From Clostridia bacterium (GTDB lineage Bacteria > Bacillota > Clostridia > Oscillospirales > Acutalibacteraceae), in the NCBI GenBank assembly GCA_017516485.1, contig JAFXCH010000047.1:1-39347 (forward strand): 39,347 bases of DNA. The letters are read 5' to 3'. A program made the translations under genes and the position numbers. The number at the start of each line of letters is the position of its first letter. Positions within the stretch are counted from its first letter, which is position 1. Positions 1 through 39,347 of this stretch are shown here, piece after piece. A model generated the notes under the pieces. It ran no database searches, had not been told where the DNA came from, and saw nothing but the letters and a program-made list of their open reading frames with translations.

Positions 1-3000
1 GCTGAAACAAATACACAGGAAGTTATGGACCTTGGTGCTGTTGCTCACCTTGCAACAATCAAGAGCCGCGTTCCCTTCCTCAACTTCTTCGATGGCTTCC
101 GTACATCTCACGAGCTTCAGAAGATTGAAATCTGGGACTATGAAGATCTTAAGGAAATGTGCGATATGGATGCTGTTAAGGGCTTCCGTGACCGTGCACT
201 CAACCCCGAGCATCCCGTAATGCGTGGTTCACACGAAAACGGCGATATCTTCTTCCAGCACCGTGAGGCTTGTAACAGCTACTACGATGCAGTTCCCGCT
301 ATTGTCGAGGAATACATGGGCAAGGTTAACGCTAAGCTCGGTACAAACTATCAGCTCTTCAACTACTACGGTGCAGAGGATGCAGAGCGCGTAATCGTTG
401 CTATGGGTTCATTCTGTGACGTTGCAGAAGAAGTTATCGATTACCTTACAGCTAAGGGCGAGAAGGTTGGTCTTGTTAAGGTTCGCCTTTACCGTCCCTT
501 CTCAGCAGAGAAGTTTGTTGCAGCTATCCCTGCAACAGCTAAGAAGATTGCTGTTCTTGACAGAACTAAGGAGCCCGGTTCACTTGGTGAGCCTCTCTAC
601 CTTGATGTTGTTGCTGCTCTTGCTGCAACAGGCAGAACAGGCCTTACAGTAACAGGCGGCCGTTACGGTCTCGGTTCAAAGGATACTCCTCCCTCAAGCG
701 TATTCGCAGTATACGATGAGCTTGCAAAGGATGCTCCCAAGGCTCAGTTCACAATCGGTATCAACGATGACGTTACAAACCTTTCACTCGAAGAGAAGGA
801 AGCTCCCAACACAGCTGCTGAGGGCACAATCGAGTGTAAGTTCTGGGGTCTCGGCGGCGACGGTACTGTCGGTGCAAACAAGAACTCCATCAAGATCATC
901 GGTGACCATACAGACAAGTATGTTCAGGCATACTTCCAGTACGACTCCAAGAAGACAGGCGGTATCACCGTTTCTCACCTTCGTTTCGGCGACAAGCCCA
1001 TCAAGAGCCCGTACTACATCAACAAGGCAGACTTCGTTGCTTGCCACAACCCCTCTTATGTTGAGAAGGGCTACAAGATGGTTAACGACGTTAAGCCCGG
1101 CGGTGTATTCCTTGTAAACTGCCAGTGGTCTGCTGATGAAATCAGCGCAAAGATGCCTGCTGAGGCAAAGCGCTACATCGCAAAGAACAACGTTCAGCTC
1201 TACACTGTTAACGCTATCGATCTTGCTGCAGAAATCGGTCTTGGCAAGAGAACAAATACAATCCTTCAGGCTGCTTTCTTTGCACTTGCAAACGTTCTTC
1301 CCAAGGACGAAGCTATCGGCTACATGAAGGATGCAGCAACAAGATCCTTCCTCAAGAAGGGCCAGGATATTGTTGATATGAACCACAAGGCTATCGACGC
1401 AGGCTTCGGTGCATTCGCTAAGATTGACGTTCCTGCTGACTGGGCTGACGCTGCTGATGATGCTGCTCCCGCAGCTTCTAAGGGTGCTGAGAAGCTCGTT
1501 AAGATGGTCGATAGTATTATGAAGCCCGTTGCACTTATGAACGGTGATTCACTTCCCGTTTCTGCTTTCACAGATCATGCTGACGGTACATTCGAGCACG
1601 GTGCTTCCGCATACGAGAAGCGCGGTGTTGCAGTTATGGTTCCCGCATGGAATGCTGAGAAGTGTGCTCAGTGTAACCGCTGCTCATACGTATGTCCGCA
1701 CGCAACAATCCGTCCCTTCGCTCTCACAGCTGACGAGGCTGCTAATGCTCCCGAGCAGGCAATCATCGTTGACAAGAAGGGTAAGGGTAAGGATGCTTAT
1801 AAGTATACTCTTTCCGTTTCTCCGCTCGATTGTATGGGTTGTGGTGTTTGTATCGGCGTATGTCCCACAAACTCACTTACAATGGTTCCCAGAGAGTCTC
1901 AGGATAACCAGCAGCCCGTATTTGATTATATGGTCGCAAACGTAACAGAGAAGGCTGATATGTGCGATAACACAGTTATCGGCAGCCAGTTCAAGAAGCC
2001 CCTTCTTGAGTTCTCCGGCTCATGTGCAGGTTGTGCAGAAACATCTTATGCACGCCTTATCACTCAGCTCTTCGGCGACAGAATGTATATCTCCAACGCA
2101 ACAGGTTGTTCTTCAATCTGGGGCGGTCCTGCAGCAACATCTCCCTACACAACAAATGCTAAGGGTCAGGGTCCTGCATGGGCAAACTCCCTCTTCGAGG
2201 ATAACGCAGAGCACGGCTTCGGTATGCTCCTTGGTCAGAACGCTATCCGTTCCAGACTTATCGACGATGCAAAGGCACTTGTTGAGTCTGACAAGGCAAG
2301 CGACGAGATAAAGGCAGCATGTGCAGCATACCTCGATACAGTTAACGACGGTGCAAAGAACGGCGCAGCAGCTGATGCTCTTGTTGAAGCAGCTTCCAAG
2401 TGCGATTGTGACCTTTGCAAGGATATCGTTGAGAACAAGGCTTACCTTGCTAAGAAGTCCGTATGGATCTTCGGTGGTGATGGTTGGGCATACGACATCG
2501 GCTTCGGCGGTGTTGACCACGTTCTCGCTTCCGGTCAGGATGTAAACATCATGGTATTCGATACTGAGGTTTACTCCAACACAGGCGGTCAGGCTTCCAA
2601 GGCTTCTCAGATCGGTCAGGTTGCTCAGTTCGCAGCAGCAGGTAAGGCAATTGCTAAGAAGAGCCTTTCCGAGATTGCAATGAGCTACGGCTATGTCTAT
2701 GTTGCTCAGATTGCTATGGGTGCTGACATGAACCAGACAATCAAGGCTATCACAGAGGCTGAAGCATATCCGGGTCCGTCAATCATCATCGCTTACGCTC
2801 CCTGTGAGATGCACAGCATCAAGGGCGGTATGGTTAACTGCCAGAACGAAATGAAGAAGGCTGTTGACTGCGGTTACTGGAACATGTTCCGTTACAACCC
2901 CGCACTCAAGGCTGAGGGCAAGAATCCCTTCACAATCGATTCCAAGCCCGCAACAGGCAGCTATCGCGACTTCATCCTCGGCGAAGCTCGTTATTCTTCA

Positions 3001-3117
3001 CTTACACGTTCCTTCCCCGAGCGTGCTGAAGAGCTCTTCGCACAGGCTGAAAAGGCATCTATCGACAGATACGATCACCTTCTCAGACTTAAGGATCTCT
3101 ATGCTCCTGCTGAATAA
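1..3117 (+). CDS. nifJ: Pyruvate:ferredoxin (flavodoxin) oxidoreductase, 5'-truncated by the window
   Basis: The reading frame is open from base 1, so the gene enters from outside; about 1038 codons are visible of the usual ~1170-1230, so roughly the first 130-190 residues are missing. The enzyme oxidises pyruvate and CoA to acetyl-CoA and CO2, passing electrons to ferredoxin in the cytoplasm. Two [4Fe-4S] motifs of the internal ferredoxin domain are visible (CAQCNRCSYVCP near base 1663 and CMGCGVCIGVCP near base 1831). A further cysteine pair (CAGCAET, near 2023) opens the thiamine-diphosphate domain, which continues with GGDGWAYDIG and the conserved EVYSNTGGQ. Codon use is strongly biased to AAC, TTC and ATC, as expected of a highly expressed gene. 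A dedicated ferredoxin gene follows 76 bp downstream with its own promoter, fitting an anaerobic Clostridia-type metabolism. Identification is very secure; only the N-terminus is unseen. Confidence 0.97.
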   Translation, partial: AETNTQEVMDLGAVAHLATIKSRVPFLNFFDGFRTSHELQKIEIWDYEDLKEMCDMDAVKGFRDRALNPEHPVMRGSHENGDIFFQHREACNSYYDAVPAIVEEYMGKVNAKLGTNYQLFNYYGAEDAERVIVAMGSFCDVAEEVIDYLTAKGEKVGLVKVRLYRPFSAEKFVAAIPATAKKIAVLDRTKEPGSLGEPLYLDVVAALAATGRTGLTVTGGRYGLGSKDTPPSSVFAVYDELAKDAPKAQFTIGINDDVTNLSLEEKEAPNTAAEGTIECKFWGLGGDGTVGANKNSIKIIGDHTDKYVQAYFQYDSKKTGGITVSHLRFGDKPIKSPYYINKADFVACHNPSYVEKGYKMVNDVKPGGVFLVNCQWSADEISAKMPAEAKRYIAKNNVQLYTVNAIDLAAEIGLGKRTNTILQAAFFALANVLPKDEAIGYMKDAATRSFLKKGQDIVDMNHKAIDAGFGAFAKIDVPADWADAADDAAPAASKGAEKLVKMVDSIMKPVALMNGDSLPVSAFTDHADGTFEHGASAYEKRGVAVMVPAWNAEKCAQCNRCSYVCPHATIRPFALTADEAANAPEQAIIVDKKGKGKDAYKYTLSVSPLDCMGCGVCIGVCPTNSLTMVPRESQDNQQPVFDYMVANVTEKADMCDNTVIGSQFKKPLLEFSGSCAGCAETSYARLITQLFGDRMYISNATGCSSIWGGPAATSPYTTNAKGQGPAWANSLFEDNAEHGFGMLLGQNAIRSRLIDDAKALVESDKASDEIKAACAAYLDTVNDGAKNGAAADALVEAASKCDCDLCKDIVENKAYLAKKSVWIFGGDGWAYDIGFGGVDHVLASGQDVNIMVFDTEVYSNTGGQASKASQIGQVAQFAAAGKAIAKKSLSEIAMSYGYVYVAQIAMGADMNQTIKAITEAEAYPGPSIIIAYAPCEMHSIKGGMVNCQNEMKKAVDCGYWNMFRYNPALKAEGKNPFTIDSKPATGSYRDFILGEARYSSLTRSFPERAEELFAQAEKASIDRYDHLLRLKDLYAPAE

Positions 3118-3132
3118 TCAAATATTTAGTAC

Positions 3133-3163
3133 TTGCATTTTTACAATTGTGTGATACAATTGT
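3133..3163 (+). promoter_or_regulatory. Promoter with overlapping dyad operator for ferredoxin gene
   Basis: A -35-like TTGCAT (3133-3138) lies 16 nt before TACAAT (3155-3160), which has an upstream TGA forming an extended -10. Two copies of the self-complementary octamer ACAATTGT (3143-3150 and 3156-3163), separated by GTGAT, make a 21-bp dyad that covers the -10 box. This gives the ferredoxin gene its own start site and a plausible repressor-binding site. The promoter is well supported by pattern; the regulator is unknown. Confidence 0.6.
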
Positions 3164-3193
3164 CTCATAAATCTAAAGAGGAGGATAATCACA

Positions 3194-3364
3194 ATGGCAT
3201 ACGTAATTTCTGACGATTGCATCGCTTGCGGTGCATGTGCAGCAGATTGCCCCGTAGGTGCTATCTCTGAGGGCGACGGCAAGTATGTTATCGATGCTGA
3301 TACTTGCATCGATTGCGGCGCTTGCGCAGGTTCCTGCCCCGTAGGTGCAGCTCAGGAGGGCTAA
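3194..3364 (+). CDS. Clostridial-type 2[4Fe-4S] ferredoxin
   Basis: A 56-residue protein with two CxxCxxCxxxCP clusters (CIACGACAADCP at residues 9-20 and CIDCGACAGSCP at 38-49), the layout of the small bacterial 2[4Fe-4S] ferredoxins. It would carry low-potential electrons from PFOR to hydrogenase or other acceptors in the cytoplasm. The ATG at 3194 is preceded by the ribosome site GAGGAG (3179-3184). The gene sits directly after PFOR but has its own promoter and terminator, so it can be made in excess of the oxidoreductase. Length and spacing are typical and nothing is missing. Confidence 0.95.
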   Translation: MAYVISDDCIACGACAADCPVGAISEGDGKYVIDADTCIDCGACAGSCPVGAAQEG

Positions 3365-3388
3365 TCCCACAACACAATAAACAAAACG

Positions 3389-3422
3389 AAGAGCCGACCG
3401 GTTTACCGGGCGGCTCTTTTCT
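3389..3422 (+). terminator. Rho-independent terminator after ferredoxin
   Basis: The GC-rich stem AAGAGCCG..CCGGT / ACCGG..CGGCTCTT (3389-3418) closes on a two-base TT loop and runs into a T-rich stretch. It ends the ferredoxin transcript and separates it from the dcw cluster. Confidence 0.9.
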
Positions 3423-3656
3423 TGTGTTTAATAATTATTATCATTGTATTTATAAGCATTAATTGTGAATTCATCTGCAGTAAATTGTCTTCCGATTTTA
3501 TGAAGAGATTTGCTGCATTTTTTTATTTTTTGACCGTATTTAACCTTAAATTGTGCACGAATAAATGTTTGCCACAAGATATAAAACACATTGTCGGATA
3601 TTGAAAAAGTTCGTAAAAAATTGCCAAAATTTTTCGAAAAAATTTTGTAATTTTGC
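3423..3656. other. AT-rich intergenic stretch upstream of the dcw promoter
   Basis: About 230 bp of strongly AT-rich sequence between the ferredoxin terminator and the mraZ promoter. The open frames in it on either strand have AT-driven composition, poor ribosome sites and no recognisable motifs. I see no RNA gene. It may act only as upstream promoter sequence (A/T tracts around 3606-3654). Confidence 0.5.
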
Positions 3657-3685
3657 TTGACTATTAGGGCTTGTATAGTTATAAT
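3657..3685 (+). promoter_or_regulatory. SigA-type promoter of the dcw (mraZ) operon
   Basis: TTGACT (3657-3662) and a perfect TATAAT (3680-3685) are separated by exactly 17 nt. The predicted start near 3692 falls just before the repeat boxes at 3697-3723 and about 70 nt upstream of the mraZ start. This is the only strong promoter seen before the cell-division cluster. Confidence 0.85.
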
Positions 3686-3696
3686 ATAGGTGTTGC

Positions 3697-3723
3697 TTGG
3701 TACAAATTGTCCCAAATTGGTAC
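3697..3723 (+). promoter_or_regulatory. Candidate MraZ operator: three 10-bp-phased repeats
   Basis: TTGGTAC (3697), TTGTCCC (3707) and TTGGTAC (3717) recur with an exact 10-bp period; the first two are each followed by AAA. A weaker TAGGTGT sits one period upstream at 3687. MraZ is known to autoregulate by binding short repeats at about 10-bp spacing upstream of its own gene. Position next to the start site and upstream of mraZ suggests the same role here. The consensus differs from the TGGGN repeats of E. coli, so the assignment rests on phasing and location. Confidence 0.6.
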
Positions 3724-3761
3724 GCTGAAACACCAAAATTTAGAAAAAGGAGGGTTTGGAC

Positions 3762-4241
3762 GTGGCTGAAATAGCTGTAAACGAAGAAAAAAAGGTATAT
3801 CTCGGCTTCAAAGGTATGGCTGATGCTGTGCTCGACGACAATAACAGACTGTCCATTCCCGCCAAGTACCGCGATAATCTCGGCAAGACCTTTGTTGCTT
3901 GCTGTGCTCCCGGTCCTTATCCTTGTCTTTATTTCTTCCCGAGTCAGAACTGGGATGACCTTTGTACTGAGCTTAATGACAAAAATTCCGAGGTTGCACA
4001 CACTCCCGAGCTTGAGTGGATGCGCCGTAACTTATATAAAAACTCTGAAGACTACACAATGGATGCAAAGGGCAGATTTACCTTGCTTTCCTCAATGTGT
4101 AAGTATGCAGGACTCAAGGATGAAGTAATCGTAATCGGCAATATGAAACGCCTTGAGATATGGGATCCGGATACGTATGCTGCTGCCGAAGCTGCCAGCC
4201 AGCCTTTCAATACGGGCAGTATACCTGACCTTAACTATTAA
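3762..4241 (+). CDS. mraZ: Transcriptional regulator MraZ
   Basis: A 159-residue protein with two SpoVT/AbrB-like swapped-hairpin domains, each with the MraZ DxxxR signature (DDNNRLSIPAKYR near residues 26-38 and DAKGRFTLLSSM in the second half). MraZ binds DNA upstream of the dcw operon and represses it; it can also associate with the downstream methyltransferase RsmH. The first gene of the cluster, it follows a SigA promoter and a set of 10-bp-phased repeats. Start choice: the ribosome site AAGGAGG ends at 3753, so GTG at 3762 (8-nt spacing) is preferred over an in-frame TTG at 3756, only 2 nt away. rsmH follows after 14 bp. Confidence 0.95.
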   Translation: MAEIAVNEEKKVYLGFKGMADAVLDDNNRLSIPAKYRDNLGKTFVACCAPGPYPCLYFFPSQNWDDLCTELNDKNSEVAHTPELEWMRRNLYKNSEDYTMDAKGRFTLLSSMCKYAGLKDEVIVIGNMKRLEIWDPDTYAAAEAASQPFNTGSIPDLNY

Positions 4242-4255
4242 AAGGGGAAGCGGAA

Positions 4256-5179
4256 ATGGAATTCAACCATAAATCTGTTCTCTTTGATGAAACGATAGAT
4301 GCTCTCAATATCAAGCCCGACGGTGTAGTTATTGACTGCACGGGCGGTGGCGGAGGTCACAGTGCTGCGGCACTTGAAAAGCTGGGCGAAAACGGAAGGC
4401 TTATCGTTATCGACCGTGACCCCGATGCAATTAAAGTGCTAACTGAACGTTTCAGTGACGATAAGCGTGTTACGGTAGTACACGAAAATTTCTTTAATAT
4501 TTCATCGATTCTTGTGGCACTCGGAATAAACGGTGCCGATTCAATAATGGCTGACCTTGGTGTCAGCTCATATCAGCTCGATGAAGCGGAGAGAGGTTTT
4601 TCTTTTCATCACGATGCACCGCTTGATATGCGAATGAGCAAAACAGGCAGAAGTGCAAAAGAGCTTGTAAATGAGCTTTCAGCAGGTGAGCTTAAAAGAA
4701 TTCTTTATGATTACGGTGAAGAGAAGTTTGCACCGAGGATTGTTTCAGCAATCATACGCGAACGCGAAAAAGCACCGATTGAAACAACTTTTCAGCTTGC
4801 TGATATCATAAGGGAAGCCTATCCCGCGGCTGCAAGACGTGACGGACATCCCGCACGAAAAACCTTCCAGGCACTTCGTATCGAAGTGAACGGCGAGCTC
4901 AGTAATCTCGGACAAGCTGTGAAAGATATGTTCGGGTCGCTTAATAAAGGCGGAAGGCTGGCGATTATCTCCTTCCATTCCCTTGAAGATAAAATTGTAA
5001 AAAACTCCTTTGCGAGTTTTACGGGCGGATGTACCTGCCCACCGGAATTTCCCGTGTGTATATGCGGTAAAACTCCGCAGGGAAAAATTTGCTTTAAACC
5101 TAAAACTGCAACAAGCCGTGAGCTTGAGGAAAACTCGAGAAGCCGAAGCGCAAAGCTCAGGGCGATTGAAAAACTATAA
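4256..5179 (+). CDS. rsmH: 16S rRNA (cytosine-1402-N4)-methyltransferase RsmH
   Basis: A 307-residue S-adenosylmethionine-dependent methyltransferase, formerly MraW, that methylates N4 of C1402 in 16S rRNA. The family start 'NHKSVLFDETIDAL' and the SAM-binding glycine-rich loop CTGGGGGHS are near the N-terminus. Further family blocks are MADLGVSSYQLD, the recognition segment around AERGFSF, ALRIEVNGEL, and IISFHSLEDKIVK near the C-terminus. A cysteine-rich CTCPPEFPVCICG segment follows, as in homologues. The ATG lies after AAAAGGGGAAG. Second gene of the dcw operon, 14 bp behind mraZ, the usual order in Firmicutes. Nothing is missing. Confidence 0.97.
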   Translation: MEFNHKSVLFDETIDALNIKPDGVVIDCTGGGGGHSAAALEKLGENGRLIVIDRDPDAIKVLTERFSDDKRVTVVHENFFNISSILVALGINGADSIMADLGVSSYQLDEAERGFSFHHDAPLDMRMSKTGRSAKELVNELSAGELKRILYDYGEEKFAPRIVSAIIREREKAPIETTFQLADIIREAYPAAARRDGHPARKTFQALRIEVNGELSNLGQAVKDMFGSLNKGGRLAIISFHSLEDKIVKNSFASFTGGCTCPPEFPVCICGKTPQGKICFKPKTATSRELEENSRSRSAKLRAIEKL

Positions 5180-5202
5180 AACTGTAAACGGAGGAAACTG
5201 TT

Positions 5203-5661
5203 TTGGCTTACACCTACAATAACAGCTCAACTGCATATAATCTTGACCTGTTTGCACCGGCTCCCAGAGTAAAATCTGAGCCCAAGCCTGAACAGCGTCC
5301 GCAGCCCAGACTTGTAAAGCCGCAGGTAAAGACCCAGGAAGAAATAAGAGCAGAAGCTGTTGCAATAAGAGCAAAAATGGTGAAATTTATTGCGGTGCTT
5401 ACTGTCGGTATACTTCTTCTCGGTACAAATATCGCACTTCACATTCGTAACAACGAGCTTAACAATGCAATAGTAGTGCTTGATACCGAGCTCAGCGAGA
5501 AAAAGAGTGAATATACAAGACTTGAGGCGGCACTCAGTGCTAAATTTTCACCTGCAAATGCCAAGGCGTATGCCGAGAGCAAAGGTATGGTAAAGCGTGA
5601 GCGTTACCAGATTGTTTATTTTGACATTGATGAAGGAAATCAGATTATCTCTGCCAAATAA
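5203..5661 (+). CDS. ftsL: FtsL-like single-pass cell-division protein
   Basis: A 152-residue bitopic membrane protein. The cytoplasmic N-tail (~60 residues) is Pro/Lys/Arg-rich and carries the motif AYNLDLFA near its start. One transmembrane helix (about residues 65-83, VKFIAVLTVGILLLGTNIAL core) is followed by an extracellular coiled-coil-prone segment (ELNNAIVVLDTELSEKKSEYTRLEAAL). FtsL of the FtsQLB complex has this architecture and this position between rsmH and the division PBP; primary sequence is too divergent for certainty. Translation starts at TTG 5203, 8 nt after GGAGG. The N-tail motif reappears in the FtsQ homologue of the same operon. DivIC-type proteins share this fold and are the alternative. 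Confidence 0.85.
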   Translation: MAYTYNNSSTAYNLDLFAPAPRVKSEPKPEQRPQPRLVKPQVKTQEEIRAEAVAIRAKMVKFIAVLTVGILLLGTNIALHIRNNELNNAIVVLDTELSEKKSEYTRLEAALSAKFSPANAKAYAESKGMVKRERYQIVYFDIDEGNQIISAK

Positions 5662-5697
5662 ACATATATTTGTCAAACTTAAAATATATTGATTTTG

Positions 5698-5730
5698 GAC
5701 GGGAGTTGGGTTAGGAACTTGGCTCTCGTC
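5698..5730 (+). other. Hairpin in the leader of the division PBP gene
   Basis: GACGGGAG (5698-5705) pairs with CTCTCGTC (5723-5730) over 8 bp including one G-U, enclosing a 17-nt loop. The copies of TTTTGGAC at 5693-5700 and 5732-5739 flank it. There is no T-tract after it, so it is not a terminator; it may affect stability or translation of the downstream mRNA. Significance is uncertain. Confidence 0.4.
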
Positions 5731-5758
5731 GTTTTGGACATTTAAGGGAGGTATGGAC

Positions 5759-8032
5759 TTGTCTCGTGGTGCATCAAAATTGATGTCAAAGCGTGCATTA
5801 CGCTTTCTTGTTGGTTTGATATTGCTCGGCTTTGGTACGAGCATTGTTCAGCTGGGTAACATACAGCTTTTAAGAGGAACAGAGCTTAAAGAGAAGGCAG
5901 AGGAACTTTATCTTGGTGATACACTTGTGCCTGCTCTCAGAGGAACAATTTACGACTGTAATATGAATGTGCTCTCACAGAGTGCTTCCGCATGGCTCAT
6001 TTATATTGACCCTTCAAATATTACCGTTTCCAAAAAGGATAAATCCGAATCTCAGATTGAGTCTGAGCTTAATGCTAAGCGCAAGCTTATAGCTGATAAT
6101 CTCGGTCAAATTCTCGGCGTCGATTCTCAGAACGTATTTGAAAAAACAAAGAAAAATACACGCTATGAGAAAATAAAGGGCGGAGTTGAACTTAGTGTGC
6201 GTAATCAGGTGCTTGAGTTTGTCAAGGCTAATGATTTGTACAACTGTGTGGGTGTGCAGGAAGATGTCACCCGTTATTATCCTTACGGTTCACTTGCTTC
6301 AACTCTTATCGGCTTTACGGGTGACCAAGACATAGGACGTGAGGGCCTTGAATCAAAATATAATGATATTCTTACAGGTGTTCCGGGCAGAATAATCAGT
6401 GCGAAGAGTGCTTCAAGTAAGAATATCCCGATTGAATATACATCAGTAAACGAAGCGAAACAAGGCACAAGCCTTGTGCTGACAATTGACAGAACGATAC
6501 AGAGTAAGCTTGAAACAGAGCTTGCAAAAGCGTATGAAAGCTCTCAGGCAAAGGCAGCTTACGGTATTGTTATGGATGTCAAAACCGGCGCAATACTGGC
6601 TATGTCAAATATGCCCAACTATGATCTTAATGATCCGTTTACGGTTTACTCCGAAGTGGAAAAAGCCAGACTTGAGCTTATCACAGATGAAGAAGAGTAC
6701 AAAACTGCCAAATCGGCTATGATTATGGAACAGCGTAAGAACAGCGTTATTACCGATTCTTATGAGCCCGGTTCGGTTTTTAAGCTTGTTACTCTTTCCG
6801 CTGCTCTTGAAGAGGGTATTGTCGATGAGAATACGACCTTCAACTGCGTAGGCGGCATACAGGTTCCCGGTCACTACATCCGTTGCCACAAACATGAAGG
6901 TCACGGCAGACAGAGTCTGCAGATGGGCCTTATGAATTCCTGTAACCCGTTCTTTATTTCGACTGGTCAGAAACTCGGTACAGAAACATTTTACGACTAT
7001 TTTGAAGCTTTTGGTTTTACGGAAAAAACAGGTATAGACCTTGCTGGTGAAACTCAACCCAAGGCAGGCAGTGCTTATCATACAAGGGATACATTCAATG
7101 TTGCACAGCTTTCGAGTTACTCGTTCGGTCAGACTTTTGAAGTTACTCCGCTTCAGATGATAACGGCTGTTGCGGCTATTGCCAACGGCGGTAAACTGAT
7201 GACACCTTATGTTGTTGCAAAACAACTTGACGAATCCGGTAACGTTATTGCTCAGACTGAACCTACAATGAAGCGCCAGGTAGTTTCTGAGTCAACTTCA
7301 AAACGTGTGTTGACTATGATGGAAGCTGTTGTAAGCGACGGTACAGGTAAAAACGCTTATGTACCCGGTTATCACGTTGCAGGTAAAACAGGTACTTCGC
7401 AGAAGCTCAGTATTGAGGGCGGCGAAAATAAGTATGTGGCATCATTCTCGTGTGTTGCTCCCGGTGATGATCCGCAGGTGGCAATTCTTATTGCTATTGA
7501 TGAGCCTGTCGGTCAGCGAAACGGCGGCCAGATTGCAGCTCCCGTTGCTGCAGCACTCGTTGAAGAGATTATGGGCTACCTCGGTGTTGAACCCGAGTAT
7601 AACGAAAAAGAGCAGAATATGATTGATATTGCTGCTCCTTCACTTGTCGGCAGAAACATTAATGATGCTAAAGATATTGCCAAGAGTCAGAATCTTACTG
7701 TAAGAGTTATCGGTAACGGTGACAGCGTACGTCGCCAGATTCCTGCTTACGGCCAGACAATGCCACAGCAGGGTGTACTGATTCTCTATACAGATGACAG
7801 AGCGGAAGAGACAGTTACTGTGCCTGATTTTACAGGAATGAGTCTTACTGTTGCACGAAAGAGTGCGAATGACCTTGGTATCAATATTAAGATATCCGGT
7901 AATGCTTTCAGTGGAGAGGATATTCTGGCGTATAACCAGGATGTTCCCAAAGATACAAAAGTTAAATACGGCGAAGTAGTTACGGTTTACTTTAAATCGT
8001 ATTCGGGCTTGTCGGATTCTCTTTACGGATAA
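5759..8032 (+). CDS. spoVD: Class B penicillin-binding protein (SpoVD/PBP2B/FtsI type) with two PASTA domains
   Basis: A ~757-residue peptidoglycan transpeptidase anchored by one N-terminal transmembrane helix (RFLVGLILLGFG region). It has a dimerisation domain, then the transpeptidase with the active-site serine in EPGSVFK (residue 339), the SCN motif (394) and KTGT (543), and ends with two PASTA domains (about 625-750). It cross-links septal or cortex peptidoglycan, partnering FtsW. Its dcw position suggests the vegetative division enzyme; the SpoVD sporulation role cannot be excluded. Start choice: GGGAGG ends at 5751, one base before ATG 5753, which is too close; in-frame TTG 5759 has 7-nt spacing and is preferred. 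The stop codon overlaps the left end of the inverted-repeat element at 8032. Confidence 0.93.
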   Translation: MSRGASKLMSKRALRFLVGLILLGFGTSIVQLGNIQLLRGTELKEKAEELYLGDTLVPALRGTIYDCNMNVLSQSASAWLIYIDPSNITVSKKDKSESQIESELNAKRKLIADNLGQILGVDSQNVFEKTKKNTRYEKIKGGVELSVRNQVLEFVKANDLYNCVGVQEDVTRYYPYGSLASTLIGFTGDQDIGREGLESKYNDILTGVPGRIISAKSASSKNIPIEYTSVNEAKQGTSLVLTIDRTIQSKLETELAKAYESSQAKAAYGIVMDVKTGAILAMSNMPNYDLNDPFTVYSEVEKARLELITDEEEYKTAKSAMIMEQRKNSVITDSYEPGSVFKLVTLSAALEEGIVDENTTFNCVGGIQVPGHYIRCHKHEGHGRQSLQMGLMNSCNPFFISTGQKLGTETFYDYFEAFGFTEKTGIDLAGETQPKAGSAYHTRDTFNVAQLSSYSFGQTFEVTPLQMITAVAAIANGGKLMTPYVVAKQLDESGNVIAQTEPTMKRQVVSESTSKRVLTMMEAVVSDGTGKNAYVPGYHVAGKTGTSQKLSIEGGENKYVASFSCVAPGDDPQVAILIAIDEPVGQRNGGQIAAPVAAALVEEIMGYLGVEPEYNEKEQNMIDIAAPSLVGRNINDAKDIAKSQNLTVRVIGNGDSVRRQIPAYGQTMPQQGVLILYTDDRAEETVTVPDFTGMSLTVARKSANDLGINIKISGNAFSGEDILAYNQDVPKDTKVKYGEVVTVYFKSYSGLSDSLYG

Positions 8033-8305
8033 GGGTGACGATGATAACCCGAATCTGCCCCAAAGCGAGCCTTTTCAGTGCTTTTCGGCGTTTCGGATTT
8101 GAAAGGCGACAGCCTGTCTGCACCCTCAACAACCAAAAATCATCTGAAAATCCTCAGCTTTCGGGTCGAAGATTTTTTATCGGGAGGATTTTTGGCAATT
8201 CAAGGCAAAAACACAGCAAATCCTTTCGGATTTGCGAGTATTTTAACAAAGAAGTGACGGAAATCATCCGATAAAAAACACGGTTCGGATTATCACCGTC
8301 ACCCT
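8032..8305. repeat. 274-bp MITE-like intergenic element with ~22-bp terminal inverted repeats
   Basis: The left end (8032-8053, AGGGTGACG-A-TGATAA-C-CCGAA) is the reverse complement of the right end (8284-8305) with two mismatches. Inside are a perfect 8-bp hairpin GCAAATCC-TTTC-GGATTTGC (8216-8235), an AAAATCCTC/GAGGATTTT pair, and a second imperfect copy of the terminal repeat at 8254-8272. That copy could fold with the right end instead. The layout resembles a non-autonomous miniature inverted-repeat element. A TA precedes the left end and follows the right end after one extra G, so no clean target duplication is seen. A 79-codon frame spans it (8035-8274) but has no protein-like features. 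The element lies inside the dcw operon between the PBP gene and murE. Confidence 0.75.
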
Positions 8306-8331
8306 GTATTTCAACTTAAGAGGGAAGAAGT

Positions 8332-9762
8332 ATGAATTTATATACTCTTTTACAAGGTGCAGGTTACAGCACAGACGGTATTGCAGATGCCGAAGTGACG
8401 CTTGTAACCGAAGATTCACGCAAGGCAGAAAAGGGCAGCGTTTTTGTATGCGTTAAAGGTGCACGCTTTGACGGTCACGATGCAGCTGTTTCGGCTGTTG
8501 AATCAGGTGCTGTGCTCGTTGTGGCAGAGCGTGACACAGGTGCAAAAAATCAGTTAATAGTATCAGACACAAGAGAAGCGTTTTCGCTTCTCTCTGCGTC
8601 GTTTTTCGGCAACCCTGCCGAGAAACTTCGTCTTGTAGGTGTAACCGGTACAAACGGTAAAACAACAACCTGCTTTTTGCTCAAGTCAATTTTTGAATCG
8701 CTTGGCAAAAATACAGGTCTTGTAGGTACAGTTAAAAATATGGTAGGCGATGTTGAGTATCCCGCAAGGCTTACAACTCCCGACCCGTTTGAGCTCAATT
8801 CACTGTTTGCAAAGATGGTTGAAGCAGGCTGTGAATTCTGTGTTATGGAGGTTTCCTCTCAGGCACTTGCACAGCAGCGTGTCGCAGGTGTTCACTACGA
8901 AGTAGCTGCGTTTACTAACCTTACTCAGGACCATCTTGATTACCACGGTACATTTGAAAACTATATTGCTGCAAAGCATAAGCTTTTTGAAAACTGCGAT
9001 AAAGCGGTAGTCAATGCTGATGATGAAGCGTATAAATCTATGATTGAGGGCACATCATGCAGTGTGGCAACCTGTTCCGCTCTCAGAGACTCTGCGGATT
9101 ATTCTGCCAAGAATATTGAGCATAAACCCGGCGGTGTTTCGTATTTCCTTGTCGGCAGAGGTAAGCTCGAGCGCATAAAGATGCGTATTCCCGGCGGATT
9201 TACGGTTTACAATTCAATGACTGCAGCAGTGTGTGCAATTCAGCTCGGTCTGCCTTTTGCAGATGTAGCGGCGGCTCTTTCACAGGCTACCGGTGTACCC
9301 GGCAGAATTGAAGTTGTACCTACTGATACGGATTATACGGTTATTATCGACTACGCTCATTCACCGGACGGACTTCAGAATATTCTTGCTTCTCTGCGCA
9401 AAATCGCGCAGGCGAGAATAATTACCGTATTTGGTTGCGGTGGCGACAGAGACAGAACAAAGCGTCCGCTTATGGGCCAGATTGCCGCAGATATGTCCGA
9501 TTTTGTTGTTGTAACATCGGATAATCCCCGTACCGAAGATCCGGAAGCAATCGTAAATGAGGTTGCGGATGGCACAAAGAATGCAAAAGTTCCCGTAGTT
9601 ACGATTGTTGACAGAACTCAGGCTATTGAATTTGCACTGGGCGAAGCCAAGGCAGGCGATATTGTATTACTCGCGGGTAAAGGCCACGAAACCTATCAGA
9701 TAATAGGTACTGAAAAGATACATTACGACGAACGCGAAATAGTAAAAAATATACTCGGATAA
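8332..9762 (+). CDS. murE: UDP-N-acetylmuramoyl-L-alanyl-D-glutamate--2,6-diaminopimelate ligase
   Basis: A 476-residue cytoplasmic Mur ligase. The ATP-binding loop GVTGTNGKTTT lies near residues 102-112, and the central domain carries LTQDHLDYHGTFENY and the carbamylated-lysine region. The C-terminal domain has the signature SDNPRTEDP, whose DNPR marks enzymes adding meso-diaminopimelate rather than lysine, so the wall peptide is predicted to contain meso-DAP. The ATG at 8332 follows GAGGGAAGAAG. The gene is separated from the upstream PBP by the inverted-repeat element but is followed by murF after 23 bp, so it is probably part of the same transcript. Confidence 0.97.
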   Translation: MNLYTLLQGAGYSTDGIADAEVTLVTEDSRKAEKGSVFVCVKGARFDGHDAAVSAVESGAVLVVAERDTGAKNQLIVSDTREAFSLLSASFFGNPAEKLRLVGVTGTNGKTTTCFLLKSIFESLGKNTGLVGTVKNMVGDVEYPARLTTPDPFELNSLFAKMVEAGCEFCVMEVSSQALAQQRVAGVHYEVAAFTNLTQDHLDYHGTFENYIAAKHKLFENCDKAVVNADDEAYKSMIEGTSCSVATCSALRDSADYSAKNIEHKPGGVSYFLVGRGKLERIKMRIPGGFTVYNSMTAAVCAIQLGLPFADVAAALSQATGVPGRIEVVPTDTDYTVIIDYAHSPDGLQNILASLRKIAQARIITVFGCGGDRDRTKRPLMGQIAADMSDFVVVTSDNPRTEDPEAIVNEVADGTKNAKVPVVTIVDRTQAIEFALGEAKAGDIVLLAGKGHETYQIIGTEKIHYDEREIVKNILG

Positions 9763-9785
9763 ATTACCGAAAAGAGGGTTTGAGT

Positions 9786-11135
9786 ATGATACCTCTCAGA
9801 TTAAAAGAAATTAGTGCAGTGCTCGGTGCTGTCTGCAGTGAAGATAAGCAGATTCTCAGCATTTGTACCGATACAAGAAAAATTACGCAAGGCAGCCTTT
9901 TTGTTGCTCTTGTCGGTGAACGCTTTGACGGGCACGATTTTGTCGATGCAGCTTTTGAAAAAGGTGCTGTCGCGGCTGTATGCTCAAAGTCTGTTGATAC
10001 TGACGGTGAGATATTGACTGTAGAAAATACAGGTGTGGCTTTGCTTGAAATTGCTGCATATTATCGCTCGCTTTTTTCTATTCCTTTTGTAGGAATAACC
10101 GGCAGTGTGGGCAAAACTACAACTAAAGAAATGGTATATGCCGTTCTTTCCGAAAAATTCAATACACTGAAAAATGAAGGCAACCTCAATAACGAAATCG
10201 GCTTACCTACTACGGTCTTCCGACTTGACAGCGATTATGAGGCGGCAATACTTGAAATGGGTATGAGTGCCTTCGGTGAAATATCAAGGCTTGCAAAGGT
10301 TGCACAGCCCCATGTTGGTATTATTACAAAAATCGGTGTTTCTCATATCGAACATCTTGGTTCGCGTGAAGGTATACTCAAGGCAAAGCTTGAGATCTTG
10401 GACGGCCTCAAGCCCAATGCTCCGCTTATTGTAAACGGTGATGATGATTTGCTCAGTACCGTTGTTCTTGATGACAGGAAGGTTATTACCTTCGGTATTG
10501 AGAATGAGAAGTGCGATTACAGAGCGGTTAATATCGAGCAGTCGGGTTATAATACTTGTTTTACCGTTGTGTATGACGGCGGCGAACAGGATGTTACTAT
10601 TCCGACTGTCGGTACTCATAATGTGTATAATGCACTTTCTGCTTTTGCGGCAGGTATGTATCTTGGGGTCACTTCCGAAAGTGCTGCACTCGGCCTTTCA
10701 AAGTATGTAACGTCAGGTATGCGTCAGAACGTGCGTGAAATAAACGGTATTACTGTAATTGAAGATTGCTACAACGCAAGTCCTGATTCGGTGCGTGCCG
10801 CTGCAGAAGTGCTCAGCACCATGAAGGCAAATACAAAGGCTCTTGTTTTTGGTGATATGCTTGAGCTTGGTGAAATATCCGAGCAGGCTCACCGTGAGGT
10901 TGGTGCACTTGTTGCCTCAAAGGGTATTGACAGGTTTTATACTTACGGTGAAATGGCTTCTCTTGCTGCCAAGGCTGCAGAAGAAAACGGAATGAAATTT
11001 GTAAAAGCATTTGATGATAAAGCTGCACTTGCCCAACAGCTTAAAGCTGACCTCAATGAAGGCGATGCAGTGCTCTTTAAGGCAAGCAGAGGAATGAAGC
11101 TGGAGGAAGTTATAAGTATTTTTGCTGAAAGGTAA
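9786..11135 (+). CDS. murF: UDP-N-acetylmuramoyl-tripeptide--D-alanyl-D-alanine ligase
   Basis: A 449-residue Mur ligase that adds D-Ala-D-Ala to UDP-MurNAc-tripeptide. Visible family features are the N-terminal uridine-binding domain (SLFVALVGERFDGHDFV), the P-loop GITGSVGKTTTKEM, the NNEIGLPTTV block, MGMSAFGEI, and the C-terminal NASPDSVRAA and FGDMLELGE motifs typical of MurF. Start choice: AGAGGG ends at 9778, so ATG 9786 (7-nt spacing) is preferred over an in-frame TTG at 9780 only one base away. It sits between murE and mraY, its standard position. No anomaly is visible. Confidence 0.97.
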   Translation: MIPLRLKEISAVLGAVCSEDKQILSICTDTRKITQGSLFVALVGERFDGHDFVDAAFEKGAVAAVCSKSVDTDGEILTVENTGVALLEIAAYYRSLFSIPFVGITGSVGKTTTKEMVYAVLSEKFNTLKNEGNLNNEIGLPTTVFRLDSDYEAAILEMGMSAFGEISRLAKVAQPHVGIITKIGVSHIEHLGSREGILKAKLEILDGLKPNAPLIVNGDDDLLSTVVLDDRKVITFGIENEKCDYRAVNIEQSGYNTCFTVVYDGGEQDVTIPTVGTHNVYNALSAFAAGMYLGVTSESAALGLSKYVTSGMRQNVREINGITVIEDCYNASPDSVRAAAEVLSTMKANTKALVFGDMLELGEISEQAHREVGALVASKGIDRFYTYGEMASLAAKAAEENGMKFVKAFDDKAALAQQLKADLNEGDAVLFKASRGMKLEEVISIFAER

Positions 11136-11163
11136 GGTGCTTTGAATAAACACATATCTTGCT

Positions 11164-12168
11164 TTGGGGCTTGCTGTACTGATTGCTTTCGGTGTAACAG
11201 CGTTGCTTGGCTTGGTTATGGTGCCGTGGCTCCGCAAATTGAAATTCGGTCAGACGATTCTTGAATACGGACCCAAATGGCATTCGGGTAAGCAGGGTAC
11301 TCCGACTATGGGCGGTCTGATGTTCATTATCGGCATTTTTGCTTCCGTTGCAGTTGTGTTTTTAACCGATAAATTTATGGGCGGCGATATTATTACGGGC
11401 GGTAATCTTGTGCGTTCCGCTATGTATTCAAAGCTCTTTGCAGGTCTGGTTATGGCACTTTCACTCGGGCTTGTCGGCTTTTTTGACGATTATATCAAGG
11501 TTGTTAAAAAGCGTAACCTCGGTCTTACCATAAGGCAGAAAACGCTTATGCAGCTTCTTATTATAATAGCTTATCTCGGCAGTCTTAAACTGTCGAACTG
11601 TTCGTTTATGTATATTCCTTTTTACGGCTCTACGGGCGATCTCGGAATATTTTTCTTCCTTTTCGGTATTGTGCTTATCTACGGTGCGACAAATGCTGTC
11701 AATTTCACGGACGGCATTGACGGACTTTGTTCATCGGTTACGCTTACAACCGCAGTATCACTTATTGTAATTGCTTTTATGCGCAATAATCTCGGTGCAA
11801 GCGTTGTTGCGGCAGCACTTGCAGGTGCTTGTGCCGGCTTTCTTGTATGGAACTGGAATCCTGCTAAAGTATTTATGGGCGATACGGGTTCAATGTTCCT
11901 TGGAGGTATAGTGGTTGCACTCGCTTACGCGGTTGACTGTCCTCTTATACTTTTGCCCGTCGGTATAATTTATTTTATTGAAGGCCTTTCTGATGTGTTG
12001 CAAATAGGGTACTTCAAACTAACACACGGTAAGCGTATATTTAAAATGGCACCTATCCACCATCATTTTGAAATGAGCGGGTGGAAAGAAAAGAAAATAG
12101 TTATTGTTTTTTCGTTAGTGAATCTGATTGGCTGTGCTGTAGGTATAGCGTTAATAAAATTTGGTTGA
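11164..12168 (+). CDS. mraY: Phospho-N-acetylmuramoyl-pentapeptide transferase MraY
   Basis: A multi-pass membrane enzyme that transfers phospho-MurNAc-pentapeptide to undecaprenyl phosphate to form lipid I. Family motifs seen: KFGQTILEYGPKWHSGKQGTPTMGG near the N-terminus (family-typical), FFDDYIKVVKKRNLGL, NAVNFTDGIDGL with the catalytic aspartates, and PIHHHFEMSGWKE near the C-terminus. From TTG 11164 the protein has 334 residues but lacks about six residues of the first helix and has no ribosome site at proper distance. In the same frame ATA 11146 lies 8 nt after AAGGT and would give INTYLALGLAVL, restoring the usual length (340). The true start is therefore uncertain. Confidence 0.95.
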   Translation: MGLAVLIAFGVTALLGLVMVPWLRKLKFGQTILEYGPKWHSGKQGTPTMGGLMFIIGIFASVAVVFLTDKFMGGDIITGGNLVRSAMYSKLFAGLVMALSLGLVGFFDDYIKVVKKRNLGLTIRQKTLMQLLIIIAYLGSLKLSNCSFMYIPFYGSTGDLGIFFFLFGIVLIYGATNAVNFTDGIDGLCSSVTLTTAVSLIVIAFMRNNLGASVVAAALAGACAGFLVWNWNPAKVFMGDTGSMFLGGIVVALAYAVDCPLILLPVGIIYFIEGLSDVLQIGYFKLTHGKRIFKMAPIHHHFEMSGWKEKKIVIVFSLVNLIGCAVGIALIKFG

Positions 12169-12196
12169 AATAATTTAAAGAAAGGGGTGGCTTAAC

Positions 12197-13441
12197 TTGA
12201 GCGATTCATCAACAGTAAAAACCGGTAGAATTGCAGGCAGTAAGCTTGCTCAAAGAATTATGAGTAAAAAATATTGGGCAAAAGGTAATGTGGATATAGT
12301 CTTTTTGCTGGTTGTACTTCTTCTTGTTGCAGTCGGTACGGTTATGATGGCATCGGCAGGTTACTCTATTGCCCTCCATAAAAAAGAAAACAGCTATGAC
12401 TATGTCATATCACAGATAATTGCAATTGCAGTCGGTATTGTTGCAATGCTCATTATTTCAAGAATAAATTACAACTATTACAGACGCTTTGTGCTTCTCG
12501 GTGTTGGTCTGTCTTTTGTTCTTTTGTGTGCCGCTCTGGTTTATGCGAAGATTAAAGAAGGTCAGAATCCAGAGGGCGGTGAAGAATTCGGACGCTGGAT
12601 ACCCTTGCCTATACCCGGTATGCGACAGTTTCAGCCGTCTGAAATAGCTAAGATAGGTCTGGTTGCTTTTTATGCTTGGGGATGCGAAAAGTATCAATCC
12701 CAAATTATGAGCAAGGACAAAAAAGTTGCAGTAAAAACAGCAATCATTTTCGGCTCAATCGGCGTAATTTTTACTTTGCTTGTTTTCCTTGAACATCATC
12801 TTTCCGGTGCAATACTCTTTGCAATGCTTACAATTGCCATGCTTTATCTTGGCGGATTTAATAAATGGTGGTTCGTTGCATTTATTTCAATAATTGCAGT
12901 GTTTGTAATAATATTTGTTTCCGATCCGGGCTTCCTCGGCATTCTCGATGAGTATCAGCAGGAGAGAATTATTGCGTGGAAAGATAAGGACTTTGACCCT
13001 ACCGGTGCTCGATGGCAGATTAACAATTCTCTGTATGCTATAGGATCAGGCGGACTTTTCGGTCAGGGTCTCGGTGATTCAAAGATGAAGCATCTTTATG
13101 TTTCAGAGGCACAGAGCGACTTTATATTTGCTATTGTTTGCGAAGAGCTTGGCTTTATAGGTGCGGCATTCATTCTTATGCTTTTCTGCTACCTTATCTA
13201 CCGCGGCTACAAAATTGCCATGCGTTGCAATTCAAAATTCGGCACGCTTCTCGTGCTCGGTATAATGGCGCATATCGGTTTGCAGACTGTATTCAATGTA
13301 TTCGTTGTAACAGACTTCTTCCCGAATACGGGTATCGGCTTGCCGTTCTTCAGTGCAGGCGGTACGTCGATGTTGTTCTTGCTGTGTGAAATGGGCATGG
13401 TGCTGTCTGTGTCGCGCCAGTCAAATATGATAAAGGAATAG
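12197..13441 (+). CDS. ftsW: SEDS-family lipid II polymerase FtsW
   Basis: A 414-residue polytopic membrane protein of the SEDS family, which polymerises lipid II into septal glycan together with a class B PBP. Family landmarks are VGTVMMASAGYSIA in the first helix, PSEIAKIGLVAFYA, the LLVFLEHHLSGAIL segment, GSGGLFGQGLGDSKMKHLYVSEAQSDFIFAIVCEELGF-type loop (spanning about residues 280-320), and PFFSAGGTSMLFLLCEMG near the end. Translation begins at TTG 12197 with AAAGGGGTGG upstream. In many Firmicutes murD lies between mraY and this gene; here it is absent. murG follows after 10 bp. Confidence 0.95.
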   Translation: MSDSSTVKTGRIAGSKLAQRIMSKKYWAKGNVDIVFLLVVLLLVAVGTVMMASAGYSIALHKKENSYDYVISQIIAIAVGIVAMLIISRINYNYYRRFVLLGVGLSFVLLCAALVYAKIKEGQNPEGGEEFGRWIPLPIPGMRQFQPSEIAKIGLVAFYAWGCEKYQSQIMSKDKKVAVKTAIIFGSIGVIFTLLVFLEHHLSGAILFAMLTIAMLYLGGFNKWWFVAFISIIAVFVIIFVSDPGFLGILDEYQQERIIAWKDKDFDPTGARWQINNSLYAIGSGGLFGQGLGDSKMKHLYVSEAQSDFIFAIVCEELGFIGAAFILMLFCYLIYRGYKIAMRCNSKFGTLLVLGIMAHIGLQTVFNVFVVTDFFPNTGIGLPFFSAGGTSMLFLLCEMGMVLSVSRQSNMIKE

Positions 13442-13451
13442 GTGAGTGCTT

Positions 13452-14576
13452 ATGCTTAACGGAAAGAATATTATCTTTGCCGCAGGTGGTACAGGCGGTC
13501 ATATAAATCCTGCACTTGCAGTTGCAGGTGAAATACGCAAACAGTATCCGCAGGCGAATATCCTCTTTATCGGTACTGCCGAGAAAATGGAAGCACGCCT
13601 TGTGCCTGCAGCAGGCTTTGCTTTTAAAACAATACAAATCAGCGGATTTAACCGTGTTCTCAATCTCAACGGTATAAAGCAGAATATCAAAACTCTCAGT
13701 TATCTTCTTAAGTCCTCTTCACAGGCAAAGAAGATTATAAAAGAGTTTAATGCAGATGTTGTTATCGGCTTTGGCGGATATGTAAGCGGTCCCGTTGTAC
13801 GCGCTGCTGCAAAACTCGGTATACCTACTGCAATTCACGAGCAGAACGCATTTCCCGGTATGACAAATAAAACTCTTGCAAAAATGGTTGATGCCGTTAT
13901 GCTTACCGAGGAGAGCGTTGCACAGTATATGCAGCCGAAGAATCCTCCCGTTGTAACCGGTCTTCCCGTAAGAGGGGAATTGCTTGAAACTGACAGAGAT
14001 ATCGCAAGAGCAGAGCTTGGTCTTGACGATAAGCCGCTTGTTCTTTCAATGGGCGGCAGTCTTGGCGCAAGAGCAATCAATGACTCGATGCTTGACGTTA
14101 TAGCTAACCTCACACAGAAAAATGATTGCTGGTTTATGCACGCTACGGGTAAGGATTGCAAGGATTTCCCTGAAAGACTTGCTGAAAAGGGTGCAGATCT
14201 TAATAATAAACATATTATTATCAGAGATTATATTGACGATATGCACCGTTGCCTTGCTGCTGCAGACCTTGTAATCTGCCGTGCCGGTGCAAGTTCACTT
14301 TGCGAATTCCAGGTTATGGGTAAGCCTTCAATTCTGATTCCTTATCCTTTTGCAACGGAGAATCATCAGTATCATAACGCAAAGGCTCTTGCTGACAAGG
14401 GTGCGGCGATACTTATTGAAGAAAAAGACCTTACATCTGCTGTGCTTATGCAGCATATAGATACCTTGATTAAAAATCCCGGCAAGCTCACCGAAATGGG
14501 TGCTGCCGCTAAACAGATGGCTGTTACCGATGCTACCGAGAGAATAGTAAAGGTGATTGAAAATATTGTAAAGTAA
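13452..14576 (+). CDS. murG: UDP-GlcNAc:lipid I N-acetylglucosaminyltransferase MurG
   Basis: A 374-residue peripheral membrane glycosyltransferase (GT28) that converts lipid I to lipid II. The first glycine-rich loop FAAGGTGGHINPALAVA is near the N-terminus, followed by FGGYVSGPVVRAA, HEQNAFPGMTNK, the second loop GGSLGARAIN, and the UDP-GlcNAc-binding RAGASSLCEF and PYPFATENHQYHNA segments. Start choice: the ribosome site AGGTGAG lies at 13440-13446, favouring ATG 13452 over an in-frame GTG at 13446 that overlaps that site. The gene follows ftsW by 10 bp and is followed by a structured 60-bp gap before murA. Confidence 0.97.
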   Translation: MLNGKNIIFAAGGTGGHINPALAVAGEIRKQYPQANILFIGTAEKMEARLVPAAGFAFKTIQISGFNRVLNLNGIKQNIKTLSYLLKSSSQAKKIIKEFNADVVIGFGGYVSGPVVRAAAKLGIPTAIHEQNAFPGMTNKTLAKMVDAVMLTEESVAQYMQPKNPPVVTGLPVRGELLETDRDIARAELGLDDKPLVLSMGGSLGARAINDSMLDVIANLTQKNDCWFMHATGKDCKDFPERLAEKGADLNNKHIIIRDYIDDMHRCLAAADLVICRAGASSLCEFQVMGKPSILIPYPFATENHQYHNAKALADKGAAILIEEKDLTSAVLMQHIDTLIKNPGKLTEMGAAAKQMAVTDATERIVKVIENIVK

Positions 14577-14583
14577 CTTTAAA

Positions 14584-14633
14584 TACACCTGCAGCATAAT
14601 ATGGCTTATGTCATTATGCTTTAGCGGGGTGTA
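14584..14633 (+). promoter_or_regulatory. Long hairpin covering the murA ribosome-binding site
   Basis: TACACC (14584-14589) and AGCATAAT (14593-14600) can pair with ATTATGCT (14613-14620) and GGTGTA (14628-14633), giving an interrupted 14-bp stem around a 12-nt loop. The right arm contains the GGGGTG that serves as ribosome site for the ATG at 14637, so the folded form would hide it. There is no T-tract. This is a candidate translational control element between murG and murA; it could also be only an mRNA-stability hairpin. Confidence 0.5.
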
Positions 14634-14636
14634 AAA

Positions 14637-15893
14637 ATGGCTTGCTTTGTTATAAACGGTCAGAATAAAATTGAAGGCGAAATGACGGTGCAAGGCGCTA
14701 AAAACGGTGCCCTTCCGCTTCTTGCGGCATCCGTGCTTGTCCGTGGAAAAACTGTGCTTTCGGGTTGTCCGCAGCTTACTGATATAACTGCAGCGGCAAA
14801 TATACTTACATATCTCGGATGCAAAGTTTCGGCTTGCGGTGATGTTATGAGTATAGATTCTGAATCCGCTTCCGGTTTTGCCGTTACGGATTCTCTTATG
14901 CACGAAATGCGCTCGTCAATCGTCTTTCTTGGTGCGCTTTTGGGAAGATTCGGAAAAGCCGAACTTACTGCACCGGGCGGATGTGAAATAGGTTTGCGGC
15001 CTATCGATCTTCATCTTGATGCTATGCGTACACTCGGTGCTGTTATTGACGAAACCGGCGGCCGACTTATCTGTTCTTGTCCCGATGGCCTTAAAGGTGC
15101 AAGGATCACGCTTTCGTTCCCGAGCGTAGGTGCAACTGAAAATATTCTGCTGGCAGCTTGTACGGCAAAAGGTGAAACTATTATAGTGAATGCAGCCCGA
15201 GAGCCGGAGATTAAAGAACTTGCCGGTTTTCTCAACAGCTGTGGTGCGGATATCAAAGGTGCAGGCGAGAGTATTATACGTATCAATGGCGTAAAAAAAC
15301 TTACGGCGTGCGAGCACCGTATAGGTCAGGACAGAATTGCGGCTGTTACTTATATGGCTGCCGCAGCAGTTACCGGTGGAAGTATAAGGCTGCATTTTAA
15401 AAATTCCGAAATGCTGATGCCTGTTGCAGAGCCTTTTGAAAAATCGGGTTGCCGTATTATTCAGGATGAAAATGGAGTATGGCTTAAAGCTCCCGAAAGA
15501 CTTAAAAAACTGGGAATGATAAGAACAATGCCGTATCCGGGCTTTCCTACGGATTCCCAAGCAGACCTCGCGGTTATGGCGAGTGTTGCGCGAGGTACGA
15601 GCACTGTTGTTGAAAATATATTCGAAAACAGATTCAAATATGTCGGCGAGTTGAGAAGAATGGGTGCGCAGATACGTACCGAAAATCGGGTCGCCGTAAT
15701 AGAAGGTGTCCGTAAACTTAACGGTGCAAAGGTTGTTTCTCATGACCTGAGAGGCGGTAGTGCACTTGTTGTTGCAGCACTGTGTGCAGAAGGTACTACT
15801 ATTGTTTACGGTATTCATCATATCGATAGGGGTTATGAAAAAATAGAGACACAGCTCAATGGATTGGGAGCGGAAATATTCAGGAAGGAGTAA
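14637..15893 (+). CDS. murA: UDP-N-acetylglucosamine 1-carboxyvinyltransferase
   Basis: A 418-residue EPSP-synthase-fold enzyme that transfers enolpyruvate to UDP-GlcNAc, the first committed step of peptidoglycan precursor synthesis. AKNGALPLLAAS (with the conserved Lys-Asn pair) lies near residues 21-32, and the fosfomycin-reactive catalytic cysteine is present at residue 116 in GGCEIGLRPIDLH. PYPGFPTDSQADL and RFKYVGELRRMGA, both family blocks, follow. The gene lies inside the dcw cluster, between murG and ftsQ; many Firmicutes keep murB here instead. Its stop overlaps the ribosome-site region of ftsQ, starting 4 bp later, so the two are likely translationally coupled. A second murA elsewhere is common in Firmicutes and cannot be judged here. 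Confidence 0.97.
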   Translation: MACFVINGQNKIEGEMTVQGAKNGALPLLAASVLVRGKTVLSGCPQLTDITAAANILTYLGCKVSACGDVMSIDSESASGFAVTDSLMHEMRSSIVFLGALLGRFGKAELTAPGGCEIGLRPIDLHLDAMRTLGAVIDETGGRLICSCPDGLKGARITLSFPSVGATENILLAACTAKGETIIVNAAREPEIKELAGFLNSCGADIKGAGESIIRINGVKKLTACEHRIGQDRIAAVTYMAAAAVTGGSIRLHFKNSEMLMPVAEPFEKSGCRIIQDENGVWLKAPERLKKLGMIRTMPYPGFPTDSQADLAVMASVARGTSTVVENIFENRFKYVGELRRMGAQIRTENRVAVIEGVRKLNGAKVVSHDLRGGSALVVAALCAEGTTIVYGIHHIDRGYEKIETQLNGLGAEIFRKE

Positions 15894-15897
15894 AGAA

Positions 15898-17127
15898 ATG
15901 GATGAGAATAACGATAAATTTATAATCGGAGACAATACGGACGGATATCGTCGCAGTACGGTGGATTATGATCTTGATCTGTTTGCAGAACGTAAAAAGC
16001 CAACAGAGGAAACCAAAACAGAGACACCGACAAAAAAGCCTGCACGAGGACAGGGTAAACCTCAGCAGACTGTTAAAAAAGCCGGTTCAAAGACTCCCAG
16101 CTTTTTTGCGAGAAAACCGTCGCAGCCGGTCCCTGAAAAAAAGGGACCGACCGTTAAAAGACACGGAAAGCCGCCTGTTTTAAAAGATGCAAGAAAAATA
16201 CGTCAGGAAACTCCTGCTGAAGAACGCTCGCTTTCCGAAAATGAGCGCCGCAGACTTCATGCTGAGCAACGCCGTGTACAGCGTCGCCATAAGCTGATGA
16301 TGCAATATATTGCAATAGGTGTTGCCGTTATCGGTGTTATGGTTGCACTGTCGCTTACCGTATTTTTCAAGATTGATAAAATAGAGATTATAGGTAAATC
16401 ACCGTATACCGATAAGGAAATAATTGCTGCAAGCGGTATCGATTATAATGAAAATATTATTATGTGCGATGCCAAGGGTGTCAGCGAAAAGCTTGCTAAA
16501 TCACTGCCCCATATCGGCAGTGCAACGGTTAAACGTTCACTCAACGGTAAGGTTACTATTACCGTTACGGTAACTCCGGGTCGCTATTCATTTATAAACG
16601 GTGATAAAGCGGTTGTCATAAATGCCGAGGGCAAGGTGCTCGGGCAGGTGAGTGCCGAAGAAGGTAAAGAGTTTGCAGTTGTACACGGTGTTACGGCTGT
16701 TAAAGCTACACCCGGTGAATTGGTGGAGCTTAATGATAAGGGTGCTTTTGAATTACTTAAATCAATCGGCGCTCAATTAAATAAAGCAGGAATAGATAAA
16801 ATTACTGAGATTGATATTACCGATGTTTACGATATAAGCTGTGTTTATGACGGCAGAATAACTATTCTGATTGGCAGTATGGGTTCTGCTGAGCGTAAAC
16901 TTGCACTTGCGGCAGAGGTAATAAAACGTCAGAATCAGGATAATCCGGGAGTGTACGGCAGAATTGATCTTGATTCCGTAGAGGGAAAGGCATTCTTTAA
17001 GCCGCTTGAAAAGCCGACGGAAACAGTGCCTTCGGAAGATTCATCCGTACCTGATGCGGATGGTTCTTCGGCCGAAAGTAAACCGGCGGAAAATGCTACG
17101 GAGAAAGCTACGGAAAAGACGGAATAA
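15898..17127 (+). CDS. ftsQ: Cell-division protein FtsQ/DivIB with POTRA domain
   Basis: A 409-residue bitopic membrane protein. A long basic, disordered cytoplasmic tail (~135 residues) starts with VDYDLDLFAERKK. One transmembrane helix follows (about residues 137-158, YIAIGVAVIGVMVALSLTVFF core), then an extracellular POTRA domain (FKIDKIEIIGKSPYTDKEII) and the beta domain. It ends in an acidic Ser/Glu/Pro-rich tail (TETVPSEDSSVPD...). FtsQ/DivIB recruits and regulates the FtsWI synthase with FtsL and FtsB/DivIC. ATG 15898 follows AAGGAG by 7 nt; an earlier in-frame codon at 15859 lies within murA and is rejected. The unusually long N-tail shares the Y-x-LDLFA motif with the FtsL homologue. 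Confidence 0.9.
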   Translation: MDENNDKFIIGDNTDGYRRSTVDYDLDLFAERKKPTEETKTETPTKKPARGQGKPQQTVKKAGSKTPSFFARKPSQPVPEKKGPTVKRHGKPPVLKDARKIRQETPAEERSLSENERRRLHAEQRRVQRRHKLMMQYIAIGVAVIGVMVALSLTVFFKIDKIEIIGKSPYTDKEIIAASGIDYNENIIMCDAKGVSEKLAKSLPHIGSATVKRSLNGKVTITVTVTPGRYSFINGDKAVVINAEGKVLGQVSAEEGKEFAVVHGVTAVKATPGELVELNDKGAFELLKSIGAQLNKAGIDKITEIDITDVYDISCVYDGRITILIGSMGSAERKLALAAEVIKRQNQDNPGVYGRIDLDSVEGKAFFKPLEKPTETVPSEDSSVPDADGSSAESKPAENATEKATEKTE

Positions 17128-17144
17128 TTTTTTAAAAAATACTA

Positions 17145-17173
17145 TTGTCTTTTTTTGTAATATGTGATAGACT
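17145..17173 (+). promoter_or_regulatory. Possible promoter ahead of ftsZ
   Basis: TTGTCT (17145-17150) and TAGACT (17168-17173) are 17 nt apart and the -10 has an upstream TGA (extended -10). The 113-bp gap between ftsQ and ftsZ is AT-rich and otherwise empty. ftsZ codon use is more biased than that of its upstream neighbours, which fits extra transcription from an internal promoter. Both boxes match consensus only 4 of 6. Confidence 0.4.
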
Positions 17174-17240
17174 TACAATAACTGTATATGTCTAATTGAC
17201 TGCTTAATATAAATTTTGATTATTTGGGAGGTATCAGGAT

Positions 17241-18395
17241 ATGGGTTTCGAAATCGATAACGAAGTTGAAAACGTGGTACAAATTAAAGTTATAGGTGTT
17301 GGCGGTGGCGGCGGTAACGCTGTCAACCGTATGATTGCCTCAGGTATCAGAGGCGTTGAGTTTATTGCTGTCAACTCCGATAAACAGGCTCTTCTTACAT
17401 CTCAGGCAACACATAAGATTCAGATTGGTGAGAAGGTTACACGCGGCATGGGTGCAGGCGGTAAGCCTGAGGTTGGCCAGAAGGCAGCAGAAGAAAGCCG
17501 CGATGTAATTTCCGACACACTCAAGGGCACAGACATGGTCTTTATCACCGCAGGTATGGGCGGCGGTACAGGTACAGGTGCTGCTCCCGTTATTGCTCAG
17601 ATTGCAAAAGATATGGGCATACTTACAGTAGGTGTTGTTACAAAGCCCTTTAATTTTGAGGGCAGACGCAGAATGACTCAGGCTGAAAACGGTATTGATA
17701 TGCTTACAGAGCATGTAGACAGCCTTGTTATCATTCCTAACGAGCGCCTTCGTTTCGCAAGCGAAACAAAAATCACAATGGCTAACGCTTTTGCAAAGGC
17801 TGACGATGTCCTTCTTCAGGGCGTTAAGAATATTTCCGAGCTTATCAAGATCCCCGGTGTCATCAACCTCGACTTCGCAGACGTTCTTTCTGTTATGAAG
17901 GATGCAGGTCATGCTCATATGGGTATTGGTTACGCCAAGGGCAAGGACAAGCCCGAGGTTGCAGCAGAGGCAGCTATTTCCAGCCCGCTTCTTGAGACAT
18001 CTATCAAGGGTGCAAAGGGCGTTATCATCAGCGTTACATCTTCACCCGACATCGGCCTCGAAGATATCGAAATCGCCAGCGAGAAGATCAAGGATGCAGC
18101 ACATCCCGATGCAAACATCATCTGGGGTCTCTCCTTCGACGATTCGCTTAATGATGAGCTGTACATTACTGTTGTTGCTACAGGTTTCGGCTTTGGCAAC
18201 AGCATTGACGAGCCTCCGAAGGTAGACGAAATCTTCGGCGCAGCAAGTGTATCTGCACCCGTTGCTCCTGCAGCTCCCGAGGCTCCTGCAGCTCCTGTTG
18301 CTCCCACAGCTCCCGCTGTTGAGCCTGCAGGTGACCCTGCAACAGGCAACAGCAACTACTACGACTTTATCGAGAATCTTTTCGGCAACAACTGA
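17241..18395 (+). CDS. ftsZ: Cell-division GTPase FtsZ
   Basis: A 384-residue tubulin-like GTPase forming the Z ring. The glycine-rich start [14 protein letters not shown], the GTP-binding signature [11 protein letters not shown] (about 107-117), the NFEGRRR and NERL segments and the T7-loop region INLDFADV are all present. The globular domain is followed by a short Ala/Pro-rich linker (repeats of [10 protein letters not shown] type) and the end [13 protein letters not shown]. This end does not resemble the usual basic conserved C-terminal peptide (D-[IV]-P-x-[FL]-[LI]-..-R). ATG 17241 follows GGGAGG. It is the last gene of the dcw cluster and no ftsA is found before it. Confidence 0.98.
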
Positions 18396-18453
18396 TAAAG
18401 TCATAACAGAGATATATCACGATATTCTCTTTGCATGATTTTTTAAAATACTC

Positions 18454-18502
18454 AGCGGTGTAATTACGGAAGGGAAAATCCTTGTGTTGCACCGCTTTTT
18501 TA
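18454..18502 (+). terminator. Terminator after ftsZ
   Basis: AGCGGTGTA (18454-18462) pairs with TGCACCGCT (18488-18496) around a loop with its own short AGG/CCT helix, followed by a T-tract (18496-18501). It closes the dcw cluster. A further inverted repeat, CCGCTG (18511-18516) and CAGCGG (18540-18545), lies just before folD. Confidence 0.75.
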
Positions 18503-18564
18503 ATTGATAACCGCTGTTTGAATCCTTGTTACAATTTTCAGCGGCTATTTAAAGGAGTTAAATT

Positions 18565-19416
18565 ATGAAACTTATTGACGGTAAGATTATTTCTGCTCAT
18601 ATCAAAAAACAGGTTAAGAATCAGGTGGATGACCTCAAAGCCGGTGGGGTTGAGCCGTGCCTTGCGGTTATAATTGTAGGCGATGATTTTGCTTCAAGAA
18701 CTTATGTCAACAACAAGAAGCGTACCTGCGAAGAGGTTGGTATAAAGTCGCTTGAGTTTGCACTGCCTGCTGAAACAACTCAGGATGAGTTGCTTGCACT
18801 TGTTGAAAAACTCAATGCGGACGAAAGTGTAAACGGTATTCTTTGTCAGCTTCCCATTCCGAAGCATATTGATGAGAAGGTTATTCTCAATGCAATCAAG
18901 CCTGAGAAGGATGTTGATGCATTCCATCCTGTAAATGCAGGTCATATTATGATTGGTGACTGTGTGCTCAAGCCGTGCACACCGGCAGGTATTATGGAAA
19001 TGCTCAAATACGAGGGTATTGACGTTGCAGGTAAAAACTGCGTTGTTATAGGCAGAAGTAATATCGTAGGTAAGCCAATGGCTATGCTTCTTCTTGCTGC
19101 AAGCGGTACCGTTACCGTATGCCATTCAAAAACTCAGAACCTCGCTGAAATCACAAAGTCAGCCGATATTCTTGTTGCTGCTGTAGGTAAGGCGAAATTT
19201 GTTACGGCAGATATGGTTAAAGAAGGTGCAGTTGTAATTGATGTCGGCATGAATAGGGATGAAGACGGCAAGCGTTGCGGTGATGTTGACTTTGAAGCAG
19301 TTAAAGATAAGGCTTCACATATTACTCCCGTACCCGGCGGCGTAGGTCTTATGACTGTTGCGATGCTTATGCAGAATACAGTTACAGCCGCAAAAATTCA
19401 GAACAACAGAGGTTGA
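18565..19416 (+). CDS. folD: Bifunctional methylenetetrahydrofolate dehydrogenase/cyclohydrolase FolD
   Basis: A 283-residue enzyme interconverting 5,10-methylene-, 5,10-methenyl- and 10-formyl-tetrahydrofolate with NADP. The catalytic tyrosine and lysine lie in YVNNKKRTCEEVGI (near residue 50), followed by GILCQLPIPKHID, the domain hinge motif KPCTPAGIMEML, the nucleotide-binding GRSNIVGKPMA and the C-terminal PVPGGVGLMTVAML. ATG 18565 follows AAAGGAG. It is separated from ftsZ by a terminator and a hairpin; I could not define a clear promoter in the 168-bp gap. The GH89-like gene starts 2 bp after its stop, so the two are cotranscribed. Confidence 0.97.
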   Translation: MKLIDGKIISAHIKKQVKNQVDDLKAGGVEPCLAVIIVGDDFASRTYVNNKKRTCEEVGIKSLEFALPAETTQDELLALVEKLNADESVNGILCQLPIPKHIDEKVILNAIKPEKDVDAFHPVNAGHIMIGDCVLKPCTPAGIMEMLKYEGIDVAGKNCVVIGRSNIVGKPMAMLLLAASGTVTVCHSKTQNLAEITKSADILVAAVGKAKFVTADMVKEGAVVIDVGMNRDEDGKRCGDVDFEAVKDKASHITPVPGGVGLMTVAMLMQNTVTAAKIQNNRG

Positions 19417-19418
19417 TT

Positions 19419-21497
19419 ATGATTAAATCGCTTATCAGCCGTCAATCACCTGAAATAATCGAGAACTTTGTGCTTGAGATTGTTGATACGGAAGACGGCA
19501 AAAATATATTCAGCTATGAGCCGTGTGACGGTAAAGTGCTTCTCAAAGGTACTGATACTGTCTGTCTGGCTGTAGCTTATTATCACTTTATGCGTGATTG
19601 CTGCGGTGCTTATTTTACTGCAGACCATTCGCTTGCTTACGGAGAATTCAGTGTTCCTGCTGAAAAATCGGAGGGGGAAATCAAGGCTAAGTATCGCACT
19701 TGCTTTGAATATACTACGTTTTCGTGTTCTGCTTGTTGGTGGAATTGGGCACGCTGGGAAAATGAAATCGACTTTATGGCGATGAACGGCATTAATATGC
19801 CGCTTGCAACAGTAGGCACAGAAGCTGTATGGATGAAAACTATGCTTGAGCTCGGTATGAAAGAAGGTCTCGCACTTGCAAGTATTGCAGGTCCTTCTTT
19901 TTGGAGCTGGCAGCTTTCCGATTGCTTTGACGGTTATCTGCCGCAGACAAAAAAAGAAAGCATAGATAAGCGCCTTGAACTCGGCAGGAAGATTACTGAC
20001 CGTGAAAGGGAACTTGGTATGACTCCGATTTTCCAAGGCTTTACGGGGTATATTTTCCGTACATTCATTCAGGGTAAAATCCGTGCCAGAATGCATAAGT
20101 CCGAGGAATGGTGCCTTTTCCCCAGTCAGTATCAGCTTTCCGCACGCGATACGATGTTCCATAAAGTGGGCACGCTTTTCTATAAAAATCAGGAGCTTCT
20201 GCTTGGTGAAAGTAAATTTTATCTTGCAGATCCGTTCCTCAATCATACTCCCGCAAAACGCAAATCTTCATTTCTTGCAGGCGTAGGTACGGCTGTTTAT
20301 AAGTTGATATCAGCCCGCAGTGACGACAGCGTTTGGGTTATTCATTCTTCTTGCGCAAAGCCCGAACTTCTTCTCGGCATACCTAAAGATCGCGTTCTTA
20401 TTATTGATAATGGTGAGCTTTGCAACGATTCAAAATATGACGGATATTCCTTTATCGTAGGTACACAGTGCAACGGCGGTGATGTTACTGCTTTACATGG
20501 CGATATTGCAGGTGTTGCAGCGAACAGGTCGGATAAGCTGAATGCTTCCGGCGTAGGTACTTTCTCTGACGGTGCGTTTTCTAACGAAGCTTTCAGGCAG
20601 TATTCTTATGCAGCTGTGAGCGGCGACAGTGATGTTGACAAGTGGCTTGCAAAGTATACTAAGAATCGTTACGGTACAGACAGTTCAGCAGCTTTTGAGG
20701 CAATGATGCTTCTTAAAAAGAGTTGTTGGCACGGTGGCCAGCCGGCACGAGAACACGCAAGTGCTGTTTGCACCCGTCCTTCTGTTTCGCTTCGCCATAC
20801 CGCGATAGGTGACAGCGGCAGTGAGATCGGCTATAATATTTCCGATGTTTTTGCTGCAGCACAAAAACTGATTGAAGCTGACGGAAAAACTTATGAGTAT
20901 GAACTTGATTTGTGCGACGTTCTTCGTCAGTCACTCAGTGACCTTGCAAATACTGTCTGCAAAAAAGCACTTGAGGGTTACAAGAATAAGGATGTTGAGC
21001 TTTTTGAGCAGAATACCAATCTTTTCCTTGATATAATTGAGGATATGGACAGATTGCTTCTGACCAAAAAAGAATTTTCTCTGCCTTATCATCTGTCAAT
21101 TGCACGTGAGCTTGGCAGTGATGACGCTGAAAAGCAGAATTTTGAAATAAACCTCCTTACACAGATAACAATATTTGGCCCTATTAAGGATACTGTGCTT
21201 TATGATTGTTGCTGGAAAGAGTGGGGCGGTATGCTTTCTACTTTTTACGCACTTCGTTGGAGAGCGCTGTTTGAACAGCTTGCTATGTCGTTTGGTAAAT
21301 TCCACCGCATTTCCGAAAAGACAAAGAATCAGGTGTTTGACCGTGATGCTTATCTTGGTACGGAGTTTGGCGGTGCTCTTTCAAGAATTGAAAAAGAGTG
21401 GATTGCCACATATACTCCCGATGATGAATCTGTAGGTAAAGAAAATACAGTTGATGTGGCAAAAGATCTCGTCGCCAAATATGCCGCAAATTTTTAA
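19419..21497 (+). CDS. GH89-like (alpha-N-acetylglucosaminidase family) protein, catalytic residues apparently replaced
   Basis: A 692-residue protein related to NAGLU. The N-terminal part resembles the small domain preceding the GH89 barrel, and the barrel start FEYTTFSCSACWWNWARWENEIDFMAMNGINMPLA-type block (about residues 88-122) is strongly family-like. Later blocks align too: YLADPFLNHTP (268-278), TAVYKLI, GTQCNGGDVTALHGDIAGV, GVGTFSDGAFSNEAF (378-392) and KNRYG. Known enzymes carry an acid/base Glu in D-x-F-x-E (human E316) and a nucleophile Glu in P-E-G-I (human E446); here these align with Asn275 and Asp384. No signal peptide, so probably cytoplasmic. ATG 19419 has AGAGG at 6 nt. Activity is doubtful: it may be a pseudoenzyme, lectin-like, or have another mechanism. 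Confidence 0.85.
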   Translation: MIKSLISRQSPEIIENFVLEIVDTEDGKNIFSYEPCDGKVLLKGTDTVCLAVAYYHFMRDCCGAYFTADHSLAYGEFSVPAEKSEGEIKAKYRTCFEYTTFSCSACWWNWARWENEIDFMAMNGINMPLATVGTEAVWMKTMLELGMKEGLALASIAGPSFWSWQLSDCFDGYLPQTKKESIDKRLELGRKITDRERELGMTPIFQGFTGYIFRTFIQGKIRARMHKSEEWCLFPSQYQLSARDTMFHKVGTLFYKNQELLLGESKFYLADPFLNHTPAKRKSSFLAGVGTAVYKLISARSDDSVWVIHSSCAKPELLLGIPKDRVLIIDNGELCNDSKYDGYSFIVGTQCNGGDVTALHGDIAGVAANRSDKLNASGVGTFSDGAFSNEAFRQYSYAAVSGDSDVDKWLAKYTKNRYGTDSSAAFEAMMLLKKSCWHGGQPAREHASAVCTRPSVSLRHTAIGDSGSEIGYNISDVFAAAQKLIEADGKTYEYELDLCDVLRQSLSDLANTVCKKALEGYKNKDVELFEQNTNLFLDIIEDMDRLLLTKKEFSLPYHLSIARELGSDDAEKQNFEINLLTQITIFGPIKDTVLYDCCWKEWGGMLSTFYALRWRALFEQLAMSFGKFHRISEKTKNQVFDRDAYLGTEFGGALSRIEKEWIATYTPDDESVGKENTVDVAKDLVAKYAANF

Positions 21498-21585
21498 TAT
21501 TTTGAGCACAAAAGCATAAAATGTTAAAAAGGACTTTCGGAAAAACCGAAAGTCCTTTTTTGGTGCCGAATTTTTAATATTTTGA
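21489..21585. repeat. Direct repeats flanking a terminator at two convergent gene ends
   Basis: AATTTTTAATATTTTGA occurs at 21489-21505 and again, in the same orientation, at 21569-21585; each copy is preceded by TGCCG (with CA inserted in the first). The first copy contains the stop of the GH89-like gene, the second contains, on the opposite strand, the stop of the EamA gene. The 80-bp spacing encloses the terminator. It suggests a local duplication or an insertion event. Confidence 0.6.
21528..21561. terminator. Bidirectional terminator between convergent genes
   Basis: AAAGGACTTTCGG (21528-21540) pairs perfectly with CCGAAAGTCCTTT (21546-21558) around a loop of five A residues. T-tracts follow on the plus strand and A-tracts precede it, so it can stop transcription of the GH89-like gene and of the minus-strand EamA gene. 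Confidence 0.92.
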
Positions 21586-22470
21586 TGTGTCGGTTGAGTG
21601 CTTTTGCGGCAGATTCAGTATAACTGCACTTATAAGCACGAGAGCAATACCTGCCAAGGCGGATATTCCGAGCTTTTCATCAAAAATCAAAATACCTATA
21701 AGTGTTGCAACAGCCGGCTCGATTGTTGCTGTTATGTTTGCTTTTCCTGCATCAATATACTTGAGTCCGCAGGTGAAGCAGATGTAAGGGATTACGCTTG
21801 TTATGATTCCGAATATTGCAGGCATAAAGGCTGCCGTTGCAGATGAAAAAGCAACGGTAATCATCGGTTTGACGTCGCAAAGAGGAATGAGCACAATTGT
21901 TGCAATAAGAAATGTGTAAAAGGTGAATGTGAGCGGAGAATAGTGTCTTAAACCAATTTTTGTGAAGATGCTGTAAAGCCCGTATGTAAATCCCGAAGCT
22001 ATGCCGAGAAACAGTGCTGTGGTGGTGATTGAAGTGCCGGAGTCTGTTATACCTGATACGAGTATACAACCCGTAAATGCCGTAATAAGTGCTGTAACTT
22101 TTATCGGCGTGATTTTTTCTTTAAAAAGCACTGCAGATATTATTGTCACAAAAATAGGTGCGGTGTAGAGCAGTGTTGCGGCAATGCTGATTGAGCCTGC
22201 CATTATTGCACTTGTGTAGCAATGCTGAAAAAGTACAACGCTGACAAGTCCTGCAAGGACAAATATCCAAGCATCCCTTAATTTTATTTTAAGCTTATCT
22301 CTGTCGAAAATGAGCAGATATAAAAACAATACGGTTGCTGTTAATGATGCACGCATAAAAACGAGCTGAAGCGTTGAAAAGCCGAGTTCAGTCATTTTTC
22401 TTGTGAATAAGCCCATTGTGCCCCAGAGCGTAGCGGCGATTACTATCAGAATGGGTGAGATCTTTTTCAT
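21574..22470 (-). CDS. EamA/DMT-superfamily membrane transporter
   Basis: A 298-residue integral membrane protein with about ten hydrophobic segments in two similar halves, the drug/metabolite-transporter arrangement (for example ISPILIVIAATLWGTMGLFTRKM at the start, and the second half with FGIITSVIPYICFTCGLKYIDAGKAN). The C-terminal half carries TIEPAVATLIGILIFDEKL, a recognisable EamA block. The substrate cannot be told. Start choice: ATG at 22470 has AGGAAGA upstream; a longer in-frame start at 22503 lies within the preceding gene and is less likely. It starts about 4 bp after the YbaK-type gene and is probably coupled to it. Confidence 0.88.
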   Translation of the reverse strand: MKKISPILIVIAATLWGTMGLFTRKMTELGFSTLQLVFMRASLTATVLFLYLLIFDRDKLKIKLRDAWIFVLAGLVSVVLFQHCYTSAIMAGSISIAATLLYTAPIFVTIISAVLFKEKITPIKVTALITAFTGCILVSGITDSGTSITTTALFLGIASGFTYGLYSIFTKIGLRHYSPLTFTFYTFLIATIVLIPLCDVKPMITVAFSSATAAFMPAIFGIITSVIPYICFTCGLKYIDAGKANITATIEPAVATLIGILIFDEKLGISALAGIALVLISAVILNLPQKHSTDTSKY

Positions 22471-22474
22471 TTGC

Positions 22475-22951
22475 TTATTCTTCCTGCCATGCTTTACATA
22501 CATCTACCCAAACTGCCTCGGGACAAAGCATCTCGAGCTCGGGTATTCTGAGCTCAACTGCACTGTTTGAACTGCCTGCGGCAGGGTATACAATTTCAAA
22601 GCGCTTGAGCGATATGTCAAGATATACCTTGACTCCTTCGTTAACTGCAAACGGACATACACCGCCGACGGCGTGACCGACAAGCTCAACTGCTTCATCC
22701 GGTGTAAGCATCTTTGCTTTTACGCCGAAATATGCCTTGTACTTAGCGTTGTCAACCTTTGCGTCACCTGCGGCAACAATGAGTATTGCATTGCCGTTTA
22801 CCATAAAAGACAGCGTTTTTGCAATTCTTTTGCCTTCGCAGCCAAGTGCTTGTGCAGCCAATTCAACCGTAGCACTTGATACGTCAAACTCTGTTATTCT
22901 GTTTTCCATACCTTTTTCGGCAAGGTACGGTCTTACTCTTTCAATAGACAT
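22475..22951 (-). CDS. YbaK/EbsC-type aminoacyl-tRNA deacylase domain protein
   Basis: A 158-residue single-domain protein of the YbaK/ProX-type family, which removes misacylated amino acids from tRNA (Cys-tRNA(Pro), Ala-tRNA(Pro) and similar). Seen: the conserved lysine in RIAKTLSFMVNG, VAAGDAKVDNAKYKAYFG, and the VGGVCPFAV glycine-proline motif. Substrate specificity cannot be decided from sequence. ATG at 22951 follows AAGGAG. Middle gene of a three-gene minus-strand group (exonuclease III, this gene, EamA permease). Confidence 0.88.
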   Translation of the reverse strand: MSIERVRPYLAEKGMENRITEFDVSSATVELAAQALGCEGKRIAKTLSFMVNGNAILIVAAGDAKVDNAKYKAYFGVKAKMLTPDEAVELVGHAVGGVCPFAVNEGVKVYLDISLKRFEIVYPAAGSSNSAVELRIPELEMLCPEAVWVDVCKAWQEE

Positions 22952-22974
22952 CTTGCTTCTCCTTAAAAATCGAT

Positions 22975-23730
22975 TTAAAAATCAATTTCAACTTCTACGG
23001 GGCAGTGGTCCGATCCGAAAATGTCACTGTGAATTTTTGCGCCTTTCAGCAGGGCTTCTGCACCTGAGCTTACGAGAAAGTAATCGATACGCCAGCCGAC
23101 GTTTTTGGCTCGTGCCTGAAATCTGTAGCTCCACCATGAATAGGCGTTTTCGAGGTCAGGGTAGAAGTAGCGGAATGTATCTGTAAAACCTGCTCCGAGC
23201 AGCAACTCAAATTTGCCTCTTTCTTCATCAGTGAATCCCGGATTGCGGCGATTGGTTTTCGGGTTTTTGAGGTCTATTTCTTTGTGTGCAACATTCATAT
23301 CACCGCATACTACAACATGCTTGTTTTTTGCAAGCGAAACGAGATACTCTCTGAAGTCATCTTCCCATTCCATGCGGTAGTCAAGTCTGCGTAATTCGTC
23401 TTGAGCGTTTGGCACGTAAACACAGACAAAGTAAAATTTGTCGAATTCAAGTGTTATTACTCTGCCTTCGTGGTCGTGTTTTTCGATATCAATACCGTTA
23501 AAGACACTTATCGGTTTCTGCTTTGTAAATACGGCAGTGCCCGAATAGCCTTTTTTCTCGGCATAATTCCAATACTGGTAGTATCCTTCGGGATTGTAAT
23601 CGATCTGACCGAGTTGAAGCTTTGTTTCCTGTACGCAGAAAATGTCTGCATCAAGCTCTTTGAATATGTCGTCAAACCCTTTTGTCATACAGGCTCTGAG
23701 GCCGTTTACGTTCCATGATATAAATTTCAT
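22975..23730 (-). CDS. xth: Exodeoxyribonuclease III (AP endonuclease)
   Basis: A 251-residue endonuclease/exonuclease/phosphatase-fold enzyme of base-excision repair that cuts at abasic sites and degrades 3' ends. Motifs in order: KFISWNVNGLRA at the N-terminus (metal-ligand Asn), DIFCVQETKL with the metal-binding Glu, GYSGTAVFTK, CGDMNVAHKEIDL with the catalytic Asp/Asn, RIDYFLVS, and the C-terminal SDHCPVEVEIDF with the catalytic Asp-His pair. All catalytic residues are present. It has a promoter facing away from the CPBP gene and leads the three-gene minus-strand group. Confidence 0.97.
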   Translation of the reverse strand: MKFISWNVNGLRACMTKGFDDIFKELDADIFCVQETKLQLGQIDYNPEGYYQYWNYAEKKGYSGTAVFTKQKPISVFNGIDIEKHDHEGRVITLEFDKFYFVCVYVPNAQDELRRLDYRMEWEDDFREYLVSLAKNKHVVVCGDMNVAHKEIDLKNPKTNRRNPGFTDEERGKFELLLGAGFTDTFRYFYPDLENAYSWWSYRFQARAKNVGWRIDYFLVSSGAEALLKGAKIHSDIFGSDHCPVEVEIDF

Positions 23731-23763
23731 TATTGTTCACCTGCTTATGTGAATTGTTAAATT

Positions 23764-23792
23764 AGTTTAGCATATTTTTTGTGCTATTTCAA
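23764..23792 (-). promoter_or_regulatory. Promoter of the xth group
   Basis: Read on the minus strand, TTGAAA (23792-23787) and TAAACT (23769-23764) are 17 nt apart, about 35 bp before the xth start codon. This is a good SigA-type match for the divergent intergenic region. Confidence 0.65.
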
Positions 23793-23825
23793 CTGTAAAA
23801 AAATAAGCTTTTTATATTAATATTA

Positions 23826-23854
23826 TTGCTTTTTTATTTGTGATGTGTTATAAT
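23826..23854 (+). promoter_or_regulatory. Promoter of the CPBP protease gene
   Basis: TTGCTT (23826-23831) and a perfect TATAAT (23849-23854) are 17 nt apart, with the start codon about 75 nt downstream. The leader between them is almost pure A/T. Confidence 0.7.
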
Positions 23855-23927
23855 TATCCGGTACAATATTATAGATATATATTATATATATTTGTGCGTT
23901 ATTATTTAGGGTGAAAGGGGTAGCGAA

Positions 23928-24938
23928 ATGCAAAATCAGTACGGTTATCAGCCGCCGTATCAGTATGCTTGTACAGCACCTGTTATGACGCCTTCACCCA
24001 CACCTGCCGATGTCGATAGCCGCAAGCTGCGTAAGCATGGCTTGTTTGTAGGTGCTTGCCTGCTCGGAAATTACGGCATACAGACTGTTGCGTCGTTTCT
24101 TTTGTCGTTTTTTGGTTTTGGCAAAATATTAAGTAAAAGCATTGCGGTTACCTATGGTGTTAATGCTTTGTTTTTTGCATTCCTCTCTATGGGTGTCCCG
24201 TTTTTTTTATATAGTTTGCGTAAAGGCAACGCTTCATATTTTAAGGCGCTTCCTTTTTATACTCCTCAGCCTCGTGCAAAGCTTCTGCTCACTGTATTGA
24301 CAGGCTGGGCTCTGTGTATGTCAGCTAATCTGGTTGTCACTCTGGTAAGTTTCTGGTTTAATATTCAAGGTATCGAGTTTGTTTCTCCAACCCCGGCTGC
24401 TTCTGAAAATGTGCTCGATATTGCAATGAATTTTGTGTGTGCCGGTTTTATGGCTCCGCTTATCGAGGAGTTTGCTTTCCGCGGCGTAATAATGCAACCG
24501 CTTCGTCGCTACGGTGATTCTTTTGCAATCTATGTAACCGCTTTTATCTTTGCTATGGCTCACGGCAATCCGGTAAGTATTGTTTTTGCATTTCTTGCAG
24601 GTGCGGTTATCGGATATGCTGTTGTTTATACACGCAGTATCTGGGTTGGTATTATCATTCACGCACTTAATAACTGTACATCGGTTTTCTTTACCGAAAT
24701 AGGGCGTTTCCGTCCGGATGTTTTTAATGCGGCGTATAATATTCTGCTTATTTTGCTCGTTATTATCGGTATTGTATGTATCGTTGTTTGGGGCAAAGTA
24801 TATGGCTTCAGACTTCAGCGCAATTTTTCAGGCGTGCGCGGCTTTAAAAGAGTTACGGCTTTCTTTATCAGCCCGACAATGGTGCCTGTATTGATATACC
24901 TTGTTTTTTCAATGGCAAGATACATTCGATTCAAATAA
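23928..24938 (+). CDS. CPBP-family intramembrane glutamic endopeptidase
   Basis: A 336-residue polytopic membrane protein. A Pro/Gln/Tyr-rich cytoplasmic N-tail of about 35 residues (QYGYQPPYQY...) precedes roughly eight hydrophobic helices. The CPBP (Rce1/ABI) active-site motifs are present: EEFAFRG at 180-186 (EExxxR) , then FAMAHGN with the conserved histidine, and GIIIHALNN near 240. Members process prenylated or other membrane peptides, and in Firmicutes are often linked to bacteriocin self-protection, but no such genes adjoin this one. ATG 23928 follows AAAGGGG. The tadA gene starts 28 bp later. Confidence 0.93.
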   Translation: MQNQYGYQPPYQYACTAPVMTPSPTPADVDSRKLRKHGLFVGACLLGNYGIQTVASFLLSFFGFGKILSKSIAVTYGVNALFFAFLSMGVPFFLYSLRKGNASYFKALPFYTPQPRAKLLLTVLTGWALCMSANLVVTLVSFWFNIQGIEFVSPTPAASENVLDIAMNFVCAGFMAPLIEEFAFRGVIMQPLRRYGDSFAIYVTAFIFAMAHGNPVSIVFAFLAGAVIGYAVVYTRSIWVGIIIHALNNCTSVFFTEIGRFRPDVFNAAYNILLILLVIIGIVCIVVWGKVYGFRLQRNFSGVRGFKRVTAFFISPTMVPVLIYLVFSMARYIRFK

Positions 24939-24966
24939 GACAATTAATGATTGAAAGGACGTTTTT

Positions 24967-25488
24967 ATGGGAGACTGCGAGTCAATGCTTCGTGCAATCG
25001 AGCTTGCAAAACAAGCCGCATTGCTCGATGAAGTGCCTGTCGGAGCTGTAGTAACACATAACGGCATAATTGTCGGTGAGGGTTTCAATCGCCGCGAAAC
25101 GGGCAAAAACGCTCTTGCTCATGCCGAGATTGAAGCAATTAATATGGCTTGCAATACTCTTGGCGGTTGGCGACTTGCCGAATGCGAGATGTTTGTTACT
25201 CTCGAACCGTGTCCGATGTGTACCGGGGCAATTATCAACTCAAGAGTTAAACGCGTTGTTTTTGGTGCGTACGATTATAAGTCGGGCTCGATGGGCAGTG
25301 TTGTAAACCTCTGTGATATGCCTTATAACAGCAAACCGCGCATTGAAGGCGGCTTTATGAAGGATGAATGTGCCGCTTTACTGTCTGAGTTTTTTGCGGC
25401 GCTTCGTGTGCGTAAGGCTGAAGAAAAACGAAAAAGAAAAGAGGAGCTGAGCGGATGTACCTGCACCTCGGACAAGACACAGTCGTAA
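24967..25488 (+). CDS. tadA: tRNA(adenine-34) deaminase TadA
   Basis: A 173-residue zinc-dependent deaminase converting A34 to inosine in tRNA(Arg). The zinc and catalytic residues are His52 and Glu54 in HAEIEA and Cys82/Cys85 in PCPMC. VVFGAYDYKSGSMGSVVNL and the FFAALR end of the fold match the family. It carries a basic C-terminal extension (EEKRKRKEEL, then a Cys/Ser/Thr segment) beyond the usual ~150-residue end, which overlaps the next gene by 34 bp. Generic nucleoside deaminases are less likely because of the overall TadA pattern. Confidence 0.95.
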   Translation: MGDCESMLRAIELAKQAALLDEVPVGAVVTHNGIIVGEGFNRRETGKNALAHAEIEAINMACNTLGGWRLAECEMFVTLEPCPMCTGAIINSRVKRVVFGAYDYKSGSMGSVVNLCDMPYNSKPRIEGGFMKDECAALLSEFFAALRVRKAEEKRKRKEELSGCTCTSDKTQS

Positions 25489-25724
25489 CTTACGACGAAA
25501 TTCTCGGTATTTTTGACCTTGAGGCAACAACCGTCTCCAAGGCAACTCGTGATTATCTTGCAAACGCTACAAAGCAGGGCAGGGTAGTCAATGTCGGCTT
25601 TGAATTACCGAAGTCGTTTGTTGTTTGCCGCGATAAGCTTGGCAACACAACGGTATATATATCACCTATCTCTCCGTCAACTCTGCTTAAACGAAGCAGA
25701 AACAGTCTGACGGGTATGAAATAA
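25455..25724 (+). CDS. remB: RemB (YaaB)-like regulator
   Basis: An 89-residue protein beginning [23 protein letters not shown], the pattern of the RemA/RemB (extracellular matrix regulator, YaaB) family. In Bacillus subtilis remB/yaaB lies immediately upstream of gyrB, as here, which supports the assignment. The family influences biofilm-matrix transcription in Bacillus; the role here is unknown. It overlaps the end of tadA by 34 bp in another frame, with GAGGAG upstream inside tadA, so the two are probably coupled. Confidence 0.85.
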
Positions 25725-25743
25725 CAGTAGGAGGAAGTCAGTT

Positions 25744-27747
25744 TTGGATAATCAGGAAAAGGTTCAGAACATTGATGCTTTCACAGAAGAAATTAACGAA
25801 GAGGGTATCGGCCCCGTTGAGCAGATGGATACTGCTGTAAACGAGGAATATGGTGCAGGTCAGATTCAGGTCCTCGAAGGCCTTGAGGCTGTACGTATGC
25901 GCCCCGGTATGTATATCGGCTCAACCGGTCCCAACGGTCTCCATCACCTTGTATATGAAATTGTCGATAACTCAATCGACGAGGCTCTTGCAGGCTTCTG
26001 TACTCATATCGAGGTTGAGATTGAGCCCGACAATATTATCAGCGTACGCGACAACGGCCGCGGTATTCCTGTAGATATGAACGAAAAAATGGGTATGCCT
26101 GCAGTTACCGTTGTTCTTACCGTTCTTCATGCCGGTGGTAAATTCGGCGGCAGCGGTTACAAGGTATCGGGCGGTCTGCACGGTGTTGGTTCATCAGTTG
26201 TTAATGCCCTTTCCGAGTGGTTTGAGGTTGAGGTTTCACGTAACGGCAACATCTACCGCCAGAAGTTTGAGCGCGGTGCAATTATGAGTGACCTTGATAT
26301 CGTAGGTACAAGCGAGAATACAGGTACATTTATCCGTTTCAAGGCTGATTCCGAAATATTTACCGAAACAACAGTTTATGAGTTTGAGGTGCTTGAGCGC
26401 AGACTTCGTGAGTCCGCTTTCCTCAACGCAGGTCTCAAAATCACATTTACCGACAGACGTGACCCTGACAATGTCATCGAGCGTGTGTTCTGTTATGAGG
26501 GCGGCCTGAGTGAATTTGTCAACTATGTAAACGAAAGCCGCGGCTTTACTCCCGTACAGCCTGCTCCCATACACTTCTCAAGTGTACGTGACGACTCAAG
26601 TGCTGAAATTGCACTTATGTATAATGACGGATACAATGAAACACTTATCAGTTTTGCAAACAACGTCCGCACTATAGATGGCGGTACTCACGAAACAGGC
26701 TTCAAGACTGCAATTACAAAGGTATTCAACGATTACGGTAAGAAGTACGGTATCCTTAAAGAGGGTGACAAGAATCTTTCAGGTGAAGATGTCCGTGAAG
26801 GTCTTGTTGCAATCATCAGTGTTAAGCTGACCGAGGCACAGTTTGAGGGTCAGACCAAGGGTAAGCTCGGTAATACTGAGATGACAAAACTCGTTTCAAA
26901 GACTGTTTCCGACAAGCTTATGACCTATTTTGAGGAGAATCCGCAGGTTGCAAAGGCTCTTCTTTCCAAAGCTTGTGAGGCTTCACGTGTACGTGAGGCA
27001 GTGCGTAAGGCAAAGGAATCGGCACGTAAAACTGCTCTCTCCAATTCCAGCTCGCTTCCCGGCAAGCTTGCTGACTGTACAGATAAGAATCCCGAAAATA
27101 CAGAGCTTTACATCGTCGAGGGTGACTCGGCAGGCGGCTCTGCAAAAGAAGGCAGAGATAAAAACTATCAGGCAATTCTTCCTCTCTGGGGTAAGATGCT
27201 TAATGTTGAAAAAGCAAGACTCGACAAAGTTATCGGCAACGAAAAGCTGACTCCTGTCGTAATTGCACTCGGTACAGGTATTGATGAAGATTTTGATATA
27301 ACAAAGCTCCGTTATCACAAAATTATCATTATGGCCGATGCCGACGTCGACGGTGCTCATATCCGTACGCTTCTTCTCACATTCTTCTTCCGCTATATGC
27401 GTCCGCTTATCGATAACGGCTATGTTTATATCGCACAGCCTCCGCTTTATAAAATAAGCAAGGGTAAAAAAGTAGAATATGCATTCTCTGATGAGGAACG
27501 CGATGAGAAGATTGCCGAAATGGGTGGCAGCTGTGATATCCAGCGTTACAAAGGTCTTGGTGAGATGGACCCGATTCAGCTTCGCGAAACCACTATGGAC
27601 CCTGCAAACCGTACAATGCTGCGTGTTACTCTTGAAGATGCAATTCAGGCTGACGAAACATTCTCAATCCTTATGGGTGATAAGGTTGAGCCCAGGCGTG
27701 ATTTTATCGAAAAGAATGCAAAATATGTACAGAATCTTGATATCTGA
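25744..27747 (+). CDS. gyrB: DNA gyrase subunit B
   Basis: A 667-residue ATPase subunit of DNA gyrase. It has an acidic N-terminal extension of about 38 residues before [20 protein letters not shown], then the GHKL motifs ([30 protein letters not shown]). TOPRIM blocks are [19 protein letters not shown] and [14 protein letters not shown]; the C-terminal [14 protein letters not shown] and DLL-type end follow. [17 protein letters not shown] favours GyrB over ParE. TTG 25744 has GGAGG at 9 nt. The neighbour remB matches Bacillus order, but recF and gyrA are not adjacent. glyA follows after 20 bp. Confidence 0.97.
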
Positions 27748-27767
27748 TAAATCGGAGGTATTTTAAA

Positions 27768-29015
27768 ATGTTTGAAAATGTACTTGATTCAATCTCTCTT
27801 ATCCGTGAAACCGATGCGGAAGTAGCAGATGCCATGCAGCTTGAGCTTGCACGTCAGAAGCGTAATATCGAGCTTATCGCATCCGAAAATATCGTTTCTC
27901 CCGCAGTGCTTGCCGCAATGGGCAGCGTGCTTACAAATAAATATGCAGAGGGTTATCCTGCAAAGCGTTACTACGGCGGCTGCGAGTGTGTTGATATCGT
28001 TGAAAATATCGCTATTGAGCGTGCAAAGCAGCTCTTCGGTGCAGAGCATGTAAACGTACAGCCTCACTCAGGCTCTCAGGCAAACTTCGCTGTTTATAAT
28101 GCATTCCTTAAGCCCGGCGATACAGTTATCGGTATGAGTCTTGATTGTGGCGGTCACCTTACTCACGGCTCACCTGCAAACCTCAGCGGTAAGCTTTACA
28201 ACTTTGTACCCTACGGTGTTACCGAAGAGGGCTTTATCGATTATGATGAGCTTGAAAGACTTGCTCTTGAGGTTAAGCCGAAGCTTATCGTAGCAGGTGC
28301 TTCCGCATATCCCAGAGTTATCGATTTCAGACGCATCGGCAAAATTGCAAAGCTTGCAGGCAGCCTCTTTATGGTTGATATGGCTCATATCGCAGGCCTT
28401 ATCGCAGCTGATTGCCACGATTCTCCCGTTCCTTTTGCAGATTTTGTCACAACCACAACCCATAAAACTCTTCGCGGTCCTCGCGGCGGTATGATTCTCT
28501 GTAAAGAAGAGTATGCAAAAGATATTGATAAGGCTATCTTCCCCGGCAGCCAGGGCGGTCCTCTTATGCACGTTATCGCAGGTAAGGCTGTCTGCTTCGG
28601 TGAAGCTCTCAAGCCCGAATTCAAGGCTTATCAGCAGCAGATTGTAAAGAATGCAAAAGCTCTTGCAGCTGCACTTCTCGAAAAGGGATTTAACCTTGTT
28701 TCAGGCGGTACAGACAATCACCTTATGCTTGTTGACCTTCGTCCCTTCAGCATCACCGGTAAAGAGCTTGAGAAGAGACTTGACGAAGTGTTTATCACAG
28801 TCAATAAGAATGCAATCCCCAACGACCCTGAAAAATTCTTTATCACAAGCGGTGTGCGTATCGGTACTGCTGCTGTTACCTCCAGAGGTATGGTTGAAGA
28901 AGATATGGTCAAGATTGCAGAGCTTATCTACCTTGCAGCGACTGACTTCGAAAACAGTGCAGACACAATCCGTGCCGAAGTTACAAAAATCTGCGAGAAA
29001 TATCCGATTTATTAA
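27768..29015 (+). CDS. glyA: Serine hydroxymethyltransferase
   Basis: A 415-residue pyridoxal-phosphate enzyme interconverting serine and glycine with tetrahydrofolate and 5,10-methylene-THF. [15 protein letters not shown] and [15 protein letters not shown] are at the N-terminus, [12 protein letters not shown] in the middle, and the PLP lysine lies in [14 protein letters not shown]. The ATG follows CGGAGGT. It shares the folate pool with folD and thyX in this window. It ends at a clear terminator, and is probably cotranscribed with gyrB. Confidence 0.98.
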
Positions 29016-29029
29016 TCAACTTTTAATTT

Positions 29030-29058
29030 ATACAGCCTCGTGAGAGGCTGTATTTTTT
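29030..29058 (+). terminator. Terminator after glyA
   Basis: ATACAGCCTC (29030-29039) and GAGGCTGTAT (29044-29053) form a perfect 10-bp stem with loop GTGA, followed by a run of T. Confidence 0.95.
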
Positions 29059-29107
29059 TATCTTTATGTCACAGAATAGTCTTGAATATATAAAAAGGTG
29101 AATTGAT

Positions 29108-30406
29108 ATGAAGTCATTGTGGCGTAAAGATGTTGAAATGCCTGAGTTTCCGATACTTGAAGGCGATGTTAAAACAGATGTGCTGATAATAGGCGGCGGT
29201 ATAGCGGGAATATTGACAGCACATTTTCTGCATGAAAAAGGAGTGCCGTATATACTTGTTGAGAAAAACCGAATCTGCAGCGGTACAACGCAGAATACAA
29301 CTGCAAAAATTACTTCTCAACACGGATTGATTTATCATAAGCTGTTGAATGATTATGGTACAGAAAAAGCTGAAATGTATTACCGTGCTAATGAAAAAGC
29401 ACTTGCAGAGTATAAAAAACTTTGCAACGGTATTGAATGTGATTTTGAAACAAAAGATAACTATGTCTATTCGGTATCGGATAGAAAAGTGCTGGAGCAA
29501 GAGATGACGGCACTCTCAAAAATCGGCTGTAATGCACGGCTTTTTGATTGCTTACCTTTGCCGATAAATACTGCAGGTGCTGTCTCTTTCGGCAATCAGG
29601 GTCAGTTTCATCCGTTGAAGTTTCTTGGGAATGTTGCAAAAAAACTTAATATATTCGAGCATACCTTTGTTCGTGAGATGAAAGGGAATATTGCAATTAC
29701 AGACAGAGCCGTCATTAATGCAAAAAATGTAATTGTTGCAACTCATTTCCCTTTTATCAATAAGCACGGTATGTATTCACTTAAATTATATCAGCATCGC
29801 TCTTATGTGATTGCGCTTGAAAATGCACAGCAGACGGACGGAATGTATGTTGACGAAAGTAAAAACGGTCTTTCTTTCCGTAATTACGGGGATTTGCTTT
29901 TGCTTGGAGGGGGAAGTCACCGTACAGGTAAGGACGGAGGTAATTGGACAGAGCTTCGTAAGTTTGCTGCAAAGCATTATCAGTCATCATCGGAGATTGC
30001 GCACTGGGCGGCACAGGACTGTATGAGCCTTGATTCCATGCCGTATATCGGCAGCTATTCTGCAAATACTCACAGGCTTTTTGTTGCGAGCGGCTTTAAT
30101 AAATGGGGTGTTACGGGTGCAATGGTTGCGGCAAAAATACTTTGTGATTGTGTTATGGAAAATAAAAATGAATACGCTCAACTTTTTTTGCCTGACAGAA
30201 ATATGTTGAGAGTGCAACTCTTGCTGAATGTTGTTGAGTCTGCAGTCGGCTTTGTCGGCTTTACGGGCAAACGTTGTCCTCACCTCGGCTGTTCACTAAA
30301 ATGGAATAAGGCAGAGCATTCTTGGGATTGTCCTTGTCACGGTTCGCGTTTTGATGAGAAGGGGACGGTGCTTGATAATCCGGCAAACGGAGATTTAAAA
30401 AACTAA
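29108..30406 (+). CDS. FAD-dependent (DAO-type) oxidoreductase with C-terminal Rieske [2Fe-2S] domain
   Basis: A 432-residue protein. The dinucleotide-binding motif DVLIIGGGIAGILTAHFL with the following acidic VEKN lies at about residues 24-50, and the glycine-oxidase/DAO fold continues to GFNKWGVTGAMVAAKIL. The last ~60 residues form a Rieske domain with ligands CPHLGC and CPCHGS. Bacillus YhfW-type proteins have this fusion; the substrate is unknown. The Rieske tail ends rather early (PANGDLKN). No signal peptide, so cytoplasmic. ATG 29108 with AAAAAGGTG upstream. It lies alone between the glyA terminator and the small-peptide region. Confidence 0.88.
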   Translation: MKSLWRKDVEMPEFPILEGDVKTDVLIIGGGIAGILTAHFLHEKGVPYILVEKNRICSGTTQNTTAKITSQHGLIYHKLLNDYGTEKAEMYYRANEKALAEYKKLCNGIECDFETKDNYVYSVSDRKVLEQEMTALSKIGCNARLFDCLPLPINTAGAVSFGNQGQFHPLKFLGNVAKKLNIFEHTFVREMKGNIAITDRAVINAKNVIVATHFPFINKHGMYSLKLYQHRSYVIALENAQQTDGMYVDESKNGLSFRNYGDLLLLGGGSHRTGKDGGNWTELRKFAAKHYQSSSEIAHWAAQDCMSLDSMPYIGSYSANTHRLFVASGFNKWGVTGAMVAAKILCDCVMENKNEYAQLFLPDRNMLRVQLLLNVVESAVGFVGFTGKRCPHLGCSLKWNKAEHSWDCPCHGSRFDEKGTVLDNPANGDLKN

Positions 30407-30437
30407 ATACAGTTACCTCACTGTTACTTTGAACCTT

Positions 30438-30486
30438 AACTATTTGTTAATAAATAGTTGACACGTGGTTTACAACTTGTTATAAT
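30438..30486 (+). promoter_or_regulatory. Perfect consensus promoter with palindromic operator, peptide gene 1
   Basis: TTGACA (30458-30463), 17 nt, TATAAT (30481-30486): both boxes and spacing are exact SigA consensus. Directly upstream and overlapping the first two bases of the -35 is a dyad AACTATTT (30438-30445), GTTAAT, AAATAGTT (30452-30459). A dimeric repressor or activator could bind there. Ribosome site GGAGGT lies at 30505-30510. Confidence 0.85.
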
Positions 30487-30519
30487 TTAGTTAATAAAAA
30501 ACTCGGAGGTGAAACAGTA

Positions 30520-30666
30520 ATGGATCAGATTCTTGCATTTGTAGAGCAGCTCCTTTCTTACCTCAACGAGGGTGAGGCTGCAGATATCGTCGGTATGGTT
30601 AAGGATTCCGGTGTTGTTGAAATCGTTGTTAACTTCTTCAAGAGCATTTTCGAAATGTTCGCATAA
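30520..30666 (+). CDS. Small anionic amphipathic peptide 1 (unknown family)
   Basis: A 48-residue peptide starting MDQILAFVEQLLSYL and ending VVNFFKSIFEMFA. It has 8 acidic residues against 2 lysines, no signal peptide, no cysteine, and two predicted helical stretches split by NEGEAAD and KDSG. The ribosome site GGAGGTGAAAC is followed closely by ATG; the same leader and first codons (GGAGGTGAAAC...ATGGATCAGAT) head peptide gene 2, implying duplication. Codon choice (AAC, TTC, ATC) and its own perfect promoter and terminator suggest abundant expression. Its end motif recurs at the C-terminus of the secreted phosphoesterase at 35840. Size and amphipathic pattern recall beta-type phenol-soluble modulins or leaderless peptides, but no homology is claimed. 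Confidence 0.8.
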   Translation: MDQILAFVEQLLSYLNEGEAADIVGMVKDSGVVEIVVNFFKSIFEMFA

Positions 30667-30694
30667 GATTAACTTATATTTTTCCAACATAACA

Positions 30695-30724
30695 AAAAAG
30701 CAGGCTTTATAAACCTGCTTTTTT
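30695..30724 (+). terminator. Terminator of peptide gene 1
   Basis: AAAAAAGCAGG and CCTGCTTTTTT pair around a short A/T-rich loop, ending in a T-run. It makes the peptide 1 mRNA monocistronic. Confidence 0.92.
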
Positions 30725-30764
30725 GTGTTTTTTCAACGTTTTGTTAAAGAAAAGTAAATTTTAT

Positions 30765-30796
30765 TTGACAAACTGAAAACACAGTGATATAATCAC
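30765..30796 (+). promoter_or_regulatory. Perfect consensus promoter of peptide gene 2 with GTGAT/ATCAC dyad
   Basis: TTGACA (30765-30770), 17 nt, TATAAT (30788-30793), exact consensus with extended -10 TGA. The dyad GTGAT-ATA-ATCAC (30784-30796) brackets the -10 box. A related dyad brackets the -10 of the secreted-protein gene at 31879-31894. Part of GTGAT is explained by the extended -10, so a regulator is not proven. Confidence 0.82.
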
Positions 30797-30832
30797 ACCT
30801 GTAAACGTTTGTATTATGGAGGTGAAACTATA

Positions 30833-30982
30833 ATGGATCAGATCATGGAAATGCTTAAGAGCATCGACTGGGAGCAGGTTATCAACACAATTAAGGATAT
30901 CATTGCTAAGATTGAGGAGTCCGGCATCATCGATAAGGCTATCGCTGCTGTTAAGGATCTCATCGGTATGATCGCTGGCTAA
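30833..30982 (+). CDS. Small anionic amphipathic peptide 2 (unknown family)
   Basis: A 49-residue peptide, paralogous in its leader and first residues (MDQI) to peptide 1. Sequence runs MDQIMEMLKSIDWEQVINTI, then a Lys/Glu-rich amphipathic helix, ESG turn, and a final helix ending KDLIGMIAG. It has 9 acidic residues and 5 lysines, one Trp, no Cys and no signal peptide. Hydrophobic residues recur every 3-4 positions, so it should form two amphipathic helices that could bind membrane or self-assemble. Own consensus promoter and terminator, optimised codons. Possible roles include membrane-active peptide, assembly or signalling peptide; none is shown by the sequence. Confidence 0.8.
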   Translation: MDQIMEMLKSIDWEQVINTIKDIIAKIEESGIIDKAIAAVKDLIGMIAG

Positions 30983-31005
30983 TAAGCTGACGAAATTTGC
31001 TACAT

Positions 31006-31042
31006 AAAAGAAGGCACTTCGCAAGAAGAAGCCTTCTTTTTT
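31006..31042 (+). terminator. Terminator of peptide gene 2
   Basis: AAAAGAAGGC (31006-31015) pairs with GCCTTCTTTT (31031-31040) around a 15-nt loop and continues into T residues. Confidence 0.88.
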
Positions 31043-31122
31043 GTTTTGTAAAACTGATTTTAAAACAGGCTTAATGTTAATTCTTTTCTTCTTTGTCAAT
31101 AATAACGAGGGAGGGGAGATAA

Positions 31123-31842
31123 TTGAGCTTTGAAAAAATTCGTGTCGGCGCGAGGGTAAAACTTATAGGCAGGGTCAGAACAGGCAATCTTCTCGTACTG
31201 TTTTCTGCGTTTTTGCGGTTTAATGTGTATACACTTATTACTCTTCTTTTATTTCGTTTTGATGTTTTGTATAAGAGTGCTTTCGGGAAATTTATTCTTT
31301 CCTTGAGTGTTTTTACTTTGTGTTTAGCGGCATTATTGCTGTTATGTGCACGTACGGTTAAAGACAGGTGGTATGCGGCTATAAGTGAAGGATATTATAT
31401 GAATGTAACTGACTTTATAGCAGGATTTACGCTTCGTGATGTTTTAAATGCTGTTATGTGCGGTGTGATTTCGTCGTTTTTGTCGTTGATACGTATTTTT
31501 ATTTTTTGCAGTATTCCGTCTGTGCTTGCTGTATTGATTATTTTTCTTATGCGTGACGGTGTAAGCCGTGCTGTTCTTTTTATTTTGTTATTCGGATTTG
31601 TTACACTTACTGTATGTTCTGTGCTTTTTCTTACGGTGTCGCTTGGCTGTGTCAGCCTTGCACGCTCACTCTGCTTTTGCAGTACAAATAAATTTATCCG
31701 CATACTCAGCTCGCTTGAAAAAAACTGCTTCAGGCTTTTTTCTTTTTCACTGTTTTTGAGTGCATTTAACCGTTGTTGCCGACGTTTTTCTAAAATAGAA
31801 TTTGCACGTTTTATTCTGCTTTGTGATTATACTTTATTGTAA
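31123..31842 (+). CDS. Unrecognised multi-pass membrane protein in the peptide cluster
   Basis: A 239-residue protein rich in Leu, Phe, Val and Cys. A basic N-terminal segment (about 23 residues) is followed by about five hydrophobic stretches (near residues 24-44, 54-74, 103-125, 127-142, 147-170). It has a Cys/Arg-rich C-terminal region (about residues 210-230, NRCCRRFSK). I recognise no family motif. TTG 31123 has GGGAGGGGAG upstream. No good promoter is seen between the peptide 2 terminator and this gene, so it may depend on readthrough. Codon use is ordinary, unlike the flanking peptide genes, fitting low expression. Position between peptide genes suggests an exporter, receptor or protection partner, but this is inference from context only. 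Confidence 0.75.
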   Translation: MSFEKIRVGARVKLIGRVRTGNLLVLFSAFLRFNVYTLITLLLFRFDVLYKSAFGKFILSLSVFTLCLAALLLLCARTVKDRWYAAISEGYYMNVTDFIAGFTLRDVLNAVMCGVISSFLSLIRIFIFCSIPSVLAVLIIFLMRDGVSRAVLFILLFGFVTLTVCSVLFLTVSLGCVSLARSLCFCSTNKFIRILSSLEKNCFRLFSFSLFLSAFNRCCRRFSKIEFARFILLCDYTLL

Positions 31843-31862
31843 CTTCAAATCGCTTTGGGCTG

Positions 31863-31894
31863 TTGACTTTTTTTGACAGTGATGTTATAATCAC
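31863..31894 (+). promoter_or_regulatory. Promoter of the secreted 116-residue protein gene
   Basis: TTGACT (31863-31868), 17 nt, TATAAT (31886-31891) with extended -10 TGT. GTGAT (31879-31883) and ATCAC (31890-31894) form a dyad with 6-nt centre around the -10, similar to the 3-nt-centred dyad at peptide gene 2. Confidence 0.8.
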
Positions 31895-31951
31895 CTTGTT
31901 AATCAGCTTGTATGGGCTGAAATATTATTTTGTATAAAGGAGTCAACACTA

Positions 31952-32302
31952 ATGAAAAAGGTATTCAAAAAAGCACTTGCAGTAGTTATGTGTGTTGCTT
32001 TGCTCATTTCCGGCACAAGCATTATGTCATTTGCTGCAACATCAGGTGAAAATGTATCAAGCGCTCTCAACGATTGGATTAACGCTATCTCCAACTACAA
32101 GTGGTCCGATTTCTTTGAGTTCATTACAACAATTCTCGGCTTCTTCGGCTTCAAGGGCAGCTTTGAAGGTGTTCACAGCCTTCCCGAGCTTATGACCGAG
32201 TGGTTCGAAATGCTTGGCCCTATCGGCGAAATTTACGATAACTTCATCAACAGCGTTAACACAAGCGAGTTCCTTGCTTTCCTTATGGGCTTCCTTGGTT
32301 AA
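31952..32302 (+). CDS. Secreted small hydrophobic protein (unknown family)
   Basis: A 116-residue protein with a clear signal peptide (MKKVFKKALAVVMCVALLI..., likely cleaved after MSFA near residue 28). The mature ~88 residues are acidic and rich in Phe, Leu, Ile, Gly and Trp: SALNDWINAISNYKWSDFF, ITTILGFFGF, LTEWFEMLG-type helix and a final FLAFLMGFLG. There are no mature cysteines. The stretch around YKWSDFFEFITTIL follows the same spacing of W and I/L/F as peptide 2 (IDWEQVINTIKDII). Codons are strongly optimised; own promoter and terminator. ATG follows AAAGGAG. Probably abundant, extracellular or membrane-associated; function unknown. Confidence 0.85.
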   Translation: MKKVFKKALAVVMCVALLISGTSIMSFAATSGENVSSALNDWINAISNYKWSDFFEFITTILGFFGFKGSFEGVHSLPELMTEWFEMLGPIGEIYDNFINSVNTSEFLAFLMGFLG

Positions 32303-32320
32303 TTAACTGACAGCGTAAAT

Positions 32321-32348
32321 AAAAGCCTCCCAAAGAGGGAGGCTTTTT
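32321..32348 (+). terminator. Terminator between secreted protein gene and fucosidase gene
   Basis: AAAAGCCTCCC (32321-32331) pairs with GGGAGGCTTTT around a 5-6-nt loop, followed by T residues. Only 29 bp separate it from the fucosidase start, too little for a full promoter, so some readthrough seems needed to express the next gene. Confidence 0.92.
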
Positions 32349-32377
32349 TAATAGAAATTATTATGGAGTGATAGTTC

Positions 32378-33688
32378 ATGTACGAAAATAATTGGGAGTC
32401 CCTGAATTCCCGTCCCGTACCCGAATGGTTTGCCGATGCAAAATTCGGCATTTTTATCCATTGGGGTATCTATTCCGTACCTGCATATGCACCTAAAAAG
32501 GACTATGCCGAGTGGTACGGCTATGCCTGCAATATGGAAAATCCCGAAACTGAGGCACAGGTAAAATATAAGGCTCACCATGCAAAATATTACAATTCAA
32601 GACCTTATTATGATTTTATTAATGACTTCACCGGTTACCGTTTCGATGCTGAAAAATGGGCAGATCTCTTTAAGCGTGCAGGCGCAAAGTACATAAACTT
32701 TGTTTCAAAACATCACGACGGTTACTGCCTTTACGAAACAGAGTACGCACCGGGCCTCAACTCTGTAGAGTGTGCTCCGAAGCGTGATTTTATGATGGAA
32801 CTGAAAAACGCTATGGAGGGTACAGGTGTACGTTTCGGTGTTTACCACTCGGTTTATGAGTGGTGGCATCCCTATTACCTTGAAGACCCCGAAAAGTATG
32901 CTCTCGAGCATCTTCATCCCATGTTAAAGGAACTTATAGAGAAATATCAGCCCAATACACTTTTCACTGACGGTGAGTGGGAGCATGAGAGCTCTGTATG
33001 GCATTCAACCGAGTTTTTACAGTGGCTCTATAATGAGTCATCTGTTAAGGATTTCATCGTACCTAACGACCGTTGGGGTAAAGAGACAAGAGGTAAGCTT
33101 GGCGGCAATTTCACTACCGAATACGGTATTATCGATGTTTATCAGGGTCAGCTCAGACGCATTGAAGATGTTGAGCTTGACAGACCTTTTGAAGAGTGCC
33201 GCGGCATAGGCAGCTCATTCGGTATTAACAAGGAAGAGGATTGCGCAAACTACCTTACTCCCAAAGAGCTTCTGGAAACGCTTTGCTCACTTGTATCAAA
33301 GGGCGGCAACTTCCTTCTCAATATCGGTCCGGATGCTGACGGTACAATTCCCGTAATTATGGAAGAGCGTCTTCTTCAGATGGGCGACTGGCTTCGTGTA
33401 AACGGCGATGCAATCTACGGCACCCGTATATATACCAAAAAGCTGCAGGACGGTGTATATTACACCAAGAAGGGCGATGATGTTTATGCAATAATCAACC
33501 GCTTTCCCTTCGGCTCACAGGTGCTTGAGCACGTGCCGTATTCAGCAGACCTCAAAGCAACTCTTCTCGGCAGTGATGCTGTGCTTGAGGTTAAAGATAA
33601 CGAGGGCAGAACAGAGGTTATTTTCCCTGCAATCAACCCCGATACAGTTGACAGCAACTGGCTGTACACAATTAAGCTTTCAAAATAA
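32378..33688 (+). CDS. Alpha-L-fucosidase, GH29
   Basis: A 436-residue glycosidase of family GH29 releasing L-fucose from glycans. Family features: VPEWFADAKFGIFIHWGIYSVPA at the N-terminus, EWYGYACNM, the KHHDGYCLYETEY block, and the retaining nucleophile aspartate at residue 198 in TLFTDGEWEHES. NFLLNIGPDADGTIP follows. There is no signal peptide, so it should act on imported fucosyl-oligosaccharides in the cytoplasm. ATG 32378 with TGGAG upstream. It lies directly behind the terminator of the secreted-protein gene and upstream of a Gfo/Idh dehydrogenase and nagB, fitting host-glycan use. Linkage specificity cannot be told. Confidence 0.95.
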   Translation: MYENNWESLNSRPVPEWFADAKFGIFIHWGIYSVPAYAPKKDYAEWYGYACNMENPETEAQVKYKAHHAKYYNSRPYYDFINDFTGYRFDAEKWADLFKRAGAKYINFVSKHHDGYCLYETEYAPGLNSVECAPKRDFMMELKNAMEGTGVRFGVYHSVYEWWHPYYLEDPEKYALEHLHPMLKELIEKYQPNTLFTDGEWEHESSVWHSTEFLQWLYNESSVKDFIVPNDRWGKETRGKLGGNFTTEYGIIDVYQGQLRRIEDVELDRPFEECRGIGSSFGINKEEDCANYLTPKELLETLCSLVSKGGNFLLNIGPDADGTIPVIMEERLLQMGDWLRVNGDAIYGTRIYTKKLQDGVYYTKKGDDVYAIINRFPFGSQVLEHVPYSADLKATLLGSDAVLEVKDNEGRTEVIFPAINPDTVDSNWLYTIKLSK

Positions 33689-33696
33689 AAAAGATT

Positions 33697-33734
33697 TTAC
33701 GCTCTTTGAAAAACGCAAAGAGCGTAATTTTTTT
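33697..33734 (+). terminator. Terminator after the fucosidase gene
   Basis: TTACGCTCTTTG (33697-33708) pairs perfectly with CAAAGAGCGTAA (33716-33727) and is followed by seven T residues. Confidence 0.95.
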
Positions 33735-33771
33735 GCTTTTAGCAGGAAATTTTGTATTTTATAAATAAGTA

Positions 33772-33800
33772 TTGAATTTTGTTTATAAAAAATGTAAAAT
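33772..33800 (+). promoter_or_regulatory. Promoter of the Gfo/Idh/MocA gene
   Basis: TTGAAT (33772-33777), 17 nt, TAAAAT (33795-33800). An extra AGGAGG at 33803-33808 lies near the start of the transcript, besides the ribosome site GAAGGGAG at 33829-33836 that serves the gene. Confidence 0.65.
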
Positions 33801-33844
33801 GTAGGAGGTTATAATTAAGAATATGTCCGAAGGGAGTTTTTGTT

Positions 33845-34912
33845 ATGGCAAAGCTTAAAATGGCAATTATAGGTACAGGTGGTATCAGTAACGAACACAT
33901 CAGCGGTTACATAAACAATCCCAACACAGAACTTTATGCATTCTGTGATATAAATCCCACACAGCTTGCAATGATGGCAGAGAAGTACGGTATTCCTGCC
34001 GAGCGTACATTCACCGATAAGGATGAAATGCTCAAGACACTGCCCGAAATCGATGCTGTAAGCGTCTGTACGTGGAACAGTGCACACGCAGAGTGTACGA
34101 TTGCCGCGCTCAATGCAGGCAAGCACGTAATCTGTGAGAAGCCTATGGCTATGAATGCCGATGAAGCAAGAGAGATGCTTGAGGCTGCAAAGCGTAATAA
34201 CAAGCTTCTTATGATTGGCTTTGTCCGCCGTCACGGTAATGACTGCGAAGTTGTACGCGAAAACGTTGATTCAGGCACTTTCGGCGACCTTTATTATGCG
34301 AAGGCTACATATCTCAGACGTAACGGTAACCCCGGCGGTTGGTTTGGTGATAAGTCGCGCTCCGGCGGCGGTCCTCTTATTGACCTGGGTGTTCATGTTA
34401 TCGACCTTGTGCGTTTTATCTTCGGCAACCCCAAGCCCGTATCTGTTTACGGTGTTACATTCCAGAAGCTTTTCAACCGTCCCAACGTTGTAGGCGGTAA
34501 GGCGTGGAAGGCAAGTGCTGTAGGTGTACAGGATAAGTGTGATGTTGAGGACCTTGCAAGTGCAATCATCCGTTTCGATAATGGTGCAGTGCTCAGCGTT
34601 GAAGCTGCATTCAGCCTCAATATAAAAGAAGACGAAGGCAATATCGAGCTCTTCGGCACAAAGGCAGGTGCAAAGCTCAGCCCGAATGTTGAGATCTTTA
34701 CTGAGCTTAACGACCGTATGGTAAATATAAGTTTTGCTCAGCCTACTGCGCTTAATTTTAACGGTCTTTTCCAGAAGGAAATCGATAATTATATAGATGC
34801 AATCCTCGGCAGAGCAGAGTGTCTTGCTCCTGCTGAAGACGGTGTTGAGATGATGAAGATTCTCGATGCTGTTTACGAGTCTGCAAGAACAGGCCATGAG
34901 GTTGTACTGTAA
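33845..34912 (+). CDS. Gfo/Idh/MocA-family NAD(P)-dependent oxidoreductase
   Basis: A 355-residue sugar or sugar-derivative dehydrogenase. The Rossmann motif MAIIGTGGISNEHISGY opens the protein, CDINPTQLAMM follows the second strand, and the family catalytic motif GKHVICEKPMAMNADEA contains the conserved Lys-Pro. GGGPLIDLGVHVIDLVRF carries the usual Asp and His. Substrate cannot be assigned; members act on inositol, glucose, N-acetylamino sugars and others. It has its own promoter, and sits between a fucosidase and nagB, suggesting a step in breakdown of host-type sugars. No signal peptide. Confidence 0.92.
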   Translation: MAKLKMAIIGTGGISNEHISGYINNPNTELYAFCDINPTQLAMMAEKYGIPAERTFTDKDEMLKTLPEIDAVSVCTWNSAHAECTIAALNAGKHVICEKPMAMNADEAREMLEAAKRNNKLLMIGFVRRHGNDCEVVRENVDSGTFGDLYYAKATYLRRNGNPGGWFGDKSRSGGGPLIDLGVHVIDLVRFIFGNPKPVSVYGVTFQKLFNRPNVVGGKAWKASAVGVQDKCDVEDLASAIIRFDNGAVLSVEAAFSLNIKEDEGNIELFGTKAGAKLSPNVEIFTELNDRMVNISFAQPTALNFNGLFQKEIDNYIDAILGRAECLAPAEDGVEMMKILDAVYESARTGHEVVL

Positions 34913-34975
34913 TATCAAAGAAATGTGTGATAAAGCTTGAAGTTATCAGCAGTGAAAAATATTCCTGCAAAAGTG

Positions 34976-35004
34976 TTGAAAAAGGACTCAGAGCGATATA
35001 TAAT
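34976..35004 (+). promoter_or_regulatory. Promoter of nagB
   Basis: TTGAAA (34976-34981), exactly 17 nt, TATAAT (34999-35004), 41 bp before the start codon. The ribosome site AAGGAAAG lies close to the ATG. Confidence 0.8.
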
Positions 35005-35045
35005 GAATTCTGTAAATAAAATCAAGGAAAGAAAGGTATAGAAAG

Positions 35046-35774
35046 ATGAAAGTTATTGTACTTGAAAACGCAGCACAGATCGGTGAGGAGCTCGGCAAGT
35101 TTTACGTTGATTTTATCAATGAGAATCCCTCTTGCGTACTCGGTCTTGCAACCGGTGCAACTCCCGTACCGACTTATAACTACATAACAAAGGCTTATGC
35201 CGACGGTAAGGTCAGCTTCAAAAATGTAAGCACATTTAACCTTGACGAATACTGTGACCTTCCTAAGGATAACAAAAACAGCTACTACACATTTATGTTC
35301 CAGAATCTTTTCAGCCACGTTGATATCGACCCTGCTAACGTAGGTTTCCTCGACGGTAACGTAACTGATTACGATGCAGAGAGCAAGCGCTATGCCGAGG
35401 CTATCAAAGCAAAGGGCGGCATCGATGTACAGCTTCTCGGTATCGGTCATAACGGCCATATCGCATTCAATGAGCCTGCCGATGCATTTACAGACGAGGC
35501 TTTCCGCGTAACTCTTTCCGAGAGCACAATCAATGCAAACTCAATCTATTTTGACGATGCTCCGATGCCGAGATATGCTATGACAATGGGTATCGGCTCG
35601 ATTATGCGCTCAAAGAAGATTGTTCTTGTTGCTACAGGTGCAGGCAAGGCACAGGCAATCAAGGGAATGATCGAGGGCGAGGTTACACCTCAGCTTCCCG
35701 CATCAATCCTCCAGACACACGATGATGTAGTTGTATATCTTGATAAGGATGCAGCTTCACTTCTTACGAAATAA
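35046..35774 (+). CDS. nagB: Glucosamine-6-phosphate deaminase
   Basis: A 242-residue enzyme that converts glucosamine-6-phosphate to fructose-6-phosphate and ammonia, the last step of amino-sugar catabolism. LGLATGATPVPTY is the substrate-phosphate loop near residue 32, followed by FNLDEYCDLP with the catalytic Asp, LLGIGHNGHIAFNEPAD with the catalytic His and Glu, and the allosteric-type SIMRSKKIVLVATG segment. Length is typical of the short bacterial form without the long C-terminal extension. It has its own SigA promoter and a terminator. Fits use of GlcNAc released from glycans or from the wall. Confidence 0.97.
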   Translation: MKVIVLENAAQIGEELGKFYVDFINENPSCVLGLATGATPVPTYNYITKAYADGKVSFKNVSTFNLDEYCDLPKDNKNSYYTFMFQNLFSHVDIDPANVGFLDGNVTDYDAESKRYAEAIKAKGGIDVQLLGIGHNGHIAFNEPADAFTDEAFRVTLSESTINANSIYFDDAPMPRYAMTMGIGSIMRSKKIVLVATGAGKAQAIKGMIEGEVTPQLPASILQTHDDVVVYLDKDAASLLTK

Positions 35775-35784
35775 GTTTTTTTAT

Positions 35785-35815
35785 AAATCCTCGGCGATAA
35801 GTCGGGGATTTTTTT
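35785..35815 (+). terminator. Terminator after nagB, 25 bp before the next gene
   Basis: AAATCCTCGGC (35785-35795) pairs, with two G-U pairs, with GTCGGGGATTT around loop GATAA, followed by T residues. As at 32321-32348, the next gene begins only 24 bp after it and no promoter fits between. Confidence 0.8.
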
Positions 35816-35839
35816 GAAAAAGAAAAAGGGGAAATCAAA

Positions 35840-36976
35840 ATGAAAAAAATTGTTTCCGTACTTCTCAGCGTATGTTTATTATGTTCTTGCTTTGTTTTCG
35901 GTGTAAGTGCCGAGGATGATGCGTTACGCTTCGGTGATGACGGCAAGTTTACGGTGCTTCAGATTACAGACCCGCAGGATGATGCTTACCCTGCACACGG
36001 ATTAAAAGAATTTATAGAGAAAGCGATAGAAGAAACCGACCCCGATTTTATTGTTATAACCGGTGACATTGTTGAGGACTCGCGTGCAGGTGATATATCG
36101 GACGATAAAATTTTTCAGGAGGGTGTAACCGTTGACGGTGACTATGCCGCAACGCTTGCCAATACTCAAAAAGCCTGTGAAGATTTCTTTGCACCTATCG
36201 AAGCATCGGGTATTCCTTATGCGGTTTCTCAGGGCAATAATGACTATAACAGCGATGTTACAAATGAAGACTGGCTTAAGATTTACTCTTCGTTTCCGAA
36301 TAATATGACTGTTGATATGTCAGACGATGCAGAAGGTAAAATCGACTGTTATATTCCCGTGCTTTCATCCGATTCCGATGAGCCTGCTTTTGGCTTGTGG
36401 ATGCTTGACAACGGCAGAAGTTTCACCGAAAGTCAGCTTGAATGGTTCACGGCTTACGATAACGGAAATGTACCGTCTCTTGTTTTTGAGCACGTACCCG
36501 TTGACGATATAGGCAATCTCTATGAAGAATGCAATATCTGGGATGAGGGTGCAATTATTGACGGTACATCGACTTACCGCCTTAAAGCTGACGTAAGCGG
36601 TCACGCAGAGGGAATTGTAAAGCCCGGTACTACTACGGAGGAGTTTACCGCCTGGAAGAATAAAGGCGTTGTCGGCGCGTTTTTCGGCCATTGGCACACA
36701 AGCGGATTTACCGGAGTGTGGGACGGAATCACACTCGGTATGACCTACGGCTGTCAGTTTTCCAAGGCAGGCCCCTACGGTGTGCGTGCGATAACTATTG
36801 ATGAAAACAGCAGCACAGTAGAAACAGAGCTTTATGTTTATGAAAACGGTGAGTTTACTGTGCAGACAAACGAGCCTTATGCCGAGTATGACAATGCTTT
36901 TGAGCAGACTATGGCAAGTGTAGTCAACTTCTTCAAAAACCTTTTTACAGCGCTCGTTTATCTTCTGAAATTCTGA
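35840..36976 (+). CDS. Secreted calcineurin-like metallophosphoesterase with altered motifs
   Basis: A 378-residue protein with a signal peptide (MKKIVSVLLSVCLLCSCFVF, likely cleaved after GVSA at residue 24; LCSC is a poor lipobox). Metallophosphoesterase blocks appear in order: TDPQDD (44-48, where D-x-H is usual), GDIVED (75-80), GNNDYN (132-137, where GNHD/E is usual), EHVPV (His218), and GHWHT (His284, His286). Two histidines are thus replaced by Gln46 and Asn134. The C-terminus after residue 355 is a hydrophobic tail, SVVNFFKNLFTALVYLLKF-like, matching the end of peptide 1. Substrate unknown (phosphodiester or phosphomonoester). It follows nagB behind a terminator without its own promoter. 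Confidence 0.87.
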   Translation: MKKIVSVLLSVCLLCSCFVFGVSAEDDALRFGDDGKFTVLQITDPQDDAYPAHGLKEFIEKAIEETDPDFIVITGDIVEDSRAGDISDDKIFQEGVTVDGDYAATLANTQKACEDFFAPIEASGIPYAVSQGNNDYNSDVTNEDWLKIYSSFPNNMTVDMSDDAEGKIDCYIPVLSSDSDEPAFGLWMLDNGRSFTESQLEWFTAYDNGNVPSLVFEHVPVDDIGNLYEECNIWDEGAIIDGTSTYRLKADVSGHAEGIVKPGTTTEEFTAWKNKGVVGAFFGHWHTSGFTGVWDGITLGMTYGCQFSKAGPYGVRAITIDENSSTVETELYVYENGEFTVQTNEPYAEYDNAFEQTMASVVNFFKNLFTALVYLLKF

Positions 36977-36987
36977 TATCAAAACAA

Positions 36988-37020
36988 AAACAGCAGAGCT
37001 TTCCGCTCTGCTGTTTGATT
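36988..37020. terminator. Bidirectional terminator between phosphoesterase and thyX-like genes
   Basis: AAACAGCAGAGC (36988-36999) and GCTCTGCTGTTT (37005-37016) form a perfect 12-bp stem with loop TTTCC, flanked by A and T residues, between two converging genes. Confidence 0.93.
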
Positions 37021-38388
37021 TTATATGCTGTATTTTTCTTTCATTTCTGCTGCTCTGCCACAGGTGAGTCTGCCCTCGGGGCAGTAGCCGTCAACATAAC
37101 AGCTGGGGCCGTAATAACGGAAAAGCTCGGGCTCTTCGTTGCGGAGTATCTCAAGCATTTTGTTTGCATAAATCTGAATTTCCCACTGTGCTCTTGTGCA
37201 GCTTCTCAGCTTCATAAACAGCATAAGTTCTCTGCCGTTCATTGTTGATACAATGCTGAGTGTGTTGCCGCTTAAGATAAGGTAGGGCAGTGCCTCTTCT
37301 TCGCCTGCAGCTTTAAGCTCTTCGAAAAGTGCAACGCTCTTTTCAAAGCAGGCGTTGTATTCTTTACAGATATCAGCATTTGAGGTAATGCTATCGGGTT
37401 TGACCCAGTCGTTGCGGTCAACAGTATTAAGCGAAGGAATCTGAATTGAATGTATTCTGTGCCTTGCAAAGTGAGTGAGAGTTGAGAGTGAAACCTTGTT
37501 GAGTGCGAATGTAAATTGCACGCTCTCAAGTGCTCTCGGGCGAGAACATTCGGTAACAGCTTTAATGATTTTTGCTCTTGTTTCGCTGTCTTCAACCGAT
37601 TTTTTTACGGTTTGTGCACTGTAAACATTTGCCTCGAGCATTGCTGCCGTTGCAACCGTTTTTGCCGCATCCTTACTGCCGCTGATGTATTCAACAAGCT
37701 CATCGGGTGAAGCTTTGCGGTCAGCTTCAATAAAGCTGAGGTCAAGCGTATCGGATTTTTTTGGCTTTCTTTCTTCAAAGCCTGTGAGTACACCGGGTGC
37801 AATCTTATTTACCTGCTCAAAAAGCTGTTTGCCGAGTGCATAAATCTCGGGTATCTTACTGCCTCTGCCGTGAAGCATAGCGTGAAGCACGTGAAGCATT
37901 TCTCTGCCGCCGATTGAACAGAAGAAATTGCTCAGGAAACAGTAGGGGAGCACAAAGCGAGCATCTTCCTTAGGCACACCTGCATCGGTCATCTTCTTAT
38001 ATGTTTCAAAAAGTGAAGAAATATGAGCGGAGAATTTTGCTTTGTTTTCTTCACGTCTGAAGCTCGGCATATAAAAGCCTGCATCGTAGAAGTCAACATA
38101 TCTGCGTGACTTTACGGTAAATGATGCAAGTCTGAACTCAATCATAAACTGCTCAACAATAACGGAAACGTCATTAAAAGCGAGGTTGAACATAATGTGT
38201 TCAACGGTTGAGTTGTGACCTGAGCGTGTAACTTTATCTATAAGGTTTGCGTTCTTTTTGTCGTCCTGTGACTTATCCCATATGCCGAGTGCATTACCGG
38301 GCTGTGTGGAAATTCTGCCACCTGCGGCACACATTTTTTCTCCGCAGTTGCTGTAGCCGAGTACATATACGCCGGATTTACATTCCAT
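37021..38388 (-). CDS. Fused double ThyX-like flavin-dependent thymidylate synthase
   Basis: A 455-residue protein formed of two ThyX-like halves. ThyX (usually 210-260 residues) methylates dUMP with methylene-THF and FAD; its signature is RHRxxSxNxxSxRY. In the N-half the aligned segment is EFRLASFTVKSRRY (84-97), keeping the Ser and Arg-Tyr end but not the RHR start; in the C-half it is RHRIHSIQIPS (309-319), keeping RHR and Ser but losing the RY end. Other ThyX blocks occur twice: GHNSTVEHIMF (57-67) with RPRALESVQFTF (283-294), and GGREMLHVLHA (160-170) with NGRELMLFMKLRSCTRAQWEIQ-like (384-405). ATG at 38388 follows GGAGG by 8 nt. Confidence 0.85.
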   Translation of the reverse strand: MECKSGVYVLGYSNCGEKMCAAGGRISTQPGNALGIWDKSQDDKKNANLIDKVTRSGHNSTVEHIMFNLAFNDVSVIVEQFMIEFRLASFTVKSRRYVDFYDAGFYMPSFRREENKAKFSAHISSLFETYKKMTDAGVPKEDARFVLPYCFLSNFFCSIGGREMLHVLHAMLHGRGSKIPEIYALGKQLFEQVNKIAPGVLTGFEERKPKKSDTLDLSFIEADRKASPDELVEYISGSKDAAKTVATAAMLEANVYSAQTVKKSVEDSETRAKIIKAVTECSRPRALESVQFTFALNKVSLSTLTHFARHRIHSIQIPSLNTVDRNDWVKPDSITSNADICKEYNACFEKSVALFEELKAAGEEEALPYLILSGNTLSIVSTMNGRELMLFMKLRSCTRAQWEIQIYANKMLEILRNEEPELFRYYGPSCYVDGYCPEGRLTCGRAAEMKEKYSI

Positions 38389-38432
38389 ATCTTAAACCTC
38401 CGTCTGAGAGTAAAATTTCGCATATTTATTAT

Positions 38433-38462
38433 ATAATAAATCATCCACAGGTGAAAAGTCAA
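38433..38462 (-). promoter_or_regulatory. Promoter of the thyX-like gene
   Basis: On the minus strand TTGACT (38462-38457) and TATTAT (38438-38433) are 18 nt apart, about 45 bp before the start codon. The palindromic A/T run ATTATATAATAAA provides alternative -10 hexamers. Confidence 0.6.
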
Positions 38463-38498
38463 GAAAAGTATTTTTATCTGATGATGTTTCGTTGAATG

Positions 38499-38527
38499 TT
38501 GATACGAAATGGGAAATATGCTATAAT
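38499..38527 (+). promoter_or_regulatory. Promoter of the histidine phosphatase gene
   Basis: TTGATA (38499-38504), 17 nt, TATAAT (38522-38527), 40 bp before the ATG at 38567. Confidence 0.78.
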
Positions 38528-38566
38528 TAATCACTCCAAAAAATTTATATTAAAGAAGGCAAAGAT

Positions 38567-39181
38567 ATGGAAAAACACGATACACTGCAAATTCTTTTTA
38601 TAAGGCACGCTCAGACGGATTACAGCGATATCGGTGACCGTGACAATTGTGACGGTGAGCTTACACCTGAGGGTGAAAAGCAATGTGTTGATTTAGGCGA
38701 AAAGCTCAAAGATCTGCCGATTGATGCGTATATTACAAGCTCGCTGTTACGCAGTTTCAAGACGGCTGTCGGTGTATGCAATGCAAAGTCAGACAAGCCC
38801 TTGCTTGAAATCTGCCCCGAACTTATCGAATGCGGCTGTACACCGGGCTATTTCGGTTGCAGTGAAGAATATCTTCAGATTTATTATGAGAACACAAAGA
38901 TGTGTGAAAGCCTTTTCGGTACGGAAAGCTATGAATTCGGATGTGAAGCGTTTGAAGATAATGTTGTTCGTGCTCAAAAAGTGATTTCTTATATAAAGAA
39001 CCGATTTACATATGGTGAGCGTGTTGCGGTTTTCAGCCACCACGGTTTTCTTGAGTATCTTATTCCCACTGCTCTGGGAGTTAAGCCGCATATATTCAGA
39101 TTCGCTCTTGATAACGTTTCTGTCACAGCTATTGATTTCTGCCCTGACGGTAATGTTGTGCTCCGCTGTGTTAATAAGTAG
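38567..39181 (+). CDS. Histidine phosphatase (phosphoglycerate-mutase-like) family protein
   Basis: A 204-residue protein of the histidine phosphatase superfamily. The phosphoacceptor histidine is His15 in LFIRHAQTDY (RHG-type motif with Ala for Gly), followed by LTPEGEKQCVDLGEKL, the ITSSLLRSFKTA block with the conserved Arg and the catalytic second histidine in VFSHHGFLEYL. Substrate is unknown; members include phosphoglycerate mutases, alpha-ribazole phosphatase and broad sugar phosphatases. ATG 38567 follows AAAGAAGG. It has its own divergent promoter opposite the thyX-like gene. Confidence 0.92.
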   Translation: MEKHDTLQILFIRHAQTDYSDIGDRDNCDGELTPEGEKQCVDLGEKLKDLPIDAYITSSLLRSFKTAVGVCNAKSDKPLLEICPELIECGCTPGYFGCSEEYLQIYYENTKMCESLFGTESYEFGCEAFEDNVVRAQKVISYIKNRFTYGERVAVFSHHGFLEYLIPTALGVKPHIFRFALDNVSVTAIDFCPDGNVVLRCVNK

Positions 39182-39232
39182 GGGAATCGATATATTGGAA
39201 AGTGATAAATAAGAATTTGACGAGGTAATATT

Positions 39233-39347
39233 ATGATTACATATTCGATAATTATGTTTTTGACAGCGACACTTTTTGTTGTGATAGGTGTTGCAATATA
39301 TCGGGGAAAAACCAATTTGATTCATGATTATCATCAAACAAACGTTA
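39233..39347 (+). CDS. DUF3784-like small membrane protein, cut by the window end
   Basis: Thirty-eight codons are visible to the end of the window: one hydrophobic helix (TYSIIMFLTATLFVVIGVAIY) then RGKTNLIHDYHQTNV. The segment GKTNLIHDYHQT resembles the loop between the helices of DUF3784 proteins, a family without established function. ATG 39233 follows GACGAGGT. Further helices should lie beyond the window, so the assignment rests on a short stretch. Confidence 0.65.
   Translation, partial: MITYSIIMFLTATLFVVIGVAIYRGKTNLIHDYHQTNV

What the first reader, a model, noticed from the sequence alone, without database searches (positions are those of the whole stretch)
30438..32348. Cluster of two twin 48-49-residue amphipathic peptides, a multi-pass membrane protein and a secreted hydrophobic protein
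Two peptide genes too short for routine annotation share leader and first codons (GGAGGTGAAAC...ATGGATCAGAT), each with a textbook TTGACA-N17-TATAAT promoter and strong terminator, and codon use as biased as PFOR and FtsZ. An unrecognised membrane protein and a secreted 116-residue protein (own strong promoter and terminator) complete the set. Anionic amphipathic peptides at this expression level suggest a membrane-active, self-assembling or signalling peptide system, with the membrane protein as possible transporter, receptor or protection factor. The function is inference; the gene architecture is seen directly.
Basis: partly seen in the sequence, partly recalled or inferred. Interest (0 to 1): 0.82.

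Follow-up and report, generated by a model that had tools for sequence, protein, structure and literature searches.

The report
Leaderless amphipathic peptides, surface-linked gene cluster
A genus of gut Clostridia carries two very short, apparently very strongly expressed genes for helical, membrane-loving peptides next to a membrane protein and a small secreted protein; the set is conserved and may form a sticky layer on the cell surface, much as certain staphylococcal peptides trap secreted enzymes.

Summary
Peptides A (30520-30666, 48 aa) and B (30833-30982, 49 aa) are real genes: 12/12 consensus promoters, strong RBS, terminators, codon use like PFOR, purifying selection. Across 11 genomes of the genus, A, membrane protein M and small protein C occur in 11 of 11; B by profile in 8, with a similar short frame in its place in 3. 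Promoters of A and C are near-consensus in 11 of 11. M lacks one and has the window's worst codon use, so it is no stoichiometric partner. Nothing credible in Pfam, NCBIfam or PHROGs. New here: (i) C has a Sec signal in 8 genomes but is leaderless in 3; (ii) the C domain, with a B-like first part, recurs in a protein with a sortase-like wall anchor, read in 7 of 11; (iii) a related peptide may end a MacAB-like ABC operon (2 of 11 genomes); (iv) secreted proteins of this genome sometimes end in amphipathic aromatic tails (7 of 50, against 0 of 198 cytosolic). Best reading (about 0.4): exported, self-assembling surface peptides that retain secreted proteins, working like staphylococcal LspU/PSMs but not shown to be members. 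Export and function are inferred. 'Anionic' is not conserved.

The parts
30458..30486 (+). promoter of A, TTGACA-N17-TATAAT (12/12)
   Evidence: 11-12 of 12 in 11 of 11 genus genomes
30505..30530 (+). RBS, leader and first codons of A (26-nt repeat shared with B)
30520..30666 (+). peptide A, 48 aa, leaderless, predicted amphipathic helix, no TM segment
   Evidence: 11 of 11 genomes; dN/dS 0-0.26 in 5 pairs; CAI 0.829
30692..30726 (+). intrinsic terminator of A
   Evidence: -17.1 kcal/mol, z -4.75
30765..30793 (+). promoter of B, TTGACA-N17-TATAAT (12/12)
   Evidence: 10-12 of 12 in 8 of 8 main-clade genomes
30818..30843 (+). RBS, leader and first codons of B
30833..30982 (+). peptide B, 49 aa, paralogue of A (shared C-terminal motif); its N-terminal half resembles the first part of the surface-protein S domain
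   Evidence: 8 of 11 genomes by profile; dN/dS 0.05-0.38 in 5 pairs; CAI 0.856
31002..31044 (+). intrinsic terminator of B
   Evidence: -19.3 kcal/mol, z -4.76
31123..31842 (+). M, 239-aa multi-pass membrane protein (TTG start), low codon adaptation, no strong promoter
   Evidence: AF2 pLDDT 85, all-helical; 11 of 11 genomes
31863..31891 (+). promoter of C, TTGACT-N17-TATAAT (11/12)
   Evidence: 11-12 of 12 in 11 of 11 genomes
31952..32302 (+). C, 116 aa; signal peptide about 31952-32035 (by eye), mature part about 88 aa, predicted helical and amphipathic; similar to the domain of anchored protein S
   Evidence: (11 of 11 genomes)
32321..32347 (+). intrinsic terminator of C
   Evidence: -18.4 kcal/mol, z -4.68
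35840..36976 (+). secreted calcineurin-like phosphoesterase whose last ~30 residues are an amphipathic aromatic tail, alike in 6 of 6 genus orthologues read (possible client; association is inference)

Best explanation
A and B are two paralogous, leaderless amphipathic-helix peptides made in very large amounts. Together with C they are exported and coat the outer face of the cell, where they self- and co-assemble. The same C/B-type helical domain is held on the cell wall by the anchored protein S. The layer binds other amphipathic helices, so it keeps secreted enzymes, some of which end in such tails, near the cell. C leaves by Sec in most species; in a sister clade it is leaderless like A and B, so a dedicated route for leaderless helices is assumed (a MacAB-like ABC transporter, or M). 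M is made in small amounts and acts as accessory (export or self-protection). Shown from sequence: genes, expression signals, selection, co-occurrence, paralogy of A and B, C/S and B/S domain similarity, leadered and leaderless forms of C, tails. Inferred: export of A and B, wall anchoring of S, assembly, retention of enzymes, role of M.
For: A, M and C in 11 of 11 genus genomes; B by profile in 8 and as a frame in place in 3. Near-consensus promoters for A and C in 11 of 11 and for B in 8 of 8 main-clade genomes. CAI at PFOR level. For G000-G003 dS is 0.19 (A) and 0.17 (B) against 0.62 (C) and 1.12 (M). Helical periodicity peaks at 90-115 degrees in 23 of 23 sequences tested, with no TM segment. 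C is Sec-leadered in 8 genomes and leaderless in 3 with the same mature domain. C against S domain: hhalign 33.2, prob 85, 52 permuted controls at most 17.9; B against S 26.4, prob 64, 52 controls at most 15.2. S bears a signal peptide and a [IT]PDTG-hydrophobic-RKR end in 7 of 7 proteins read. B-like tail on a secreted zinc-finger protein in G001. A B-like 40-aa frame ends a MacAB-like operon. Hydrophobic aromatic tails in 7 of 50 predicted secreted against 0 of 198 cytosolic proteins. Precedent: LspU traps lipases at the S. aureus surface (PMC12607899; abstract and sections 6, 14, 16 read).
Against: No export route for A and B is shown: no exporter lies in the cluster, and the MacAB-like operon was found in only 2 of 11 genomes. 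Its peptide matches the B profile only at E 0.02, and in the own genome it reads on without the stop. A shows no similarity to S (11.6; 11 of 52 controls reach it) or to C, and C against B directly shows none. The whole-genome hits of C to S (E 0.004-0.04) are no better than two hits to unrelated-looking proteins in other genera (E 0.035). The A/B paralogy margin is small against reversed-rotated controls (34.3 against at most 30.3). The amphipathicity of A alone is weak against shuffles (z 1.0-1.9). Wall-anchor models match S only below their cut-offs. SAL-type lipases read here have no such tail. The tail cut-offs were set after a first look, the signal-peptide rule is crude, and tails could simply be membrane anchors. 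The leaderless C could mean that C also works inside. The model of C is poor (pLDDT 49).
Confidence: 0.4

Rival explanations
1. A and B are abundant intracellular amphipathic proteins that bind the inner face of the membrane or lipid inclusions (curvature, scaffold or storage role). Only C and S are outside, and the genes are neighbours for co-regulation.
For: A and B have no signal peptide in any of 11 genomes. No exporter in the cluster. A shows no similarity to C or S.
Against: B resembles part of a domain carried by a surface-type protein and the tail of a secreted protein. C itself swaps between leadered and leaderless forms. A possibly related peptide is encoded in an ABC-transporter operon.
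Confidence: 0.25
2. A and B are a two-peptide leaderless bacteriocin, with M as immunity protein or exporter.
For: Short leaderless helical peptides in a pair beside an unrecognised multi-pass membrane protein. Possibly related peptide beside a MacAB-like ABC system.
Against: A and M present in 11 of 11 genomes at a conserved place, not patchy. Charge -6 to +2, not the strongly cationic character of known leaderless bacteriocins (the comparison is recalled). M has the lowest codon adaptation of 32 window genes and no strong promoter, unlike an immunity gene co-expressed with an abundant bacteriocin. C and S are unexplained.
Confidence: 0.15
3. A and B are PSM-like surfactants or lytic, immunomodulatory peptides acting on neighbours or on the animal host's mucosa.
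For: Size, leaderless amphipathic helices and signs of very high expression resemble beta-type PSMs (recalled). Gut origin of 6 of 7 named relatives.
Against: No match to any PSM model in Pfam or NCBIfam. Nothing here tests activity. A similar domain on an anchored-type protein points to a structural role.
Confidence: 0.12
4. Signalling peptides sensed by M.
For: Pair of short peptides next to a membrane protein.
Against: Consensus promoters and codon use at PFOR level, far above what pheromones need (recalled). M carries no recognised domain.
Confidence: 0.05

Closest known systems
LspU/LspD and phenol-soluble modulins of Staphylococcus (PMC12607899)
   Same: Leaderless, unannotated, conserved short amphipathic helices. 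In that paper LspU is exported by the PSM transporters, co-aggregates with PSMs and traps secreted lipases at the surface. In two genomes of our genus (G010, G008) a secreted lipase lies between M and C on the other strand; its best NCBIfam match is the S. aureus YSIRK lipase model NF047351 (E 3.8e-79 and 1.8e-74, under that model's cut-off), and Pfam Lip_C matches above cut-off.
   Different: 36-63 aa against 21 aa for LspU; no detectable similarity to any Pfam or NCBIfam PSM model; own promoters rather than a lipase mRNA; accompanied by M, C and the anchored-type S; other taxon. Export and aggregation untested.
Pneumococcal vex123-pep27-vncRS operon (PMC6177237, passages found by term)
   Same: Short peptide encoded with an ABC transporter and a two-component system, as in the G004/G000 MacAB-like operon with its 40-aa peptide and an upstream kinase gene (kinase and permease named by eye). 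The paper says a recent model has Pep27 secreted by Vex123.
   Different: That operon is not the window's cluster and was found in 2 of 11 genomes; export of its peptide is untested.
Leaderless (class II) bacteriocins (recalled, no call)
   Same: Short helical peptides without leader, often in pairs, with membrane proteins nearby.
   Different: Not cationic; genus-wide core locus; no known exporter or immunity family at the locus.
Cohesin-dockerin surface assemblies of Clostridia (recalled analogy)
   Same: Would likewise hold secreted enzymes on the cell through a small tail and an anchored receptor, if the assembly reading is right.
   Different: No dockerin or cohesin match in the proteins scanned; helices only; interaction not shown.

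Membership tests
Phenol-soluble modulins | short, leaderless, amphipathic alpha-helix without TM segment | tested here: met
   (periodicity 90-115 degrees in 23 of 23; against shuffles A weak, z 1.0-1.9, B 1.2-3.0)
Phenol-soluble modulins | sequence match to a PSM family model | tested here: not met
   Pfam and NCBIfam scans at E up to 1 gave no such match
Phenol-soluble modulins | export by Pmt or AbcA-type ABC transporter | tested here: inconclusive
   no exporter in the cluster; a B-like peptide ends a MacAB-like operon in 2 of 11 genomes
Phenol-soluble modulins | Agr control, surfactant or lytic activity | not testable with these tools
   needs bench work
Leaderless bacteriocins | cationic peptides with dedicated exporter and immunity genes (criterion recalled) | tested here: not met
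   charge -6 to +2 in 11 genomes; M has no credible family match and the lowest CAI
Type I toxin-antitoxin toxins | weakly translated TM peptide with antisense RNA (criterion recalled) | tested here: not met
   consensus promoter, strong RBS, CAI 0.83-0.86, no TM segment; the only minus-strand promoter-like site listed inside B scores 9 of 12; no Rfam match in the window
Sortase-anchored (LPXTG/NPXTG) surface proteins, for S outside the window | signal peptide plus LPXTG-like motif, TM and basic end | tested here: inconclusive
   [IT]PDTG-hydrophobic-RKR seen by eye in 7 proteins; G000 protein: Rumino_NPXTG E 0.0015, Gram_pos_anchor E 0.011; G004 protein: LPXTG_anchor E 0.4; all under cut-off
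DUF975 membrane proteins, for M | match to PF06161 | tested here: not met
   none of 9 M proteins matches; only a remote relative from G053 does, under cut-off, and its own link to M is weak (E 1.1e-6; hhalign prob 52)

The most novel reading that the evidence does not exclude
A non-covalent surface-assembly system of gut Clostridia built only from amphipathic helices: wall-anchored S carries a receptor domain, free A, B and C (one helical family, leaderless or Sec-exported) form the matrix, and secreted enzymes dock by amphipathic C-terminal tails. It would be a cohesin-dockerin-like sorting code without cohesins or dockerins, produced at the level of central metabolic enzymes yet missing from the family libraries searched here.
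Probability: 0.17. Interest if true: 0.87.

Novelty: new variant of a known kind. Interest (0 to 1): 0.6.

Why it matters
By promoter and codon signals A and B are among the most strongly expressed genes of this window, at PFOR level, in a genus of gut bacteria, yet they match none of the libraries searched. If they are exported they would be a major part of the cell surface in these hindgut Clostridia and extend the PSM/LspU principle (amphipathic peptides that hold secreted enzymes) beyond staphylococci. The natural pair of leadered and leaderless C, and the S domain, make export and assembly directly testable.

Tried and rejected
Regex for a D[FW]xx-hydrophobic hairpin motif as a common signature: not enriched (1 hit in 71 predicted secreted proteins, 4 in 516 other frames); dropped. 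SAL-type lipases as tailed clients: no tail seen in the 12 loci read. M as DUF975: not supported. The non-genus hits of the full-length C profile begin at profile positions 1-6, that is in the signal peptide, in nearly all rows; with the signal removed, 4 genus genomes are strong among 250 family genomes and only two other genera reach E 0.05, with unrelated-looking proteins. Order-wide profile of A: 18 of 295 genomes at E up to 0.1, only two genus genomes strong. Other amphipathic promoter-driven small genes in 268.6 kb of the own genome: by eye none but A, B and C in the list. PDB by sequence with profiles of A, B and C: nothing convincing. AlphaFold of C: poor. Paper searches showed, in the rows listed, no description of this cluster or of such tails in Clostridia; open-access PMC only and capped lists, so absence from print is not shown. 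PMC12607899 was read as abstract and sections 6, 14, 16; PMC6177237 as passages; all other papers were seen only as search listings. The secreted/cytosolic split uses a crude home-made signal-peptide rule that lets some cytosolic proteins in; a third group of 15 predicted lipoproteins had 1 (tail) and 2 (motif) positives. In one search, 10 of 11 A, 10 of 11 B and 3 of 12 C sequences were tested.
Full report
What is in the window. Between a DAO/Rieske oxidoreductase gene (29108-30406) and an alpha-L-fucosidase gene (32378-33688) lie four + strand genes: peptide A (30520-30666, 48 aa), peptide B (30833-30982, 49 aa), membrane protein M (31123-31842, 239 aa, TTG) and C (31952-32302, 116 aa, signal peptide). 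A and B have 12/12 consensus promoters and C 11/12. All three are followed by hairpin-plus-T terminators of -17.1, -19.3 and -18.4 kcal/mol, z -4.7 to -4.8. A and B share a 26-nt leader and start. None of A, B, M or C has a credible match in Pfam, NCBIfam or PHROGs (the weak rows have E 0.04 or worse), and profiles of A, B and C find nothing convincing in the PDB (M was not searched there).

They are genes, with signs of very high expression. In 11 genomes of the genus (the window's own G000 and ten others) A is found in 11 of 11 by profile (E up to 4.1e-14), C in 11 of 11 (E up to 7.1e-7) and M in 11 of 11 (E up to 8e-70). B is found by profile in 8 of 11 (E up to 4e-23). In G002 only half of it matches (E 0.007); in G008 and G010 a short frame of similar type stands between A and M but the profile does not recognise it, so B's orthology there rests on position. 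Order is A-B-M-C wherever one contig holds the set; in G010 and G008 a lipase gene on the other strand stands between M and C. In G004 the set is split over two contigs, and both show a copy of the same secreted-protein gene at the break. Substitution patterns show purifying selection: dN/dS 0-0.26 for A and 0.05-0.38 for B in the 5 of 6 pairs each with finite dS. For G000 against G003 dS is 0.19 (A), 0.17 (B), 0.62 (C) and 1.12 (M), so silent sites of A and B are themselves constrained. Codon adaptation against eight ribosomal-protein genes is 0.856 (B), 0.829 (A), 0.739 (C) and 0.307 (M), with PFOR 0.858 and FtsZ 0.731; M is the lowest of 32 window genes. The promoter of A scores 11-12 of 12 in 11 of 11 genomes, that of C 11-12 in 11 of 11, that of B 10-12 in the 8 main-clade genomes. 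In the other three the best site before B scores 8 (G002), 8 (G008) and 10 (G010, where it falls within the end of A), and the scan found no terminator after A in G002 and G008 and only a weak hairpin (-6.8 kcal/mol) inside B in G010, so A and B look like one transcript there. G007 also gave no terminator after A in that scan. Among 349 control genes 20 reach 11 or more and 4 reach 12. M has 7-9 of 12 in 10 of 10 examined.

What the peptides are. Hydrophobicity repeats best at 90-115 degrees, the spacing of an alpha-helix, in 23 of 23 sequences tested (10 A, 10 B, 3 C). Against shuffles the signal is weak for A (z 1.0-1.9), moderate for B (1.2-3.0) and good for mature C (2.2-4.4). No 19-residue stretch in them exceeds a mean hydropathy of 1.57, so none looks like a membrane-spanning segment. 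Charge runs from -6 to 0 (A) and -4 to +2 (B), so the anionic character is a feature of part of the genus only. A and B are paralogues: profile comparison prob 93, score 34.3, against at most 15.6 in 40 shuffles; 12 reversed-rotated controls reached 30.3, so the margin is small against controls that keep the periodicity. A of G004 and G007 hit the B profile in whole-genome searches (E 6e-4 and 1e-3).

Three facts that point outside the cell. First, C has a Sec signal in 8 genomes, but in G002, G008 (two copies) and G010 the same domain starts at its own ATG without signal. Second, the C profile's second hit in each of the four genus genomes drawn into (E 0.004-0.04, among 250 family genomes) is one orthologous protein, S: signal peptide, acidic linker, a helical domain, a second linker and an [IT]PDTG-hydrophobic-RKR end. 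Two hits in other genera have E 0.035 and looked unrelated, so these E-values alone prove little. With the B-profile hits, S was read in 7 of 11 genomes; the other four were not searched with S itself. The better evidence is the profile comparison: the S domain matches C with score 33.2 (prob 85) where 52 permuted controls reach at most 17.9; its first part matches B with 26.4 (prob 64) where 52 controls reach at most 15.2; A does not match it (11.6; 11 of 52 controls reach that). C against B and C against A directly give nothing. Wall-anchor models match S only below their cut-offs. Third, a secreted zinc-finger protein in G001 ends in a B-like stretch (single-sequence E 1.4e-5, profile E 4e-4).

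A possible export route. A 40-aa B-like frame (profile E 0.022) lies 25 bases after the ATPase gene of a MacAB-like operon in G004, which also has a membrane-fusion protein and, by eye, a permease and part of a kinase gene. The operon occurs in 2 of 11 genomes, one being the window's own (G000:C55), where a similar frame follows but reads on without the stop. This is a lead, not proof, for A and B.

Tails. In a sample of 680,949 bases of the own genome, 7 of 50 predicted secreted proteins and 0 of 198 predicted cytosolic ones end in a strongly hydrophobic aromatic 25-mer (Fisher p 9.5e-6); an FF-x-x-[LI]-F-like motif in the last 30 residues occurs in 6 of 50 against 2 of 198 (p 0.001). The cut-offs were set after a smaller first look with other cut-offs (6 of 30 against 0 of 83), so the p-values flatter. 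The phosphoesterase at 35840-36976 has such a tail, as have all six orthologues read in genus loci, this one included. The tails may be membrane anchors with no link to A and B; the link is inference.

Outside the genus. In other genera of the family I saw an A homologue in G013 (45 aa, E 5e-10) and weaker relatives in G025 (57 aa, E 3.6e-4) and G013 (40 aa, E 0.17). In an order-wide sample 18 of 295 genomes match the widened A profile at E up to 0.1, only the two genus genomes strongly. Of 7 named records encoding C, 6 are MAGs from goat, sheep and water-deer cecum, colon or rectum and one is an uncultured Oscillospiraceae.

M. AlphaFold with 8 sequences gives a confident all-helical model (pLDDT 85, pTM 0.71); hydropathy shows about four membrane segments. 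No credible family match for any of 9 members (one phage-holin hit, E 0.025).

Reading. Best supported is a PSM/LspU-like principle: abundant amphipathic helices working at the surface, where the literature shows one such peptide trapping lipases (PMC12607899). In two genomes of the genus a lipase gene of the SAL type stands inside this cluster, which may be coincidence, since each of the 11 genomes holds 1-6 matches to that lipase. Family membership fails on sequence. I give 0.4 to surface assembly with retention of secreted proteins, 0.25 to an intracellular membrane or scaffold role, 0.15 to a leaderless bacteriocin, 0.12 to a surfactant or lytic role, and 0.05 to signalling.

Noticed in passing
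L259, L260, L261 (G000:C63, G003:C38, G004:C5): Frames of 554-583 aa that fuse an N-terminal helix-turn-helix-like region to a SAL-type lipase domain (the HTH call is by eye).
   Followed up: no
L225, reverse complement 15272-15802 (G001:C51): Secreted 176-aa protein with C2H2-type zinc-finger matches (PF00096, E 2.6e-8) and a B-like C-terminal stretch.
   Followed up: partly
L173 6407-7684; L232 9570-12956 (own genome): Secreted proteins ending in striking aromatic amphipathic tails; the first has no Pfam or NCBIfam match at E 0.01.
   Followed up: partly
L134 9231-10425 (G013:C18): A-like peptide followed by a 228-aa secreted protein with a hydrophobic end and no family match at E 0.01.
   Followed up: partly
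29108-30406: DAO-type oxidoreductase with a C-terminal Rieske domain just upstream of A; in this position in G000, G003 and G001, while in the other 8 genus loci glyA directly precedes A.
   Followed up: no
L230 1969-5403 and L224 (own genome C55, G004 C12): MacAB-like operon with a Met/Pro/Glu-rich lipoprotein-like gene and a B-like short frame at its end; 2 of 11 genus genomes.
   Followed up: partly
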